Shown: in pieces, positions 1 through 64,000 of the stretch
How the letters are laid out: each line of letters begins with the position of its first letter
Numbering within the stretch: the first letter of the stretch is position 1
Source: Luminiphilus syltensis NOR5-1B
Lineage (GTDB): Bacteria > Pseudomonadota > Gammaproteobacteria > Pseudomonadales > Halieaceae
DNA length: 64,000 nucleotides
Direction of reading: 5' to 3'
Assembly: GCF_000158175.1 (NCBI RefSeq)
Contig: NZ_DS999411.1
Location: 1,026,596 to 1,090,595, forward strand
Translations under genes and position numbers: made by a program
Notes under the pieces: model-generated
The model's database searches: none
Told to the model about the DNA's origin: nothing
The model's input: only the letters and a program-made list of their open reading frames with translations

Positions 1-1153
1 GGTGGAGGGTGATTCCGCGGGAGGGTCCGCGAAACAGGGGCGAAACCGAAAGTTTCAGGCCATCCTGCCGCTCAAGGGCAAAATCCTCAACGTGGAGAAG
101 GCGCGCTTTGATAAGATGCTGTCTTCCCAGGAGGTCGGTACCATGGTGACGGCCCTCGGTTGCGGTATTGGCAAGAGCGAATTTGACCCGGATAAGCTGC
201 GCTATCACAGCATTATCATCATGACCGATGCGGATGTGGACGGGTCGCATATTCGCACGCTGCTCCTGACCTTTTTCTTCCGCCAGATGCGCGAACTTAT
301 CGAGCGAGGCCACGTCTTTATTGCACAGCCACCGCTGTATAAAATCAGTCGCGGTAAAAGTAGCCAGTACCTGAAGGATGAGCCGGCTCTGGAACGCTAC
401 CTGACCGAGGGGGCGCTCGATGGTGCAGGGCTTCACGTCAACGCCGATGCCCCCGCCATCACGGGTGGCGCACTGGCCGAACTGGTTGCACAGTATCAGT
501 CGGTGGCGGCGACCATCGACCGACTGTCGCGGGTTTACCCTCCCGAGCTGCTCTGGCAAATACCCTATATGACCGCGGGTCTCGAGGTGTCCGATCTTAC
601 CGATACCGCTCGAGTCGAGGCGTTTGCCAAAGAACTAAGTGAGCGCTTACACACCGATAGGGCCAGCCGCAATCAGTATACTTACAGCGTTAGGGTGGAT
701 TCGGAGCGGGGTATCGAATACCCGGTTATCCGCCAGCTATCCCACAGCAACGTCACAGAAATCCCGCTGACACACGGCTTTTTCGTGTCCAAGGAGTACG
801 CGTCGCTGGTCGCTTTGGGGCAGACCCTGGATGGCTTGATTGAGCCCGGTGGGTATTTCAAGCGAGGCGAAAAAGTCCTCGAGACGACCGACTTTACCGA
901 AGGCCTGACGTGGCTTCTTAGCGAGGCGCGGAAGGGCTATTCGATCCAGCGTTATAAAGGCCTCGGTGAGATGAACCCCGATCAGTTGTGGGAGACGACG
1001 ATGGATCCCGAACATCGGCGCATGCTGCGGGTGAAAATCGAGGACGCCATCCTCGCCGACCAGATGTTTACAACGCTGATGGGGGACGATGTCGAACCCC
1101 GCCGCGAATTTATTGAAGCCAATGCGCTGGCGGTCGAGAACTTGGATGTGTAA
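1..1153 (+). CDS. gyrB: DNA gyrase subunit B, C-terminal part (5' end outside window)
   Basis: ATP-dependent type II topoisomerase subunit that introduces negative supercoils with GyrA. The window opens inside the Toprim domain: EGDSAGG is at the very start, and the Mg2+-binding acidic motif DADVDGSH follows at about residues 76-83 of the visible part. The tail holds the conserved [19 protein letters not shown] block near residue 320. The stretch of about 170 residues between Toprim and that block is the insert typical of proteobacterial GyrB and absent from ParE, which separates it from the parE gene at 61455. Roughly the first 420 residues (GHKL ATPase and transducer) lie upstream of the window. 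It ends with TAA. The apparent GTG at position 2 is an internal codon. In related genomes gyrB follows dnaA-dnaN-recF, so the replication origin is probably just to the left (inference). Confidence 0.97.
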
Positions 1154-1852
1154 TACCGGGGCTTGAATCCGTTGCTGCGTTACGCTGCCCGAGTTCTCCT
1201 CTTGGTCGCGTTGCATTACAGGACTGGCCCGGGATTGAGCTGACTCCGGTTGCCTGCTGACGTGCTGGTCAAAACCAGCGTAGCAAGCGGCACCTAGTTC
1301 ATTGCTCAGTAAGGCAGCCGCTGACGACCACCCCCTAAGGTTTGAACTCGGCGAGGCAGCCGGTAGTCCTTTGAGCTGCTCGCGTAGCTCCAGCAAGGTC
1401 AGCACCCTGTCAAAGTCACTCGTCGACGCTCAAAGGACTCCCGCCCACCTCACCTTGCGGCGGTGCCATCTTCAGGATTATTTCGACCGCACCAGGTGCG
1501 ACGTCACACGCTAGGTCTCTGCGGGGAGAGTGACGAACCCTGAAGTTCGCGATGAAACTCGCTTTGTTCACCGGTTTTTTCCTCGAATAAGGTGCGAAAT
1601 TCGATTCGAAGTGGGAAGGCTTTTCGGGTTGCACTTTTGATCGTGGGCCGCGGACCGCACTTGAACACGTGCTTCTTCGCGCCTCTTTGTGACAAGCCGC
1701 GCTATCCCTGTAATTATTGTGGTAGCCTTTTATCGATTCGTTGTTGATTTCAGGCTAGAGTACGCTCAGCACTGGATATTGACATCATTAACGAGTGAGA
1801 TGGGCAAGCATCGCCAGTAAGAGCCGGTGACCCATCCTCTTAGGGGACGCTA
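1154..1852. other. 699-nt spacer without a credible gene, with inverted repeats
   Basis: No open frame here resembles a protein I recognise, and the short frames on both strands overlap each other. Three symmetric elements are visible. A small hairpin GCTGGT-CAAA-ACCAGC at 1264-1279 might help end gyrB transcription but has no T-run. A perfect 12-bp inverted repeat, AGTCCTTTGAGC at 1365-1376 and GCTCAAAGGACT at 1428-1439, has 51 nt between its arms. A dyad CGCACC-A-GGTGCG lies at 1488-1500. A structured RNA or the remnant of a lost gene are both possible. Confidence 0.5.
1797..1839 (+). promoter_or_regulatory. Hairpin in the leader of the lipoprotein gene
   Basis: GATGGG at 1799-1804 pairs with CCCATC at 1831-1836, and the flanking GA/CTC can extend the stem around a bulge. 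It ends a few bases before the ribosome binding site AGGGGA at 1842-1847, which sits 5 nt from the ATG at 1853. A stem so close to the RBS could influence translation. The leader does not match the consensus of any riboswitch I know, so no ligand is proposed. Confidence 0.3.
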
Positions 1853-3631
1853 ATGACCAACCGCTTTCGCTCACTATTCGCTCCCAGAGCGTTTGTTTCC
1901 CGCTCAATGGCGGTACTCGCTATCCTGACCCTGGCCGCCTGCGGTGGCGGTGGCGGCGGTGGCAGCAGTTTCCTGCCCGCTGATGGTCAGTCTGACCTTG
2001 CGATTACGGCGATCCTGCTTCCTGACGTAGTCCAACTACCCTATGCCGAGGTACTTGAAGCGACGGGCGGCACAGCGCCTTATTCCTGGTCACTGGTCAA
2101 CGACGATGGCACGGGCGTTACGCTCGATGACTCCGGTGTGTTGCGCGCAGCAGCACCCATAGAGGAAGGCACTTACGGTATTACGGTTTCCGTCAGAGAC
2201 AACGACGGCAACGAAGCCGAGCGATCGTTCACCATCGAGTTTCTGGTTCCGATACTCGCTATCACCAGCACGGCGCTCCCTCCCGCTGAGCGCGACATCC
2301 CGTATTCTGCGATTGTTGAAGTCACGGGTGGGGCTGAGCCCTATGCGTGGGAGCTCATTGAAGATGGTGATACCGGGCTGTCCTTGGATGCCACCGGCAT
2401 TCTTAGTGGCACGATTGGAACCCCGGGGACTTACGGTTTAACGATTAAAGTTACCGACGATACGGGCGTCACGTCGCAACGGTCATTACTGCTCACAGTG
2501 ACTGGTGAGGCGATTCCCCCGCTCGGTATTGACACTGTCGCACTACCCAGCGCGCGGGAGAATGCCACCTATGCGGCGGTTGTATCCGCGTCGGGTGGTG
2601 ACAACGACAGTTACTCCTGGCAACTCGTTTCTGCCGGTGGTTCCGGTCTTACCCTGAGCAGCAACGGTGTGTTGTCTGGCCAGGGGCCAGATGAAGGTAG
2701 CTACGGCCTGACCGTGAGAGTTTCGGATGGGACTGATACCGCTACCAAGTCGTTGACGCTTACCGTTGCCGGCCCGCAAACTCCGCTGGCTATAGAGACC
2801 ACGACGTTGCCAAGTGGTGTTGTAGGGGTTCCGTACGCGGCAGCATTTAACGCGGTGGGCGGAAGTGGGTCTTATACCTGGAGTCTAGTGAGTGGTGGCG
2901 GATCGGGTCTGGGACTCACCTCGAGTGGTGTTCTCTCGGGCGTGCCCGCTTCAAACGGCGCTTACGGTGTTACCGTCTCGGTCAGCGACGGCGATTCGAC
3001 AGTAGTCACGTCGTTGGTGGTAACTTTTGCCCTTCAGGCGACAGATGGTGGCGGTGGGGGCGACGCAGGCTCGACATTCCTGTCAATTGCCACTGAAACG
3101 CTTCCCAACATCACCACTTCAATTTATGCCGCTATTCTAGACGCAGAGGGAGGAACACCGCCTTATACCTGGGCGCTTGTTCCTGGACCGGACACCCCCG
3201 CTGGTTTTGCCGTGTCCACTGATGGGGCCGTTACTCTAGCCACCGATCCGCCCCCAGGGATTTACCCGGTGTCAGTTCAAGTGACTGACTCAGCGGGAAC
3301 GGTGGTTACGAAATCTTACGCGGTGACTCGTGATGGGGGTGCAGTTCCTGCTGTCGAATTCACGACAGATGCAGCCTTGCCTTCCGCCACGACGGGAACT
3401 TTGTACGCGACGGTGATAAGAGCATCAGGTGATGCAGGCGCATCGCCACCTTACGCCTTCCGTATTGTTGGCGTGTCTCCTGTTCCCCCAGGGACTCTAG
3501 CTATAGGCGCGGACTCGGGGGTTTTGGAATGGGATACACCTTCAGGCGGGCCTTACGACATAACTATTGAGGTGGTTGCCGAAAATTCTGCTGCTGTCCG
3601 GGTCTTCACCCTAACGGTGGCCGCCCCGTAA
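1853..3631 (+). CDS. Putative surface/periplasmic lipoprotein built of Ig-like (He_PIG-type) repeats
   Basis: 592 aa. The N-terminus is a lipoprotein signal: basic n-region, hydrophobic stretch, then lipobox LAAC with Cys about residue 30, followed by a run of seven glycines acting as a flexible linker. The remainder is about six tandem modules of 80-100 residues. Each has the pattern 'tttLP....Y...l.a.GG..pYsWsLv..g..gL.l...GvLsG....gtYgltv.V.D', typical of the He_PIG family of immunoglobulin-like beta-sandwich domains found in bacterial surface and adhesion proteins. A second Gly-rich linker (DGGGGGDAGS) separates modules four and five. There is no catalytic domain, so a binding or structural role outside the cytoplasm is likely, but the ligand is unknown. 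The start at 1853 is supported by the RBS AGGGGA 5 nt upstream. It lies between gyrB and the convergent rmuC and is not part of an obvious operon. Confidence 0.75.
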   Translation: MTNRFRSLFAPRAFVSRSMAVLAILTLAACGGGGGGGSSFLPADGQSDLAITAILLPDVVQLPYAEVLEATGGTAPYSWSLVNDDGTGVTLDDSGVLRAAAPIEEGTYGITVSVRDNDGNEAERSFTIEFLVPILAITSTALPPAERDIPYSAIVEVTGGAEPYAWELIEDGDTGLSLDATGILSGTIGTPGTYGLTIKVTDDTGVTSQRSLLLTVTGEAIPPLGIDTVALPSARENATYAAVVSASGGDNDSYSWQLVSAGGSGLTLSSNGVLSGQGPDEGSYGLTVRVSDGTDTATKSLTLTVAGPQTPLAIETTTLPSGVVGVPYAAAFNAVGGSGSYTWSLVSGGGSGLGLTSSGVLSGVPASNGAYGVTVSVSDGDSTVVTSLVVTFALQATDGGGGGDAGSTFLSIATETLPNITTSIYAAILDAEGGTPPYTWALVPGPDTPAGFAVSTDGAVTLATDPPPGIYPVSVQVTDSAGTVVTKSYAVTRDGGAVPAVEFTTDAALPSATTGTLYATVIRASGDAGASPPYAFRIVGVSPVPPGTLAIGADSGVLEWDTPSGGPYDITIEVVAENSAAVRVFTLTVAAP

Positions 3632-3940
3632 GGCCTAAACCGCAGTCACCGCTTTATTTGTCACCAAGCCGACACATGTGTCGGCTTGGTGACAGTTCGT
3701 CGCTTTTAATCTTGGGTGCGGTTTACTACGCCACACCACATGAAGGCTTTGACGGCTGGCCAAAGCCGTAAATTTGCTAACGCCGTTTTCCATTGCGACG
3801 AATAGCCCCGCACAGTCCATGCTGGCGTTAAGTTCTTATGACCGTGCCCCTTGCCATGCCAGCCACTTACCCGAGCGCCCATTCAACTCGTTTTCATGGA
3901 TTAGGAGGTTGAAAATATCAGCTTCCATTGATGGATCGAG
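3632..3940. other. Convergent intergenic region (309 nt) with alternative hairpins
   Basis: Non-coding region between the lipoprotein gene (plus) and rmuC (minus). Besides the perfect palindrome at 3659-3694 it holds two mutually exclusive stems: GGCTTTG (3745-3751) with CAAAGCC (3761-3767), and ACGGCT (3752-3757) with AGCCGT (3764-3769). Nothing coding was recognised. Confidence 0.45.
3659..3694. terminator. Perfect 36-nt palindrome between convergent genes
   Basis: The left half TGTCACCAAGCCGACACA (3659-3676) is exactly reverse-complementary to the right half (3677-3694), giving 18-bp arms and no spacer. It lies 27 nt after the lipoprotein stop and in front of the 3' end of the convergent rmuC. 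As RNA it would fold into a very stable hairpin on either strand, so a bidirectional terminator is the simplest reading. No clean T-run follows on either strand, so a protein-binding site is possible too. Confidence 0.5.
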
Positions 3941-5329
3941 TTAGGGCTCTTCAGGTGGCTTGGGCGGTGCGTCAAACGTCGCCCCCAACCGAGGCGCATC
4001 ATTCTCGGTACCAATCGGCTGCAGCGATTCGGGAAAGGTCTTGTTGGCCTTCGCCGACAGCGACTGAAACCGGTCGACTTTGCCGTGCAGGCCCTGGCGG
4101 CCGATCAGCGCGGTCACCGTCTTGTTGTAGTGATTGCTCGCCGCCTGCAGTGATCCGCCAAGGCCCTCGAGCCGCTCAGCCACCGTACACACCGCATTAA
4201 AAATCTCACCGGCGCGATCGCTGATTTCCTGCGCTTCCGCATTGCTGCGCTCGATCATCCATAGGTTCGCGACGGTGCGAAGAATCGGCATCAGCGTGGT
4301 GTGGGAGACCATAATCACGTTCTTCTGATACCCGTAGTTGAACAGATCCCGGTTTTGCCGCATCGCCTCGATGTACGCGGGCTCCACCGAGACGAACATC
4401 AGTACAAAATCAGGGCTCGCCATACCCGGCAAGTTGGCGTAGTCCTTCGACGACAGGCCATCGATATGGTTGCGCATTGAGCGGCCGTGGGCTGCGAGTG
4501 CGGCCTCCCGCTCCACATCGGTTTCGGCGGAGATGGCGCGCTCGTAATCAACCAGCGAGACCTTGGCGTCGATGACGAGGTTTTTGTCCTTGGGCAGCCG
4601 CACCACGAAGTCGGGAATAAGCTTGCGGCCCTCGACATCCTTAAACGCCGCCTGGGTTTCGAAGTGCTCGCCGGGGTTGAGCCCCGCGAGCTGCAGGGTT
4701 TTTTCGAGCTGGGTTTCGCCCCAGTTGCCGGCGATCTTGTTGTCACCCTTGAGCGCCCGGGTAAGGCTATTGGCTTCTGCCGACATCGACAGGCTCACAC
4801 CCTCCAGCGCTTTCAGCTGCTCAGACAGCGAGGTATTACTCTTGAGGAACTCGCCGCGCAGCTCGTTGACATTTTGCTGGAAATTCTGGATTTGTTTTTC
4901 CAGGGGGTTGAGCAGGGCGCCGATGCTTTCTCGATTCCCGGCTTTTAGCTCCTGTTCCTTGTTCTTGAGGATGGTCTGGCTTAACACCTCAAACTCCTGC
5001 TTGAGCAGGGCCCGGCTGGCCTCAAACTGCGCGAGCTGTTCCTGATGGTTGCGATCGCGCTCTTCCTGTCTTGCCTGTGCGGCGCGCAGTTCGGCCATGG
5101 CATCGGCCGCCTCCTTCGTTTTGGTGGAAAGAGCCGCCCCCAGCTCGCTAATTTCCTTGCGCGCCCGCTGCTCCGCATCCACGGCAATGGCGCGTTCCTG
5201 CTGCAATCTTGCCGCGTCCTGCGTGTGGCGGGTAAGCGTTCCACGCAGTAGCAGATAGGTGGCCACACTACCGGCGGTCAGCCCGACCAGCAGCGCGCCA
5301 ATAATGGGGAGGGTTTCCGTCAAAACCAA
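3941..5329 (-). CDS. rmuC: DNA recombination protein RmuC
   Basis: 462 aa. The N-terminus has one membrane-spanning segment (about residues 7-29), followed by a long Gln/Glu/Arg-rich coiled coil to about residue 170 and then the RmuC nuclease-like domain. That domain includes LIPDFVVRLPKDKNLVIDAKVSL, which resembles the PD-(D/E)XK fold core. RmuC limits inversions between short inverted repeats in E. coli; its precise biochemistry is not settled. The start must be a TTG at 5329, or the second TTG at 5323, because an in-frame TGA, the stop of glyS, lies directly before it. No separate ribosome binding site is visible, so translation is probably coupled to glyS. The C-terminus ends in a proline-rich tail (DAPPKPPEEP). 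Confidence 0.92.
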   Translation of the reverse strand: MVLTETLPIIGALLVGLTAGSVATYLLLRGTLTRHTQDAARLQQERAIAVDAEQRARKEISELGAALSTKTKEAADAMAELRAAQARQEERDRNHQEQLAQFEASRALLKQEFEVLSQTILKNKEQELKAGNRESIGALLNPLEKQIQNFQQNVNELRGEFLKSNTSLSEQLKALEGVSLSMSAEANSLTRALKGDNKIAGNWGETQLEKTLQLAGLNPGEHFETQAAFKDVEGRKLIPDFVVRLPKDKNLVIDAKVSLVDYERAISAETDVEREAALAAHGRSMRNHIDGLSSKDYANLPGMASPDFVLMFVSVEPAYIEAMRQNRDLFNYGYQKNVIMVSHTTLMPILRTVANLWMIERSNAEAQEISDRAGEIFNAVCTVAERLEGLGGSLQAASNHYNKTVTALIGRQGLHGKVDRFQSLSAKANKTFPESLQPIGTENDAPRLGATFDAPPKPPEEP

Positions 5330-6367
5330 TCAGCTGGCGAGTTCGGCGATATCCGCCACTTGTAAAAACAGCGACCGTAGTTGCGCCAAGAGCGCAAGGC
5401 GATTGCGCTTCAACGCCGGGTCATCGGCGTTCACCATGACGGCGTCGAAAAATTGGTCAACGGGTTCACGCAAGGTGGCCATGACCTTAAGGGCCCCGGC
5501 ATAGTCTGCAGATTCCAGCAATGGCTTAACCGCGGCCTCCGCCTGTTCCAGCGCGTGGTAAAGCTTTTTTTCCTCCTCCTGTGACAACAGCCCGGGGTCG
5601 GTGGTGGTCGCTTCTCCGGAGTCGGCCTTGGCCAATAAATTGGCAACGCGCTTGTTGGCGGCCGCCAGCGCCACGGCATCCGGGCTACCGGCGATGGCAT
5701 CGAGTGCCCGCACTCGCGCATCGATGGTCAAGGGTGCATCGACGCCAACCGCGGTAACCGCGCGCAGTGCTTCGATCGATATTCCCTGGTCGCCGTAATA
5801 GGCCCTCAGGCGCTCAAGCACATAGTGAGTGGTTACTTCTGCACTGTCGGAAGCAATCACCCCGTCCGCAAACTGGCTTGCCGCCAGATCGAACAGCTGC
5901 CGAAGCGATAGCGGACTCTGCAGGTCGATAATGATTCGAATCACCGATAATGCCGCGCGGCGCAGCGCAAAAGGATCCCGCGAGCCGGTGGGGTGCTGCC
6001 CGATACCAAAAATACCCACCAGAGTATCGGCGCGATCGGCCAGGGCGACTGCGGCCGCTTCCCGGGTTTGCGGTAGCTTATCGCCGGCGAACCGCGGCCA
6101 GTAGTGTTCTTCAATCGCTTGCGCGACTTCGTCTGTTTCGCCGTCATGGCGTGCATAGTGGGACCCGGCAATGCCCTGGAGTTCAGGGAATTCCAGCACC
6201 ATTTCAGAGACGAGATCGCACTTGCACAGCTGTGCTGCCCGCGCCGCCTGCTGTGGGTCGGCTCCCAGAGTGTTGGCGAGGGCTTCGGTCACGGCGGCAA
6301 GCCGTGTGGTTTTGTCAGCGAGTGTGCCCAGTTTCTGCTGGAACACCACACTCTGAAGGCGATCGGT
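5330..6367 (-). CDS. glyS: Glycyl-tRNA synthetase beta subunit, C-terminal part downstream of in-frame TGA
   Basis: Continues the glyS frame directly after the TGA at 6368-6370. It matches the second half of the beta subunit from TDRLQSVVFQQKLGTL, through the CDLVSEMVLEFPELQG and HYARHDGE region and the FGIGQHPTGSRDPFALRRAAL block, to the C-terminal ALLAQLRSLFLQVADIAELAS. If the TGA were sense, the whole protein would be 687 residues, the expected length for GlyS (E. coli GlyS is 689). The first start codon available is GTG at 6349, and no Shine-Dalgarno-like sequence precedes it. Independent expression would need reinitiation 18 nt after the stop. The 3' end touches rmuC with no gap. See the N-terminal part and the finding on the stop codon. 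Confidence 0.9.
   Translation of the reverse strand, partial: TDRLQSVVFQQKLGTLADKTTRLAAVTEALANTLGADPQQAARAAQLCKCDLVSEMVLEFPELQGIAGSHYARHDGETDEVAQAIEEHYWPRFAGDKLPQTREAAAVALADRADTLVGIFGIGQHPTGSRDPFALRRAALSVIRIIIDLQSPLSLRQLFDLAASQFADGVIASDSAEVTTHYVLERLRAYYGDQGISIEALRAVTAVGVDAPLTIDARVRALDAIAGSPDAVALAAANKRVANLLAKADSGEATTTDPGLLSQEEEKKLYHALEQAEAAVKPLLESADYAGALKVMATLREPVDQFFDAVMVNADDPALKRNRLALLAQLRSLFLQVADIAELAS
6321..6352 (-). other. Possible mRNA hairpin just downstream of the glyS TGA
   Basis: On the minus strand AGTGTG pairs with CACACT, and inside it CCAG pairs with CTGG around a CAGAAA loop, with unpaired GTGTT on one side and G on the other. The stem begins 15 nt after the TGA, a distance at which structures can affect termination. 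The same bases encode conserved protein, so the pairing may be accidental. Confidence 0.25.
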
Positions 6368-6370
6368 TCA
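6368..6370 (-). other. glyS: In-frame TGA at codon 342 of glyS
   Basis: The codons around it read CTC GTA CAT TGA ACC GAT CGC CTT CAG. The frame is continuous on both sides and the spacing matches E. coli GlyS residue for residue (DRKKRLEDNLPRLQTVLFQQ), with the stop aligned to a non-conserved Asn. This is therefore a single-codon nonsense change, not a frameshift. CGA to TGA would be a one-base transition. Confidence 0.85.
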
Positions 6371-7393
6371 ATGTACGAGAGGCGTTTTCTTGTCTCTATC
6401 GAATAAAAAGGCCGCGTCACTCAGCCGCGGGCGAATCACCTTCTCATTGCCGGCGATCACTTTGGCCGGATCCTTCGACTCGATATTGGCCACGGTAATA
6501 AAGCGGGGGAGCAGTGCTCCGGAATCGTCCACCAGGTGAAAGTATTTCTGGTGAGTCTTCATGGAGGAAATCAAGGCTTCCTGGGGTACCTGGAGAAAGG
6601 CTTCATCAAAGGTGCCGGCCAGAGCAATGGGCCACTCTACAAGCCCTGTGACTTCATCGAGCAGGTCCTCGGCGATAACCGGTGTCCCCACTTCAGCGAC
6701 GGTTTCCACCTGATTGGCCACCACGTTTCGGCGCGTATCGAAGTCAGCAATCACTTTCGCCTGAAACAGCAATTTCTCGTAGTCTTTGGCGTGATTGATA
6801 GCGACATTATTCGGGTGATGGAAGCGGTGACCCCGGCTGGTGCGGTCGGCTTCGAGTTCAAACAGCGACAGGGGCAGAACCGTATCGTCGAGCAATAGCA
6901 CCAGCCATTGGACGGGTCGCAAAAACTCGCAGCGTTTGCGTCCCCAGCGCATATACTTCGCCACCGGGATGGCAGCAACGGCTTCCGCCACCAGGTTCGG
7001 CACCACTTCACGCGCCAGCACACCGGCTTCCGTCACTTTCAGGCCAAGGCGTTCGCCCTTGGGGGTCGCCACAGCTTCGAGCAGATCGAGGGGAACACCT
7101 TGCTTGCGCGCAAAACCCTCTGCAGCGGGGGTCCAGTTCCCGTCGGCGTCCCGGCTCGCCGCGATGGGAGGGCCCAGTACTTCACGCTCAACATCGGGCG
7201 CCTCGAGCAAAAGGCCGTCGATCTGCACGGCCAGACGACGCGGGGTGGCAAAAAACCGGCTGTCTTCAAAATCGAGACCGCAACTATTAAGCGCAGCGAT
7301 TAAATGGTTATGAAGCGACTCGCTCATTGCCCCCTGGGCAGTTGCGGGTAATTCTTCGGTACCGAGCTCGAACAGTAGTGTGCCCCGGGTCAT
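6368..7393 (-). CDS. glyS: Glycyl-tRNA synthetase beta subunit, N-terminal part up to in-frame TGA
   Basis: 341 aa, beginning with the conserved [12 protein letters not shown] and including the PRRLAV block and ATPISEDLL-like central region; here it reads [40 protein letters not shown] and [12 protein letters not shown]. It stops after [18 protein letters not shown], roughly mid-protein. GlyS forms an alpha2-beta2 enzyme with GlyQ that charges tRNA-Gly; the beta subunit supplies tRNA recognition and is essential in organisms with this enzyme type. The ATG at 7393 overlaps the glyQ stop by 4 nt (ATGA), the usual glyQ-glyS coupling. An isolated N-terminal half would lack the anticodon-binding end, so function requires readthrough, a split complex, or an error in the sequence. 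Confidence 0.9.
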
Positions 7394-8313
7394 GCGATGT
7401 TCTCCAACGCCTGCGCCCGGAGATCAGCATCGGCCTGGGGAAAACCCAACGCCGCGCGGGCATCGAAATAGGCGCGAGCCACCGCTTTGGCCAGTGTTCT
7501 TACGCGCAGTATGTAGCGCTGGCGTTCGGTGACGCCGATCGCGTGTCGGGCATCGAGGAGGTTGAAGGCATGGGATGCTTTGATGACCTGCTCGTAGGCA
7601 GGGAGCGGAAGCCCGGCTTCCACCAGACGCAGGGTTTCGGTCTCGCAGAAGTCAAACGTTGCGAGCAGTTGATCGACATCGGCGTACTGAAAATTGTACG
7701 TCGATTGCTCGACTTCGTTCTGGTGGAAGACATCGCCGTAGGTCACCACGCCTTGTGGCGTCTCCGCCCAAACCAGATCATAGACCGAGTCAACGCCCTG
7801 CAGGTACATCGCTATACGCTCGATACCGTAGGTAATTTCTCCCGTCACCGGAAAGCACTCGATACCGCCCGCCTGTTGGAAGTAGGTGAATTGAGTCACC
7901 TCCATGCCGTTCAACCAGACTTCCCAGCCAAGGCCCCAGGCCCCGAGGGTGGGGGATTCCCAGTTATCCTCGACAAAGCGGATATCGTGCTCGAGCGGAT
8001 CGATACCCAATTCACGAAGGCTATCGAGATAAAGCCCCTGGAAGTCATCCGGCGATGGCTTCATAACCACCTGAAACTGATAATAATGTTGCAGACGATT
8101 GGGGTTTTCTCCGTAACGGCCGTCGGTGGGGCGTCGGCTCGGTTGCACGTAGGCGGCATTCCAGTTTTCGGGACCCACTGCGCGCAGAAAGGTCGCGGGA
8201 TGGAACGTACCGGCCCCGACTTCGAGGTCCAGGGGCTGCAATAAGACGCAGCCATGGCTGCCCCAGAAATCCTGCAGCCGCAGAATCAATGCTTGAAAGG
8301 TCTTGGGAGTCAC
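7390..8313 (-). CDS. glyQ: Glycyl-tRNA synthetase alpha subunit
   Basis: 307 aa, essentially full length. It carries the catalytic class II synthetase core that activates glycine with ATP. Diagnostic blocks are [72 protein letters not shown] and [16 protein letters not shown]. Most of these are nearly invariant in bacterial GlyQ. The start is GTG at 8313 ([17 protein letters not shown] follows), in line with the family N-terminus. First gene of the glyQ-glyS-rmuC unit and divergent from the acyltransferase at 8402. Confidence 0.97.
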
Positions 8314-8345
8314 GAAATTGATCCGGAAGAGTGGTTTAACGGCTT

Positions 8346-8351
8346 AGTATA
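8346..8351 (-). promoter_or_regulatory. Probable -10 element for glyQ-glyS-rmuC
   Basis: TATACT on the minus strand, about 30 nt before the GTG of glyQ. The matching -35 region is weak, so this is a moderate call. On the plus strand CATAAT at 8368-8373 could serve the divergent acyltransferase gene. Confidence 0.4.
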
Positions 8352-8401
8352 CCGGTGATAAGCGCGGCATAATACGGCCTCATTTGCAGGCTGGACTCGT
8401 T

Positions 8402-9364
8402 TTGAGCGTGACATCGCAATCGGAATCGGAATCGGAATCGGAATCTCCGTCAGCTCCCCTACGGGATCGTGCGGCGCTGCTGCTCACCAAGTGGGCACTG
8501 CATCTATTGGCCCGCCTGCCGCTGGAGACGGCGCGGGGGCTCGGGCGACGCCTGGGGCAGTTCAATCACTGGCTGGACGGTCGTCCACGTCGAGTCGCTG
8601 AGCGTAACATCCGGCTCGCCTATCCCGAACTCGATGCGTCGGCGCGGGCGGCGCTGGTCAAGAGTGCCATGATGGAAACCGGTGCGCTCGTCAGTGAGAT
8701 GGGTCACGTTTGGGTTCGCCCCTGGGCGTTTACCGAGTCATTGATTCGCTCAGTAGAGGGCCTCGAGTATTTGCAGGAGGCTCAAGAGCAGAAGCGGGGC
8801 GTGATTATTCTCGGGCCCCATCTGGGGAACTGGGAGGTACTCGGTTTGCATCTCGCGACGGTGGGGGAAACCGTTGCTCTCTATGAGCCACCCCAAATTG
8901 CTGCACTGGGTACCCTGATCCGCGAGGCACGCGAGCGCAGTGGCAGTCAGTTGGTACCGACCACGCCCCGGGGTATCGCGGCGATTACACGGAGCGTTAA
9001 GCGGGGCGCAATTTCGGGTATTCTCCCGGACCAGGTGCCGACCGACCCCAGCGGTGGTTTGAACGTGCCTTTTATGGGCGTTACCTGTGCGACCACTTCG
9101 CTGGGGTGTAGCCTCATACGGCGATCCGGCGCGGTAGCGCTGATGGGTGTCGCGTTGCGGGTTCCGGGGGGCTTTAAAATCCGCTACGTTAAGCCGGACC
9201 CGTCAATTTACAGTGAGGACCTCGCCGTCTCCCTGACAACCATGAATCGCGAAGTGGAAAAACTGCTTCGGGGCTGGGATGCCCAGTACCAGTGGCAATA
9301 CAAGCGGTTCAGAACTCGCCCCCATGAGGGTACCGACCATTACTTGCACCTGATGCGACGCTGA
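8402..9364 (+). CDS. Lipid A biosynthesis lauroyl/myristoyl-type acyltransferase (LpxL/HtrB family)
   Basis: About 320 aa. Inner-membrane enzyme that adds a secondary acyl chain to lipid A from acyl-ACP. The catalytic H-x4-E motif is in GPHLGNWEVLGL near residue 145, followed by an LVPTTPRG segment and the DQVPTDPSGGLNVPFMG block that is typical of the family. A hydrophobic segment (LLLTKWALHLLARLPL) near the N-terminus fits membrane attachment. The start is uncertain: TTG at 8384, TTG at 8402 and GTG at 8408 are all in frame, and no ATG precedes the conserved part. I prefer 8402 because GGA lies 6 nt upstream and a -10-like CATAAT at 8368-8373 would leave a short leader. The N-terminal (Ser-Glu)n run comes from a hexanucleotide repeat. 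Confidence 0.88.
   Translation: MSVTSQSESESESESPSAPLRDRAALLLTKWALHLLARLPLETARGLGRRLGQFNHWLDGRPRRVAERNIRLAYPELDASARAALVKSAMMETGALVSEMGHVWVRPWAFTESLIRSVEGLEYLQEAQEQKRGVIILGPHLGNWEVLGLHLATVGETVALYEPPQIAALGTLIREARERSGSQLVPTTPRGIAAITRSVKRGAISGILPDQVPTDPSGGLNVPFMGVTCATTSLGCSLIRRSGAVALMGVALRVPGGFKIRYVKPDPSIYSEDLAVSLTTMNREVEKLLRGWDAQYQWQYKRFRTRPHEGTDHYLHLMRR
8421..8444 (+). repeat. Hexanucleotide tandem repeat (CGGAAT)x4 at the acyltransferase N-terminus
   Basis: Four perfect copies of CGGAAT, preceded by one imperfect copy (CGCAAT, 8415-8420). They encode alternating Ser-Glu immediately after the likely start codons. Because the unit is 6 nt, copy-number change would lengthen or shorten the tail without breaking the frame. 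Confidence 0.85.
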
Positions 9365-9385
9365 GTCGCTGGAGCAGCAGAGGAT

Positions 9386-10186
9386 ATGCAGCAGTACGCA
9401 GGCAAAATCATTGCCGGTTTGATTGGCTTTCTGACCCTGGGGCCGGTGGGTCTTTTGTTCGGCCTGGCCATTGGCCACGCCTTTGATCGAGGGCTTTGGC
9501 AGGCGTTGCAGGCGGCCAGCCCTGAAGCGCTGGCTCATTTACAACGGCAGTTTTTTGAAACCACCTTTACGTTACTTGGGTATGTTGCCAAGGCTGATGG
9601 TCGGGTATCTGAAGCCGAGATCGCCCAGGCGGAGAATCTTTTTCGCCAGGTCAGGTTGAGCCCCTCCCAGCGCCAGGCGGCCATTCAGCGCTTCAAAATC
9701 GGCGCCGCGAGCGGTTTTGACCCCCAGCCCACCGTTCGTGCCTTCGCTACGAAAGTGGGTCAGCGACGGCAGCTTCAACAGACGCTGTTCGCGTTCTTGG
9801 CCAGCATGGCCCTCGCCGACGGCGAATTACAGGCTGCCGAGCGCGAGGCCCTGCACCACATCGCCGAACTGCTCGGCATGCCCGCTGCCGAGGTTGATCG
9901 ATTGGTCGAGATGCTGTCGGCGCAGTCGCGGTTTCACAGTGGTCCCAGCGGGCACCGAGCTCGCTCGAAGGATAGCGTTGCGGATGCGTATCGGGCTCTG
10001 GGCGTACCGTCTGAGGCGACCGATAGCGAAGTGAAGAAAGCCTACCGTAAGCTGATGAGTGAAAATCATCCGGACAAGTTAATCGCCAAAGGCGTGCCCG
10101 ACGACTTGATTAGACTGGCGACCGAGCGATCCCAGGAAATCTCAACCGCGTACGAGGTGATCCGCAATGCCCGCGGGCTCGGATGA
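9386..10186 (+). CDS. djlA: DjlA-like membrane-anchored J-domain co-chaperone (TerB + DnaJ)
   Basis: 266 aa. N-terminal hydrophobic, glycine-rich segment (about residues 7-30) that can anchor the protein in the inner membrane. It is followed by a TerB-like acidic helical domain (YVAKADGRVSEAEI and FLASMALADGELQAAEREAL) and a C-terminal J domain (about residues 200-266). The J domain has the HPD tripeptide in MSENHPDKL, which stimulates DnaK ATPase. This order is that of DjlA. It starts 21 nt after the acyltransferase stop, probably in the same transcript, and ends 5 nt before the convergent trkH. The family has been linked to envelope stress and capsule regulation in enterics; the role here is not known. 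Confidence 0.87.
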   Translation: MQQYAGKIIAGLIGFLTLGPVGLLFGLAIGHAFDRGLWQALQAASPEALAHLQRQFFETTFTLLGYVAKADGRVSEAEIAQAENLFRQVRLSPSQRQAAIQRFKIGAASGFDPQPTVRAFATKVGQRRQLQQTLFAFLASMALADGELQAAEREALHHIAELLGMPAAEVDRLVEMLSAQSRFHSGPSGHRARSKDSVADAYRALGVPSEATDSEVKKAYRKLMSENHPDKLIAKGVPDDLIRLATERSQEISTAYEVIRNARGLG

Positions 10187-10191
10187 GACGA

Positions 10192-11640
10192 TCAGGGTCG
10201 CCAGAAGGCGGGAGTGAACAGTACCAGCAGCGTAAATACTTCCAGTCGACCCAGCAGCATGGCAACACATAGTAAGCACTTGCCAATCTCAGATACGGCA
10301 CTGTAATTGGGCGCTACCAGCCCCAGGCCCGGGCCCAGGTTGTTCATCGATGCGGCGACTGCAGAAAATGCCGAGGTGAAATCGAGGCCGGTGGCGAGCA
10401 TTAGCAACATAAAGGTAACGAAGCAGAACATGTAGACCGCGAAGAAGCTCCATACGGCGCTTACCGTGCTCGGTTGCACGCGCCGCGCATCCAGCTTAAG
10501 TGGAATGACGGCGTTGGGGTGAAGCAACTGCCTGAGCTCGCGCATACCCTGACGAAAGATGAGCAGCAGGCGCATGGCTTTCATACCGCCACCGGTTGAC
10601 CCCGCGCAGCCCCCCATGAAAGACAGCATCAACAAAAATACCGGGAGGAATATGGGCCACACCGAAAAGTCCCGGGTTGCAAATCCGGTTGTGGTGGCGA
10701 TCGAGACGGTTTGAAATAGCCCATGGACGAGTCCCTCCTTCACGTCGAGGGTATCGGTCACGATCAATGTACTGCAGGTGACGACAATGGCGATAACCAC
10801 CACGGCACTAAAAAACTTGGTTTCCGAATCATGGTTATAAACATTCAGTGATCGGCGCTGAAAGGCAATGAAGTGCAGGCCAAAGTTGATCGCTGATATC
10901 ACCATGAAAAAGGTGCAGATCAGCAGGATTTTATCGTTATCAAAAAAGCCCATACTGGCGTCATGGGTCGAGAAGCCGCCGATGGCCACGGTGGAAAATG
11001 CATGGCAGATGGCGTCAAAACCCGACATACCTGCCGCATAGTAGGCGGCGGCACACAGTGAAGTGAGACCGACGTAAATACTGAATAGCGCTTTTGCCGT
11101 TCCCGTCACTCGGGGAGTGAGTTTCCGCTCCTTGGCATGTCCCGAACTTTCTGCGCGAAAAAGCTGCATGCCCCCGATGCCCAGCATGGGCAGAATCGCG
11201 ACGGCGAGCACAATAATACCGATGCCCCCCAACCACTGGAGTAACTGGCGATAGAGCAGTATTGAGCGTGGCAAGTCGTCGAGGCCTACGATGACCGTTG
11301 CCCCGGTCGTCGTTAATCCGGAGATGGATTCAAAGATCGCGTCGATTGCCGACATGTGGATAGCGTCACTCAATATAAACGGCAAGGAGCCAAAGACGCC
11401 CAGAACAATCCAAAACAGCGCGGTGACCAGAAAGCCGTCACGAATCCGAAGGTCAGAACGACTGCGCCGCGTCGGTAACCAAAGCGCGGCACCCGCGAAA
11501 ATATTGATGGCAAACGCAGCTGCAAAAGCGTTGGCTGAGCCGTCCCGCTCAACCAGGCCCAAGACCAGCGAGGGCAGCATGGCGGTGCTGAACATCACCA
11601 ACAGCACGCCCATGATTCGCAGGGAGACGCTGATATGCAT
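10192..11640 (-). CDS. trkH: Trk potassium uptake system membrane subunit TrkH
   Basis: 482 aa integral membrane protein with about ten hydrophobic helices and selectivity-filter-like segments such as SGLTTTGATV, IGGFSTHDAS, TTGFATRDFS and GGCAGSTGGGMKAMR, the quasi-repeated P-loops of the TrkH/KtrB family. It forms the K+ channel that TrkA gates. Its ATG at 11640 shares one base with the trkA stop (TAATG), which implies translational coupling. It is convergent with djlA. Confidence 0.96.
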   Translation of the reverse strand: MHISVSLRIMGVLLVMFSTAMLPSLVLGLVERDGSANAFAAAFAINIFAGAALWLPTRRSRSDLRIRDGFLVTALFWIVLGVFGSLPFILSDAIHMSAIDAIFESISGLTTTGATVIVGLDDLPRSILLYRQLLQWLGGIGIIVLAVAILPMLGIGGMQLFRAESSGHAKERKLTPRVTGTAKALFSIYVGLTSLCAAAYYAAGMSGFDAICHAFSTVAIGGFSTHDASMGFFDNDKILLICTFFMVISAINFGLHFIAFQRRSLNVYNHDSETKFFSAVVVIAIVVTCSTLIVTDTLDVKEGLVHGLFQTVSIATTTGFATRDFSVWPIFLPVFLLMLSFMGGCAGSTGGGMKAMRLLLIFRQGMRELRQLLHPNAVIPLKLDARRVQPSTVSAVWSFFAVYMFCFVTFMLLMLATGLDFTSAFSAVAASMNNLGPGLGLVAPNYSAVSEIGKCLLCVAMLLGRLEVFTLLVLFTPAFWRP

Positions 11641-13013
11641 TAGAGGAAGCCGAAGCCCACGGCAAAGAGCTTCTCCACCGCGGAAATCTGGCTGCGATCA
11701 GTCAGGAATAGAATCACATGATCATCGGGTTCGACCACCACATCGCTGTGGGCGATCACCACTTCTTCGCCGCGTAAAATGGCACCTACGCCGACACCGT
11801 TGGGCAATTTCAGTTCGTCGAGACGTCTGCCGATCACCTTCGATGACCGCGCGTCACCGTGGGCTGTAAGCTCAATAGCCTCGGCGGCACCGCGCCGTAA
11901 CGAGTGCACGTTGCCAATATCTCCGCGGCGGACATGGGTGAGTAGGCTGCCGATGGTAATCTGTTGCGGCGATATGGCGATGTCGATTTCTTTACCGACC
12001 AGGTCAGCGTAGGCCGAATTGGTGATCAGCGTGATCACCTTTTTCGCGCCGAGTCGCTTGGCGAGCATCGACATCATGATGTTGGATTCATCGTTGTTGG
12101 TCAGTGCGCAGAACACGTCGGTATTTTCGATGTTTTCCTGCACCAGAAGCTGGGGCTCGTTGGCACTGCCGTTGAGCACAATGGTCTCTTCGAGAATCTC
12201 TGACAGTGCACGGCAGCGGTCGTAGGACACTTCAAGCACCTTAACCTGGTAGTCGCGCTCCAGTCTCGATGCCAGCGTCGCGCCGATGTTGCCACCGCCG
12301 GCGATCATTACGCGCTTGTAGGGCTCATCAATGGTTCGGAGTTCTGCCGTGACCGCGCGGATATTCTCCCGAGCGGCGATGAAAAACACTTCGTCGCCGG
12401 GTTCAACAATAGTATTGCCCTCGGGGGTGATGGGCTTGGAGTCTCTGAAAATGGCGGCAACGCGGGTATCGATGTGGGGCATGTGCTTGCGCAATTCGGA
12501 AAGCTCCATGCCGACAATGGGCCCACCTCTAATAGCTCGCGCCGCGACCAGGCGGATTCTGCCCTCGGCAAAATCGACGACTTGCAGCGAGCCCGGGTTG
12601 GCGATGAGTTGTTCGATGTTGTTGGTGACCAGCTGCTCGGGACCGATAATCACATCGACCGGTATGGCGTCAGGCCGGAACAGGCGATCCCCTTTTTGCA
12701 AGTAATCACCCGATCGGATTCGGGAGATCTTGAGTGGGGTTCGGTACAGCGTAAACGCGACCTGGCAGGCCATCATGTTGATTTCGTCGCTGTTGGTGAC
12801 GGCCACCAGAAGATCGGCGTCCTCCGCTCCCGCGTTGAGTAGCGTGGTCGGGTGGGCGGCATCCCCCTGTACGGTGCGGATATCCAGCCGCTCCTGCAGC
12901 GCGCGCAAGGTGCTCGGCTGATTGTCCACAACCGTGATGTCGTTTTGTTCATCGGCCAGATGTTCGGCGAGGGTGCCACCGACCTGCCCCGCTCCAAGGA
13001 TGATGATTTTCAC
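11640..13013 (-). CDS. trkA: Trk system regulatory NAD(H)-binding subunit TrkA
   Basis: 457 aa peripheral cytoplasmic protein built as a tandem duplication. The first RCK/Rossmann unit begins with IIILGAGQVGGTLAEHL (GxGxxG at about residues 7-12). The second begins with VMIAGGGNIGATLASRL near residue 230. Each unit is followed by a TrkA-C domain. It binds NAD(H)/nucleotides and controls TrkH. The start is GTG at 13013, with AGGAGA upstream. It heads the trkA-trkH pair and lies 98 nt after rsmB, in the usual gene order. Confidence 0.96.
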   Translation of the reverse strand: MKIIILGAGQVGGTLAEHLADEQNDITVVDNQPSTLRALQERLDIRTVQGDAAHPTTLLNAGAEDADLLVAVTNSDEINMMACQVAFTLYRTPLKISRIRSGDYLQKGDRLFRPDAIPVDVIIGPEQLVTNNIEQLIANPGSLQVVDFAEGRIRLVAARAIRGGPIVGMELSELRKHMPHIDTRVAAIFRDSKPITPEGNTIVEPGDEVFFIAARENIRAVTAELRTIDEPYKRVMIAGGGNIGATLASRLERDYQVKVLEVSYDRCRALSEILEETIVLNGSANEPQLLVQENIENTDVFCALTNNDESNIMMSMLAKRLGAKKVITLITNSAYADLVGKEIDIAISPQQITIGSLLTHVRRGDIGNVHSLRRGAAEAIELTAHGDARSSKVIGRRLDELKLPNGVGVGAILRGEEVVIAHSDVVVEPDDHVILFLTDRSQISAVEKLFAVGFGFL

Positions 13014-13111
13014 TGGACTAGAGATCTCCTGAGAGCGACAGCCGACACCATAAACAAAGCCGGCCTGCTTGGTAAGTGAAAAACGACCGAAAGCTTGCGG
13101 ATACCTTTGCT

Positions 13112-14410
13112 CTACAAGGCGCGCCGTATCAGGCTGAAATAGAGGCCATCACCACCCTCAGCCGCTGGCAGCACCTGCTGTCCGTATTCGGTGGCGATAC
13201 CCACCTCGGTGTCGAACGGCTCCACCGCGGCGTCCTCGTGGTGTTCGAGGAAGGCCTCGACCTGCGCATCGTTTTCCGCGCGCAGGATTGAGCAGGTCAC
13301 GTAAAGCAGTCGACCCCCGGGTTTGAGCAGTGGCCACAAGCCGTGGGTTATATCGGTTTGTTGCTGTGCAAAATGGCGGATATCGGTTTTTCCACGGTGT
13401 ATCTTGATATCGGGATTACGCCGCAGGACGCCCGTTGCCGAGCAGGGCACATCGGCCACAATAGCGTCGAATCGACCCACCCCGAGTTCATCGCCCGGAT
13501 GGGCTGCGTCCATTGCAATACAGTCAAAGCCGAGACCCAGCCGATCGCGGTTGGCGATGACTTTTTCGAGCCGTTTGGCATCAATATCAGCGGCGATGAG
13601 CGTTTTGAGTTCAGGTTGGCGTTCGGCGATGTGACAGCTTTTTCCACCCGGCGCGGCACAGGCGTCGAGCACGGTTTCACCCGGTTTTGCATCGAGAAGA
13701 ATGGCGGCCAGCTGTGCGGAGACGTCCTGTACCGATATCTGGCCCGCGGTGAAGCCCGGTACCGACTCGACATCGATGGGCCGCGCCAGAGTGACAGCGG
13801 TATTGCTAAGGCCATCGGCGCTGAATGCTATGCCTTCGGCGTGCAGACGCTGTTTGTATTCTTCCGGACTGCACAGGCGAGTATTGATGCGCAGGGACAT
13901 GGGAGGACGACTGGAGCTTGCCGCCGCAATCTTGGTGAGGTGATGGGGCCATTCTTTGGCCAGCTGCTGATACATCCACTCGGGAAGGGCGGCTTTTTCG
14001 GCGGGGGAGAGGTTGTCGATCAGCTCGGCGGTTTGACGCTGGTAGGTCCGAAGTACGCCGTTCACCAGTCCCGTGGCCCAGTTTTTTCGTAGCTCACGAC
14101 AAACTGCCACGGTCTCTGATACCGCGGCATGATGGGCGATTCGAGTACCCCGCAGCTGCTGAAGGCCAAGAAGAACCAGCGCGTGAACATCGGCATCTTT
14201 CTTGCGCAGGGGCTTGCGCAGCAACTGCCTTGAGATCCCTTCGAGTAACGGCCATTCGCGCAGTGTGCTGTAGACCAGCTCCATGACCAGTGGCCGTTGT
14301 CCGCTGTCTACGGATGCCAGATGTGAGGGCAGTACGGCGGCCAGCGATCGGCCGTTGAGCACATCGGAAATAGAGTGAACGGCGGCACCCCGCGGGGATA
14401 CCTTGCTCAA
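13112..14410 (-). CDS. rsmB: 16S rRNA (cytosine-967 C5) methyltransferase RsmB
   Basis: 432 aa. The N-terminal NusB-like RNA-binding domain (about residues 10-150) is followed by the SAM-dependent methyltransferase. Motifs are VLDACAAPGGKSCHIA (SAM binding), DVPCSATGVLRRNPDIK with one catalytic Cys, and YVTCSILRAEN with the second. Together they define the two-cysteine m5C RNA methyltransferases. The start is TTG at 14410, which overlaps the TGA of fmt (TTGA), so the two are coupled. Part of def-fmt-rsmB. Confidence 0.95.
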   Translation of the reverse strand: MSKVSPRGAAVHSISDVLNGRSLAAVLPSHLASVDSGQRPLVMELVYSTLREWPLLEGISRQLLRKPLRKKDADVHALVLLGLQQLRGTRIAHHAAVSETVAVCRELRKNWATGLVNGVLRTYQRQTAELIDNLSPAEKAALPEWMYQQLAKEWPHHLTKIAAASSSRPPMSLRINTRLCSPEEYKQRLHAEGIAFSADGLSNTAVTLARPIDVESVPGFTAGQISVQDVSAQLAAILLDAKPGETVLDACAAPGGKSCHIAERQPELKTLIAADIDAKRLEKVIANRDRLGLGFDCIAMDAAHPGDELGVGRFDAIVADVPCSATGVLRRNPDIKIHRGKTDIRHFAQQQTDITHGLWPLLKPGGRLLYVTCSILRAENDAQVEAFLEHHEDAAVEPFDTEVGIATEYGQQVLPAAEGGDGLYFSLIRRAL

Positions 14411-15363
14411 CGATTATCACCAAAGACGACGCCGGCATGGAAAATATCCGACCGGGCGTTCAGCAAGTCGGTGACTGCTAACGGCTTGCCTCCAGGCAAC
14501 TGCGCCTGCTCCACCCGCAGCAGACCGTCGCCGCAGGCGATATCGAAGGTTTTATTGTCAATTGCCACTATGGTCCCCGGCGTTGCCGTAGGGGTCGCCG
14601 ACAGCGCGGTGGCCCGCCAGAACTTGACCCGATGGCCGAGCAGTTCCGAGTAGCAACCGGGCGCGGGCAGAAACGCATGGATGCGACGTGCGATCGTGCG
14701 GGCCGGTTGCTGCCAGCTTATGTGCCCCTCGGCTTTGCTGATCTTGGACGCATAGGTAGCGAGGTCGTCATTTTGCACCGTTGCACTGCTCAAATGGGCT
14801 GGAAGATCATCGAGCACCCCGGTCAGTAGTTTGGGGCCCATCGCGGCGAGCCGGCTGTAGAGCTCGATCGTGGTGTCGTCCTCAGATATCGGTGTCGTGG
14901 CCGTCGCCAGCATGGGTCCGGTATCAAGACCTGCCTCCATCTGCATGATGGTGATGCCCGTTTCCGTATCCCCCGCCTCGATGGCCCGCTGTATGGGCGC
15001 CGCGCCTCGCCACCGGGGCAACAGCGATCCGTGGACATTGATGCAGCCATAGCGCGGCAAATCCAGCACCGCCTGGGGCAGAATCAGTCCATAGGCAACG
15101 ACGATCATGGCGTCGGCACCGTAGGCGGCGATTGTGGCCTGAACCTCCTTGGACTTCAGTGTCGCCGGCTGAAGCACGGTTAGACCGGCATCAAGAGCGC
15201 ACTGCTTTACCGGCGTCGCTTTGACCTTCTTGCCGCGCCCGCTGGGTCTGTCCGGCTGGGTCAGGACGGCCACAACCGAGTGTTGGCTGCCCACCAGCTG
15301 CGCTAGATGGCTGGCAGCAAAATCGGGGGTGCCCGCAAAGAGAAGCCTTAAAGGCGGGGTCAT
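14407..15363 (-). CDS. fmt: Methionyl-tRNA formyltransferase
   Basis: 318 aa. Transfers a formyl group from 10-formyl-THF to initiator Met-tRNA. N-terminal formyltransferase fold with LLFAGTPDFAASHLA, the catalytic INVHGSLLPRWRGAAPIQRAI region (Asn-His, with the Ser-Leu-Leu-Pro loop) and TGITIMQMEAGLDTGPML including the catalytic Asp. A C-terminal OB-like domain follows from about residue 205. Starts with ATG 4 nt after def, the usual def-fmt operon. Confidence 0.97.
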   Translation of the reverse strand: MTPPLRLLFAGTPDFAASHLAQLVGSQHSVVAVLTQPDRPSGRGKKVKATPVKQCALDAGLTVLQPATLKSKEVQATIAAYGADAMIVVAYGLILPQAVLDLPRYGCINVHGSLLPRWRGAAPIQRAIEAGDTETGITIMQMEAGLDTGPMLATATTPISEDDTTIELYSRLAAMGPKLLTGVLDDLPAHLSSATVQNDDLATYASKISKAEGHISWQQPARTIARRIHAFLPAPGCYSELLGHRVKFWRATALSATPTATPGTIVAIDNKTFDIACGDGLLRVEQAQLPGGKPLAVTDLLNARSDIFHAGVVFGDNR

Positions 15364-15367
15364 CGGA

Positions 15368-15874
15368 TCAGGCCCTTCGCTTGTGTTCCTTCTCGAGCTT
15401 GCTTCTTATCCGCTGACGTTTCAGGGGTGAGAGGTAATCGACAAACAGTTTGCCTTCGAGGTGATCTATTTCGTGTTGCAGGCAAATGGCGAGCAGGCCA
15501 TCGAGCTCCTCGGCAAACGTATCACCTTCACGATCCAGTGCTGTGACCTCAATGCTGCTGGGCCGATTCACCGTTTCAAAAAACCCGGGAACCGACAGGC
15601 AGCCCTCATCGTAGCTGCCCAGAGTCTTGTCGATAACCGTGACTTCCGGGTTGATGAATACCCGGGGCTCATCGCGATTCTCAGAGACATCAATAACAAT
15701 GACGCGCTCGTGGACATCGACCTGGGACGCGGCCAGGCCGATTCCCGGCGCGTCATACATGGTTTCCAGCATGTCGTCGATGAGGCGGCGAATGCGCTGG
15801 TCGACCTCGGTGACCGGTTTTGCCCGGGTGCGAAGTCGGGGGTCCGGAAACTCAAGAATGGGTAGGATTGCCAT
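15368..15874 (-). CDS. def: Peptide deformylase
   Basis: 168 aa metalloenzyme that removes the N-formyl group from nascent proteins. All three signature motifs are present: [19 protein letters not shown] with the metal-ligand Cys, and [12 protein letters not shown] with the HExxH metal site. The start [15 protein letters not shown] is canonical. First gene of def-fmt-rsmB and divergent from the LysM gene, with the promoters of both in the 150 nt between. Confidence 0.97.
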
Positions 15875-16024
15875 ACTCTGCCTTTTGGAAGCTGTAGCGA
15901 TTGGTCACGCCTAATGACCGAAAGCTGTTGGATTTGCTCTTGCCTCGCAGCGCGGCGCGACGCAAACTGCAAGTATAGCGCGGACTTTGACCTATCGTCC
16001 GGTAACAACCAAGGGAGTGGTAGC

Positions 16025-17128
16025 GTGAAATCCCCATCTCAAGTTCCAGCCCGAGCATGCGCTCGCCCGACTCACCGCCTGTTGTGGGTATTGGCGACGG
16101 CGTTGTTGGCGGTATCGGTTTCATTAACGGCACAACAGTCGCGGCCCGATACCGTCCAGCTCAACGACAATGTGCCGATGACGTACACCGTCAAATCAGG
16201 TGATACGCTGTGGGGCATTAGCGAAATTTATTTGCGCGAGCCCTGGCGATGGACCGAACTCTGGGACAGTAACCCGCAGATCGACAACCCCCACCTGATT
16301 TATCCCGGCGATGTGCTCGAACTGCGCTGGGAAGATGGCCGACCCGTTCTTGGCTTCGCGCAGCGGGGCCCCGTAAAGCTGTCTCCGAAAGTTCGAAGCA
16401 CGTCTTTGTCCTCGGCGATACCGCCCATTCCCCGGGATGAGATCGATCCGTTTTTACGCGCCAATCGTGTGGTAGATGCGGTGATTTTTGATCGTTCCGC
16501 GTACATTATCGCCGGTGATGCCAAGCGACTGATCAGCGGTGTTGGCGATCGCGTTTACGGCCGCGGACCGGTGGATGCCACTGACAGAACCTACAGCATT
16601 CTTCGCCGGGGCGAGTTGATTGTTGACCCGATCACCCAGGAGGTATTGGGCCTTGCGGCCTCTGAGATCGGCACCGCTGAGTTGCTTGCCGCCGCGGCAA
16701 CCGTGTTCACCGATGCTGATGTCAAGGAGCTCGAAGTCACCAGCATGAACGAGGAGGTGCGAATCGCTGATCGGCTGTTGCCGCAGATGGAGGGTATCGT
16801 TGACGCCTTCTATCAGCCCAAGGCACCCGACTTTCAGATTGAGAACGGATTCATGGTGGCGGTTGACGGTGGCGTCACCCAGATAGGTGCGCTGGATATC
16901 GTGACCCTTAATCTCGGCACAAGAGAAGGCGTCGTGGTCGGCGATGTGATGGCTATCTACCAGGCGGGGGAAGTGGTACTGGATCCTGTTACTGAAGAGA
17001 TGGTCACTTTACCGGACGTTCGATCAGGCCTCGTAATGGTCTTTAGTGTTTACGACAAGGCGAGCTACGGTCTGGTGTTGAAAGCCAGTCGGCCGCTCGC
17101 CGTGGGCGACAAGGTTAAGAACCCCTGA
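16025..17128 (+). CDS. LysM-domain envelope protein
   Basis: About 367 aa. I start at GTG 16025 because AGGGAG lies 7 nt upstream and the product then opens with a signal-type sequence (basic n-region, then LLWVLATALLAVSVSLTAQ); an open frame continues further upstream without support. Residues about 50-100 form one LysM peptidoglycan-binding domain (YTVKSGDTLWGISEIYLREP ... NPHLIYPGDVLEL). The remaining 260 residues match a conserved but uncharacterised C-terminal region of LysM proteins found between def and dprA in many gammaproteobacteria. It is probably periplasmic and cell-wall bound. The enzymatic role, if any, is unknown. Confidence 0.87.
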   Translation: MKSPSQVPARACARPTHRLLWVLATALLAVSVSLTAQQSRPDTVQLNDNVPMTYTVKSGDTLWGISEIYLREPWRWTELWDSNPQIDNPHLIYPGDVLELRWEDGRPVLGFAQRGPVKLSPKVRSTSLSSAIPPIPRDEIDPFLRANRVVDAVIFDRSAYIIAGDAKRLISGVGDRVYGRGPVDATDRTYSILRRGELIVDPITQEVLGLAASEIGTAELLAAAATVFTDADVKELEVTSMNEEVRIADRLLPQMEGIVDAFYQPKAPDFQIENGFMVAVDGGVTQIGALDIVTLNLGTREGVVVGDVMAIYQAGEVVLDPVTEEMVTLPDVRSGLVMVFSVYDKASYGLVLKASRPLAVGDKVKNP

Positions 17129-17200
17129 GATAGGTGAACGGCCGCGCACAGGACGTGCGCGAATGGAAAATGAGACGTAAGACCGCGCAAGGAAGCGCCG

Positions 17201-18325
17201 ATGCCCCACACTTTTGGTTGCGACGCCATCGACGATGCGCGTTGGCTACGCTTACTGGATCCCGACCTACTGTCGCCATTGCAGCGACGCGTGCTGTTTT
17301 CCGCCAGCTTGACCCCGGCGGAACTTCTGGCACTGCCGCCTGGCGATTGGCCAGGTGGTCTCACGGCCCTGAGGTCCACCATTTTAGGTGCCATTGAGCG
17401 ACCGGTAGCCGCCGGCCTGAAATGCGCAGCTGCCCCCGACGCCCAGGTCCACTTGATCGCCCTCGGCGATAGTCTGTATCCCAAACTGCTGCGCGAATGC
17501 AGCGATGCCCCGCCCGCACTTTTCGCAGTGGGTCGACTGGCTGCTCTCGGCGACCCCGGTGTTTCGATAGTCGGTACCCGCAATGCGTCATTGCACGGGC
17601 TTCGGACGGGGACAGAGTTCGCCGCCTTTATGGCCAGTCGCAATATTGTTGTGGTCAGTGGACTGGCATTGGGCATTGATGCTGCCGCCCACCGTGGTGC
17701 GATTGACAATGGCGGCAGTACGATCGCGGTGCTGCCGACAGGGGTGGACAGGGTTTATCCAGCCCGCCATCGGGCGTTGGCCGAAGCTATCACGGAAAAA
17801 GGCGCGCTTATTTCCGAATTTGTTCCCGGCACGGTCCCCCATCCGGGAAACTTTCCACGACGAAACCGCACCATATCGGGGTTGACGCCCGGTACGCTGG
17901 TGGTTGAGGCGGGCAGACCGAGCGGCACCCTGATAACGGCGACGGCCGCAGCTCAGCAGGGGCGCGAGGTCTTTGCCGTGCCCTGGTCCCGCTACCACCG
18001 TGGTGGCGAAGGGTGTCTCGCACTGCTTTCGGATGGGGCAACATTGGCACACTCTCCCGCCCAGGTAGTGCATGATCTGGCGCCGGGGTACGCGGGGCAG
18101 CAACTTCTGCCAGGCGTGGAAGCCCGCGCTGGCGATCGCTCCCGGTGTTCCGCTGATGGTGAGGATCCGCTCCTCGCTTTAATCGGCGATGGATGTCATA
18201 TACCGCAGGTGCTGCAGCGGGCCTCAGGCCTTCGGATTCATGAGTTCCAGCGGCGGATTACCGAGCTCGAAATTGCCGGATTGATCGAGCGGGACACGAT
18301 GGGCATCCGACGTGGAAGTCCCTGA
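17201..18325 (+). CDS. dprA: DNA-processing protein DprA (Smf)
   Basis: 374 aa. Binds incoming single-stranded DNA and loads RecA during transformation. The Rossmann-like core runs from about residue 110 to 310: SIVGTRNASLHG (usually VGSRxPS), VSGLALGIDAAAH, PRRNRTISGL, LVVEAGRPSGTLITA, then a C-terminal winged-helix-like domain. Two positions differ from common DprA: Thr for Ser in the first motif, and VFAVPWSR where VPG is the rule. ATG at 17201 with AAGGA upstream. Its TGA ends at 18325, 125 nt before tsaC. Presence of dprA alone does not prove competence. Confidence 0.93.
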   Translation: MPHTFGCDAIDDARWLRLLDPDLLSPLQRRVLFSASLTPAELLALPPGDWPGGLTALRSTILGAIERPVAAGLKCAAAPDAQVHLIALGDSLYPKLLRECSDAPPALFAVGRLAALGDPGVSIVGTRNASLHGLRTGTEFAAFMASRNIVVVSGLALGIDAAAHRGAIDNGGSTIAVLPTGVDRVYPARHRALAEAITEKGALISEFVPGTVPHPGNFPRRNRTISGLTPGTLVVEAGRPSGTLITATAAAQQGREVFAVPWSRYHRGGEGCLALLSDGATLAHSPAQVVHDLAPGYAGQQLLPGVEARAGDRSRCSADGEDPLLALIGDGCHIPQVLQRASGLRIHEFQRRITELEIAGLIERDTMGIRRGSP

Positions 18326-18450
18326 TGGCAATCGCGCCGGACCCAGAGCTTGTATCGTTGATGGGCGCTGCTACACTCTCGCGCTCGACGATATCGGGCC
18401 ATGGTGTTCAACAGGCATTCGGCCATACAGGGATTGCTGGAGGCGACCCT

Positions 18451-19008
18451 ATGCCAGCTCAGACGTTCAATTCGCTGCTGATCGCAGAGCGCATACTGCT
18501 CGGGGATGTTGTCGCCTGTGCGGCGGAAGGGGTTTGGGGGCTGAGCTGTGATCCTTTCGATGGCGATGCCGTGGAGCAGGTTCTGGCATTGAAGGGGCGG
18601 TCGGTCAGCAAGGGGCTTATTGTAGTGGCTGCGGACGAATGGCAGCTCGCCCCCGTGCTCGGGCATTTGGATCGCAGTTTACGACAGGAGCTTTCCCTGT
18701 CGTGGCCCGGAGCCAATACCTGGCTGGTGGATAATCATGGGGTTTTTCCTCGTTGGATAACAGGGGATTCGAACGAGGTGGCGGTCAGGGTCACAGCGGC
18801 CCCGGCGCTGGCGGCATTATGCCGGGCCGTTGGCGGCCCGCTGGTATCGACATCCGCCAACCCCGCCGGCGCAGATCCCGCAAAATCTGCCTTCCAGGTC
18901 GTCAGGTATTTTGGCCCTGATTTGCCTCGTGCAGCGAGCGCGGTCAACAGGAATGCTGGTCCGTCAACGATACGACGGGCAAAAACCGGCGAAGTCATCA
19001 GAGCATAA
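18451..19008 (+). CDS. tsaC: Threonylcarbamoyl-AMP synthase TsaC (YrdC/RimN)
   Basis: About 185 aa. Makes threonylcarbamoyl-AMP for the t6A37 modification of tRNAs. The start at ATG 18451 is chosen because GGAGG lies 7 nt upstream and the product then begins at the family N-terminus; the open frame extends 42 codons further up without support. Family motifs: VVACAAEGVWGLSCDPFD (usually YPTEAVxGLGCDP, here modified), LKGRSVSKGLIVVA and the C-terminal VSTSANPAG loop. The N-terminal CAAE in place of the common YPTE is slightly unusual. Followed by hemF 30 nt downstream. Confidence 0.92.
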   Translation: MPAQTFNSLLIAERILLGDVVACAAEGVWGLSCDPFDGDAVEQVLALKGRSVSKGLIVVAADEWQLAPVLGHLDRSLRQELSLSWPGANTWLVDNHGVFPRWITGDSNEVAVRVTAAPALAALCRAVGGPLVSTSANPAGADPAKSAFQVVRYFGPDLPRAASAVNRNAGPSTIRRAKTGEVIRA

Positions 19009-19956
<948 letters not shown>

Positions 19957-19974
19957 CGTGACAGGCCTATATTT

Positions 19975-20844
19975 GTGGATGCTGCAGTGAGTCAAACCCG
20001 GGTCGAGAAAGTTGTCTCGCCAGCATCCTATGCGGTGTTTGGTAATCCCATCAAGCACAGTAAATCACCGGTGATACATCGTGCGTTCTCGGAACAGTTC
20101 GAGCATGAATTGTCTTACCGCGCGGTGCGGGTGGGACTTGATGATTTTGAGGCGGCCGTCGAGCGTTTTTTTGATGGGGGGGGTTCGGGTCTCAACGTGA
20201 CCGTGCCCTTCAAGGAGCGGGCGTTTGCCCTCGCCGACGAGGCCAGCCCGCGGGCCGCGCGCGCGGGTGCCGCGAACGTGCTGTTGCCACTCGGTGACGG
20301 CATACTTCGTTGCGACAACACGGACGGCCTGGGTCTGGTGCGCGATATGGTCGCCAACAACGGCTGGAATGTGACGGGGCGGCGCGTACTCATCCTGGGT
20401 GCTGGAGGGGCTGTTCGGGGTGTTTTGCAACCGCTACTGGGGGAGCGACCCCACTCGGTGGTCATCGCCAATCGGACCAGTACAAAAGCTGAAGTATTGG
20501 CAAAGGATTTTGCTGACATGGAGGTTCCGATTACCGGAGGGGGCTATACGGAGCTGGAAGGCCAGACCTTTGATCTCATCATTAACGGTACCAGCGCCGG
20601 CTTGCAGGGCGACCTCCCGCCGTTGCCCGCGAACCTGCGCGTCTCAGAGAAGTGCTGTTGCTACGACATGGTGTATGGCAGCGAGCCCACTCCCTTTATG
20701 CGTTGGTCGGCGGCCCACGCCGCATGGGCGATCTGCGACGGCCTCGGCATGTTGGTAGAACAGGCGGCCGAGAGCTTTTATTTATGGCGCGGTCTTCGTC
20801 CCGCCACCGGTCCGGTCATCAAGGATCTGCGCAATCAGCTCTGA
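19975..20844 (+). CDS. aroE: Shikimate dehydrogenase
   Basis: About 289 aa. NADP-dependent reduction of 3-dehydroshikimate to shikimate. Substrate site: YAVFGNPIKHSKSP at the N-terminus, catalytic Lys in NVTVPFKERAF, and Asp in CDNTDGLGLV. Dinucleotide fold: LILGAGGAVRGVL, with ANRT just after the second strand indicating NADP preference. The start is GTG 19975 or GTG 19987. The last 10 nt overlap the end of the convergent carbonic anhydrase gene. Confidence 0.96.
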   Translation: MDAAVSQTRVEKVVSPASYAVFGNPIKHSKSPVIHRAFSEQFEHELSYRAVRVGLDDFEAAVERFFDGGGSGLNVTVPFKERAFALADEASPRAARAGAANVLLPLGDGILRCDNTDGLGLVRDMVANNGWNVTGRRVLILGAGGAVRGVLQPLLGERPHSVVIANRTSTKAEVLAKDFADMEVPITGGGYTELEGQTFDLIINGTSAGLQGDLPPLPANLRVSEKCCCYDMVYGSEPTPFMRWSAAHAAWAICDGLGMLVEQAAESFYLWRGLRPATGPVIKDLRNQL

Positions 20845-21401
20845 TCCCTATTGAGATAAGTATTTTTCAGATTGACGTAATTCCCGGCGCTGTAGCTGAG
20901 AAACTCCCGCTCCTTATCGGTCATCTCGCGCATTTGTCGCGCTGGGCTTCCCCCGTAGACGTAGCCACTGGGCAGGTGTTTTCCCGGGGTTACCAGGGCC
21001 CCTGCCGCGATCATTACTTCGTCTTCCACCACAGCCCCGTCCATGACGATGGCGCCCATCCCAATGAGCACCCGGTTGCCAATGGTGCAGCCGTGGAGCA
21101 GGGCACGATGGCCAACGGTGACTTCACTGCCGATGGTGAGCGGGAATCCGTCCGGGTTGAAATTGCCCGCGTGGGTAATATGCAGTACTGAGTTGTCCTG
21201 GATATTGGTTCGGTTTCCAATGGTGATTCGATGCATGTCAGCGCGCACGGAACAATGGGGCCAAATGCTGACGTCGTCGCCGAGGGTGATGTCTCCCAGG
21301 ACAACGGCAGAGGGGTCGATCATTACCCCAGAGCCGATGGTGGGCACCCAGTCACCAAAGCGCCGTATATTATCTGAAGGGGTGTAGTTGGCATCGTTCA
21401 T
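20835..21401 (-). CDS. Gamma-class carbonic anhydrase-like hexapeptide-repeat protein (YrdA family)
   Basis: 188 aa left-handed beta-helix protein. Hexapeptide repeats ([LIV]GxxxxI-type) run from IGSGVMIDPSAVVLGDITLGDDVSIWP to about residue 150. Candidate zinc ligands are the histidines in SVLHITHAG and VGHRALLHGC, the arrangement of gamma-carbonic anhydrases. The C-terminal helix packs on the helix as in YrdA. Enzymatic activity varies within this family, so 'carbonic anhydrase-like' is the safer name. Starts at 21401, divergent from the YheV-like gene. Confidence 0.9.
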   Translation of the reverse strand: MNDANYTPSDNIRRFGDWVPTIGSGVMIDPSAVVLGDITLGDDVSIWPHCSVRADMHRITIGNRTNIQDNSVLHITHAGNFNPDGFPLTIGSEVTVGHRALLHGCTIGNRVLIGMGAIVMDGAVVEDEVMIAAGALVTPGKHLPSGYVYGGSPARQMREMTDKEREFLSYSAGNYVNLKNTYLNRDQS

Positions 21402-21470
21402 AGTGTGTCCTCAAGGGAATGGCCTGTAAGCTTGCTAATATCCTGCCTGTATCAGGAGGAAAGGTCGACG

Positions 21471-21746
21471 ATGGAAGAGTTAACAGGAAGCAAAGCTACC
21501 CGCCGCTTCATAGCGGGCGCGGTATGCCCGCGCTGTGCCGCCATGGACAGGATAGTGGTGAGCGCCGATGGCGAGACCCGCTCTTGTATTGATTGTGGCT
21601 TTGAGGATGGCCGGCCCCAGGATGCGGCGCCCAATGCGGTGCCTACTCGGGTGACTCGGGCGGCATCGCGACGCACGGAAACGCAGGCCGAGCCCATCCG
21701 AATGTTGGTCGAAGGCGGCCCAAAACCCAAAAAGCCGACGAACTAA
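21471..21746 (+). CDS. YheV-like putative zinc-ribbon protein (DUF2387)
   Basis: 91 aa. The conserved part is TRRFIAGAVCPRCAAMDRI followed by CIDCGFEDG, giving the four cysteines of a zinc ribbon. This is the pattern of YheV/DUF2387, whose function is not known. The C-terminal half is basic and low in complexity. ATG 21471 is chosen since AGGAGGA precedes it, and the frame upstream has no conserved residues. Confidence 0.85.
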   Translation: MEELTGSKATRRFIAGAVCPRCAAMDRIVVSADGETRSCIDCGFEDGRPQDAAPNAVPTRVTRAASRRTETQAEPIRMLVEGGPKPKKPTN

Positions 21747-22057
21747 CCTATATGTAGTATGCCGATTTTCTTCTGACACTATATCTGGGGTAGGCGCGGA
21801 CAGGATCGCCCGATTCTCTGCCGGCGGGCATATTTGACGCCTAAAGCTGTGATTTTCAAGGGTTTTCGTTATAATCGCGGCCGCAGCACCGGCTGGCCTC
21901 TTGCGGGCGAGCATGGGCTGCACAGCGCACGCCTCTGGCGGCGCGACATTTGGGGGGAAGTAAACCGGAAAGTAGCCCGCGACGTTGTCAGGAAGTCAAT
22001 TCCATAGCGTGGCGGTTGAGCGCAAATCCCTCCCGTGCGCATCACTGGAGAGACTAG
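21747..22057 (+). other. 311-nt upstream region of the oxidase locus
   Basis: Non-coding. A TATAAT at 21870-21875 with CTGTGA at 21847-21852 (17-nt spacing) is a plausible sigma-70 promoter and would give a leader of about 175 nt before coxB. The leader is GC-rich with several possible stems but matches no riboswitch I know. A TTGACG at 21834-21839 has no partner at the right distance. Confidence 0.5.
21847..21875 (+). promoter_or_regulatory. Likely sigma-70 promoter of the cytochrome oxidase operon
   Basis: -10 box TATAAT is a perfect match (21870-21875); the -35 box CTGTGA (21847-21852) is partial, with a 17-nt spacer. It lies in the only large gap ahead of coxB. Confidence 0.5.
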
Positions 22058-23188
22058 ATGTCATTCAAAAAGATAGTGCAGGCCGTAGCCAGCGCGACGC
22101 TGGCTCTGGCGTCGAACTTCACAGCGGCGCAGGAAAACCAACTGAATATGGCTCGTGGCGTGACCGAGCTCGGCAGCGAAATTTATGACCTGCACATGCT
22201 AATCCTGTGGATTTGCGTCGTGATCGGCCTCGTTGTTTTCGGTGTGATGTTTTATTCAATTATTTTTCACCGGAAGTCCAAAGGTTACAAGCCTGCCAAC
22301 TTTCACGAGAGCACCAAGGTTGAAATCGCCTGGACGGTGGTGCCCTTTCTAATCCTGATTGGCATGGCCGTGCCGGCCACTTCAACCCTTCTCGAGGTGT
22401 ACAACAGCGACGACGCTGAGATCGATATTCTCGTGACCGGTTATCAGTGGAAGTGGAAATACGAATACCTCGATGAAGACGGTGAAAATATTTCGTTCTT
22501 CTCCAATCTGAGCACTCCACAGTCAGAGATCTACAATACTCAGGAGAAGAACCCCAACTACCTGCTCGAGGTTGATGAGCCGGTGGTTATTCCAGTGAAT
22601 ACCAAGGTGCGTTTTCTCCTTACGGCGAATGATGTTATTCACTCCTGGTGGATGCCGGAGCTGGGCGTTAAAAAAGACGCAATTCCCGGGTTTATCAATG
22701 AAGCGTGGACGATTGTGCCGCAAGAGGGCGTCTACCGGGGCCAGTGCACCGAGCTTTGTGGTGCTTACCACGGCTTTATGCCGGTGGTGGTTCATGCGGT
22801 GAGCCAGGCGGAATACGACGAGTGGCTGTCAGCAAAGCGCGCCGATGCCGAAGCCCAGGTGGCGATGGCCTCTATGGATCTCAGCCTTGACGATCTGATG
22901 AGCAAAGGTGAATCCATCTACAGCGGTCAGTGTGTGGCCTGCCACGGCGCCAACGGCGAGGGGGGTGTGGGCAAGCCTATAGCGGGCAGTGCCATCGTCC
23001 TCGGCGACCTTACGAAGCACCTTGGCGTTACCACCAAGGGCGTGCCGGGTACGGCGATGCAGGCTTTTGGCAGTCAGTTGAGTGATGTTGATATCGCGGC
23101 AGTCGTGACCTATCAGCGAAACGCATTTGGCAACAACACGGGCGACATTGTTCAGCCGTCCGATGTTGTCAGCTACAAGAACGGTTAA
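22058..23188 (+). CDS. coxB: Cytochrome c oxidase subunit II with fused C-terminal cytochrome c domain
   Basis: 376 aa. N-terminal signal-like segment, two transmembrane helices (about residues 45-70 and 90-115), then the periplasmic cupredoxin domain with the CuA site GQCTELCGAYHGFM, plus the aromatic YQWKWKYEY patch for electron entry. From about residue 275 a class I cytochrome c domain follows with CVACHG and an axial Met near GTAMQAF. This fusion defines caa3-type oxidases. RBS GGAGAG precedes ATG 22058. First gene of coxB-coxA-ctaG-coxC. Confidence 0.97.
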   Translation: MSFKKIVQAVASATLALASNFTAAQENQLNMARGVTELGSEIYDLHMLILWICVVIGLVVFGVMFYSIIFHRKSKGYKPANFHESTKVEIAWTVVPFLILIGMAVPATSTLLEVYNSDDAEIDILVTGYQWKWKYEYLDEDGENISFFSNLSTPQSEIYNTQEKNPNYLLEVDEPVVIPVNTKVRFLLTANDVIHSWWMPELGVKKDAIPGFINEAWTIVPQEGVYRGQCTELCGAYHGFMPVVVHAVSQAEYDEWLSAKRADAEAQVAMASMDLSLDDLMSKGESIYSGQCVACHGANGEGGVGKPIAGSAIVLGDLTKHLGVTTKGVPGTAMQAFGSQLSDVDIAAVVTYQRNAFGNNTGDIVQPSDVVSYKNG

Positions 23189-23203
23189 TCGAAGGAGATA
23201 GCG

Positions 23204-24784
23204 ATGGGCGACCATTCTCACGGCCCCGCCAAGGGCTTGTCACGTTGGTTATTTACGACCAACCATAAAGACATTGGAACCATGTACCTGTGGTTTTCGT
23301 TTGCGATGTTCATACTCGGCGGTGCGTTCGCCATGATTATCCGCGCCGAGCTGTTCCAGCCCGGTATGCAGCTGGTCGAGCCGGGCTTCTTCAATCAGAT
23401 GACCACCCTGCATGGGTTAGTGATGGTATTTGGCGCGATCATGCCGTCTTTCGTGGGGCTCGCCAATTGGATGATCCCCATGATGATTGGTGCGCCGGAT
23501 ATGGCGCTCCCGCGGATGAATAACTGGAGTTTCTGGATTCTGCCGCCCGGGTTCCTGATGCTCGCCTCCACCCTGTTTATGGAAGGTGGTGCCCCCGCGT
23601 TTGGCTGGACCTTCTATGCGCCACTATCGACCACTTACGCGGCGCCTTCGGTAACCTTTTTCATCTTTGCGATCCACGCCCTGGGGATCTCGTCGATTAT
23701 GGGGTCGATTAATATCATCGCCACCGTAATGAACATGCGCGCTCCGGGCATGACGTACATGAAGATGCCCCTGTTTGTGTGGACCTGGTTGATCACGGCA
23801 TTCCTTTTGGTTGCGGTAATGCCGGTTCTCGCCGGTGCTGTGACCATGATGCTGATGGATATCCACTTTGGCACCAGCTTCTTTTCCGCGGCGGGCGGCG
23901 GCGACCCCGTATTGTTCCAGCACATTTTCTGGTTCTTCGGTCACCCCGAGGTCTACATTATTATCCTCCCCGCCTTTGGCGTTGTTTCACAGATTATCCC
24001 GGCGTTTTCCCGCAAGCCGCTGTTCGGCTACGCATCAATGGTGTATGCCACCGCGGCAATCGCTTTCCTGTCATTTATTGTGTGGGCGCACCACATGTAC
24101 ACGGTGGGTATGCCGGTCGCAGGTGAGTTGTTCTTCATGTATGCGACCATGTTGATTGCCGTACCTACCGGTGTGAAGGTGTTCAACTGGGTCACTACCA
24201 TGTGGCAGGGCGCGTTGTCGTTTGAGACACCCATGCTCTTTTCAATCGGCTTTTTGGTGCTGTTTACCATCGGCGGTTTTACCGGCCTGATGCTGTCAAT
24301 CGCACCGGCGGACTTCCAGTACCACGATACATACTTTGTTGTGGCGCATTTCCACTACGTGATGGTGGCGGGAGCGGTCTTCAGCATGACGGCAGCGGTG
24401 TACTATTGGCTGCCGAAGTGGACGGGTAAGATGTACAACGAGTCGATGGGTAAAATCCATTTCTGGATTTCCTTCGTCGGCTTCAACATCGCCTTCTTCC
24501 CCCAGCATTTCGTCGGCCTTGCGGGAATGCCCCGTCGCATACCGGACTACGCGCTACAGTTCGCCGACTTCAATATGATGTCATCGATCGGTGCGTTCAT
24601 TTATGGCGCGTCGCAAATCCTGTTCCTGTACAACGTTGTGGCCACCATTGTTGGCGGCAAGACGGTCAGTGACGAAAAGGTTTGGGATGGTGCCGAGGGA
24701 CTGGAGTGGACCGTGGCAACCCCCGCGCCTTACCACACCTTCGAAGTGCCACCGAAGATTGATCCGGCTCACGCGCACTCTTAA
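23204..24784 (+). CDS. coxA: Cytochrome c oxidase subunit I
   Basis: 526 aa, twelve transmembrane helices. The catalytic subunit holds the low-spin heme and the heme-CuB centre. Conserved: HGLVMVFG (heme ligand region), FWFFGHPEVYIIILPAFG with the Glu of the D-channel and the His-Tyr cross-link motif, VWAHHMYTVGM (CuB histidines) and YVVAHFHYVMV with heme ligands. The HPEVY motif places it in the A1 group of heme-copper oxidases. AAGGAG lies 6 nt before the ATG. It reduces O2 to water and pumps protons. Confidence 0.98.
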   Translation: MGDHSHGPAKGLSRWLFTTNHKDIGTMYLWFSFAMFILGGAFAMIIRAELFQPGMQLVEPGFFNQMTTLHGLVMVFGAIMPSFVGLANWMIPMMIGAPDMALPRMNNWSFWILPPGFLMLASTLFMEGGAPAFGWTFYAPLSTTYAAPSVTFFIFAIHALGISSIMGSINIIATVMNMRAPGMTYMKMPLFVWTWLITAFLLVAVMPVLAGAVTMMLMDIHFGTSFFSAAGGGDPVLFQHIFWFFGHPEVYIIILPAFGVVSQIIPAFSRKPLFGYASMVYATAAIAFLSFIVWAHHMYTVGMPVAGELFFMYATMLIAVPTGVKVFNWVTTMWQGALSFETPMLFSIGFLVLFTIGGFTGLMLSIAPADFQYHDTYFVVAHFHYVMVAGAVFSMTAAVYYWLPKWTGKMYNESMGKIHFWISFVGFNIAFFPQHFVGLAGMPRRIPDYALQFADFNMMSSIGAFIYGASQILFLYNVVATIVGGKTVSDEKVWDGAEGLEWTVATPAPYHTFEVPPKIDPAHAHS

Positions 24785-24795
24785 GCCGAGAAGCC

Positions 24796-25356
24796 GTGAT
24801 CCGAATCGCTGCCAATCCAGCCCTGGACACCGTCATCAAATTGGTGGCGGTGTCGTGCGCTATGTTTGCCTTCGTTTTTGTGGTTATGGTGCCGCTTTAC
24901 GACGTGCTGTGTGATGCCCTCGGAATCAACGGCAAAACCTCTGGAGAGGCGTATTCCGCCGTTCCTGCCGTCGTCGATGAAAGTCGGACGATTACGGTTC
25001 AGTTCATCACAAATAATGCAGCGGACATGCCCTGGGAGTTTGCACCGTCGGTTACCGCACTCAAGGTTCATCCCGGTGCGGCGACAGACACGGTTTTTTT
25101 TGCTGAAAACGTGACGAACCATGCGATGGTGGCGCAGGCGATACCCAGTGTTTCACCCTCGCGCGCAGCGGAATATTTTTTGAAAACCGAATGCTTTTGT
25201 TTTAACCAGCAGCCGCTGGATGCGAAGACTAGCGCGGAGATGCCGCTGCAGTTCATCGTCGATCAGGAGCTTCCTGAGGATATAAAGACAATCACGCTCT
25301 CGTACACTATCTTTGATGTTACCGAGCGTGCGGGCGAGGCCCTTGCCTCGCGCTAA
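24796..25356 (+). CDS. ctaG: Cytochrome c oxidase assembly protein CtaG (Cox11 family)
   Basis: 186 aa. Single N-terminal membrane anchor (about residues 13-35, ending VPLYDVLCDALGI) and a periplasmic Cox11 domain. The copper-binding motif is ECFCFNQQ near residue 135. It delivers Cu to the CuB site of subunit I. GTG start at 24796 with GAGAAG upstream, 11 nt after coxA. The position between coxA and coxC is standard. Confidence 0.96.
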   Translation: MIRIAANPALDTVIKLVAVSCAMFAFVFVVMVPLYDVLCDALGINGKTSGEAYSAVPAVVDESRTITVQFITNNAADMPWEFAPSVTALKVHPGAATDTVFFAENVTNHAMVAQAIPSVSPSRAAEYFLKTECFCFNQQPLDAKTSAEMPLQFIVDQELPEDIKTITLSYTIFDVTERAGEALASR

Positions 25357-25397
25357 TCCGGGCCTGGGGGGCGCGGAAAAAACCATGGAGAGAAAAA

Positions 25398-26375
25398 ATG
25401 TCCACTAGTCAGACCCAGCCAGCGGGCTACGAGAAGTATCACGTCCCTGAGAGTTCGAGCCTTGCGATTCGCGCCACCATTGGTTTGGTTGGTTCGGTAT
25501 TCGGCGGCGGGCTCGTACTCAACAATATGACCTTTGGCTCGGGCGACGCGGGTGCTGCCAAATGGGTGTTGACCATTGGACTCATTATTTTCGTCGCTAC
25601 TCTCGCCAGCTGGTTTCGTACCACGATTCGGGAGAATTTGCAGGGAATCAACAGCGGCCAGCTCAAGCACAGCTATGTGTTGGGCATGTTCTGGTTTATT
25701 TTCTCCGAAGTTATGTTCTTCGCCGCCTTTTTCGGGGCGCTGTTTTACGTGCGCACACTTGCGGGCCCCTGGCTTGCGGGTGAGGGCGAAGCAGGGCGTA
25801 TGAACGAGCTGTTGTGGCCCGGGTTTGAGTTTACCTGGCCGCCGATGATCACTCCCCAGGAAGCGGTCGGCGGGACCGATGTCCAGCCCATTGCCAATAA
25901 CGGGACCTTTACCACGCAGGGCCAATCCATGTCGTTTGCAGAAGCGAGCGCCTGGTACGCCTGGCTGCCGCTCTGGAATACCCTGATCCTGCTGTCCTCG
26001 AGTTTCACGGTTCATGTGGCGCACACAGGCCTGCTGGCGGGCAATCGATCAAAATTCAACCTGTGGTTGGGTATCTCTGTGGCACTGGGCATGATCTTCG
26101 TTGCGCTGCAGGCGCTTGAGTACTACGAGGCGTACGCCCACTTTGGCCTGACACTTAACTCGGGTATTTACGGATCAACCTTCTTTATGTTGACGGGTTT
26201 CCATGGCTTCCATGTGTTCATGGGCATGACCATGTTGCTCATTCAGCTGATTCGCAGCCTCAAAGCCAAGCATTTCACGGCATCCGATCATTTTGGCTTC
26301 GAAGCGTCGAGCTGGTATTGGCATTTCGTCGACGTGGTCTGGGTTTTCCTTTTCCTCTTCGTCTATATTTTGTAG
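25398..26375 (+). CDS. coxC: Cytochrome c oxidase subunit III
   Basis: 325 aa, seven predicted transmembrane helices with the conserved FWFIFSEVMFFAAFFGALFY and HFGFEASSWYWHFVDVVWVFLF segments of the subunit III family. A hydrophilic loop of about 80 residues between helices (from LAGPWLAGEGEAGRM to AEASAWYAW) is typical for the gammaproteobacterial form. GGAGAG precedes the ATG. A strong terminator follows at 26394. Confidence 0.97.
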   Translation: MSTSQTQPAGYEKYHVPESSSLAIRATIGLVGSVFGGGLVLNNMTFGSGDAGAAKWVLTIGLIIFVATLASWFRTTIRENLQGINSGQLKHSYVLGMFWFIFSEVMFFAAFFGALFYVRTLAGPWLAGEGEAGRMNELLWPGFEFTWPPMITPQEAVGGTDVQPIANNGTFTTQGQSMSFAEASAWYAWLPLWNTLILLSSSFTVHVAHTGLLAGNRSKFNLWLGISVALGMIFVALQALEYYEAYAHFGLTLNSGIYGSTFFMLTGFHGFHVFMGMTMLLIQLIRSLKAKHFTASDHFGFEASSWYWHFVDVVWVFLFLFVYIL

Positions 26376-26393
26376 CGGCGGAACCCGACGACG

Positions 26394-26422
26394 AAACGGG
26401 CGCGAGTGCGCCCGTTTTTTTT
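26394..26422 (+). terminator. Rho-independent terminator after coxC
   Basis: Stem AAACGGGCGC / GCGCCCGTTT (26394-26403 and 26408-26417) with loop GAGT, then eight T (26415-26422). Separates coxBA-ctaG-coxC from the following genes; read from the minus strand it could also affect the DUF2909 transcript. Confidence 0.9.
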
Positions 26423-26448
26423 AACGGGGTGTCAGTGTTCGAAAGTGC

Positions 26449-26706
26449 TCAGGGTTGTTGGAAGACCGTCCCTTCGGGCCCGGCATCCCAGGGGTTTTTA
26501 TGCCCCAACTGGCCCGTAGCGACGCCATAAATGATGACCAGTATCAGCCCCGAGGCGAGAGCGAGGCGTATACCCAGCGACGTGACCAGGCGTCGCTTTT
26601 CCTTATTGCCCTGATCGGCCATCAGGAAATAGAGACCGCTGCCCAGACTCGCAACCAGCGCCACCATAAAGCCAATGATTAACACTTTGAGCAAAACAAC
26701 CACCAC
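26449..26706 (-). CDS. Small twin-transmembrane protein (DUF2909-like)
   Basis: 85 aa with two hydrophobic helices (LLKVLIIGFMVALVASLGSGLYFLM and LGIRLALASGLILVIIYGVA) joined by a basic loop KEKRR. Small proteins of this kind occur at the same place in oxidase loci of Pseudomonas and relatives, on the strand opposite to the cox genes; the function is unknown. Starts with GTG at 26706 or 26703. Its start lies only 11 nt from that of the divergent surf1. Confidence 0.75.
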   Translation of the reverse strand: MVVVLLKVLIIGFMVALVASLGSGLYFLMADQGNKEKRRLVTSLGIRLALASGLILVIIYGVATGQLGHKNPWDAGPEGTVFQQP

Positions 26707-26717
26707 CGGGAGAATGA

Positions 26718-27494
26718 GTGCCTCAGTTTAGCGCACAGTTAGGTCCGCTACGCTTCGATTTGGAGTGGCGTCTGACTTTGTTCACTCTTTTGTTGTTGCC
26801 GTTTCTGGTGTTTCTCGGTTTTTGGCAGCTCGATCGCGCTGAAGAAAAACGTGTGTTGGCGGAACGTTACGCGCAGCGGACGGCACTTCCCCCGATATCG
26901 GTCAGTCGGTTGGTGCGGGAGTTGCCACGGGTTGAGTGGGCAGACCGCCAGGTCAGTGTGCGCGGGCGCTTTGCCGAATCTCGTTATTTACTGCTGGATA
27001 ATCGCTTGCGGGACGGCCGGTTTGGTTACGAGGTAATAGCTTTGCTTGAAACACCGGATCAACTTGTTCCGATTAATTTGGGTTGGGTCGCGGGTGACCC
27101 TGCGCGCCGTACTCGACCCGATATCGAACTGCCGGAGTATCCCAACGAGCTTCAGGGCAGGGTCTATCTACCCGCCGGTGAGGCTTATGTTCTTGAGCAG
27201 GACGCCGCCCCCCAGGCTTTGCCTGCCCTGATACAAAGCTTTGATGCTGCACGTTTGGCGGAGCCCCTCTCAACACTCCTGGATAGCACCGTTGCTCCAT
27301 TCGAGGTGCGTGTGAGCAGCGATCATCCGCTGGCGTTTCGTGCCGACTGGCAAGTCGTTAACGTGAGTCCCGAAAAGCACACGGGATATGCGGTGCAATG
27401 GTTTACCATGGCGGTGGTGCTTGGGTTGGCGTTTCTCTGGCGCAGTTCAAACTGCGGGAATCTGATCGCACGTGTATTTGCCAGCCGAGCTTAA
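26718..27494 (+). CDS. SURF1 family oxidase assembly protein
   Basis: 258 aa. Typical SURF1 topology: N-terminal helix (LTLFTLLLLPFLVFLGFWQLDRAEEK, with the conserved GFWQLDRAEEK), a periplasmic domain, and a C-terminal helix ending near WRSS. SURF1 assists heme insertion into subunit I of heme-copper oxidases. GTG start at 26718, preceded by GGGAGA. First gene of a plus-strand run surf1-SCO-like-ctaB-sco-polA with very short spacers. Confidence 0.92.
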   Translation: MPQFSAQLGPLRFDLEWRLTLFTLLLLPFLVFLGFWQLDRAEEKRVLAERYAQRTALPPISVSRLVRELPRVEWADRQVSVRGRFAESRYLLLDNRLRDGRFGYEVIALLETPDQLVPINLGWVAGDPARRTRPDIELPEYPNELQGRVYLPAGEAYVLEQDAAPQALPALIQSFDAARLAEPLSTLLDSTVAPFEVRVSSDHPLAFRADWQVVNVSPEKHTGYAVQWFTMAVVLGLAFLWRSSNCGNLIARVFASRA

Positions 27495-27502
27495 GGAAGT
27501 TT

Positions 27503-28174
27503 ATGTCTGAACCACGAAAAACCAACAGTTCCGGGCGAATGGTGTTACTGCTGATCGCCGGTATACCCGTGATTATGGTGCTGTCCGCATCATGGCTGTG
27601 GTATTTCGTGGTTGAAGGCAATCTGGATCTGGTGGGCTCACTGGGAACATCGAACAACGGTACCCTTGTTGAACCGCCGCGGCAGATAAATACGGTGACA
27701 TTCCGCGATGATGCGGGAGGCGCGTTTGTCTGGACGGATCTGGAGCCGCGCTGGACGCTGCTGGTGGCCAATGGACCGCAAACCTGTGATGCCCGTTGCG
27801 AGAAACGGCTTTACACGGTCCGCCAGATTCACATAGCGTTGGGCAAAAACTTCAACCGCGTTCGCCGGGTATTCGTCGGCGCCACCGAGCTTGCGACGAT
27901 TCAGGTTGCGATTGATCAGGGGGTTTCCGGCCGTCGGGCCGAGGTCAGCGATGGCCCATTGCTCACTTATATGGCGGCTGCTCACCAGGGCCTGGTTCCC
28001 CTGTCGACCTCCGAGGAGACGTTTGCTGAACTTTTTCCCGAGCTCGACGACAATGCGGCACAGTGGTATCTCGTGGACCCTGCGGGTTGGATAATGATGC
28101 GCTTTGATGACCAGCTTGATTACAAAGCGGTGATTTCCGATCTCAAATTTCTGCTCAAGAATTCTGGTGACTGA
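27503..28174 (+). CDS. Membrane-anchored SCO-like/thioredoxin-fold protein of the oxidase locus
   Basis: 223 aa. One N-terminal transmembrane helix (MVLLLIAGIPVIMVLSASWLWYFVV), then a periplasmic domain with WTLLVANGPQTCDARCEKRLYTVRQIHIALG. The spacing C-x3-C and the surrounding pattern recall the copper site of SCO proteins, though overall similarity is low by eye. Genes of this type lie between surf1 and ctaA in related oxidase loci and are annotated as hypothetical. ATG at 27503 with AAGGAAG just before. The 3' end overlaps the possible GTG start of ctaB. Confidence 0.75.
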   Translation: MSEPRKTNSSGRMVLLLIAGIPVIMVLSASWLWYFVVEGNLDLVGSLGTSNNGTLVEPPRQINTVTFRDDAGGAFVWTDLEPRWTLLVANGPQTCDARCEKRLYTVRQIHIALGKNFNRVRRVFVGATELATIQVAIDQGVSGRRAEVSDGPLLTYMAAAHQGLVPLSTSEETFAELFPELDDNAAQWYLVDPAGWIMMRFDDQLDYKAVISDLKFLLKNSGD

Positions 28175-28178
28175 CCCG

Positions 28179-29087
28179 ATGACAGCGTCCGTGCAAACCC
28201 ACCCCGCCGGTCAGGCCACCTGGCATGATTATCTCGAGCTCACCAAACCTCGAGTGGTGGCGCTTATGATCATCACGGCGCTGATTGGCATGTGTATGGC
28301 GGTTCCCGGATGGGTGCCCTGGCAGCCCTTGGTTATGGGTAATCTCGGTATTGCCCTCTGCGCCGGCGCCGCGGCGGCGATCAATCATATTGTCGATGAG
28401 GCGATTGATCAGCGCATGGCCCGAACTCGAAACCGACCTGTGGCCCAGGGTCGAGTCAGCACCCGGAATGCGGTCCTTTTCTCGGCGTTACTCACCGCCG
28501 TTGGGGTCGTCATCCTGGTGGTATGGGTCAACGTGATAACGGCGGTGCTGACGGTGGCGAGTCTTGTTGGCTACGCGGTGGTTTACACCATGTTTTTGAA
28601 GCGTGCGACACCCCAGAACATTGTTATTGGCGGGTTGGCCGGTGCAGCGCCTCCCTTGTTGGGGTGGACCGCCGTCACCGGTGAAATCCATGGCCATGCG
28701 CTGTTGCTGGTGCTGATCATTTTTGCCTGGACGCCCCCGCATTTCTGGGCGCTGGCTATTCACCGGCGCGAGGAATATGCGGCGGTGGGTGTTCCCATGC
28801 TGCCGGTAACCCATGGTGTTCGTTTTACCGCATTGCAAATATTGCTCTACACCATTCTGATGGTGCTGATCTCCCTGCTGCCTTTTGCCACAGGGCTTAG
28901 CAGTTGGCTCTATTTGGCGGGCGCGCTCGTGCTCGGGGCTGTCTTTATGTATTGGTCGGTGGAAATCATTCGTGACAAAAATCCTGCGGCACCTATGGCC
29001 ACCTTCAAATACTCGATCACCTATTTAATGGTGTTGTTCATTATCATGCTTGTGGATCACTGGATGTTGGGGGGCGGCGTACTATGA
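28179..29087 (+). CDS. ctaB: Protoheme IX farnesyltransferase (heme O synthase)
   Basis: About 302 aa UbiA-type integral membrane prenyltransferase with seven or more helices. It attaches a farnesyl group to heme B to give heme O. Motifs: LTKPRVVALMIITALIG at the first helix, the Asp-rich NHIVDEAIDQRMARTRNRPVAQGRV, and the second loop WTPPHFWALAIHRREEYA. ATG 28179 is preferred, with GGTGA 8 nt upstream; a GTG at 28167 is in frame and would overlap the preceding gene. The next gene overlaps its stop by 4 nt. The heme A synthase gene normally placed just before ctaB is absent. Confidence 0.96.
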   Translation: MTASVQTHPAGQATWHDYLELTKPRVVALMIITALIGMCMAVPGWVPWQPLVMGNLGIALCAGAAAAINHIVDEAIDQRMARTRNRPVAQGRVSTRNAVLFSALLTAVGVVILVVWVNVITAVLTVASLVGYAVVYTMFLKRATPQNIVIGGLAGAAPPLLGWTAVTGEIHGHALLLVLIIFAWTPPHFWALAIHRREEYAAVGVPMLPVTHGVRFTALQILLYTILMVLISLLPFATGLSSWLYLAGALVLGAVFMYWSVEIIRDKNPAAPMATFKYSITYLMVLFIIMLVDHWMLGGGVL

Positions 29088-29734
29088 CCAGCCAAACGAG
29101 ACGCAATGTCTGGCTCACGGTTGCACTGGTTTTACTGTTCATCGCTGTGGTGTTGGTAAGTTTTGTTAATCGAATTCAGCAGCCGCGAATCATGTCGGCA
29201 ACCGAGATGCGAGCCAATGGTTTATTCCTGTTTGAAACGCCTAGGGATCCAGGTGATTTTTCGCTGATCGATCACAACGAGATCGCGTTTATTCCGGAGC
29301 GCCTTGAGGGCGTTTGGACGCTACTGTTTTTTGGCTTCACGCACTGCCCCGACATTTGCCCAACGACCCTGTCTTTTCTCGCCGATCTTCACGAGCAACT
29401 CGCGTCAACCGAGGCGAAAGACACACAGGTCGTTATGTTATCGGTGGATCCCGCCCGTGACACACCGGAACGCCTGGCGAGTTATGTACCTTATTTTGAT
29501 CCGGACTTTATCGGTGTGACTGGTGAGTTTATCGATGTTCTGGGATTTTCCCGAAGCTTTAATGCCCCCTTCCGCAAGGTGACCCTCGAAGATGGCAGTT
29601 ACCAAATTGATCATAGCGCCAATGTGGTTCTGGTCAATCCCAGAGGGGATTTCCATGGCTTTTTTCGAGCGCCTCTCGATCTCGCAAAAATGAAAGTGAC
29701 CTACCGGTCCGCACGCGCACTTTGGGAGCGATGA
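29084..29734 (+). CDS. SCO1/SenC family copper chaperone
   Basis: 216 aa. N-terminal membrane helix ([19 protein letters not shown]) and a periplasmic thioredoxin-like domain with the copper motif [13 protein letters not shown] (C-x3-C) and the distal His in [13 protein letters not shown]. It metallates the CuA site of CoxB. ATG overlaps the ctaB stop (ATGA). Stops 4 nt before polA. Confidence 0.95.
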
Positions 29735-29738
29735 GACC

Positions 29739-32474
29739 ATGACCGATAAACGGCTGATACTGGTCGATGGTTCTTCTTATTTATTTCGTGCGTATCACGC
29801 CTTACCACCACTGACCAACTCAAAAGGCCTGAATACCGGTGCGGTCAAGGGCGTTATCGGCATGATTCGCAAGCTGCTCGCTGATTATCCCGACGATCAG
29901 GTTGTGGTTGTTTTTGATGCCAAAGGTCCCACGTTTCGCAACGAAATCTATAGCGAATATAAAGCCAACCGACCGCCAATGCCCGATGAGTTGCGCGAAC
30001 AAATAGAGCCGATCCACGGCATTATCCATGCCATGGGATTACCCCTGCTTTGTGTTCCTGGAGTGGAGGCCGACGACGTTATTGGCACGCTGGCCGCCCG
30101 AGCAGCCGACGCGGACCGGCCGGTACTCGTGTCTACCGGCGATAAAGACATGGCGCAGCTGGTTAACGACCATGTCACCCTGGTCAATACAATGACCAAT
30201 ACCGTGCTCAACCGCGATGGTGTTGTGGAAAAATTCGGCGTGCCTCCCGAACTCATCATCGATCTGCTTGCACTGATGGGGGATAAGGTCGACAACATAC
30301 CCGGCGTCGCCGGTGTTGGTGAAAAGACGGCACTGGCTCTGTTACAGGGGATCGGTGGTGTGGACGCCATTTATGGTGCGCTCGATCAAGTGGCCGACCT
30401 TTCTGTGCGCGGCGCCAAAACCCTCGCCGCCAAACTCGAGAAGCATCGTGATGAGGCCGAGTTGTCTTATCGGCTGGCGACCATTGAAACTGACTGTGAT
30501 TTACCGCTGAGCGAGGAAGACCTGGTCTCTGCCGCCCCTGATCGCGATGCATTGATTGGTTACTACCAGGACATGGAGTTCAAGGCCTGGCTCGATGAGC
30601 AGTTGTCCGACGACGCTCCCGAGGATCACCTGGAAGCGGACGCCGATAGTGACCACGATGGCGATACGCTGGAAGTGATCGTGATTGACGAGATGTCAGT
30701 ACTCGACCAATGGTTCGACGACATCAAAGCCCGCGGATTTTTCGCTTTCGATACCGAGACCACGAGTCTTAATTACATGCAGGCGCGACTGGTAGGTTTT
30801 TCCATGGCGATTCGGCCCGGCACGGCAGCTTATGTGCCGCTGGGACACGACTACCCGGGAGCCCCTGACCAGCTCGATTTCGAGCAGGTGCTGGCTAAGC
30901 TAAAGCCCATTCTCGAGAACGCGGATATTCTCAAACTCGGCCAGAATTTAAAGTACGACAGCAATATTCTCTGCAATCACGGCATCACCCTTCGCGGGAT
31001 CACGGAGGACACCATGCTTGAGTCTTATGTCCTCGATTCCGTGGGCACCCGCCATGACATGGACAGCCTTGCACTAAAGTATTTGGGGAGGGGTACTACC
31101 AAGTTTCAGGATATTGCAGGGAAGGGCGCGAAGCAGCTGACCTTCAATCAAATCGCATTGGAGCAGGCCGCGCCCTATGCGGCTGAAGATGCCGATGTGA
31201 CCCTTCGTTTGCACGAGGTGCTGAGCCCCAAGTTGAAGGCGGTGCCCCGGCTGCACCAACTTTATGCCGAGCTGGAGGTGCCGCTGGTCGCGGTATTGTC
31301 TCGAATTGAGCGCAACGGCGCCTATATTAGTCGCCAGAGCCTGGCGGATCACAGCCATGAGCTTGCGGGGCGACTGGAGTCACTCGAAGCGCGCGCCCAA
31401 GAACTCGCCGGGCAGGCCTTCAATTTGGGCTCGCCCAAGCAGTTGGGAGAAATTCTCTTCGACAAGCTCGGCCTGCCGGTGATCAAGAAGACCCCAAAGG
31501 GTGCGCCGTCTACCGCCGAGGAGGTGCTTCTGGAGCTGGCGGAGGATTATCCGCTGCCCTCGGTATTGATGGAGTATCGCAGCCTCAGCAAGTTGAAATC
31601 GACGTATACGGACCGCTTACCCGAAGTGATCGACCCCGACACCGGTCGGGTACATACCTCTTATCATCAGGCGGTGACCGCTACCGGTCGACTCTCGTCT
31701 TCCGACCCCAATCTACAGAACATACCGATTCGAACCGAGGAGGGCCGCCGTATCCGGCAGGCCTTTGTCGCGCCTGAGGGCCGGCGAATTCTCGCTGCGG
31801 ATTACTCGCAGATTGAATTGCGGATCATGGCGCACCTGTCTCGCGATGCGGGTTTGTTGCGCGCCTTCTCCGAAGGGCTGGACGTGCACAGCGCAACCGC
31901 CGCCGAGGTTTTTGGTGTTGAGCTCAATGACGTCACTGTGGATCAGCGGCGCAAAGCCAAGGCCATCAATTTTGGTTTGATTTATGGCATGTCGGCCTTT
32001 GGTCTGGCGCGGCAGTTGCACATTGGTCGCGGTGAAGCGCAGGAGTATATCGAGCGGTATTTCTCCCGTTACCCAGGCGTTGCGGATTACATGGCTCGAA
32101 CCCGGGCTGAGGCCCATGAACGCGGTTATGTTGAAACCCACTTCGGCCGGCGGTTGCAACTACCGGAGATCAACGCCAAAAACAAACAGCGACAGCTCGC
32201 CGCGGAGCGTACGGCCATCAACGCACCAATGCAGGGAACTGCCGCCGATATCATTAAAAAAGCAATGATTGCCGTCGATGCCTGGCTGCAGGATTCGAGC
32301 CTCGATGCCTTACTGATAATGCAGGTCCACGATGAGCTGGTTTTCGAGGTGGCCGAGACCGCGGTTGCCCAGCTATCGGAAGCGCTGCCCTCGTTAATGG
32401 CGGATGTGGCCGCGCTGGAGGTACCGCTGTTGGTGGAAGCCGGCGTTGGCGCGAATTGGGACGAGGCCCACTGA
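29739..32474 (+). CDS. polA: DNA polymerase I
   Basis: 911 aa, full length. N-terminal 5'-3' nuclease (about residues 1-280, [29 protein letters not shown]), proofreading 3'-5' exonuclease ([14 protein letters not shown] with the catalytic Asp and Glu, about residue 332), and C-terminal polymerase from about residue 530. Polymerase motifs: [17 protein letters not shown] (motif A), [20 protein letters not shown] (finger helix) and [11 protein letters not shown] (motif C). Proofreading residues are intact. Starts 4 nt after sco, an unusual neighbour, and is convergent with engB. Confidence 0.98.
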
Positions 32475-32498
32475 AAGGCCGTTAGCGGGGATTCTGGT

Positions 32499-33188
32499 TC
32501 AATCTCCTGCTGAAGGGTCTTCGTCCAGTGGTATTGGGCCCTCTTCATCGAAAACGCTGTCGTCGCCCAGCCAGCGATTCAATGTCTTCTCCAGAGAATC
32601 GAGCCCCTGCTTTTTGAGGGCGGAGAAAAGCTGCACGCTGATGAGACCGCCAAAACTGGCGAGCTGCCCCTGCAGCTTCAACAAAGTATTTTGGGCGGGG
32701 CCGCGCTTGAGCTTGTCGGCCTTGGTGAGCAGGATGTGTACCGGCATACTCGCCGTCGCCGCCCAGTTGATCATTTGGTCATCCTGATCGCGCATCGGGT
32801 GGCGAATATCCATCAGTAGAACCAGCCCCCTCAGGCTTTGCCTGTGTTGCAGATACCGCTCGAGCTCCCGATTCCACTTTTCTTTCATCGCCAGCGGAAC
32901 CTTGGCATAGCCGTATCCGGGCAGGTCAACCAGTCGTCTATCCGGGCCGACGTCAAAGTAGTTGATGAGTTGTGTACGCCCAGGGGTACGGGATGTGCGT
33001 GCCAGCTTTTTGTTGCCTGTTAAGGTATTGATGGCGCTGGACTTGCCTGAATTCGATCGCCCTGCAAAAGCGACTTCTGATCCACTATCGTCCGGTGAGT
33101 TTTCCAGTTGGCTGGCGCTCTGAAGAAAAACCGCCGAACGAAAGTCGATTCGCGGTGTCTGAGTCGTTTCTGGGGCCGGGGTGTGCAT
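32499..33188 (-). CDS. engB: Ribosome biogenesis GTP-binding protein EngB (YsxC/YihA)
   Basis: About 229 aa. GTPase needed for late 50S assembly. G motifs: [12 protein letters not shown] (P-loop), [10 protein letters not shown] (switch I), [11 protein letters not shown] (G3), [10 protein letters not shown] (G4) and SALKKQG (G5). ATG 33188 is the usual start; a longer frame reaches 33239 with no conserved residues. An acidic C-terminal tail ([16 protein letters not shown]) extends the normal fold. Divergent from the cytochrome c5 gene and convergent with polA. Confidence 0.95.
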
Positions 33189-33196
33189 AACTGGCT

Positions 33197-33224
33197 TTGT
33201 CGATAGAACGGTGTCGACTATAAT
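33197..33224 (+). promoter_or_regulatory. Sigma-70 promoter for the cytochrome c5 gene
   Basis: -10 TATAAT (33219-33224) is perfect; -35 TTGTCG (33197-33202) or the overlapping TTTGTC gives 16-17 nt spacing. It lies between the divergent engB and cytochrome starts, with about 70 nt of leader. Confidence 0.7.
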
Positions 33225-33301
33225 ACACGCCAAGCGCAAGCCCAGAGGGGGTTTGCGCTATTAGATTGGCTTGGCAAAAAACCGCCATTTGAGAGGAATT
33301 T

Positions 33302-33625
33302 ATGAATTCAGGTCGTATTTTGCGTCGGATGTCTGCACCCGCTACCTTTGCACTGGCTTGTGCATTTGTCACTCCGGCCATGGCTGACGATGTCGACATG
33401 GCTAAGTACAGTGCTTCCTGTGCAGCGTGTCACGCAGTGGGCGTTGCTGGCGCACCCAAAACCGGCGATGCAGCTGCGTGGGCGCCCCGTCTTGAGAAAG
33501 GGATGGACGCGCTTGTTCTTTCTGTGAAAAACGGACTTAATGCAATGCCTCCGGGCGGCCTGTGCGCCGATTGCTCCGATGAGGATTACAAAGCGTTAAT
33601 CACCTATATGTCGACGGCCCAGTAA
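33302..33625 (+). CDS. Cytochrome c5 family protein
   Basis: 107 aa with a signal peptide ending near PAMADD. Small periplasmic mono-heme cytochrome: CAACH heme attachment site at about residues 40-44, axial Met in AMPPGG, and the extra Cys pair CADC near the C-terminus, typical of cytochromes c5. Electron carrier, plausibly feeding the caa3 oxidase of this region (inference). Followed 25 nt later by cytochrome c4, and RBS GAGAGGA precedes the ATG. Confidence 0.92.
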   Translation: MNSGRILRRMSAPATFALACAFVTPAMADDVDMAKYSASCAACHAVGVAGAPKTGDAAAWAPRLEKGMDALVLSVKNGLNAMPPGGLCADCSDEDYKALITYMSTAQ

Positions 33626-33650
33626 CGCCGCCGGATACGAGGACTTTTTG

Positions 33651-34298
33651 ATGTTCCAACGAATCGTGGGCCGCTGTTTTGCGGCTATTTCTTTGTCTTT
33701 TGCGCTGGTCACGGTCGCCAGTGCCGCGACAGGCGTTAAAGGTGACCCCGAGTCAGGTTCGAAGATGGTGGCAACCTGTGCCGCCTGTCACGGCGCCGAT
33801 GGTAATAGCGCTGTGCCCAATTTTCCCAAGCTGGCGGGTCTCGGAGAAAAGTATCTGCTCAAGCAAATGAAGGATATACGGAGCGGTCTGCGCCCCGTGG
33901 CGGCGATGGCAGGGCAGGTCGACAATCTGAGTGACCAGCAATTGGCTGATATCGCTGCGTTTTATGACAGCCAGGAGCGCACCCGCGAGATGGCCGACCC
34001 CGACCTGGTTGATCTGGGACGCTCAATTTACATGGCCGGTATCGCTGACCGCAAAGTGGCGGCTTGTTCCGGATGTCACAGCCCCACAGGAAAGGGCAAT
34101 GGTCCCGGTGGTTTCCCCGGGCTTGCGGGGCAGCACGCCGATTATCTGGCGGCACAATTGAAGATGTTCCGTAAAGGCTATGAAGATGACAGCGGTCGCG
34201 TTAACGATGGCGACAGCAAGATTATGCGCACCACGGCGTTCGAGCTGAGCGATCTTGAGATCGAAGCTGTTGCCAGTTACGCCTCGGGTCTGCAATAA
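33651..34298 (+). CDS. Diheme cytochrome c4
   Basis: About 215 aa. Signal peptide (to TVASAATG), then two class I cytochrome c domains in tandem: CAACHG near residue 40 and CSGCHS near residue 140. Each has LAG-x-Y/H...QL...Y/F-x-x-G patterns and a Met ligand (PVAAMAG; KIMRTTAFEL). This is the cytochrome c4 layout. ATG 33651 with GAGGA upstream. In related genomes c5-c4-dsbA lie together near engB-polA, as here. Confidence 0.95.
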   Translation: MFQRIVGRCFAAISLSFALVTVASAATGVKGDPESGSKMVATCAACHGADGNSAVPNFPKLAGLGEKYLLKQMKDIRSGLRPVAAMAGQVDNLSDQQLADIAAFYDSQERTREMADPDLVDLGRSIYMAGIADRKVAACSGCHSPTGKGNGPGGFPGLAGQHADYLAAQLKMFRKGYEDDSGRVNDGDSKIMRTTAFELSDLEIEAVASYASGLQ

Positions 34299-34329
34299 GG
34301 CATTTCGGGCGCGGACAGGGAGAGTAGTA

Positions 34330-34971
34330 ATGGGACAGGTGTTTAAGGCGTTTTCAGTAGCAGCGATGCTTACGCTAATCAGCTTTTCTTTCGGTGTTTC
34401 GGCAGCGGAATGGAAAGAGGGTGAGCACTACGATGTATTGAAGCCGGGATTTCGTGCCGGTGCTTCAGATACCATAGTCGTGACTGAATTCTTCTCCTAT
34501 GGCTGTCCGCACTGCTTTACCTTTGAGCCCATGCTAACGGCCTGGAGCAAAACCCTGCCGGAAGGCGTCGAACTACAGCCCTCGCCAGTGATTTTCAATG
34601 CTTCGATGCAGTTGCACGCCAAGGCTTTTTACGCGGCTGAAGTGCTGGGTGTCGTCGACACGGTGCACCCCGCGCTGTTTAAAGCGATACATGTGCAGCG
34701 CCAGCGGTTGGCCAGTAAGGACGAGATCAGGGGCATTTTTGTCGCCAATGGTGTCGACGGTGAGGAATTCGATAACGTTATCGACTCTTTCGGTGTGTCG
34801 AGCCAGGTCCGGCAGTCGGACGCCCGGGTGCGCGCCTCCCAAATTAGTGGCACTCCGTCGATAGTGGTTAACGGCAAATACCGGGTGTCCGCCCGCAAAG
34901 CGGGCAGTCAGGCCAATATGCTGAAGTTGGCGGATCACCTGATTGCCATGGAGCAAGGCCAGATTGAGTGA
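34330..34971 (+). CDS. dsbA: Thiol:disulfide interchange protein DsbA
   Basis: 213 aa with a signal peptide ending at VSAAEW. Thioredoxin fold with helical insertion; active site YGCPHCFTF (CPHC) at about residues 55-61 and the cis-Pro loop SGTPSIVVNGKY. It oxidises cysteines of exported proteins in the periplasm. ATG 34330 is backed by AGGGAGA; the longer frame upstream lies within the c4 gene. Ends 25 nt before a strong terminator. Confidence 0.96.
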   Translation: MGQVFKAFSVAAMLTLISFSFGVSAAEWKEGEHYDVLKPGFRAGASDTIVVTEFFSYGCPHCFTFEPMLTAWSKTLPEGVELQPSPVIFNASMQLHAKAFYAAEVLGVVDTVHPALFKAIHVQRQRLASKDEIRGIFVANGVDGEEFDNVIDSFGVSSQVRQSDARVRASQISGTPSIVVNGKYRVSARKAGSQANMLKLADHLIAMEQGQIE

Positions 34972-34996
34972 TTGACTAACGGGTCAGCTCAGGCCG

Positions 34997-35021
34997 AAGC
35001 CCGCCGTGTGCGGGCTTTTTT
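34997..35021 (+). terminator. Rho-independent terminator after dsbA
   Basis: Stem AAGCCCGC / GCGGGCTT (34997-35004, 35010-35017), loop CGTGT, followed by a six-T run (35016-35021). Ends the c5-c4-dsbA unit. Confidence 0.9.
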
Positions 35022-35115
35022 GTGGCTCATTGCAGATTTTCAGGAGTCGTCCATCTCCCCGCGCAGGCCTTGTTCCCGCGAACCTGTGATGAACTGTCCG
35101 TATGATAAAAGCGCG

Positions 35116-35589
35116 TTAGTCGTGCAATGGCAGCGCTGTGCGATGGATGACGCGACGAAGCTCAAAACTCGAATGCACCCCGGTGACGCCGGAAATCCGA
35201 GTGAGCTTTCCAAGTAAGAAACGCTCGTAGTGTTCCATATCCCTGACCACGGCTTTCAGCAGGTAGTCGGCGCTTTGCCCGGTGACAACGCTGCACTCAA
35301 TGATCTCCGGAAACCCTGCGACCGTCGTTTCAAACTGATCAAATCGATCGGGTGTGTGTCGATCCATCGTCACACCAAGGTGGGCGGTCAACGACAAGCC
35401 CAGCTTTTTTTGGTCCAGCAGCGCCACCCGTCCGGTAACAATACCCTCGTTTTCAAGGCGTTTTATACGCCGCGCACACGGTGTTGCGGATAGCCCCACC
35501 TTTTCTGCCAGTTCCAGGTTGCTCAGCGAAGCGTCTTCCTGAAGCAGCTTCAATAGGCGAATATCAGTTCGATCGAGATCAGGTAGCAT
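35116..35589 (-). CDS. Lrp/AsnC family transcriptional regulator
   Basis: About 157 aa. N-terminal helix-turn-helix (LDRTDIRLLKLLQEDASLSNLELAEKVGLSATPCARRIKRLE) and a C-terminal AsnC/RAM domain (FETTVAGFPEIIECSVVTGQSADYLLKAVVRDMEHYERFL) that binds amino acids and oligomerises. ATG 35589 is chosen: AGGGA sits upstream and the product then begins at the family N-terminus. It is divergent from leuA with 129 nt between, and an inverted repeat lies in that gap, so autoregulation and control of leuA are likely (inference). Confidence 0.92.
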   Translation of the reverse strand: MLPDLDRTDIRLLKLLQEDASLSNLELAEKVGLSATPCARRIKRLENEGIVTGRVALLDQKKLGLSLTAHLGVTMDRHTPDRFDQFETTVAGFPEIIECSVVTGQSADYLLKAVVRDMEHYERFLLGKLTRISGVTGVHSSFELRRVIHRTALPLHD

Positions 35590-35613
35590 TATTTCCCTAA
35601 TATATGAACAATA

Positions 35614-35636
35614 ATTAGTTAAATATAGCAACTAAT
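35614..35636. promoter_or_regulatory. Inverted repeat in the Lrp-leuA divergent region
   Basis: ATTAGTT (35614-35620) and AACTAAT (35630-35636) flank AAATATAGC. The sequence CAATAAT also occurs as a direct repeat at 35609-35615 and 35647-35653. The region is much richer in A/T than its surroundings. Such a site is what an Lrp-type dimer would bind; a -10-like TATCAT for leuA lies at 35684-35689. Confidence 0.5.
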
Positions 35637-35718
35637 AAGCCATTGGCAATAATATTTGGTTTATTCCACTCGTCGAAGTGCTCTATCATAGCGGCCTATT
35701 ACCGATGCAAAATGACGT

Positions 35719-37410
35719 ATGGAACGTGTTATGAGCCACGCAGTGACGTTTAATCACAACAAATATCGCCCCTTCACGCCGGTATCGAAGCCGGATCGAC
35801 GGTGGCCGGATCAGGCCATCACCACCGCACCTGACTGGTGTAGTGTCGATCTGCGCGATGGCAACCAGGCCCTGGTCGAGCCCATGAATGCCCAGCAGAA
35901 ACTGCGTCTTTGGGATTTGTTACTGTCGGTGGGTTTTAAGCAAATCGAGGTGGGTTTCCCCTCGGCGTCCAGCCACGACTTCGCCTTTCTGCGACAATTG
36001 ATCGAGGAAGATCGGATTCCTGAAGATGTCACGGTTCAGGTACTGACGCAGGCTCGTGCGGATTTGATAGGGCGTACTTTTGAGGCCCTCAAAGGTGTCC
36101 GGCGCGCTGTGGTGCACTTTTACAATTCCACGTCGACGGTCCAGCGCCGAGATGTGTTTAAGCTTGACCGTGAAGGCATCAAGCGCATCGCCGTCGAGGG
36201 GGCGCGATTGGTAAAAGCCGAGGCGGCTCAACATCCAGAGACCGAATGGGTGTTTGAATATAGTCCCGAGAGTTTTACCGGCACCGAACTGGATTTTGCG
36301 GTTGAGGTCTGCGATGCCGTCAACAGTGTGCTGGAGCCGACCCCGGAGAACCCCGTAATCATCAATCTACCCGCTACCGTAGAGATGAGCACACCCAATG
36401 TCTATGCGGATCAGATCGAATGGTTCTGCGATCACGTTACCCATCGCGAGGCGATCAAGATTTCGCTGCATACCCACAATGACCGTGGCTGTGCCGTAGC
36501 GGCCGCTGAGTTAGGCGTTATGGCGGGTGCCGATCGTATTGAAGGCACGCTCATGGGCAATGGAGAGCGGACAGGCAACATGGACATCATCACCATGGCG
36601 ATGAACCTGTACAGCCAGGGTGTGGACCCCAAACTCGACTTCGGACGGATGGACGAAGTGATCGCCGTGACGCGGGAGTGTACCCAGTTACCGGTACACC
36701 CCCGCCACCCCTATGCGGGTGAACTGGTCTTTACCGCGTTCTCCGGCAGCCATCAGGATGCCATCAATAAATGCCTCGCGCGGCGATCGCCCGACGAGCC
36801 CTGGGACGTTGCTTATCTGCCGATCGACCCCGCTGATATTGGTAGAAACTATCAGGAGGTCATTCGCATCAACAGCCAGTCGGGGAAAGGCGGCGTTGCC
36901 TATGTGCTTCAGCGTGACTATGGCCTCGAATTACCACGGTGGCTGCAGGTTGATTTCAGTGCTGCCGTTCAGGGACTCGCCGAGTCCAGCGAGTCGGAGG
37001 TGGGCTCTGAGGCTATTTACCAGCTGTTCACGGATACTTATCTGAACAGCCGTAATGGATGGTCCCTGGGCAACTATCAGTTGCAGCGCGAGGGCGAGGT
37101 CGATGCGTTGACAGTGACGCTCCACCACGGAGGTAAGGAGCTCACGGCCACCGGTCGTGGTAACGGCGTTGTCGATGCTTTTGTCGACGCGATGGAGTCC
37201 GTCATCAATACCCGGGTGGTTCTGGTCGAATACAGCGAGCATACATTGGGACAAAGCGCCGACGCAGAGGCGGTGTGCTATATCCAGCTGAATATTGACG
37301 GCGAACGCCCCTGTGGCGTCGGTCGGAGCAACGATATTGTTCATGCATCGCTGGCGGCTATTCTCTCAGCACTCGATGGCAGCGGTATAGCCATGACAAA
37401 AGCAGCCTGA
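35719..37410 (+). CDS. leuA: 2-isopropylmalate synthase
   Basis: 563 aa, the long (type 2) form. First step of leucine synthesis: acetyl-CoA plus 2-oxoisovalerate. HMGL-like TIM barrel with CSVDLRDGNQAL (metal Asp and catalytic Arg), VGFPSASSHDF, ISLHTHNDRGCAVAAAELG with the HxH metal ligands, and GTLMGNGERTGN. C-terminal LeuA dimer/regulatory domain (about residues 430-560) that senses leucine. ATG 35719, or ATG 35731, where MSHAVTFNHNKYRPF is a normal N-terminus; neither has a strong RBS. Divergent from an Lrp-type regulator. Confidence 0.96.
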   Translation: MERVMSHAVTFNHNKYRPFTPVSKPDRRWPDQAITTAPDWCSVDLRDGNQALVEPMNAQQKLRLWDLLLSVGFKQIEVGFPSASSHDFAFLRQLIEEDRIPEDVTVQVLTQARADLIGRTFEALKGVRRAVVHFYNSTSTVQRRDVFKLDREGIKRIAVEGARLVKAEAAQHPETEWVFEYSPESFTGTELDFAVEVCDAVNSVLEPTPENPVIINLPATVEMSTPNVYADQIEWFCDHVTHREAIKISLHTHNDRGCAVAAAELGVMAGADRIEGTLMGNGERTGNMDIITMAMNLYSQGVDPKLDFGRMDEVIAVTRECTQLPVHPRHPYAGELVFTAFSGSHQDAINKCLARRSPDEPWDVAYLPIDPADIGRNYQEVIRINSQSGKGGVAYVLQRDYGLELPRWLQVDFSAAVQGLAESSESEVGSEAIYQLFTDTYLNSRNGWSLGNYQLQREGEVDALTVTLHHGGKELTATGRGNGVVDAFVDAMESVINTRVVLVEYSEHTLGQSADAEAVCYIQLNIDGERPCGVGRSNDIVHASLAAILSALDGSGIAMTKAA

Positions 37411-37490
37411 GGGCTCTCCAAACGGTGCCCGTACCGGGAACCTGTGTAACAATAGACTGACTTCTACTGCCGACAGGCCAGCCCGGTGCC

Positions 37491-38627
37491 ATGGCCCTAG
37501 ATAACCAAGAAAAATCGCTATACAACTCCAGCCGCATTCGCGGTTGGCGCGATATCGTGCGGCTGCTGGTCTACAGCGACTTGTTTGGCGCGCCCGACGA
37601 TCTCGATTTTTCCCGCGGCACGAGGCGATCTGTCATTTACGGCTTGATGCTGCTGCTAATGCTGTTTTCAGTGGTCGCCGTGGTTGTGGAAGATCTGCTT
37701 ATCGGTCCGCAGCCCTGGATATCTGGACCAGGCGTCCTCGCGGTTGTTGCCATTTCGGTGACCGGCATCCATCTGCGGCTGACCGGGAGGATCCTCCTGC
37801 CGCCGGTAATAACACTATCTATTACCTTCTTCGTGGTACTGGCCGCGATCGGTATAGGTCGATCACACAACACCTTCCTGCTGTTTCCGATGATGATTGC
37901 TCTCGCCGGGCTGCTGCCCACGATGCTGGCGTGGCTGATGGGGCTGGGTATTCTCGCTTCGCTGATGTGGATCCGACAGCCGAATTCCGATGTAATGGAG
38001 CTGTCCATAATGGCAACCCTGGTGGCGACCTGGGTGTTATCTCTTGGCCTCATGCGATTGATAGCGCAACAAACCGATGAACTCGCGGACCTGGCACTCA
38101 CCGACCCACTGACCGGGGCTCTGAATCGCCGGTACCTGAAACCCCAAACCGAACGCAATATCGCTGATTATCGGCGATATTCCCGTTTATCCACCCTTGT
38201 GATGATTGATATCGATCATTTTAAGGCCATTAACGATACCCTTGGACACAGTGAGGGGGATCGCGCATTACAGAACCTGGTTACCCTCGTGGAGAAACGA
38301 ATTCGCGGGGTAGATATGCTATACCGCCTTGGTGGGGAGGAGTTTGTCATCATGTTGGCGGAGACGGGAACCTCATCGGCGACCCGCGTTGCCGAAGAGC
38401 TTCGTGTCAGGATCTCTGAAATGAGCAGTGATGAGCCGTCCAAACGGTTCACTGTCAGTATGGGGGTGTGTGACGTAACGGTGGCGACATCGGCTGAAGA
38501 CTGGCTGAGACAGCTTGATGAGGCGCTTTATCGCGCCAAAGACAGGGGACGGAACTGTGTTGAGGTGGTTCCCAGCGCTATGCCGCAACAAACGCAGATT
38601 GCCGAGCGTATTCCGGTCTGGCGCTAG
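37491..38627 (+). CDS. Membrane diguanylate cyclase (GGDEF domain)
   Basis: 378 aa. N-terminal half with about six hydrophobic helices (residues about 45-195). The C-terminal GGDEF domain runs from about residue 205: LADLALTDPLTGALNRRYL, MIDIDHFKAINDTLGHSEGDRAL and RLGGEEFVIMLAE with an intact GGEEF active site. RGVD five residues before GGEEF matches the RxxD product-inhibition site. It should therefore make c-di-GMP with feedback control. The sensory half is not a domain I can name. The 3' end overlaps the next gene by 71 nt in another frame. Confidence 0.93.
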   Translation: MALDNQEKSLYNSSRIRGWRDIVRLLVYSDLFGAPDDLDFSRGTRRSVIYGLMLLLMLFSVVAVVVEDLLIGPQPWISGPGVLAVVAISVTGIHLRLTGRILLPPVITLSITFFVVLAAIGIGRSHNTFLLFPMMIALAGLLPTMLAWLMGLGILASLMWIRQPNSDVMELSIMATLVATWVLSLGLMRLIAQQTDELADLALTDPLTGALNRRYLKPQTERNIADYRRYSRLSTLVMIDIDHFKAINDTLGHSEGDRALQNLVTLVEKRIRGVDMLYRLGGEEFVIMLAETGTSSATRVAEELRVRISEMSSDEPSKRFTVSMGVCDVTVATSAEDWLRQLDEALYRAKDRGRNCVEVVPSAMPQQTQIAERIPVWR

Positions 38628-39462
38628 CCGGCTTGCTTTACTGCTAATCCTCGCTCTTGGGGTGGGGTGCAGCAGTACGCAGTTTATTTATAACCGTCTC
38701 GATACGCTGATTCGGTGGTCAGTCGACGATTACATCGATCTTGATCGAGATCAGCAGCAGGTGTTTGACGATCAGCTCGACACGCTGTTGCTGTGGCACC
38801 GGCGGGAGGAGTTACCCCGTTATGATGCCCTGCTCAGCAGGCTTGATGACGCGCTTCTTGATGGGGCGATTGATGTGCGCACCGGGGCCGATATCTATGA
38901 TGGTCTCAGTGATGCTCTGGTTCGCTTTCGACAGCGATCGGTCGATTTCATGGTGGGCTTTGGCACTGAAGTCAGCCAGCAACAGCGACTCGAATTTGTC
39001 GCACATCTGCTCGAGCGGCAGGTTGAGCTGGAGGAGGAGTTATTATCGCGGACTATCGAAGAGTACCGCGATGAGGCCCATGAGCGGTTCGAAGACAATC
39101 TCAACGATTACCTCGGACCATTGTCTGAGGCCCAGAGCCGCCTCATAGCATCGGCGGTTGAGCAGCTCGTTAGAATCGATGAGCCCTGGCTTGTGGATCG
39201 ACGTCGCTGGATCGAGGAGATGGATGACATCCTCAGGGCGCGTGAAAGCGCCTGGCAAGCGCCGGTGCGCTCACTGATCGCGGCCCGCTTCGATGAGCGG
39301 CAGCCCGCGTACGCCGCCGCGATAGAGGCCAATACCCTGGTCGGCTGGGAGGCGGTGCGGCAGGTGGTTAATCTGCGCAGCGAGCGACAGGACCGGCGGC
39401 TAAAAAAGAAGATTACGGATTTTCGTGAGGATATTACCGTACTGGTTGAGCGCGAGATCTAG
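38557..39462 (+). CDS. Putative lipoprotein (DUF6279-like)
   Basis: About 301 aa. The GTG at 38557 is chosen since AGGGGA sits 7 nt upstream; the frame is open from 38515 (ATG). The product then has an unusually long basic n-region (MLRWFPALCRNKRRLPSVFR), a hydrophobic core (LALLLILALGVGC) and a lipobox-like GVGC. After it comes an Arg/Asp/Glu-rich, almost wholly helical domain (YNRLDTLIRWSVDDYIDLDRDQQ), which matches lipoproteins of this uncharacterised family in marine gammaproteobacteria. It begins inside the diguanylate cyclase gene, so the pair is probably co-translated. Confidence 0.75.
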   Translation: MLRWFPALCRNKRRLPSVFRSGASRLALLLILALGVGCSSTQFIYNRLDTLIRWSVDDYIDLDRDQQQVFDDQLDTLLLWHRREELPRYDALLSRLDDALLDGAIDVRTGADIYDGLSDALVRFRQRSVDFMVGFGTEVSQQQRLEFVAHLLERQVELEEELLSRTIEEYRDEAHERFEDNLNDYLGPLSEAQSRLIASAVEQLVRIDEPWLVDRRRWIEEMDDILRARESAWQAPVRSLIAARFDERQPAYAAAIEANTLVGWEAVRQVVNLRSERQDRRLKKKITDFREDITVLVEREI

Positions 39463-39489
39463 ACGAAGTCGATTTGCCTGAGATCGGCC

Positions 39490-40794
39490 TCAATTTAGCG
39501 CTTTTACCAACACCTTTGAGTTGCGTTGCAGGTTGTAGAGCGTCTGTTTTTTATCCGGTAACAGCGATAGTGACGCAGGCGCAAAGCCCTGTTCAACAAA
39601 CCAGTGTGTGGTTTGTGTTGTCAGCACAAAGAGCTCGGTCAACTGCTGGGCTTTGGCTTCGGCCTCGAGGGTCTCAAGCAAACGTTGACCCCGTTGACCA
39701 CCGCGATACCCGGGATCAATCGCAATGCAGGCAATCTCCCCCTGACCGGTATCCGGGAAGGTGTAGAGCGCCGCGCAGGCAATAATGCGGCCGTCCCGTT
39801 CCAGCACGCGAAAACGGGGAATTTCCTGCTCGAGTCGTTCTCTTGAGCGACGCACCAGTACACCCTTGTCCTCCAGGGGCCTCACCAGCTCGAGAACGCC
39901 CGCGATATCGTCGGCGGTTGCCGGGCGACAGCGCTCAAACGCCTCCTCGCTGATAAGCGTGCCCGCACCATCGTGGGTGAATAACTCTTCAATCAGTACT
40001 CCGTCTTCATTGTGATTGAGGATATGCGCCCTCGGAACACCCTGCTCGCAGGCCAGGCAGGCGGCGTCTCGAAGCACCGCCTGATGGGGGTCAACGGGAT
40101 TGTGCGATCTCGCCTCGGAAACCGTGCATTGTGCAATGAGGTCGCCGCTCTCGGACAACAGTCCGCGATGGCTATCGAGGAGGATCAACTTATCCGCGCG
40201 AATACTGATCGCTGCTGCAGTGGCTAATTCGTCCGAGCTGAGATTGAAGATTTCCCCCGTGGGGGAAAACCCCATTGGCGACAGCAACACAATGCCTTCC
40301 TGATCAAGGGCGCTAATAACCCCGGCGGCGTCGATTCTGCGGACTGCACCGGTGTATTGAAAGTCGATGCCGTCAACCACGCCGAGTGGCCGGGCTGTCA
40401 CGAAGTTGCCGCTGATCACCCGAAGCCGGGATCCGCGCATCGGAGAATCGGGTAGCCCCATAGATAACCGCGTCTCCAACTGCAGACGCTGGGTGGCGGT
40501 CACTTCGGTAACGACATCAAGAATAGAGGAGTCCGTTATCCGAATACCGCTGTGAAGGTGACTCTCGATACCCCGGGATTCAAGCTTGGACTCGATAGCC
40601 GCGCGGGTGGCCGGAACCAGAACCAGTCTAATTCCCAGTGTATGCAGCAGTGTGAAATCATGGATCAGGTGCGTGAGGTGAGGCTCAGCCAGAGCGCCAT
40701 TGCCCAGATAGACGACAAAAGTCCGACCCCGATGAGCCTTCATATAGGGCACGGTATGTCTGAACCAGTCGATGGTGGGGCGATTCAAGCTCAC
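39490..40794 (-). CDS. argA: Amino-acid N-acetyltransferase (N-acetylglutamate synthase)
   Basis: 434 aa. First enzyme of arginine synthesis. N-terminal amino acid kinase-like domain (about residues 15-280; FVVYLGNGAL, SPMGFSPTGEIFNLS) that binds arginine, and C-terminal GNAT domain (about 295-434) with the acetyl-CoA loop YRGGQRGQRLLETLE. Classical bacterial ArgA architecture. Follows argE on the minus strand with a 78-nt gap and is convergent with the lipoprotein gene. Confidence 0.95.
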   Translation of the reverse strand: MSLNRPTIDWFRHTVPYMKAHRGRTFVVYLGNGALAEPHLTHLIHDFTLLHTLGIRLVLVPATRAAIESKLESRGIESHLHSGIRITDSSILDVVTEVTATQRLQLETRLSMGLPDSPMRGSRLRVISGNFVTARPLGVVDGIDFQYTGAVRRIDAAGVISALDQEGIVLLSPMGFSPTGEIFNLSSDELATAAAISIRADKLILLDSHRGLLSESGDLIAQCTVSEARSHNPVDPHQAVLRDAACLACEQGVPRAHILNHNEDGVLIEELFTHDGAGTLISEEAFERCRPATADDIAGVLELVRPLEDKGVLVRRSRERLEQEIPRFRVLERDGRIIACAALYTFPDTGQGEIACIAIDPGYRGGQRGQRLLETLEAEAKAQQLTELFVLTTQTTHWFVEQGFAPASLSLLPDKKQTLYNLQRNSKVLVKALN

Positions 40795-40872
40795 GTGGGA
40801 AATCCGGATGCGTTTATCGGTAAACAGCAGGGTAATACAAAGCCACTGCCGGCGTAACGCGCTATTCTAACC

Positions 40873-42033
40873 TCAATGACTCAGGCAGTAGCGTTGAATC
40901 AGATTTTTGAGAACATCGATGCAGGGTTGTATCTGAGAAAGTTCGAGGCGCTCATCCGGCTGGTGGGCCACATCGATAGAGCCGGGGCCCAGCACCAGTG
41001 TCTGCAGACCCAGCCGCTGCAAAAAGGGTGCTTCGGTGGCGAAATTGACGCCCTCCGCCCCACAGCCCGTGACTTGCGTTGCGATTTTTGACAGGCGGGA
41101 GTCCTCGGGTTCTTCGAAAGCGTCCACCGGCTCAATCAGTCGGCGCATGTTGACCTTGATGCCCCGTTCGAGCGACAGATTCTGGATACGTTGCTGCAGC
41201 TCGGATTCCACCGTGCTGAAGTCGAGCCCGGGCACCAGCCTGACATCGAAGTGCAAGGCCATAGAGCCACAGATTCGGTTGGGGCTGTCACCCCCGTGCA
41301 GGCAGCCGAAATTCAGGGTCGGCTTGGGCACGTGTAACAACGCGCAGTGATAGCGTTGCGCGATCTCGATGCGGTACTCATCCAGCAGTTTCAGCACGGC
41401 GGGCAAGGCATCGATAACATTATGCCCGAGTGCTGGATTGGACGAGTGCCCGCTGCGGCCCTGGAGCTCAATCGCCTGCATCATAATGCCTTTATTCAAT
41501 CGAATCGGTTTCAGGCCGGTCGGTTCGCCAATGACGGCGGCCTCGGCGCCCGCGATGTCTTCAAGGGCCAGGTTTCTGGCGCCTCCCATGGTGCTTTCCT
41601 CGTCGGCGGTGCCCAGAATGTAGAGCGGTGCGGTCATTGCGTTGGGATCGAGACCCTCGCTGGCGGCCAGCGCCAGTGCAAAAAAGCTTTTCATATCGGC
41701 GCTACCGAGACCATACAGGGCGCCATCGCGCTCGGTAAGCTGCAACGGATTGCTGTGCCAGCGACCCTCATCAAAGGGAACCGTGTCGGTGTGACCCGAA
41801 AGCACAAGACCACCGCGTGTCCTGGGGCCGAGCCGGGCGACCAGATTGGCTTTATTGTCGTCTCCGGGGAGAGGTAGCACATCGACCGTAAAGCCCGCCG
41901 TCTCGCAAAGTTTCGAGAGCTGCGCAATGACAGCGCTGTTGCTGCTATCCCATGCCGGGTCGGTAGAGCTGACGGAATACGCTTCCACGAGCCCCTTGAT
42001 GGCGCTGACTACGGATTGTTCAGAGGTAGGCAT
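40873..42033 (-). CDS. argE: Acetylornithine deacetylase
   Basis: About 386 aa M20 family zinc peptidase fold. It releases acetate from N-acetylornithine. Metal and catalytic motifs: LSGHTDTVPFDEGRW, GLGSADMKSFFAL, GTADEESTMGGA (catalytic Glu pair) and VIGEPTGLKPIRLNKG. The central dimerisation domain begins near residue 180 (GRSGHSSNPALGHN). ATG 42033 gives the family N-terminus; the open frame reaches 42201 but overlaps pit and has no conserved residues. Lies between pit and argA. Confidence 0.94.
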   Translation of the reverse strand: MPTSEQSVVSAIKGLVEAYSVSSTDPAWDSSNSAVIAQLSKLCETAGFTVDVLPLPGDDNKANLVARLGPRTRGGLVLSGHTDTVPFDEGRWHSNPLQLTERDGALYGLGSADMKSFFALALAASEGLDPNAMTAPLYILGTADEESTMGGARNLALEDIAGAEAAVIGEPTGLKPIRLNKGIMMQAIELQGRSGHSSNPALGHNVIDALPAVLKLLDEYRIEIAQRYHCALLHVPKPTLNFGCLHGGDSPNRICGSMALHFDVRLVPGLDFSTVESELQQRIQNLSLERGIKVNMRRLIEPVDAFEEPEDSRLSKIATQVTGCGAEGVNFATEAPFLQRLGLQTLVLGPGSIDVAHQPDERLELSQIQPCIDVLKNLIQRYCLSH

Positions 42034-42061
42034 AGGTGGGGTCAGCAGGCCGCAGCGGCGC

Positions 42062-43330
42062 CTAGCCGAAAATGCCCTGGAGCAGGTAGAAAAACACAAT
42101 GGCGAGTAGCGCCGCGATGGGTAAGGTGATGATCCAGGAGGCAAAAATCGATCGAATGATGCGCAGATCCACGGCGGCGATACCCCGTGCGAACCCGACA
42201 CCGAGCACGGCGCCTACGAGGGTATGCGTGGTGGAAATGGGCAATCCCGTGCCCGAGGCAAAGACCACCGTAGCGGCAGCACCGAGCTCGGCGGCAAAGC
42301 CGCGACTCGGGGTGAGTTCGGTGATTTTTTCACCAATGGTTTTCATCACCCGCCAGCCATAGGTCGCGAGTCCCGTCACGATTCCCACTGACCCCACCAG
42401 CAACACCCACCACGGCATAGCGGATGTGGCACCAATTTGCCCGCCGGACTCAATGGTTTGTACCACGGCGGCCAGCGGGCCGACCGCATTGGCGACATCA
42501 TTGGATCCGTGGGCAAACGCCATGGAGCAGGCCGTAAAGATCATCAGTGTGCCGAACACCTTTTCAATACCCACTTCACCCGAACTTCTGGCGGCGACCG
42601 CGCGCAGCAGCAGCGCCCCTATCAGTGCCACCACTACACCGGCCAGTGATGACAGGATTAGCGCATCCCCGTAACGGGAGCCGGTGCCGAGGTCGACATC
42701 GATACCCACGTGCTTCAGGCCCTTGACCAGTGTGACCATCGAGATCATAAAGCCAACCATCCACATATAGGCGGGAATGAGGCGCAGAGCCCGGGCAGCG
42801 GCGTCATCGTGATTCAGAATGAGTAGACGAACACTGGTAAACAGCAAAAACGCCAATGTCCCCGCGATAAGCGGTGAAACTACCCAACTCGCGGCGATGG
42901 TGCCTACCTGACCCCAGTTGACGGCATCCACCGACACCGCGACACAGGCAAAACCGACAATAGCGCCGACGATGGAATGTGTCGTCGAAACCGGCCAGCC
43001 TTTAAAGCTGGCGATCAATAGCCAGGTGGCGGCCGCCAGCAGTGCCGAAATCATCCCGTAAACGAATTGTTGGGGGGCTTCGGCAAAGAGCTCGGGGTCA
43101 ATAATCCCTTTGCGAATGGTAGAGGTCACCTCACCTCCGGCGAGAAAGGCACCGGCGAACTCGAAGATGGCCGCCACGAGAATGGCCTGCTTCAGCGTCA
43201 GCGCGCGGGCTCCCACCGAAGTACCCATGGCGTTGGCTACATCGTTGGCACCGATACCCCACGCCATATACAGGCCGAAAACACCGACGAGAATCAGCAG
43301 TAGCGTGCCGTGGTTTGCAATAATGTCCAT
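42062..43330 (-). CDS. PiT family inorganic phosphate transporter
   Basis: 422 aa with about ten transmembrane helices in two halves. Duplicate signature motifs are present: GIGANDVANAMGTSVG near residue 27 and AHGSNDVANAVGPLAA near residue 272. Imports phosphate, or metal-phosphate complexes, with protons. It starts the minus-strand run pit-argE-argA; the gap to argE is 28 nt. No convincing Pho box lies upstream. Confidence 0.95.
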   Translation of the reverse strand: MDIIANHGTLLLILVGVFGLYMAWGIGANDVANAMGTSVGARALTLKQAILVAAIFEFAGAFLAGGEVTSTIRKGIIDPELFAEAPQQFVYGMISALLAAATWLLIASFKGWPVSTTHSIVGAIVGFACVAVSVDAVNWGQVGTIAASWVVSPLIAGTLAFLLFTSVRLLILNHDDAAARALRLIPAYMWMVGFMISMVTLVKGLKHVGIDVDLGTGSRYGDALILSSLAGVVVALIGALLLRAVAARSSGEVGIEKVFGTLMIFTACSMAFAHGSNDVANAVGPLAAVVQTIESGGQIGATSAMPWWVLLVGSVGIVTGLATYGWRVMKTIGEKITELTPSRGFAAELGAAATVVFASGTGLPISTTHTLVGAVLGVGFARGIAAVDLRIIRSIFASWIITLPIAALLAIVFFYLLQGIFG

Positions 43331-43495
43331 CGGATCTCCGGATCGGGGACTCGGCCGGTGCGTTTATTACCTTGGCAGAACCGTGAAGCCGGTTTATACC
43401 GAAAAGTACTGCGGCACACAAAGGGTAGGTTATGAATGTGACAGCGCTATTGCGACATTGGGGACGCTGGCGGGCGTAGGCTTTACACTACGGGT

Positions 43496-45265
43496 ATGAC
43501 CGGTTTTATAACGCTACCCCCTGAGAGCAAGCTTGATGTCTTTTCCCTGGCGGAAGGGCTAACCCGAGCGGGCCGACTTTCGGCAAAGCATCTGGCGCAT
43601 TTGCGCGGCCGGGTGGGCCTGGCGCTGCACCCCCTGGTTTGGCTCGCCGAGCAAAAGCTCCCCGATGTGGCGAATCCGGGGCAGGTGCTCGATATGGACG
43701 CGCTTCTCGAGTTTGTGGGGGAGGATACCGGCCAGGAGGTCGTTGAGATTGACCCGCTAAAAGTGGATGTCGCTGCGGTGTCTGAGGTGATGTCGGAAGC
43801 CTTTGCGAAGCGCCACCAGATTCTGGCCGTCGCCGTGGATGCTGATGAGCTCGTCGTAGCCAGCGCCGAGCCTTTTGTGCAAGCTTGGGAGCGCGATCTC
43901 GAGCATGTGGTTCGCCGCTCGATTCGCCGGGTGCTGGCCGACCCGAGGGAAATCCACCGGCTGACGGCTGAGTTTTACAGCATGGCTGGCTCTGTGCGGG
44001 GTGCCCGTGGGATCACCGGCCTCGAATCCGACGGTGATGTTACCAACCTGGAGGCCATGCTCGATATTGGTGGTAAGGGTGAGCCCGACGCCAATGACCA
44101 GCACATCGTCAGCGTTGTTGACTGGTTGCTTCAGTATGCGTTCGAGCAGCGCGCGAGTGATATTCATATTGAGCCGCGTCGGGCCGTAAGTAATGTGCGG
44201 CTTCGTATCGATGGTGTCTTGCACAAAGTCTACGAACTGCCCGCGGCGGTGGGTGCTGCGGTAACCAGCCGTTTCAAAATTCTGGCGCGACTCGATGTGG
44301 CGGAAAAACGCCGGCCCCAGGATGGACGGATCAAGACCCGAACGCCCGATCGGAGCGAAGTCGAACTCCGCCTGTCTACCTTACCCACCGCATTCGGTGA
44401 GAAGCTGGTCATGCGGATATTTGATCCCGATGTTCTGCTGAAAAGTTTTTCCGCCCTGGGCCTCTGCGATAGCGACCTGGCGCGATGGGAACACATGATA
44501 AGCACCGGTACGGGCATTGTTTTGGTCACGGGACCCACGGGTTCGGGCAAGACGACGACGTTGTACTCGACCCTGCGGCGTCTGGCTGTTCCCGAGGTCA
44601 ACGTTTGTACGATTGAGGACCCGATTGAAATGGTGGAGCCCACGTTTAATCAGATGCAGGTGAACCACCAGATTGACCTCGACTTTGCGTCGGGTGTGCG
44701 AGCACTGATGCGACAGGACCCGGATATCATCATGGTCGGAGAGATTCGTGACCTGGAGACGGCTCACATGGCTGTCCAGGCCGCTTTAACGGGCCACCTG
44801 GTGCTGACTACGCTGCACACCAATGATTCCCCCGGGGCCATCTCGCGCCTCAATGAGCTCGGCGTCCCGGCGTTCCTCCTGCGGGCGACGGTGCGCGGAG
44901 TCATGTCCCAGCGCCTAGTCAGAAAGTTGTGCGCGCACTGCAAACAGGAGCAGCCTGTCGAGATTGAAGGATGGAAAGAGCTGGTGGCTGACGCGCTTCC
45001 GGCTCCCGAGCGTCTTTTTCGTCCCACGGGCTGCAAGCGCTGCCGCGATACGGGTTACTTTGGCCGCGAGGGCATTTACGAGGTCCTGGTCTCCGATGAT
45101 GAACTGCAGAGCCGAATCACTGAGGGACACTCGACCGCTGAGATTCGCCATGCGGCAATAAAGGGAGGCATGGTGCCGCTCCGGCTGGCAGGTGCTCAGA
45201 AAGTGTTGCGTGGAGAAACCACCGTGGAGGAGGTACTCCGCGTGGCTCCCGCAGTGGAGTTCTGA
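43496..45265 (+). CDS. GspE/PilB-type secretion ATPase, orphan copy
   Basis: 589 aa. N-terminal MshEN-like region (about 1-150), then N2 and C-terminal ATPase domains: VTGPTGSGKTTTLYSTL (Walker A), TIEDPIEMVEPTFNQMQV (Asp box), MRQDPDIIMVGEIRDLETA (Walker B) and LVLTTLHTNDSPGAISRL (His box). A zinc-binding C-x2-C...C-x2-C pair (CAHC, CKRC) lies near residues 480-515. This is the type II secretion/type IV pilus assembly ATPase family. No other pilus or secretion gene is near; its neighbour is glnE, 3 nt downstream. Substrate and system cannot be named from the window. Confidence 0.9.
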   Translation: MTGFITLPPESKLDVFSLAEGLTRAGRLSAKHLAHLRGRVGLALHPLVWLAEQKLPDVANPGQVLDMDALLEFVGEDTGQEVVEIDPLKVDVAAVSEVMSEAFAKRHQILAVAVDADELVVASAEPFVQAWERDLEHVVRRSIRRVLADPREIHRLTAEFYSMAGSVRGARGITGLESDGDVTNLEAMLDIGGKGEPDANDQHIVSVVDWLLQYAFEQRASDIHIEPRRAVSNVRLRIDGVLHKVYELPAAVGAAVTSRFKILARLDVAEKRRPQDGRIKTRTPDRSEVELRLSTLPTAFGEKLVMRIFDPDVLLKSFSALGLCDSDLARWEHMISTGTGIVLVTGPTGSGKTTTLYSTLRRLAVPEVNVCTIEDPIEMVEPTFNQMQVNHQIDLDFASGVRALMRQDPDIIMVGEIRDLETAHMAVQAALTGHLVLTTLHTNDSPGAISRLNELGVPAFLLRATVRGVMSQRLVRKLCAHCKQEQPVEIEGWKELVADALPAPERLFRPTGCKRCRDTGYFGREGIYEVLVSDDELQSRITEGHSTAEIRHAAIKGGMVPLRLAGAQKVLRGETTVEEVLRVAPAVEF

Positions 45266-45268
45266 TTC

Positions 45269-48139
45269 ATGGCTCTGTCGGCGGGGTTACAGCAGATTCT
45301 GGATACCGCATGGGACCGGCTGGGTCATTTTTGTCACGACGAGCAGCTCGATACACTGCGCGCATTGCTTGAAGAGAGGGATATTCTCCCGGAATTTGAG
45401 CACCTTCTTGTCAGTAGTACTTTTTTCACCGAGCAGGTGGCGAGACAACTGGACTGGGTTCTGGGTGAACTTGCTTCGGGGTCATTGCTTTCCTCCAGAC
45501 CGCGGAGCGAAAGCCAATGGGATGCCGCACTGGATGAATTTGTCGGTGAGGCGTCAACCGAGGCCGGGTTTATGGCCGGTTTGCGTCGCTTTCGCCAGCG
45601 GGAGATGCTTCGTATCGTCTGGCGGGATTTTAGCCGGCGGGCCACGTTGGACGATAGTCTCGCTGATATCACAGGCCTGGGGGATGCCTGTGTCCGCTGC
45701 GCCGTGAACCAGGCCACTCGCCATGTTCAAAAGCGCTACGGCACCCCCATTTCTCGGCGTACCGGTGAGGAACAGCAGCTGATTGTCCTCGCGATGGGGA
45801 AGCAGGGCGGCGGTGAGCTTAATCTTTCCTCCGATATTGATCTGATTTTTGCCTACCCTGATTCCGGCAGTACGAGCGGTGGTCGCGATGAACTGAGTAA
45901 TCAGGAGTTTTTCATCAAGGTCGGGCAGGCGGTGATCCGATACCTCGACGCTCCGACCGTCGATGGCTTCGTTTTTCGCGTCGATATGCGGCTGCGTCCT
46001 TACGGTGAAAGCGGAGCGCTGGTGGGTAGCTACGATGCCCTCGAGACCTATTATCAGGAGCAGGGGCGCGAGTGGGAGCGATACGCTCTTATGAAGGCGC
46101 GCGCCGTCACGGGCACCCCTGAAGCGCTTGAGCCACTGGAGACCATGATCCGGTCCTTTGTGTACCGACGTTACACGGATTTTGGTGTGCTTGAATCGCT
46201 GCGCCAGATGAAAGACATGATTGCCGCCGAGGCGCTGCGCAATAACCTGCAGAATAACATCAAGAAAGGGCGCGGTGGTATTCGCGAAATCGAATTCATC
46301 GCGCAATGCCTGCAACTTATCCATGGTGGCAAGCAGGTCGAATTGCAGGTTCGTAGTACCCGTGAGGCGCTGAAATTATTGGGCGAATTCGACCTTCTCC
46401 CCCTGCAGGCGGTGCAGGAATTGCTGGGTGCTTACGACTTTCTGCGGATTTGCGAGCATGGCCTGCAGGGCATGGCAGACAAGCAGACTCAAACCCTGCC
46501 CGCCGATGAACCGGCTCGAAGCCAACTTGCGCTCATCATGGGATTACAGGATTGGCCCTCTTTGATCTCGGCGGTCGATCAGGCGCGCAGCGTCGTTGCC
46601 CGGCAATTCGAGATTCTGATCGCGCCCCCGGAGGACGAGGAGCGCAGCGATGAGGGAGCCCTGAAGTTATCCGAGCTCAACCCCGATATGATGCAGGCGC
46701 TGGGATTTGCCGACGGCAAGGCCGCCTGGGATGCGATTGCCGGGTTCCTGAATCAATCCAGGATCCGTTATCTGCAGGCCGCCGGGAAGGACCGGGTGGA
46801 GCGCTTCCTGCCGCGGCTGTGCCAGGCCGCGGGTGTCACCAACGATCCCGCGGGCACCCTCGACCGTTTGCTGGCCTTTACCGCCTCGGTGTGTCGCCGT
46901 AGTGCTTATCTGGTTTTACTCGAGGAAAACCCCGACGTCCTGGCGTCGCTGGCCTACCTGACCAGTGCGAGTCCCTGGATCGCCGCCAAACTCACCGATC
47001 GACCCGAACTCCTCGATGAATTGCTCTCACCAGAACGGCTTTATCACGCGCCAACCCGCGAGGATCTGCAATCGCTGGTTCGACAACAGCTGCTGCGAGT
47101 CCCCGAGGATGACCTTGAGCAGCAGATGTATACCCTGAGCCGAATCAAGGACGGCGTGGTGTTGCGCGTTGCGGCGAGCGAGCTTTCGGGTCAGCTGCCG
47201 GTGATGAAGGTCAGCGATTACCTGACTTTTTTGGCTGAGGAGATGCTGTCCCAGGCGATCAATGTGGCGAGAGCGGAGCTGGTGAGTCGGCATGGAGAGC
47301 CCGGCGGTGAGAATACGGGATTTGCGGTATTGGGCTACGGAAAACTGGGTGGAATTGAACTCAGTTATGGCTCGGATCTCGATATTGTTTTTGTTTACAG
47401 CGGTGGCCACGGCGAGACCGCGGGTCCCAAGGTAATCGACAACATACGGTTTTATACACGACTCGCGCAGCGGGTTGTTCACGTGCTTTCCACCCAACTG
47501 ACGGCGGGTCGTTTGTATGAAATCGATCTTCGCCTACGGCCCAACGGTGACTCGGGCTTGCTGGTTGTCTCCGATGAGGCATTGCGCCGATATCAGCTCG
47601 AATCGGCATGGACCTGGGAGCATCAGGCACTGGTCCGGGCGCGGGCAGTCGCGGGAACACCTGAACTCATCGCCAAGCTCGAAGACCTGCGTTGCGAAGT
47701 GTTGCAGCAACCGCGGGATCCCCAGGCGATGGCGGAGGAAGTGGCAGAGATGCGACGTAAAATGCTGGTGTCCGGTTCTGGCAGGGTGCGCACCGCGGTG
47801 GGAGAATTCGATTTAAAGCATGATATCGGCGGTATTGTGGATATCGAATTTGTGGTGCAATACCTGACGCTGATCCATGCCTGCCAATACCCGTCGGTGA
47901 CCCAGTGGTCTGATGTTGTCCGCTTGCTTGAGACGCTGGAAGCCGAGGGATTGCTAAGTGGTGACGACGCAGCCACACTCCGCGCGGCGTATTTGGCCTA
48001 TCGTTCCGAGATGCACCATGCGGCACTGGTGGGACGGCCTTCGATCGGCCAGATCAGCGCCTGCCAGGGTCATTTGCAGGGGGTTGCTCGTGTGCGCGAC
48101 CAGTATTTGCCCCAATTGGCGGACCTGCGGCTTGATTGA
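45269..48139 (+). CDS. glnE: Bifunctional glutamine synthetase adenylyltransferase/deadenylase
   Basis: 956 aa, normal length. Two nucleotidyltransferase halves separated by a linker. The N-terminal deadenylylase has MGKQGGGELNLSSDIDLIF, and the C-terminal adenylylase has LGYGKLGGIELSYGSDLDIVF; both keep the GGxELxxxSDxDL motif. Followed in each case by GRGGIREIEFIAQ / DIGGIVDIEFVVQ segments. It adjusts glutamine synthetase activity in response to PII. Only 3 nt from the preceding ATPase gene, and ilvE follows. Confidence 0.97.
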   Translation: MALSAGLQQILDTAWDRLGHFCHDEQLDTLRALLEERDILPEFEHLLVSSTFFTEQVARQLDWVLGELASGSLLSSRPRSESQWDAALDEFVGEASTEAGFMAGLRRFRQREMLRIVWRDFSRRATLDDSLADITGLGDACVRCAVNQATRHVQKRYGTPISRRTGEEQQLIVLAMGKQGGGELNLSSDIDLIFAYPDSGSTSGGRDELSNQEFFIKVGQAVIRYLDAPTVDGFVFRVDMRLRPYGESGALVGSYDALETYYQEQGREWERYALMKARAVTGTPEALEPLETMIRSFVYRRYTDFGVLESLRQMKDMIAAEALRNNLQNNIKKGRGGIREIEFIAQCLQLIHGGKQVELQVRSTREALKLLGEFDLLPLQAVQELLGAYDFLRICEHGLQGMADKQTQTLPADEPARSQLALIMGLQDWPSLISAVDQARSVVARQFEILIAPPEDEERSDEGALKLSELNPDMMQALGFADGKAAWDAIAGFLNQSRIRYLQAAGKDRVERFLPRLCQAAGVTNDPAGTLDRLLAFTASVCRRSAYLVLLEENPDVLASLAYLTSASPWIAAKLTDRPELLDELLSPERLYHAPTREDLQSLVRQQLLRVPEDDLEQQMYTLSRIKDGVVLRVAASELSGQLPVMKVSDYLTFLAEEMLSQAINVARAELVSRHGEPGGENTGFAVLGYGKLGGIELSYGSDLDIVFVYSGGHGETAGPKVIDNIRFYTRLAQRVVHVLSTQLTAGRLYEIDLRLRPNGDSGLLVVSDEALRRYQLESAWTWEHQALVRARAVAGTPELIAKLEDLRCEVLQQPRDPQAMAEEVAEMRRKMLVSGSGRVRTAVGEFDLKHDIGGIVDIEFVVQYLTLIHACQYPSVTQWSDVVRLLETLEAEGLLSGDDAATLRAAYLAYRSEMHHAALVGRPSIGQISACQGHLQGVARVRDQYLPQLADLRLD

Positions 48140-48177
48140 CCCGCAGCGTACGAATTAACGATTACAGAGGAACGGTA

Positions 48178-49107
48178 ATGGATCTTTCCAAACTGAGTGG
48201 GAAAATTTGGCTCGATGGAGAGCTGGTACCCTGGGAAGAGGCGCGCGTGCACGTGCTGACGCATACCTTTCACTACGGTCTAGGCTGTTTTGAGGGTGTG
48301 CGCGCGTACGATACGCCGGATCTTGGTCCTTGCATATTCCGCCTCAAGGAGCATACCGAGCGTCTTTTTCGGTCCGCCAAAATCCTGCAGATGGACATGC
48401 CCTGGGACCAGGACACGCTCAATGCGGCCCAGCGTGAAGTCGTGAGAGTCAACGGTCTGACCGAAGGCTACCTGCGCCCGATGTGTTTTCTGGGTTCTGA
48501 AGGTATGGGCCTGCGCGCGGATAATCTCAAGACGCATGTGATGATCGCGGCGTGGCCCTGGCCCTCGTACATGGATCCCGAGGCTCGCAACCGGGGTATC
48601 AAAGTACGAACATCGAGCTATACCCGCCATCACGTCAATATCACCATGTGCAAGGCGAAGGCCAATGGAAATTACATCAATTCCATTCTCGCCCTGCGCG
48701 AAGCGATTGACTCCGGCTGCGAAGAGGCCCTGCTACTCGATAACGAGGGTTACGTTGCAGAAGGCAGTGGTGAAAATGTCTTTATGGTCAGAAACGGAAC
48801 CATTTATACGCCTGAGCTGACCTCCTGCCTCGAGGGTATTACCCGCGACAGTATCTTCCAGATTGCGGCCCGCGAGGGCTATACCATTCGAGAGCGGCGC
48901 ATCACCCGCGACGAATTTTATGTCGCCGATGAAGCTTTCTTCACCGGCACCGCCGCCGAGGTCGTGCCGATTCGGGAGCTTGATGGGCGTACGATCGGCA
49001 GCGGCTCTCGAGGTCCGATTACCGAGCAATTACAAGGCATTTACTTCGAGTCGGTCCGCGGTGGCCAGCCTGATTACGCCAACTGGCTGGCGCCGGTAAG
49101 CGGCTGA
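48178..49107 (+). CDS. ilvE: Branched-chain amino acid aminotransferase
   Basis: 309 aa fold-type IV PLP enzyme that makes Ile, Leu and Val from their keto acids. Motifs: THTFHYGLGCFEGVRAY, the PLP lysine in MCKAKANGNYINS, LDNEGYVAEGSGENVFMV and EAFFTGTAAEVVPI. ATG 48178 with AGAGGAA upstream. Lies between glnE and a hydrolase gene that starts 2 nt after its stop. Confidence 0.96.
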   Translation: MDLSKLSGKIWLDGELVPWEEARVHVLTHTFHYGLGCFEGVRAYDTPDLGPCIFRLKEHTERLFRSAKILQMDMPWDQDTLNAAQREVVRVNGLTEGYLRPMCFLGSEGMGLRADNLKTHVMIAAWPWPSYMDPEARNRGIKVRTSSYTRHHVNITMCKAKANGNYINSILALREAIDSGCEEALLLDNEGYVAEGSGENVFMVRNGTIYTPELTSCLEGITRDSIFQIAAREGYTIRERRITRDEFYVADEAFFTGTAAEVVPIRELDGRTIGSGSRGPITEQLQGIYFESVRGGQPDYANWLAPVSG

Positions 49108-49109
49108 TC

Positions 49110-49931
49110 GTGGTGGCAGCGCTCCCAAGACTCGACAGCGGCGCGGTTTATCGGCAGTGGCTTCCCGCTCACACGCCCGTGGCAACCCTGCTGCTGCTTC
49201 ACGGGCTGGGTGAGCATTCCGGTCGCTATCAAGCGCTGGGCGAGCGGTTCGCGCAGCGTGGCATCGCCGTTTTTGCACTGGACCATCGGGGTCACGGTCA
49301 GTCGCCAGGCCCCAGGGTTAATGTGCGTCATTTTGATGACTACCTCCCGGATGCGCGGGCGCTGCGTCGCGTCATCAATAATCAGTACCCCGAACTGCCC
49401 TGTTTTTTGCTGGGGCATAGCATGGGTGGGTTGATGGCAGCGCGCTTACTGCTCGAAGACCAGAGTGACTATCAGGGCGTGATGTATTCCGGTCCTGCGT
49501 TCGCCGCCGCCGAGCCACCGTCGCCACTGCTGATGGGAATCGCTCGGTCACTGGCGAAAGTGTTCCCGGGCACTGGATTGATGGCGCTCGATGCCTCTGG
49601 GGTTAGCCGCGATCCTGACGTGGTGGCCGCTTATGAGGCAGATCCACTGGTTCATCATGGCAAAATCACCGCAGGTCTGGGTGTGGCATTGTTTGACGCC
49701 ATGGATCGTGTCATGGCCGGCGCTGCGGATCTGACGTTACCCACGCTGATTATGCATGGTGGTGCGGATACCCTGGCCACGCCCGGCGGGTCCAGGGACT
49801 TTTTTGATCGCCTGTCTTCCGCAGACAAGACCCTCGACATTCTTCCCGGTCTTTACCATGAGATCTTCAATGAACCCGAGGGACCATCGGTCATCGATCA
49901 GTATATCGACTGGGTAATGGCACGATTGTGA
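49110..49931 (+). CDS. Alpha/beta hydrolase, monoacylglycerol lipase/lysophospholipase type
   Basis: 273 aa. Serine hydrolase with LLLLHGLGEHSGRY (oxyanion region), nucleophile Ser in LLGHSMGGLMA (about residue 110), Asp in MHGGADTLATP, and His in LYHEIFNEPEG. The last block is characteristic of the monoglyceride lipase group. It probably cleaves a lipid ester, but the substrate is unknown. GTG at 49110 (or 49113). It joins ilvE (2 nt) to rmlD (4-nt overlap), so all three are likely co-transcribed. Confidence 0.88.
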   Translation: MVAALPRLDSGAVYRQWLPAHTPVATLLLLHGLGEHSGRYQALGERFAQRGIAVFALDHRGHGQSPGPRVNVRHFDDYLPDARALRRVINNQYPELPCFLLGHSMGGLMAARLLLEDQSDYQGVMYSGPAFAAAEPPSPLLMGIARSLAKVFPGTGLMALDASGVSRDPDVVAAYEADPLVHHGKITAGLGVALFDAMDRVMAGAADLTLPTLIMHGGADTLATPGGSRDFFDRLSSADKTLDILPGLYHEIFNEPEGPSVIDQYIDWVMARL

Positions 49932-50833
49932 GTACGGTACCCACGGTCCTTTTACTGGGTGCAAACGGCCAGCTCGGCAGCGAGCTGCAGTTCACAAAAC
50001 CCGGTGATACTGAGCTGATTGCCTGCGCGCGCACGGATCTGGATATTGCCGATACCGATGCCTTGCAGCGGGCTTTCACCCGTTATCGATTTCAGAGTGT
50101 TATCAACGCGTCCGCCTATACCGCGGTGGATGCCGCAGAGACGGAGCGTGAAGCAGCGCACGCGGTGAATACCAAAGGGCCGGCCCGATTGGCGGATCTT
50201 TGTGCAGCACACGGGGTGCGCCTGCTTCACATTTCTACCGATTTTATTTTCGATGGCATGAAAGGGTCACCGTATCGGATTGATGACACCCCCAATCCAC
50301 TGGGTCACTACGGCGTTACCAAGTTGGCAGGCGAGCGAGCGGTACTGGGTAGTGGAGCCGACGCGCTGGTGGTTCGGACCGGATGGGTGTATTCCGCCCA
50401 GGGCAGTAATTTTGTTCGTACCATGCTGCGACTCATGGCCGAGCGCGACCGATTGTCTGTGGTAGAGGACCAGGTGGGCACTCCGACCTGGGCGAGGGGG
50501 CTGGCAAACGTTTGCTGGACACTGCTGGCTGACCCCGGGGCATATGGCTGTTACCACTGGAGCGATGCCGGGGCCTGCAGTTGGTACGATTTTGCGGTGG
50601 CCATTGCCGACGAGGCGAGCCGCATCGGCCTCCTGGATCGCGCCCCCGCCATCGTTCCAATACCCAGCAGCGACTACCCCACGCCGGCGCGGCGTCCTGC
50701 CTACAGTGTTCTTGACAAAACCGGCACCCGCGAGCGTTTGAATTACCCGGGCGTTCATTGGCGCGAGGCATTGCGGTCAATGCTGCTCGAAGTGCCTCAC
50801 AGTAGTAACGGTCAGGAGTCCGGTCATGGCTAA
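49928..50833 (+). CDS. rmlD: dTDP-4-dehydrorhamnose reductase
   Basis: 301 aa SDR-type enzyme. Last step of dTDP-L-rhamnose synthesis. LLLGANGQLGSEL (NAD(P) binding), the ISTDFIFDG Thr and the YGVTKLAGE motif (Tyr-x3-Lys). GTG start overlaps the preceding stop by 4 nt, and the end overlaps rmlB by 8 nt. Confidence 0.95.
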   Translation: MSTVPTVLLLGANGQLGSELQFTKPGDTELIACARTDLDIADTDALQRAFTRYRFQSVINASAYTAVDAAETEREAAHAVNTKGPARLADLCAAHGVRLLHISTDFIFDGMKGSPYRIDDTPNPLGHYGVTKLAGERAVLGSGADALVVRTGWVYSAQGSNFVRTMLRLMAERDRLSVVEDQVGTPTWARGLANVCWTLLADPGAYGCYHWSDAGACSWYDFAVAIADEASRIGLLDRAPAIVPIPSSDYPTPARRPAYSVLDKTGTRERLNYPGVHWREALRSMLLEVPHSSNGQESGHG

Positions 50834-51893
50834 GGCATTGATGGTAACTGGGGCCGCGGGGTTCATCGGCGCCAACTTTGTTCATTACTGGGCAGAGAAG
50901 TACCCCGGCGATACCTTGATTGCCTATGACGCGCTGACCTATGCCGGCAACCGTAACAGTCTGACCGAACTGGAGGACGCCGGTAAACTGGTATTCGTGC
51001 AGGGTGATATTTGTGACCCCGACTGTGTTTCGCAAACCCTGCGCGACCATTCGGTTGATACCCTCGTGCATTTTGCCGCCGAGAGCCACGTCGACCGCTC
51101 CATCACCGGCCCGGACGCTTTTATTCGCACCAATCTTGTCGGTACCCATACCCTGCTCGCAGCGGCCCGGGAGTTCTGGTTAAGCGGGTCGGGCCTGCCC
51201 CACCGCTTTCACCACGTATCCACCGATGAAGTCTTTGGTTCACTGACAGCCGAAGCACCTGCTTTCCGCGAAGACCTGCGATATGAGCCGAATTCACCCT
51301 ATTCAGCCTCCAAGGCCGGCAGTGACCACCTGGTACGCGCTTACCACCACACCTATGGATTGGAGGTCACCACCAGCAATTGTTCCAATAATTACGGGCC
51401 CTACCACTTTCCCGAAAAGCTGATACCCCTGTGTCTGACCAATATCCTGGATGGCAAACCGCTGCCCGTTTATGGCGATGGCAGCAATATCAGGGACTGG
51501 CTCTACGTGGTCGATCATGCGCGGGGAGTCGACGCTGTGCTATCGAGTGGCGAGGTGGGTGAGACCTATAACATCGGTGGGATCAATGAATGGCGCAATA
51601 TCGATATTGTTGAACTGCTCTGCGAACAAATGGATCAGTTGTTTAGCGAACGTCCGGAGCTTGCGCGACGGTTTCCCCATTCACCCTGTAGCCGGGGAGA
51701 GTCCGCTGCGTCGTTGATTACTTTTGTTGAGGATCGGGCGGGCCATGACTGGCGCTATGCGATTGATGCGGGAAAGATCGGTCGCGAGCTGGGATTCGTC
51801 CCCGAAGAAACCTTTGCAACCGGACTTAAAAAGACCCTGCACTGGTACGTCGAAAACGAACCCTGGTGGCGACCGCTGCTGATTCGCCGCTAG
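50826..51893 (+). CDS. rmlB: dTDP-glucose 4,6-dehydratase
   Basis: 355 aa extended SDR. Converts dTDP-glucose to the 4-keto-6-deoxy sugar. MVTGAAGFIGANFVHY (NAD), FAAESHVDRSI, the catalytic HVSTDEVFG (Thr-Asp-Glu) and PYSASKAGSDHLV with Tyr-x3-Lys. Overlaps rmlD by 8 nt and is convergent with rmlC (20-nt gap). Confidence 0.97.
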   Translation: MAKALMVTGAAGFIGANFVHYWAEKYPGDTLIAYDALTYAGNRNSLTELEDAGKLVFVQGDICDPDCVSQTLRDHSVDTLVHFAAESHVDRSITGPDAFIRTNLVGTHTLLAAAREFWLSGSGLPHRFHHVSTDEVFGSLTAEAPAFREDLRYEPNSPYSASKAGSDHLVRAYHHTYGLEVTTSNCSNNYGPYHFPEKLIPLCLTNILDGKPLPVYGDGSNIRDWLYVVDHARGVDAVLSSGEVGETYNIGGINEWRNIDIVELLCEQMDQLFSERPELARRFPHSPCSRGESAASLITFVEDRAGHDWRYAIDAGKIGRELGFVPEETFATGLKKTLHWYVENEPWWRPLLIRR

Positions 51894-51913
51894 CAGCCCC
51901 GGGCAATGCGCGA

Positions 51914-52465
51914 TTAAAAGCGGAACAGAGGGACTTGATCGATGGGCAGTCCTGTTGCGTCTTTGGCCGATAATTGTGGTGGTTGATCGTTCACCAGCGG
52001 CCACTCTATGCCTACGGACGGATCATTCCAGGCGAGGGTCAGCTCGCTCTCGGGATGGTAGTAGTCGCTGCATTTGTAGAGAAAGTCCGCGCTCTCACTG
52101 AGCACATAGAAACCGTGTGCGAACCCGGGTGGAATCCACAGTTGCTCATGGTTGCTTGCCGATAGCGTCGCCCCGTACCACTGGCCACAGGTGGGTGAAT
52201 CGGCCCGCAAATCGACCACCACGTCAAACACGGACCCGCTGGTCACCCGGACAAGCTTGCCCTGGGTTTGCTCGGTCTGGAAGTGGAGCCCCCGAAGAAT
52301 GCCCTGTCGCGAGCGACTGTGGTTATCCTGGACAAAGTGAACATCGATACCGGCGTCAGCGTAGGTACGCTGGTTCCAGGCCTCCAGAAAAAACCCGCGC
52401 TCGTCTCCGAACACCCTGGGTTTGAGCAACATGACCCCTGAAAGCGGTGTGGTTTCACATTCCAT
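51914..52465 (-). CDS. rmlC: dTDP-4-dehydrorhamnose 3,5-epimerase
   Basis: About 183 aa cupin. Catalytic His in [12 protein letters not shown], Asp in [11 protein letters not shown] and Tyr in [15 protein letters not shown] 52465 is the usual start and overlaps rmlA by 11 nt; an upstream extension of the frame lies in rmlA. Confidence 0.96.
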
Positions 52466-53363
52466 CGAAGTAAACCCCCTGCTCTTCAACGAGCGCCTGC
52501 AGGTACTCACCGTAACCGCTTTTTACCAGAGGCGCGGCCAGCGCCAGCAGTTGCTCAGCGGAGATATAGCCCATCCGATAGGCAATCTCTTCAGGACAGG
52601 CAATTTTCAGTCCCTGTCGTTCTTCGACTACCCGGATGAAGCTTCCCGCATCCAGTAGCGAGTTGTGTGTTCCCGTATCCAGCCACGCAGTGCCGCGGGA
52701 CATGACTTCGACCTGCAGTTCGCCACGTTCCAGATAAAGGCTGTTGATATCGGTAATTTCGAGTTCCCCCCGGTGTGAGGGTGTGATCTTCTTGGCAAAA
52801 TCGATGACCTGGTTGTCATAAAAATAAAGCCCCGTCACTGCGTAGTGCGATCGCGGTTTGACGGGCTTTTCCTCGATAGCGATGGCCTTGCCCGCAGCAT
52901 CGAAGTCAACGACCCCATAGCGCTCTGGATCCTGCACATAGTAGGCAAATACCGATGCGCCCGCCTCGCGGTTGGCAGCGCTGCGCAGCTTGGCGGTGAA
53001 CCCGCCCCCATAAAAAATGTTATCCCCCAGAACCAGTGCCACCGGAGAGCTGCCGATAAAGGATTCACCGAGCAGGAACGCCTGCGCCAGGCCGTCGGGG
53101 CTGTCCTGCACCGTATAGCTCAGTGTGAGACCCCACTGTTCGCCGTCTCCCAAAAGATCACTGAACGCCTGTTGGTCCCGGGGTGTCGTGATGATCAGGA
53201 TGTCGCGAATACCTGCCAGCATCAGCGTCGCCAGCGGGTAGTAGATCATTGGCTTGTCATACACGGGCATCAGCTGCTTGCTCACGGTCGTCGTCAGCGG
53301 ATGCAATCGGGTGCCTGATCCACCGGCGAGAATGATGCCCTTGTAGGGTGAGGAATGTGCCAA
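52455..53363 (-). CDS. rmlA: Glucose-1-phosphate thymidylyltransferase
   Basis: About 302 aa. Makes dTDP-glucose. [17 protein letters not shown] (nucleotide-binding Gly-rich loop), [28 protein letters not shown]-like [14 protein letters not shown] and [19 protein letters not shown]. The start TTG 53363 is chosen since GGAG sits 6 nt upstream; the frame remains open to 53507 with unconserved sequence. Divergent from the glycosyltransferase gene. Confidence 0.95.
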
Positions 53364-53534
53364 AGGGTCGCTCCAAACAGTTTCTGCAACGCCCCAGTTT
53401 ACCGTTGCCGTAACCCGCTTGTCCCCTGCGATTGCGAGTGGTCGGGTGTTACACTGATTCCGACTAGCCACACCGAGAGTCTTCCCATTAACGCCCCGAT
53501 CACACATCCCTCCCGGCCCGCCGGCGCCCGTGCA

Positions 53535-54782
53535 TTGCCGCCAGTAGCGACAGGAATACCGCTGCGAATAGCACTGCTGGGTTATCGCTCATCACCCTAT
53601 TCGGGAGGGCAGGGCGTTTACCTGAAGTACCTGAGTCGCGGGCTGAAACACCTGGGGCATGAAGTTTCTGTCATCTCCGGGCCGCCCTATCCCGAGCTCG
53701 ATGAGGGTGTCGCGCTGGTAAAACTACCGAGCCTGGATCTCTATCAAAATGGTTTACGTTCCCTGCGTACCCACCACCTGAGTGATCGCCTTGCCATCAT
53801 CGAATGGTTGAGTAAATTAAGCGGCGGTTTTGCTGAGCCCTGGACGTTCGGTGAGCGTGCCCGGGAGTGGTTGCTTGCCCACCGCGATCAGTTCGACGTG
53901 GTGCACGATAACCAGACCCTTGCGGATGGCATTTTCGATATCCAAAAGGCGGGTATACCGCTGATTACGACCATCCATCACCCCATCTCTCGGGATTTAC
54001 GTCATGCATTGCAGCAGGAGCCGCAACTCCATCGGCGTTTATTTCTCAGGCGCTGGCACTTGTTTCTGCGTATGCAGTCTCGCGTTGCGCGAAAGCTCAA
54101 TCATCTGGTAACGGTTTCGACGCCGTCCAGAGACGATATCGTCTCGGACTTTGGCGTCGATTCATCGCGCTTGAGTGTGCTGCCCAATGGGGTGGATACG
54201 GCCTTGTACAGGCCACTACCGGGTGTTCGTCGTCATCACTGCCAGATCATGGCGATCGCCTCGGCTGACGTCCCCATGAAGGGTTTGTCGGTGTTGCTCC
54301 GTGCTGCGAGCGAGCTGTTAGCGCACTTTCCCGACCTGCAGCTGCTGCTGGTCGCGAAGCCCCGACCGGGCGGCGAGACTGAGCGGCTCATTGACGCTCT
54401 GGATCTCAGCGCGCGCGTGCGCTTTGTCAGTGATATCAGCGATGAGGAGCTGGTGCGCCACTACGCCGAATCGACGCTGGCGGTGGTGCCATCGCTGTAC
54501 GAGGGCTTTGGTCTACCGGCGGTAGAGGCCATGGCCTGTGGGGTGCCGCTGGTGTCCTCCGATGGCGGCGCGCTTGCAGAAGTTGTCGGCGACGGCGGGG
54601 TTCTGGTGCCCGCCGGCAATGCCGGCGCCCTGGCTGGGGCCGTGGCCGGTTTACTGAGCAACCCGGAAAAGCGCCAGCAACTGGCAAAAAGAGCGCGTGC
54701 CCGAGCCGAGCAGCGTTTCTGCTGGAACGTGTGTGCCGCCAAAATGGTTGACCATTATCGACGGGTCATTGCGTCGTGTTGA
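53535..54782 (+). CDS. Glycosyltransferase family 4 protein
   Basis: About 415 aa from TTG 53535; the frame is open from 53355, but no start has a good RBS and no part before [10 protein letters not shown] looks conserved. GT-B fold: N-terminal domain with [21 protein letters not shown], a TIHHPISRD segment, and C-terminal domain with [43 protein letters not shown], the EGFGLPxxE nucleotide-sugar motif of GT4. Retaining transferase, donor unknown; dTDP-rhamnose from the adjacent genes is one candidate. Overlaps the following methyltransferase gene. Confidence 0.88.
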
Positions 54783-55516
54783 CCGTGGATTTTGGCTGGT
54801 TGGCGCTCGGGGGTGGTCAACGCTGCCTCGATCTGGGTTGTGGAGAGGGGCGTCATACTCTGGCGGGATACCTGAGGGCGGATGTGGATATGGTCGGGGT
54901 TGATCTCGCTTCGGCCGACTTGCTGACGGCACGATCCCGCATTGGCGACATGGCCGGGTACCATCCTCAAGGCCAGGTCGTTTTTTTCCGCGCCGATGCG
55001 CTCAGACTCCCGTTTCCAGACGCCAGTTTCGATCGCATTATTTGCAGCGAAGTCCTCGAGCATATTCCCAACTACTTGTCGGTTATCGAGGAGATTGACC
55101 GTCTGCTGAAACCCGGTGGGCGACTGTGTATCAGTGTTCCCAGGGCGTGGCCGGAGCAGATTTGCTGGTGGTTGAGCCGGGAGTATCGAACGACCCCCGG
55201 GGGGCATATTCGTATCTTTCGTCGATCAGACTTGTGCCGCGAGGTAGAGCGACAGGGTTTTCGTTACTACCATGGTCATGGAGCCCATGCGTTACACGTA
55301 CCTTATTGGTGGCTGCGATGTCTTTTTTGGCGGCAGGGCGCCGAGCACTGGCTGGTAAATCAGTATCACCGCCTGTTGGTCTGGGAGCTGACAACGGGGC
55401 CGCGTTTCATGCGCTGGATTGATAGGTTTCTGAATCCGTTTATGGGCAAAAGCGTGGTGATGTATTTTAAAAAGGTGGGTACTTCGTCTGGCGAGAAAAT
55501 GGATGTCGCGCAATGA
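54776..55516 (+). CDS. Class I SAM-dependent methyltransferase (Methyltransf_11 type)
   Basis: 246 aa. CLDLGCGEGRHTL (motif I), MVGVDLASADLL, DALRLPFPDASFDRIICSEVLEHI and LLKPGGRLCISVPR. The C-terminal third is rich in Trp, Tyr and His (HIRIFRRSDLCREVERQGF, YWWLRCLFWRQGAEHWLVNQYHRLLVW), which suggests membrane or lipid contact. Start GTG 54776 overlaps the GT stop; stop overlaps the next ATG. The substrate is unknown, possibly the glycan or lipid made by its neighbours. Confidence 0.85.
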   Translation: MLTVDFGWLALGGGQRCLDLGCGEGRHTLAGYLRADVDMVGVDLASADLLTARSRIGDMAGYHPQGQVVFFRADALRLPFPDASFDRIICSEVLEHIPNYLSVIEEIDRLLKPGGRLCISVPRAWPEQICWWLSREYRTTPGGHIRIFRRSDLCREVERQGFRYYHGHGAHALHVPYWWLRCLFWRQGAEHWLVNQYHRLLVWELTTGPRFMRWIDRFLNPFMGKSVVMYFKKVGTSSGEKMDVAQ

Positions 55517-56592
55517 ACAGCATCTTCCTGACCCCCGGGAATTTTCCTCAGGAGTTTCTCCGACCCACCGTGGAATTCCTGCTGTTATCGCAAACCCAAG
55601 AGGGGGAAATACCCTGGTTTGAGGGTGGTCATTCTGATCCCTGGGATCATACCGAGGCCGCTATGGGCCTGGCGCTGGCGGGGGAGCTCAGCGCCGCCAG
55701 ACGCGCGTATCGTTGGTTGGCGAACACCCAGCTGGAAGATGGAAGCTGGTGGCGCTGTTACCGCGAAGGTAAACCCCACGAGCCTGATCGGCGCGAGAGC
55801 AATTACGTCGCCTATATGGCTACCGGTGTCTGGCACTACTATTTACTCACGGCGGATCGCGAATTCCTTCAGGAGCTGTTTCCCACCATCGATCGGGCGA
55901 TGGCCTTTGTGCTCTCGCTGCAGAGCGAACACGGTGATATTGATTGGGCGGTCGATGCCGATGGATCTCCCAAAGGGGATGCGCTGGTCACCGGCTGCAG
56001 CTCGATTTACAAGAGCATGGAATGTGCTCTCCACATAGCTGCGGTACTCGATACACCGCGCCCGCACTGGCAGGCAGGACGGGCGCTGCTGGGTGACGCA
56101 CTGCGCGCTCGCCCCGACCGTTTCGATCGTACCTGGGCCAGTAAATCCCGCTACGCCATGGATTGGTTTTATCCGGTGCTCACAGGAGTGATCGAGGGTG
56201 ATGCAGCGGTTGCACGAATCAATGACCGCTGGCACGAATTTGTGCAGCCGGGCCTGGGTTGTCGTTGCGAAGTGCAGGAGCCCTGGGTAACCGTGGCGGA
56301 GTCCTGCGAGCTGGTGCTGGCGCTAATGGCCGTCGGTGATCAACGGCGCGCGGCTCTGGTGTTTAGTTGGTTACTGCAATGGCGAGCGGATGACGGCGCC
56401 TGGTGGACGGGCTACCAATTTGCCGACAAGGTCCTCTGGCCCGATGAAAAACCAACCTGGACGGCAGGAGCCGTACTGCTCGCCGCGGATGCGTTGACTG
56501 GCTTTTCGGGTGCCTCCCGCTTGTTTCTGGATGTGGTTCCCTTCGGGGCGGCACCTGCAGGGCATTTGGCGAGAACGTCGGCACAGCCCTAA
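55513..56592 (+). CDS. Alpha/alpha-toroid protein (six-hairpin glycosidase/prenyltransferase-like), unknown function
   Basis: 359 aa, all helical. Repeating helix pairs with Trp/Gly-rich motifs: TQEGEIPWFEGGHSDPWDHT, LANTQLEDGSWWRCY, RRESNYVAYMATGVWHYYLL, WRADDGAWWTGYQF and WPDEKPTWTAGAVLLAAD. The pattern is that of the alpha/alpha toroid seen in GH15-like glycosidases and terpene cyclases; databases often label such proteins 'prenyltransferase'. No DxDD cyclase motif is seen, but acidic residues in PWDHTEA and DALVTGCSSIYKSME could be catalytic. It overlaps the methyltransferase by 4 nt and is convergent with the second methyltransferase (overlap of 4 nt). Confidence 0.75.
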   Translation: MNSIFLTPGNFPQEFLRPTVEFLLLSQTQEGEIPWFEGGHSDPWDHTEAAMGLALAGELSAARRAYRWLANTQLEDGSWWRCYREGKPHEPDRRESNYVAYMATGVWHYYLLTADREFLQELFPTIDRAMAFVLSLQSEHGDIDWAVDADGSPKGDALVTGCSSIYKSMECALHIAAVLDTPRPHWQAGRALLGDALRARPDRFDRTWASKSRYAMDWFYPVLTGVIEGDAAVARINDRWHEFVQPGLGCRCEVQEPWVTVAESCELVLALMAVGDQRRAALVFSWLLQWRADDGAWWTGYQFADKVLWPDEKPTWTAGAVLLAADALTGFSGASRLFLDVVPFGAAPAGHLARTSAQP

Positions 56593-57194
56593 AGCTTTCT
56601 CAGCAGGCGCAGACTGCCCGTTTGGCCGTTGCTTTGAAAGAGTCCCGATTGTTGAGCCAGTTGCCAGATTGCGAAGGGAGCCTGGCCACCGAGCGCCGGA
56701 TCGGGGAACACATCGTGAATCGCCAAACAACCGCCCTGAACAATACGGGGAGCCCAAGTGCGGTAGTCCGAGAGCGCGGAATCAAGACTGTGGCCGCCGT
56801 CGATAAAAACCATACCGAGGGGGCTGTGCCAGTGTCTCCCCAGAACCGCTGAGTCCGCCACGACCGGAATAACAAAGGCCTCAAGTCCGCTTTTTTTGAG
56901 ATTACGGCGAAATTCCGGGAAGGAGTCGAGATCCCCGTCCGCGTCGGTCAGCGCGGGGTCGTGGAAAAACTCTCCCGGCTGATGCTCTTCAGAACCTCTG
57001 TGGTGATCCACGGCAAAAACGACGGTGTTATTGCGCTGCGCCGCCTGCGCCAGCCACAGTGTAGACCGGCCGCAATAGCTGCCGATTTCCAGCGCCGGCC
57101 CGATTCGGGTTGCTTCGAGCGCGGCGTCGTGCAGCGCGGCGCCTTCGACATTGTCCATAAATCCACGCACGAGATCGTTCGGTGGGGTGGCCAT
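56589..57194 (-). CDS. Class I SAM-dependent methyltransferase (Methyltransf_24/CmcI-like)
   Basis: 201 aa. ALEIGSYCGRSTLWLA (motif I), VFAVDHHRGSEEHQ, GMVFIDGGHSLDSALSDYRTW and GGCLAIHDVFPDP. The IDGGH...D..W and HDxF motifs are those of Methyltransf_24 proteins, metal-assisted O-methyltransferases of sugars or small molecules. ATG 57194 with GGAGAT upstream. Divergent from waaA (56 nt). Its 3' end overlaps the toroid gene. Confidence 0.83.
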   Translation of the reverse strand: MATPPNDLVRGFMDNVEGAALHDAALEATRIGPALEIGSYCGRSTLWLAQAAQRNNTVVFAVDHHRGSEEHQPGEFFHDPALTDADGDLDSFPEFRRNLKKSGLEAFVIPVVADSAVLGRHWHSPLGMVFIDGGHSLDSALSDYRTWAPRIVQGGCLAIHDVFPDPALGGQAPFAIWQLAQQSGLFQSNGQTGSLRLLRKL

Positions 57195-57250
57195 GATAAT
57201 CTCCGATCAACGACGGCGAGAGTATAAGCCCCAGCCTGGCGGCGCGAGCG

Positions 57251-58528
57251 ATGACACGGTTTTTGTATTCTATTTTGATGCGTCTGAGTGTGCCGATAGT
57301 GCTGGCGCGCTTGTTGTGGCGTTCGCGGCGAAATCCCGGTTACCGCGCGCAACTCCGCCAGCGGCTGGGTTTTGATCTTCCCGTTACCGGTAGCTCGGGA
57401 CCCATGGTATGGATTCACGCCGTATCCGTCGGTGAAACACTGGCGGTGGCGCCACTCATAGAGTCATTGTTGAGCAGTCTCGGTGAGCGGCGATTGCTGG
57501 TTACCTCGACGACCCCTACCGGTGCGGCGCAGGTACAACGCTTATTTGGCGATCGGGTATTGCGCACCTGGTTTCCCATCGACACCCCCGGTGCCGTCCG
57601 TCGACACCTCGATCACTGGCAACCCGGTGTTGTGGTGCTGGTGGAAACTGAGATCTGGCCCAATCTGATTCACGGCTGTGGTTTGCGCGATTGCCCGGTG
57701 CTTTTGGTGAACGCACGATTGTCCGCGCGCTCGGCGCGGGGCTACGCCAGGCTCGGCGATTTGTCACGGGAGGCGATAGGCGGGCTGCGCCATATCGCCT
57801 GCCAGAGCCGGGCCGACGCGCGCCGTTTTAAAATGCTGGGTGGTGCATCGGAGCAGATTTCGGTGGTGGGCAGCATTAAATACGATATCGATATAGCGCA
57901 GCTTAAGGACGGCCGTGATGCGTTGATGGCTATCATCAGTCCGGGTAACCGGCGTTGGATCCTGGTAGCGGCCAGCACCCACCCGGGTGAGGAAGAGATC
58001 GTTGTGAACGCCTTCAAAGACTTGAAAGAACAACGCCCCGACGCACTGTTGGTGCTCGCTCCACGGCACCCGGAGCGTTCCAACGCAGTGGCAAAATTAG
58101 TGCAGAGCGCAGGCCTCCGCTTGATGCGACGAACCGAGTCCAGACCGGTGGCTAGCTACGACGACGTTTTGCTTCTGGATACCCTCGGTGAATTGGCGTT
58201 GGCTCAGGGTACGGCCAGACTTGCCTTTATTGGCGGCAGTCTGGTGTCCCGCGGCGGACACAACCCTCTGGAGGCCGCCGCCTGGGGTGTGCCCGTTATC
58301 AGTGGCGCATCGGTCGACAACTTTGCGACGATTTATCGGGATTTGACGCGCACCGGTGGCGCTCTTGTTCTGCAGCCAAAGGAGAACCTTGGGACCTGTT
58401 TAGTGAGGCTTGCGGCAGATGAGGAGCGCCTGCAATCAATGGGCGTGGCGGGGCAGCGATGGGTAGCGGAGAAACGTGGCGCACTGGATCTTCAGTGCGC
58501 TCTGATTCAGAGCTACTACTCTGACTGA
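57251..58528 (+). CDS. waaA: 3-deoxy-D-manno-octulosonic acid (Kdo) transferase
   Basis: 425 aa, GT30. Adds Kdo to lipid IVA at the inner membrane. N-terminal anchor (YSILMRLSVPIVLARLLW), catalytic Glu in IHAVSVGETLAVAPLI, LVETEIWPNLI, ILVAASTHPGEEE, LVLAPRHPER and IGGSLVSRGGHNPLEAAAWG. Last gene of the envelope stretch; its 3' end overlaps that of the convergent tolC by 13 nt. Confidence 0.96.
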   Translation: MTRFLYSILMRLSVPIVLARLLWRSRRNPGYRAQLRQRLGFDLPVTGSSGPMVWIHAVSVGETLAVAPLIESLLSSLGERRLLVTSTTPTGAAQVQRLFGDRVLRTWFPIDTPGAVRRHLDHWQPGVVVLVETEIWPNLIHGCGLRDCPVLLVNARLSARSARGYARLGDLSREAIGGLRHIACQSRADARRFKMLGGASEQISVVGSIKYDIDIAQLKDGRDALMAIISPGNRRWILVAASTHPGEEEIVVNAFKDLKEQRPDALLVLAPRHPERSNAVAKLVQSAGLRLMRRTESRPVASYDDVLLLDTLGELALAQGTARLAFIGGSLVSRGGHNPLEAAAWGVPVISGASVDNFATIYRDLTRTGGALVLQPKENLGTCLVRLAADEERLQSMGVAGQRWVAEKRGALDLQCALIQSYYSD

Positions 58529-59952
58529 GTGCTGCCGCTAGCGGTGGGTGCTGCGGGTTCAACCAGAAAGCTGTCGAGACGCTCGAGGTCCTGCCGCGCG
58601 AGCGTGCCTGCCGTTTCCTTTAGCCGTAGCGAGTTGATGATGTAGTCGTAGCGGGTATTGGCGTAATCGCGTCGGGCTTCGAACAGAATATTTTGCGCAT
58701 TGAGCACATCGACGATATTGCGCGTCCCGACTTCATAGCCCGCCTCCGTGGCGTCGAGGGCACTCTGGGCCGATTTTATGGACTGTTTGCGGGCTTTGAC
58801 CCTGGCGACGTCTGACATCACGGTCATGTGCAATGATCGCGCCTCGGTCACCGTGGTGCGCGTGAGATTGATTCGATCCTCCCGTGCGGCATTGAACTGT
58901 TCAGCCGCGCGACGACGGTTGGCGGAGATTGAGCCGCCGGTGAACAACGGCATGTCGACCCGAACCTGCCATGTTTTGGCGGTTTGCTCCTGTTGCGGTT
59001 GCGGTACCAGCGCGGGTGGATCCGTGGCCAGTGATCCTTCGGTTTCGTTATCGGCATAGGTGTAACCCGCCGTCACCTTTGGCGCGTGTTCCATTTTGTT
59101 GGCTTTCGCCGTCTGGCGTGCGGACTCTTCGGCAAATCGCGCCGCGGCCAGTTCAAAATTGTTTTCCAGCGCAAAATCAACCCAGCTTGCCCGATCAGCG
59201 GGCTCGGGGGTTCGTGCCGTAAAATCGGGTGTCAGTACGTTGAGTCGTTCATGATACTCGCCGGTCAGCACCGATAACCGCTCTTTGGCGACGGCCACAT
59301 TATTTTCTTCGACGATGCGTGTAACCTCGGAAAGGTCCCGGGCGGCCTCGGCTTCATAGACATCGGTGATGGCGATGAGGCCCACGTCAAAACGCTGCTG
59401 AGTCTGTTCCAGCTGACGCTGAAAGGCCCGTTCCTGTGACTCGGCGGCAGCGAGATTGTCCTGCGCGCGCAGGACGCCGACATAGGCTTCGACCACTCGA
59501 ACAATCAGATTCTGCGTATTGGCAGCAAAAGTGGCCTCGGCCTGAAGGGTAAATTCCTTGCCCGCCTGGTAGTTATACCAGGCCGAAAGGTCGAACAGCG
59601 TTTGCGACAGCCGCACGTCGTAGCCATCGGTATCGACATCGACCTGCTGACTGATTTCCCCTAGAACGATTCCGCCGTTGCCATCGCCGATGAACGATTG
59701 TCGGGTGCTATCGGTGTCATTGTTACTGAATTCGTAGCCCGCGGTTACCTGGGGTAATAATGGTGCCAGAGTCAGGTTTTCCTGCTCGATATTGGCCCGA
59801 TACTGAGCGGCCTGCGAGCGCAGTTGGGCATCGTTGTTAAGGGCCCGTTCATAGATATCGAGCAACGATTCGGCGGACGTGAGCTGAGCACAAACCAGCA
59901 ACAGTGCCGGGCTTAGTCTCCGAAATGAATCGGGTCGAAAATAACGCGTCAT
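58516..59952 (-). CDS. tolC: TolC family outer membrane efflux protein
   Basis: 478 aa with signal peptide ending near TSAES. Outer membrane channel of type I secretion and RND efflux. Two OEP repeats: YERALNNDAQLRSQAAQYRA ... LSQTLFDLSAWYNYQAGKEF in the first and FALENNFELAAARFAEESAR ... EAGYEVGTRNIVDVLNAQN in the second, the latter ending with the TVTEAR..YxVGTRxxxDVLxAQ signature of TolC. ATG 59952 preceded by AAAGGGAG. Divergent from the DUF1249 gene. Confidence 0.95.
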   Translation of the reverse strand: MTRYFRPDSFRRLSPALLLVCAQLTSAESLLDIYERALNNDAQLRSQAAQYRANIEQENLTLAPLLPQVTAGYEFSNNDTDSTRQSFIGDGNGGIVLGEISQQVDVDTDGYDVRLSQTLFDLSAWYNYQAGKEFTLQAEATFAANTQNLIVRVVEAYVGVLRAQDNLAAAESQERAFQRQLEQTQQRFDVGLIAITDVYEAEAARDLSEVTRIVEENNVAVAKERLSVLTGEYHERLNVLTPDFTARTPEPADRASWVDFALENNFELAAARFAEESARQTAKANKMEHAPKVTAGYTYADNETEGSLATDPPALVPQPQQEQTAKTWQVRVDMPLFTGGSISANRRRAAEQFNAAREDRINLTRTTVTEARSLHMTVMSDVARVKARKQSIKSAQSALDATEAGYEVGTRNIVDVLNAQNILFEARRDYANTRYDYIINSLRLKETAGTLARQDLERLDSFLVEPAAPTASGSTQSE

Positions 59953-59994
59953 TGGGAACTCCCTTTCTCCTTGCGCTGTGGTGGCCGGATTCTA

Positions 59995-60021
59995 TCACTA
60001 GATCTGTACAATAGATCGTGA
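59995..60021. promoter_or_regulatory. Imperfect dyad in the tolC - DUF1249 divergent region
   Basis: TCAC-TA-GATCT (59995-60005), spacer GTACAAT, then AGATC-GTGA (60013-60021): the arms GATCT/AGATC and TCAC/GTGA are exact, with a 2-nt offset. It overlaps a -10-like TAGAAT for tolC on the minus strand (59989-59994). Operator-like, but no regulator gene is nearby. Confidence 0.3.
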
Positions 60022-60093
60022 TTAATGTCACCTGTGCGCAGCCCGCTCGGGTGTTGCTAAACTATCCCCAGGACAAGCGTCAGGAAAACAGTA

Positions 60094-60552
60094 ATGCCCC
60101 CGGTGCCGACACAGCGAAAACGCCGATATGCAGTCGATCTGGTCGACCTGCATAGCCTGTGTGAGACCAATTATGTGCGTCTGCTGAGGGTATTTCCAGA
60201 TTATGAGGCGAGCAACGAGCGCGGGTTCATCGCGGGTGACGCGAAAGTTCGCATCGACGTCACCGAACGTAGCCGCTACACCACCACGTTCAGACTGTTG
60301 AAACTCGGACCCTTGGCGGCACCCTTTGGCGCCGTCACCGTGGACCTCCGAGCTTACCACGATGCCCGTATGGCGGAAGTCATCGGTTTCCAGCGTCATC
60401 GATTGGTGCGGGGTCGTTATCAGTATCCGAACGATTATATGTATAGCCGGGACGAGCAGGCGCAACAAAATCGGTTTGTTGCCGAGATGCTGTCGTTTTG
60501 TCTGGCTGAAGGACGTACGGCAGAGGTGGCGCTACCTGAGGGACTCGAGTGA
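60094..60552 (+). CDS. DUF1249 family protein
   Basis: 152 aa, soluble. Conserved YAVDLVDLHSLCETNYVRLLRVFPDYE and YHDARMAEVIGFQRHR of the DUF1249 family (YqiB group), found beside cpdA and parE in gammaproteobacteria. Function is unknown. ATG 60094 with AGGAAAA upstream. Its stop overlaps the GTG of cpdA by 4 nt. In related genomes nudF stands before it; here it does not. Confidence 0.9.
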   Translation: MPPVPTQRKRRYAVDLVDLHSLCETNYVRLLRVFPDYEASNERGFIAGDAKVRIDVTERSRYTTTFRLLKLGPLAAPFGAVTVDLRAYHDARMAEVIGFQRHRLVRGRYQYPNDYMYSRDEQAQQNRFVAEMLSFCLAEGRTAEVALPEGLE

Positions 60553-61382
60553 CGGGAGTCGGTTTACTCCAGGGGGTAGAGGCGAGGCAGTCCGGCGCCA
60601 CGCTAAAGCTCCTTCAAATCACCGACACCCACCTGATGCAGCAGCGGGGAGGTCGTCTGCTCAATGTCGATACCGATGCATCGTTATCGGCAGTCGTGGC
60701 ACTGGCGTCTCAGTCCCTACCCGCGGATGCACTGCTGATTACCGGGGACATCGCCGGTGCCGGCGCTGGTGACGCCTACTACCGGCTCGAGGAGGCGTTG
60801 TCGCCTTTGCAAGCGCCGAGCTTCTGGTTGCCGGGTAATCATGACGATGGTCACGCCTGCGCCGATGAGTTGAGCTGGCACTTCAAACGTCAGGTCATCT
60901 TCCCTCACTGGCAGGTATTAATGCTCGATTCACAGGTCAGAGGTGAAGTCGGCGGTATACTGGCGCAAGCCGAACTTGACGCACTGGTTACGGCGGTCAG
61001 CGAATCCAATGCAAGCGGGCGGCATTTGTTGGTGGCATTGCATCATCCGCTGTGGCCCCTGGGTTGTGATTGGCTGGATTCACAGCGTGTCGCGAACGCT
61101 GATGACGTCGCAGCTTGCCTTGAAATGGCAGAGAATAAAGTCGTGGTGATCTCGGGGCATGTTCATCAGGAGAGCGACGCGATCCATCGAGGCGCTCGCT
61201 ACCTCACCACACCATCGACCTGTATACAGTTCGCGAAATATTCGCCTGATTTCAAGGTGGATGACTCCGGTCCGGGATATCGCTGGCTTGATTTACAGGC
61301 GGATGGCTTTGTCTCAACCGGCGTGGAGCGTGTCACCGAAGTGAGCTTCCCGGTGGACCTCGATTCGGATGGCTACCTGTAA
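60549..61382 (+). CDS. cpdA: 3',5'-cyclic-AMP phosphodiesterase CpdA (calcineurin-like)
   Basis: 277 aa metallophosphoesterase. Five blocks: LLQITDTHLM, LLITGDIAG, LPGNHDDGH, LLVALHHPLWP and VVISGHVHQESD, giving the GDxxD/GNHD/H-x-H metal site. It lowers cAMP and so modulates CRP. GTG 60549 overlaps DUF1249 (GTGA). Followed by parE after 72 nt; the yqiA esterase gene often placed between them is absent. Confidence 0.92.
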   Translation: MTGVGLLQGVEARQSGATLKLLQITDTHLMQQRGGRLLNVDTDASLSAVVALASQSLPADALLITGDIAGAGAGDAYYRLEEALSPLQAPSFWLPGNHDDGHACADELSWHFKRQVIFPHWQVLMLDSQVRGEVGGILAQAELDALVTAVSESNASGRHLLVALHHPLWPLGCDWLDSQRVANADDVAACLEMAENKVVVISGHVHQESDAIHRGARYLTTPSTCIQFAKYSPDFKVDDSGPGYRWLDLQADGFVSTGVERVTEVSFPVDLDSDGYL

Positions 61383-61434
61383 ATTATCCGTCAGCTATTC
61401 GGCAAAGCATTGTATTCTCCCGAGCTACAGCAAT

Positions 61435-61457
61435 AGGAGGTCGGTAATCCGTTTATG
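61435..61457 (+). promoter_or_regulatory. Unusually spaced ribosome binding site of parE
   Basis: A perfect AGGAGG (61435-61440) stands 14 nt before the ATG at 61455, whereas 5-9 nt is normal. No other start codon in frame lies closer, and the N-terminus SQYNADAIEVLTGLEPVRKRPGMY fits ParE exactly. Confidence 0.55.
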
Positions 61458-63344
61458 AGCCAGTACAACGCAGATGCCATTGAAGTACTCACAGGGCTCG
61501 AGCCGGTGCGCAAGCGCCCGGGTATGTATACCGACACCACCCGACCCAATCACCTCGCGCAGGAAGTCATCGATAATAGCGTTGATGAGGCGTTGGCGGG
61601 CCACGCCGATCAAATCGATGTCACCCTGCACGCTGACGGGAGCATTACCGTTGTCGATAACGGCCGGGGTATGCCGGTAGATCAGCATCCTGAGCTGGGA
61701 TTGCCGGGAGTCGAGGTCATACTGTCGACCCTACATGCCGGGGGTAAGTTTTCGGATACCAACTACCAGTTCAGCGGAGGGTTGCACGGGGTTGGTGTTT
61801 CGGTAGTCAATGCCTTGTCGACCTACCTTGAGGTGACCATCCGGCGCGATGGCCAGATCCACCGCATGCGCTTTGAGGGGGGTGATAAGACCGGTGACCT
61901 CGCGCCGATTGATACCTGTGGTAAGCGCAATACGGGAACGGGCTTACGTTTTCTTCCCGACCCCAGCTACTTTGATTCTGCCCATTTTTCATTGCCGCGC
62001 CTGAATCACGTACTTCGTGCCAAGGCCGTATTGTGTCCGGGCCTTCGCGTAACGCTGTTTGATGAGAAGAAAAACGAGAAGGCCGAGTGGTATTACGAAG
62101 ACGGCATCGCCGATTACCTGGCCGATGCCACGATTGATTATCCGGTAATCCCAGAAAAACCGTTTACCGGGAGTTTCAGCGGGCCCACCGACGCCGTGGA
62201 CTGGGCGATCCAATGGTTGCCCGAGGGCGGGGAGGTGCTTGCCGAGTCTTACGTCAACCTGATCCCCACCGCGCAGGGGGGGACCCACGTCAATGGACTG
62301 CGATCGGGTTTACTGGAGGCAATGCGCGAATTCTGCGAACTGCGCAACCTGCTGCCCCGTGGTGTCAAACTGACACCAGAAGATATTTGGGACCGTTGCG
62401 CCTATTTGTTGTCCTCGAAGCTCGCTGATCCCCAATTTTCCGGTCAGACCAAAGAACGATTATCTTCCCGTGAGGCGGCGGGTTTCGTCTCGGGTGTGGC
62501 GAAAGACGCGTTCAGCCTCTGGCTCAATCAGCATACCGGTGACGCCGAACTGCTCGCTGAGCTGTGTATTAACCGGGCTCAGGCCCGCCTCCGTTCCGCG
62601 AAAAAGGTGGTTCGAAAAAAGGTTACATCGGGCCCCGCGTTACCGGGAAAGCTCGCCGATTGCACCACTGAGGACCCCGCCCGGGGTGAATTGTTTCTGG
62701 TGGAGGGTGACTCCGCAGGGGGTTCAGCCAAGCAGGCGAGAGACCGCGAGTTTCAGGCCATTCTTCCGCTGAGGGGTAAGATCCTCAATACCTGGGAGAT
62801 CGATTCGCAGGAAATACTCGCATCACAGGAGGTGCACAATATTTCTGTTGCGCTGGGAATCGATCCGGGCAGTGATGATCTGGACGGGCTTCGCTACCAC
62901 AAGATTTGTATTCTCGCGGATGCGGATTCCGACGGACTACACATTGCAACGCTGATTTGTGCCTTGTTTCTGCGCCATTTTCGACCGTTGGTTCGCGCAG
63001 GCCACGTGTTCGTTGCCATGCCACCGCTTTACCGGATTGATGTGGGTAAGGAGGTTCACTACGCCCTCGATGAATCCGAAAAAAATGGTGTCCTCGAGCG
63101 GCTCCAGGCCGAGAAATCCCGGGCCAAGCCCAATGTACAACGCTTTAAGGGCCTGGGTGAGATGAATCCACCCCAGCTTCGCGAGACCACTATGGATCCC
63201 GACACTCGTCGTCTGGTACAGCTGGTACTGGAGTCTGACGACGACACCAACAGCACCTTCGACATGCTGCTTGCGAAAAAGCGTGCCGGTGATCGAAAAA
63301 GCTGGCTCGAATCCAAGGGCGATCTCGCCGAAATCGTCGCCTGA
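61455..63344 (+). CDS. parE: DNA topoisomerase IV subunit B
   Basis: 629 aa, complete, lacking the insert found in GyrB. GHKL ATPase: VIDNSVDEALAGH, VDNGRGMPVDQHP, LHAGGKFSDTNYQFSGGLHGVGVSVVNALS. Toprim: [23 protein letters not shown] and ILADADSDGLHIATL. C-terminal [20 protein letters not shown]. It decatenates daughter chromosomes with ParC. Both subunit B paralogues, this and gyrB, are thus at opposite ends of the window. Confidence 0.98.
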   Translation: MSQYNADAIEVLTGLEPVRKRPGMYTDTTRPNHLAQEVIDNSVDEALAGHADQIDVTLHADGSITVVDNGRGMPVDQHPELGLPGVEVILSTLHAGGKFSDTNYQFSGGLHGVGVSVVNALSTYLEVTIRRDGQIHRMRFEGGDKTGDLAPIDTCGKRNTGTGLRFLPDPSYFDSAHFSLPRLNHVLRAKAVLCPGLRVTLFDEKKNEKAEWYYEDGIADYLADATIDYPVIPEKPFTGSFSGPTDAVDWAIQWLPEGGEVLAESYVNLIPTAQGGTHVNGLRSGLLEAMREFCELRNLLPRGVKLTPEDIWDRCAYLLSSKLADPQFSGQTKERLSSREAAGFVSGVAKDAFSLWLNQHTGDAELLAELCINRAQARLRSAKKVVRKKVTSGPALPGKLADCTTEDPARGELFLVEGDSAGGSAKQARDREFQAILPLRGKILNTWEIDSQEILASQEVHNISVALGIDPGSDDLDGLRYHKICILADADSDGLHIATLICALFLRHFRPLVRAGHVFVAMPPLYRIDVGKEVHYALDESEKNGVLERLQAEKSRAKPNVQRFKGLGEMNPPQLRETTMDPDTRRLVQLVLESDDDTNSTFDMLLAKKRAGDRKSWLESKGDLAEIVA

Positions 63345-63403
63345 GCGGCGCTACTGAATTCGTGATCTGGCGCCGGTAAGCATCGCCAAACCACGGTGTG
63401 CCA

Positions 63404-63431
63404 TTGCCCGGCTCTCCAGTTGTACTACACT
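63404..63431 (+). promoter_or_regulatory. Likely promoter of the YceI-like gene
   Basis: -35 TTGCCC (63404-63409) and -10 TACACT (63426-63431), 16-nt spacing, about 30 nt ahead of the ATG at 63463. RBS GAGGAA is between. Confidence 0.5.
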
Positions 63432-63462
63432 GAGACGAACAGACACCACCGAGGAATTCACC

Positions 63463-64000
63463 ATGCAACAGGCTATCTTCATCGCAGCTGCACTTCTGGC
63501 TTTCAGTATGTCGGCGCTCGCCGAGTGGTCGGTGCAGCCCGGTTCAACCGTTGGTTATGTCTCCGTGAAAAATAATGCCATCGCCGAAAATAACCGATTT
63601 AGCACGGTCACCGGCGGCATCGATGGCGAGGGGCAGATCCGCATCAATGTGGACCTGGGATCGGTGCAGACCGGTGTCCCGATCCGCAATGAGCGCATGC
63701 GCGATAAGTTCTTCGAGATCGCGAGTTGGCCCGAGGCTGTGATTACGGCACAACTGGAGCCCGCGGACATCGCGCACCTCGATGCCGGTGTCATGGTAGA
63801 GCGTGAACTGGCGCTGAGTGTTTCCCTGCACGGCTCTCAGACAGTGGTTAATGCAACGCTGCGCGCGATGCCGGCAGAGGCCGGCGTGCGTGTCAGTACG
63901 GTGGAGCCGGTTATTCTGAACGCCGATGATTTTGGGCTCGGGGGTGGCGTCGCGATGCTGCAGGAGCTTGCCGGTCTTCAGGGCATCAGTCGCGCCATTC
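63463..64000 (+). CDS. Secreted YceI-like protein (3' end beyond window)
   Basis: At least 179 aa; the frame is still open at the right edge, so the gene is partial. Signal peptide MQQAIFIAAALLAFSMSALA with AxA cleavage. After it, WSVQPGSTVGYVSVKNNAIAENNRFSTVTG and VDLGSVQTGVPIRNERMRDKFFEIASWPEAVITA match the YceI lipocalin-like fold, including the R-(N/D)-x-H/R-M-R-D-x-F-F motif. YceI proteins bind polyisoprenoid or amphiphilic lipids in the periplasm; the ligand here is unknown. RBS GAGGAA lies 6 nt upstream. Confidence 0.85.
   Translation, partial: MQQAIFIAAALLAFSMSALAEWSVQPGSTVGYVSVKNNAIAENNRFSTVTGGIDGEGQIRINVDLGSVQTGVPIRNERMRDKFFEIASWPEAVITAQLEPADIAHLDAGVMVERELALSVSLHGSQTVVNATLRAMPAEAGVRVSTVEPVILNADDFGLGGGVAMLQELAGLQGISRAI

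Follow-up and report, generated by a model that had tools for sequence, protein, structure and literature searches.

The question raised by this locus is which pathway is encoded by four tightly packed genes that lie between the dTDP-rhamnose genes and waaA in Luminiphilus syltensis NOR5-1B, a marine gammaproteobacterium of the Halieaceae. We analysed a 64,000-nucleotide stretch of the genome (contig NZ_DS999411.1, positions 1,026,596 to 1,090,595; hereafter, the window). A first-pass annotation had described three overlapping plus-strand genes and a convergent Methyltransf_24 gene, and this layout was confirmed: manT (53535..54782, plus strand) overlaps meT3 (54776..55516, plus) by 7 nt (54776-54782), meT3 overlaps mmpH (55513..56592, plus) by 4 nt (55513-55516), and mmpH and meT1 (56589..57194, minus) converge with a tail-to-tail overlap of 4 nt (56589-56592). 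The start of manT is uncertain: the listed start is a TTG at 53535, and the frame continues upstream without a stop as far as an ATG at 53355. The neighbours were likewise as annotated, with rmlD and rmlB (plus) and rmlC and rmlA (minus) at 49928..53507 on the left and the Kdo transferase gene waaA (57251..58528, plus) on the right; all five exceed an NCBIfam cut-off and stand outside the system. For the four cassette proteins, no NCBIfam match among those listed reaches its cut-off; for ManT and MeT3, these were the best 25 of 47 and 48, respectively.

The methylmannose polysaccharide (MMP) has been described from mycobacteria and certain of their actinobacterial relatives, and is proposed to sequester acyl-CoA (PMC9883506). 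The cassette very probably serves the synthesis and recycling of an MMP-type polymer in this Luminiphilus-type marine gammaproteobacterium, as judged from homology, conserved gene order, the co-occurrence of the genes, retained catalytic residues in MmpH and ManT, and an enzyme of GDP-mannose synthesis encoded in its genome.

Homologues and catalytic residues of the four proteins

ManT belongs to the GT4 (Glycos_transf_1) family in Pfam, and its best phmmer match, 7qsg (E 3.7e-100, against 3.2e-25 for the runner-up; 47% identity), was confirmed to be the ManT of M. hassiacum, which marks the product as an alpha-(1->4)-mannosyltransferase homologue. The GT-B residues H142, K240, E313 and E321 of the M. 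hassiacum enzyme are all kept, as H148, K249, E323 and E331 in the window. H142 and K240 are conserved in 38/38 and 80/80 aligned relatives, and E313 and E321 in 39/39 and 80/80; the two sets (38-39 and 80-88 rows) overlap one another, and one truncated ManT row per set was left aside at columns beyond its reach.

The mmpH product was weakly matched in Pfam to two glycoside-hydrolase families (MGH1-like_GH and GH95), both under the cut-off. A phmmer match to 7qsj (E 1.1e-92), confirmed as the MmpH endo-mannosidase of the mycobacterial MMP work, identifies it as a homologue of this (alpha/alpha)6-barrel alpha-(1->4)-endomannosidase, or MMP hydrolase. Its AlphaFold2 model (pLDDT 92.8) superposes on 7qsj with TM 0.89-0.93, and the other 48 of the 50 chains listed reach TMq 0.40-0.76. 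The annotation had seen in this protein a toroid of glucoamylase or terpene cyclase shape; the glycosidase half of that description stands, given the TM of about 0.9 and a retained equivalent of E262, while the prenyl or terpene cyclase half was ruled out by the sequence match to MmpH, with terpene-cyclase folds reaching only TMq 0.51-0.53 among the chains listed. In the mycobacterial enzyme, D47 and D50 are candidates for the acid and E262 is the base; D47, D50, E262, E265 and W315 correspond to D42, D45, E263, E266 and W316 in the window. D47 is kept in 38/39 and 88/88 aligned relatives and E262 and E265 in 39/39 and 88/88, again in overlapping sets.

MeT1, a Methyltransf_24 protein, has 6g7d as its sole PDB match at E<=0.001 (2.5e-53 across residues 7-200; 48% identity). 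The record is titled 'Methyltransferase domain protein', and we take it to be the MeT1 of the mycobacterial MMP work, which would make the window protein a homologue of the reducing-end mannoside 1-O-methyltransferase; 35 positions of the alignment are kept in at least 97% of 77 rows. For MeT3 (Pfam Methyltransf_23/11), the fold search returned only generic class I methyltransferases, the best being RebM and AtmM. The protein shares 42-45% identity with the product of the gene that manT and mmpH flank in Nocardia, Nonomuraea and Nocardiopsis, and 40 columns are invariant across 33 orthologues. By position and by its identity to these actinobacterial syntelogues, MeT3 is the putative counterpart of pMeT3, a class I SAM methyltransferase and putative mannose 3-O-methyltransferase. 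In mycobacteria, the 3-O-methylation role of pMeT3 is itself biochemically putative (PMC9883506). Thus, a pathway that had appeared undescribed and beyond naming acquires a name, since three of the four proteins match solved MMP homologues at 45-48% identity and the fourth occupies the place of pMeT3; the match to the MMP set also supports the earlier proposal that the unit acts on a methylated sugar polymer.

We considered whether MMP-like enzymes might here build a different glycan from another donor or with another linkage, such as a methylated glucan or, with rml genes adjoining, a rhamnan. Identities of 45-48% permit altered specificity, and some positions are not uniform. D293 of ManT, proposed as a guanine contact, is Asp in just 13/80 rows, which leaves room for another donor in some of the relatives; D50 of MmpH, whose loss sharply reduces the activity of the mycobacterial enzyme, is replaced by Asn in 9/39 and 23/88 relatives; and N101 of MmpH varies in some lineages. 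The window nevertheless retains all three residues (ManT D303, MmpH D45 and N97). Moreover, rml genes are missing near the cassette in many other loci, and GDP-mannose synthesis is present in the genome, where a GMP_PMI protein (TIGR01479) scores 706 bits (cut-off 373). The components also stay together across genomes, which indicates the same substrate chain. We therefore regard a different glycan as unlikely.

Gene order and distribution

The order manT, meT3, mmpH on one strand was found in 35/35 fetched loci of the class, including one in which manT is cut by the contig end and one in which about 2 kb separates manT from meT3. It recurred in 70/70 named loci whose upstream sequence exceeds 2.5 kb, one of which has meT3 split over two frames; these span gamma-, alpha- and deltaproteobacteria, SAR324, actinobacteria and a haloarchaeon. 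Because the order is constant in both samples, the arrangement is far beyond chance, which bears out the suggestion that the genes form one functional unit and shows that the set co-occurs widely elsewhere. The order in the window equals that of MHAS_04402-04405 in M. hassiacum (ManT, pMeT3, MmpH, MeT1). The presence of MmpH and MeT1 was concordant in 96/97 genomes (own genome counted), with mmpH at a contig edge in the exception, and seven of the nine named loci that have room for meT1 yet lack it carry the gene elsewhere in the genome. The three-gene form without meT1 occurs in 15 haloarchaeal genomes, a point in favour of a different glycan.

With the best-known relatives in mycobacteria and a patchy distribution in the class (9/369 genomes, own counted), the cassette might be viewed as a recent acquisition from actinobacteria that is only marginally useful to the strain. 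This reading is scarcely credible. The cluster is carried by 71/97 relatives (own counted), and MmpH by 131/151 SAR86-order genomes; the tree resolves actinobacterial (6 rows) and alphaproteobacterial (15 rows) clades with support of 1.0 and 0.999 and places the window with Luminiphilus rows within the gammaproteobacteria. Furthermore, the composition of the cassette is without anomaly, its GC of 0.56-0.62 being similar to that of the flanking DNA. No match to the cassette was found among phage sequences, and plasmid records gave a single match, an 11.85 Mb Nonomuraea record.

What is new here is the distribution of the MMP gene set beyond mycobacteria. The literature searched, which takes in only a minority of subscription journals, yielded no account of this cluster beyond Actinobacteria, a weak negative.

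Surroundings of the cassette and the proposed pathway

The first-pass annotation had offered a modified LPS or capsule sugar or a methylated glycolipid as a reasonable hypothesis. In the LPS version of this idea, the core or O-chain would receive a methylated mannan from ManT and MeT3, with MmpH as the trimming enzyme. The surroundings lend it some support: many gammaproteobacterial cassettes sit in LPS-core neighbourhoods, between ilvE/rml and waaA/tolC; the three fetched SAR86 loci lie within about 5 kb of waaA; and a lipid A acyltransferase (5/80 named loci) and an HldE-like PfkB/cytidylyltransferase protein (12/80) recur nearby. In addition, a 3-O-methylmannose O-chain is mentioned for Oligotropha (PMC9883506). 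These associations were not seen in the non-gamma loci sampled. We examined 10 flanking proteins: one or two per locus at eight non-gamma loci, and one at a SAR86 locus; these were not in every case the ORFs closest to the cassette. Four had no Pfam match, and the families recognised were unrelated to one another (O6-methylguanine-DNA methyltransferase, radical SAM/B12, metallo-beta-lactamase fold, pyridine-nucleotide disulphide oxidoreductase, Na/Ala symporter and luciferase-like); among the nine proteins from the eight non-gamma loci, some of them unmatched, Pfam recognised no LPS gene. Ten recurrent neighbours (hexapeptide transferase, in 9/80 named loci, alpha/beta hydrolase, ABA4-like, SDR, ABC transporter, enoyl-CoA hydratase, MoeA, the lipid A acyltransferase and PfkB/cytidylyltransferase proteins and one unmatched) shared no functional theme that we could see, and as a clue to function the neighbours gave no lead outside gammaproteobacteria.

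The LPS, capsule and glycolipid proposals are disfavoured because a MeT1 homologue implies a chain whose reducing end is free, unlike that of a chain attached to lipid, and because the cassette occurs in actinobacteria and the triad in haloarchaea, hosts that to our knowledge have no LPS. MeT1 accompanies MmpH even when the two are unlinked. Among the four cassette genes, Pfam revealed no carrier-lipid, polymerase, flippase or ligase gene, and hydropathy no clear membrane segment; a 19-residue stretch of ManT from residue 356 has a Kyte-Doolittle mean of 1.68, slightly above the rule of thumb of 1.6 for a membrane stretch, but belongs to a domain that is soluble in 7qsg. Decoration of LPS is thus very unlikely, and a free cytosolic MMP-type glycan is the most likely product.

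We infer the activities, the product and its cellular place from the M. hassiacum enzymes. In the proposed MMP-type cycle, ManT would elongate alpha-(1->4)-mannosides from GDP-mannose, and MeT3 would 3-O-methylate the newly added mannoses, a step that is putative even in mycobacteria. Internal cleavage of mature chains by MmpH would then leave one fragment that bears the 1-O-methyl cap and another whose reducing end is free; MeT1 would cap the latter, and ManT and MeT3 would extend both fragments again. Such a cycle would yield a polymer of about a dozen 3-O-methylmannose units, soluble in the cytosol; the product expected of an MMP cluster is an 11-14-mer 3-O-methylmannan with a 1-O-methyl end.

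FAS-I and comparison with known systems

Mycobacterial MMP has been proposed to act as a modulator of FAS-I that buffers its products, although this role does not define the pathway. The FAS-I marker PF08354 was absent from the genome of the window and from 43/44 MmpH carriers, being present only in one Aeromicrobium genome; C. glutamicum, the positive control, was matched. This absence argues that FAS-I control is not the general function of MMP. On balance, we lean towards the view that MMP-type methylmannans, rather than being peculiar to mycobacteria, are an old and widespread class of glycans dissolved in the cytosol. Most marine bacteria of the SAR86 and Luminiphilus types would make them, as would other proteobacteria and, without the 1-O-methyl cap, a haloarchaeal group, and their original job would have been independent of FAS-I. 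That job was perhaps to serve as a general amphipathic carrier of hydrophobic metabolites (acyl-CoA, isoprenoids or others), or as a cold or osmotic protectant. For the mycobacterial polymer, a role in handling fatty acyl-CoA has been proposed and a cold-growth phenotype reported, in a study that connects MMP with the metabolism of acyl-CoA and fatty acids without mentioning FAS-I by name (PMC9883506).

If the pathway is kept in SAR86 genomes of about 1.2 Mb and, in its three-gene form, in haloarchaea, whose membranes are isoprenoid, the mycobacterial rationale of fatty acid synthesis would be at best a local specialisation, and a neglected methylated mannan may contribute to marine organic carbon. 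Functions would be assigned to many proteins that currently have no specific name, and what MMP does can be addressed directly by experiment in non-pathogenic marine isolates in culture.

Among known systems, the mycobacterial 6-O-methylglucose lipopolysaccharide (MGLP) is based on a different sugar from MMP (PMC4555173, PMC2674218). The acetylated MMP of Streptomyces griseus is of the same polymer class (PMC9883506), whereas no acetyltransferase adjoins the cassette in the window, although the hexapeptide transferase mentioned above lies near it in 9/80 named loci. From the mycobacterial MMP cluster, the window differs in its Gram-negative marine host, in having no FAS-I marker and in its LPS-core neighbourhood. 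The two nevertheless share the same four protein families, the same gene order and the same GDP-mannose supply (PMC9883506), with 45-48% identity to the 7qsg, 7qsj and 6g7d proteins, and the residues shown to be essential in the mycobacterial MmpH and ManT are kept in the window.

Identity of the four-gene cassette

Within the window, a 64-kb part of a genome assembled as one contig of 3.26 Mb, three plus-strand reading frames overlap successively by 7 and 4 nt: manT (53535-54782), a GT4 glycosyltransferase by Pfam; meT3 (54776-55516), a class I methyltransferase by Pfam; and mmpH (55513-56592), an (alpha/alpha)6 toroid. The end of mmpH overlaps by 4 nt that of the minus-strand meT1 (56589-57194; Methyltransf_24 by Pfam). 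The start of manT is uncertain because TTG 53535 and ATG 53355 are both possible, these being the only in-frame ATG, GTG or TTG candidates between 53355 and 53600. No NCBIfam match shown for the four proteins was above its cut-off. A Hydrolase_4 (alpha/beta hydrolase) gene lies at 49110-49931 between ilvE and rmlD; of the 9 loci fetched from the same genus, 8 likewise have such a gene next to the cassette.

PDB sequence searches matched the toroid to 7qsj over residues 7-340 (E 1.1e-92) and the GT4 protein to 7qsg (E 3.7e-100, with the next entry at 3.2e-25), while the sole match of the Methyltransf_24 protein at E<=0.001 was 6g7d (2.5e-53), which we take to be MeT1; identities were 45%, 47% and 48%, respectively. 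The AlphaFold2 model of the toroid (pLDDT 92.8) agreed with both 7qsj chains at TM 0.89-0.93 and 1.7 Å, and with the other 48 chains listed at TMq 0.40-0.76. For MeT3, both the PDB sequence search and a fold search with its model (pLDDT 93.4; RebM and AtmM on top) returned generic methyltransferases only. In Nonomuraea, Nocardia and Nocardiopsis, the proteins encoded between manT and mmpH were 42-45% identical to it, and 40 alignment columns were invariant across 33 orthologues.

7QSJ and 7QSG are MmpH and ManT of the mycobacterial methylmannose polysaccharide (MMP) cluster, which in M. hassiacum comprises MHAS_04402 (ManT), 04403 (pMeT3), 04404 (MmpH) and 04405 (MeT1) (PMC9883506). The window cassette has the same gene order, with meT3 in the position of pMeT3. 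Frames, Pfam matches and overlaps thus bear out the four-gene arrangement described in the first-pass annotation; its view of an unnamed, undescribed system does not hold, since the three PDB matches and the gene order identify a known kind.

Conservation of the gene order and active-site residues

We fetched 35 loci from the class: every one of the 8 hits outside the order, 18 of the 19 hits in other genera of the order (G073, which ends at a contig edge, was omitted) and, within the genus, 9 of more than 50. The order manT, meT3, mmpH was kept in all 35, with one manT cut by a contig end and about 2 kb separating manT from meT3 at one locus (L041); a convergent meT1 lay within the fetched stretch in 31. 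A scan of 84,980 species' genomes with a divergent query yielded at least 592 relatives. Among the best 80 of these, the same order was found in 70/70 loci with more than 2.5 kb upstream, so that the partners noted at first pass recur together; meT3 is split over two frames in a deltaproteobacterial MAG (L149). In this best-80 set, the downstream sequence exceeded 1.5 kb at 74 loci. At 58 of these a convergent meT1 follows within 1 kb, and at 65 meT1 is present anywhere in the locus; seven of the nine others carried it elsewhere in the same genome, and it was not found elsewhere in Natrinema gari or the L149 MAG. Among 97 genomes (own and relatives), 71 encode MmpH at E<=1e-10 and 70 encode MeT1 at E<=1e-20. 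Presence of the two agreed in 96, the exception being G046, where mmpH lies at a contig edge.

Active-site residues, numbered as in the M. hassiacum proteins, were compared in 39 MmpH sequences (the 35 class loci, the window, two genomes from another class within the phylum, and Nonomuraea) and in a second set of 88 that shares some members. E262, E265, W49, M215 and Y219 were kept in 39/39, and D47 in 38/39; all six were kept in 88/88. With the catalytic-base Glu (E262) retained and MmpH as its best structural match, the toroid fits a glycosidase type. D50 was Asp in 30/39 and 65/88 and Asn in the remaining 9 and 23. The single departure at D47 was a Glu in L040 (G133), where no meT1 was found in the 2 kb downstream. 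In ManT, H142 and K240 were kept in all 38 rows that reach them, E313 and E321 in 39/39, and all four in 80/80 of a second set. D293, a proposed guanine contact (PMC9883506), is variable, being Asp in 4/38, 13/80 and the window.

At one locus (L063:11483-11674; genome G064), a short second mmpH-like fragment (residues 281-345, 58% identical) follows the complete gene and is perhaps a remnant of a tandem duplication. A hexapeptide-repeat transferase, a candidate O-acyltransferase, is encoded near the cassette at nine of the best 80 of at least 592 loci (L140:9695-10471; also L146, L149, L130, L139, L099, L152, L143 and L087), with a Pfam assignment on one of the nine. These loci belong to SAR324 and to gamma-, alpha- and deltaproteobacteria. 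The protein is of interest because Streptomyces griseus has an acetylated MMP (PMC9883506).

Distribution and phylogeny

MmpH was found in 9/369 genomes across the class and 5/398 across the phylum, our own included in each. In the order of SAR86 cluster bacterium AG-319-O13, where the searched genomes span 0.7-1.8 Mb, it was found in 131/151 (about two of them partial matches), and all 20 carriers tested had MeT1. Identity to the query drops to 31-37% in one group of this order, an apparently unusually high divergence. In the class of Natrinema gari, MmpH occurred in 15/194 genomes. Contamination is unlikely there, because the other 14 carriers all have manT, meT3 and mmpH in order, 8 of them on contigs above 1 Mb. 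MeT1 was detected in none of the 15 at E<=1e-5. Directly upstream of the triad in L195 and L097 is a gene for an isopentenyl-diphosphate-isomerase-like protein, whose best NCBIfam match reaches 117 bits against a cut-off of 127, and a relative lies within the fetched stretch of the other 13 haloarchaeal loci (L191-L204 and L097 being all).

A midpoint-rooted FastTree of concatenated ManT, MeT3 and MmpH retained 78 of 89 rows with MmpH, omitting those with no long ManT or no MeT3 and keeping M. hassiacum without a MeT3 sequence. Actinobacteria (n=6, support 1.0) and alphaproteobacteria (n=15, support 0.999) formed clades, and the window grouped with Luminiphilus. SAR324 was nested among gammaproteobacteria, a Syntrophaceae row stood beside actinobacteria, and SAR86 rows stood apart from other gammaproteobacteria, one of them (L046, G126) on the longest branch of the tree. 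With this topology, recent acquisition from mycobacteria seems unlikely, nor does the tree resemble a clean species tree.

Proposed product and comparison with known systems

By homology, the cassette proteins most likely follow the cut-cap-regrow model (PMC9883506): ManT would extend alpha-(1->4)-mannosides from GDP-mannose, for whose supply a GMP_PMI enzyme was found in the genome; MeT3 would methylate O-3; MmpH would cleave the polymer internally; MeT1 would cap the newly freed reducing end; and the resulting fragments would prime new chains. Since the hydroxyl that MeT1 methylates is a free 1-OH, a soluble glycan without a carrier is the expected form of the chain. Action on LPS, proposed at first pass alongside a capsule sugar, would fit the LPS-core neighbours (ilvE, waaA, tolC) of many gammaproteobacterial loci, but the expected soluble chain, the full set in actinobacteria and the triad in haloarchaea speak against it. 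So do the four window proteins, in which no membrane segment was clear: 19-residue Kyte-Doolittle means peaked at 1.68 in ManT, within a domain that is soluble in 7qsg, and at 0.80-1.40 in the other three.

MMP has been linked to FAS-I. The FAS-I marker PF08354 was not found in the window's genome and was missing from 43 of 44 MmpH carriers tested, Aeromicrobium being the sole positive; the control, C. glutamicum, gave a match. As judged from one marker family and partly incomplete genomes, regulating FAS-I is therefore not what the cassette does in general. MMP and 6-O-methylglucose lipopolysaccharide are proposed to sequester acyl-CoA, and MMP-negative M. smegmatis grows more slowly at 15 °C (PMC9883506, whose main text does not use the term FAS-I).

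The gene search in that study covered mycobacteria, eight related actinobacteria and Hoyosella, and "proteobacteria", "gammaproteobacteria" and "Gram-negative" do not occur in its main text; a literature search of limited reach found no reports of the cluster beyond those hosts. The single window cassette is ordinary once named, and the interest lies in the spread, above all to SAR86 and haloarchaea. Collectively, the system is of a known kind, and what is unexpected is its hosts.
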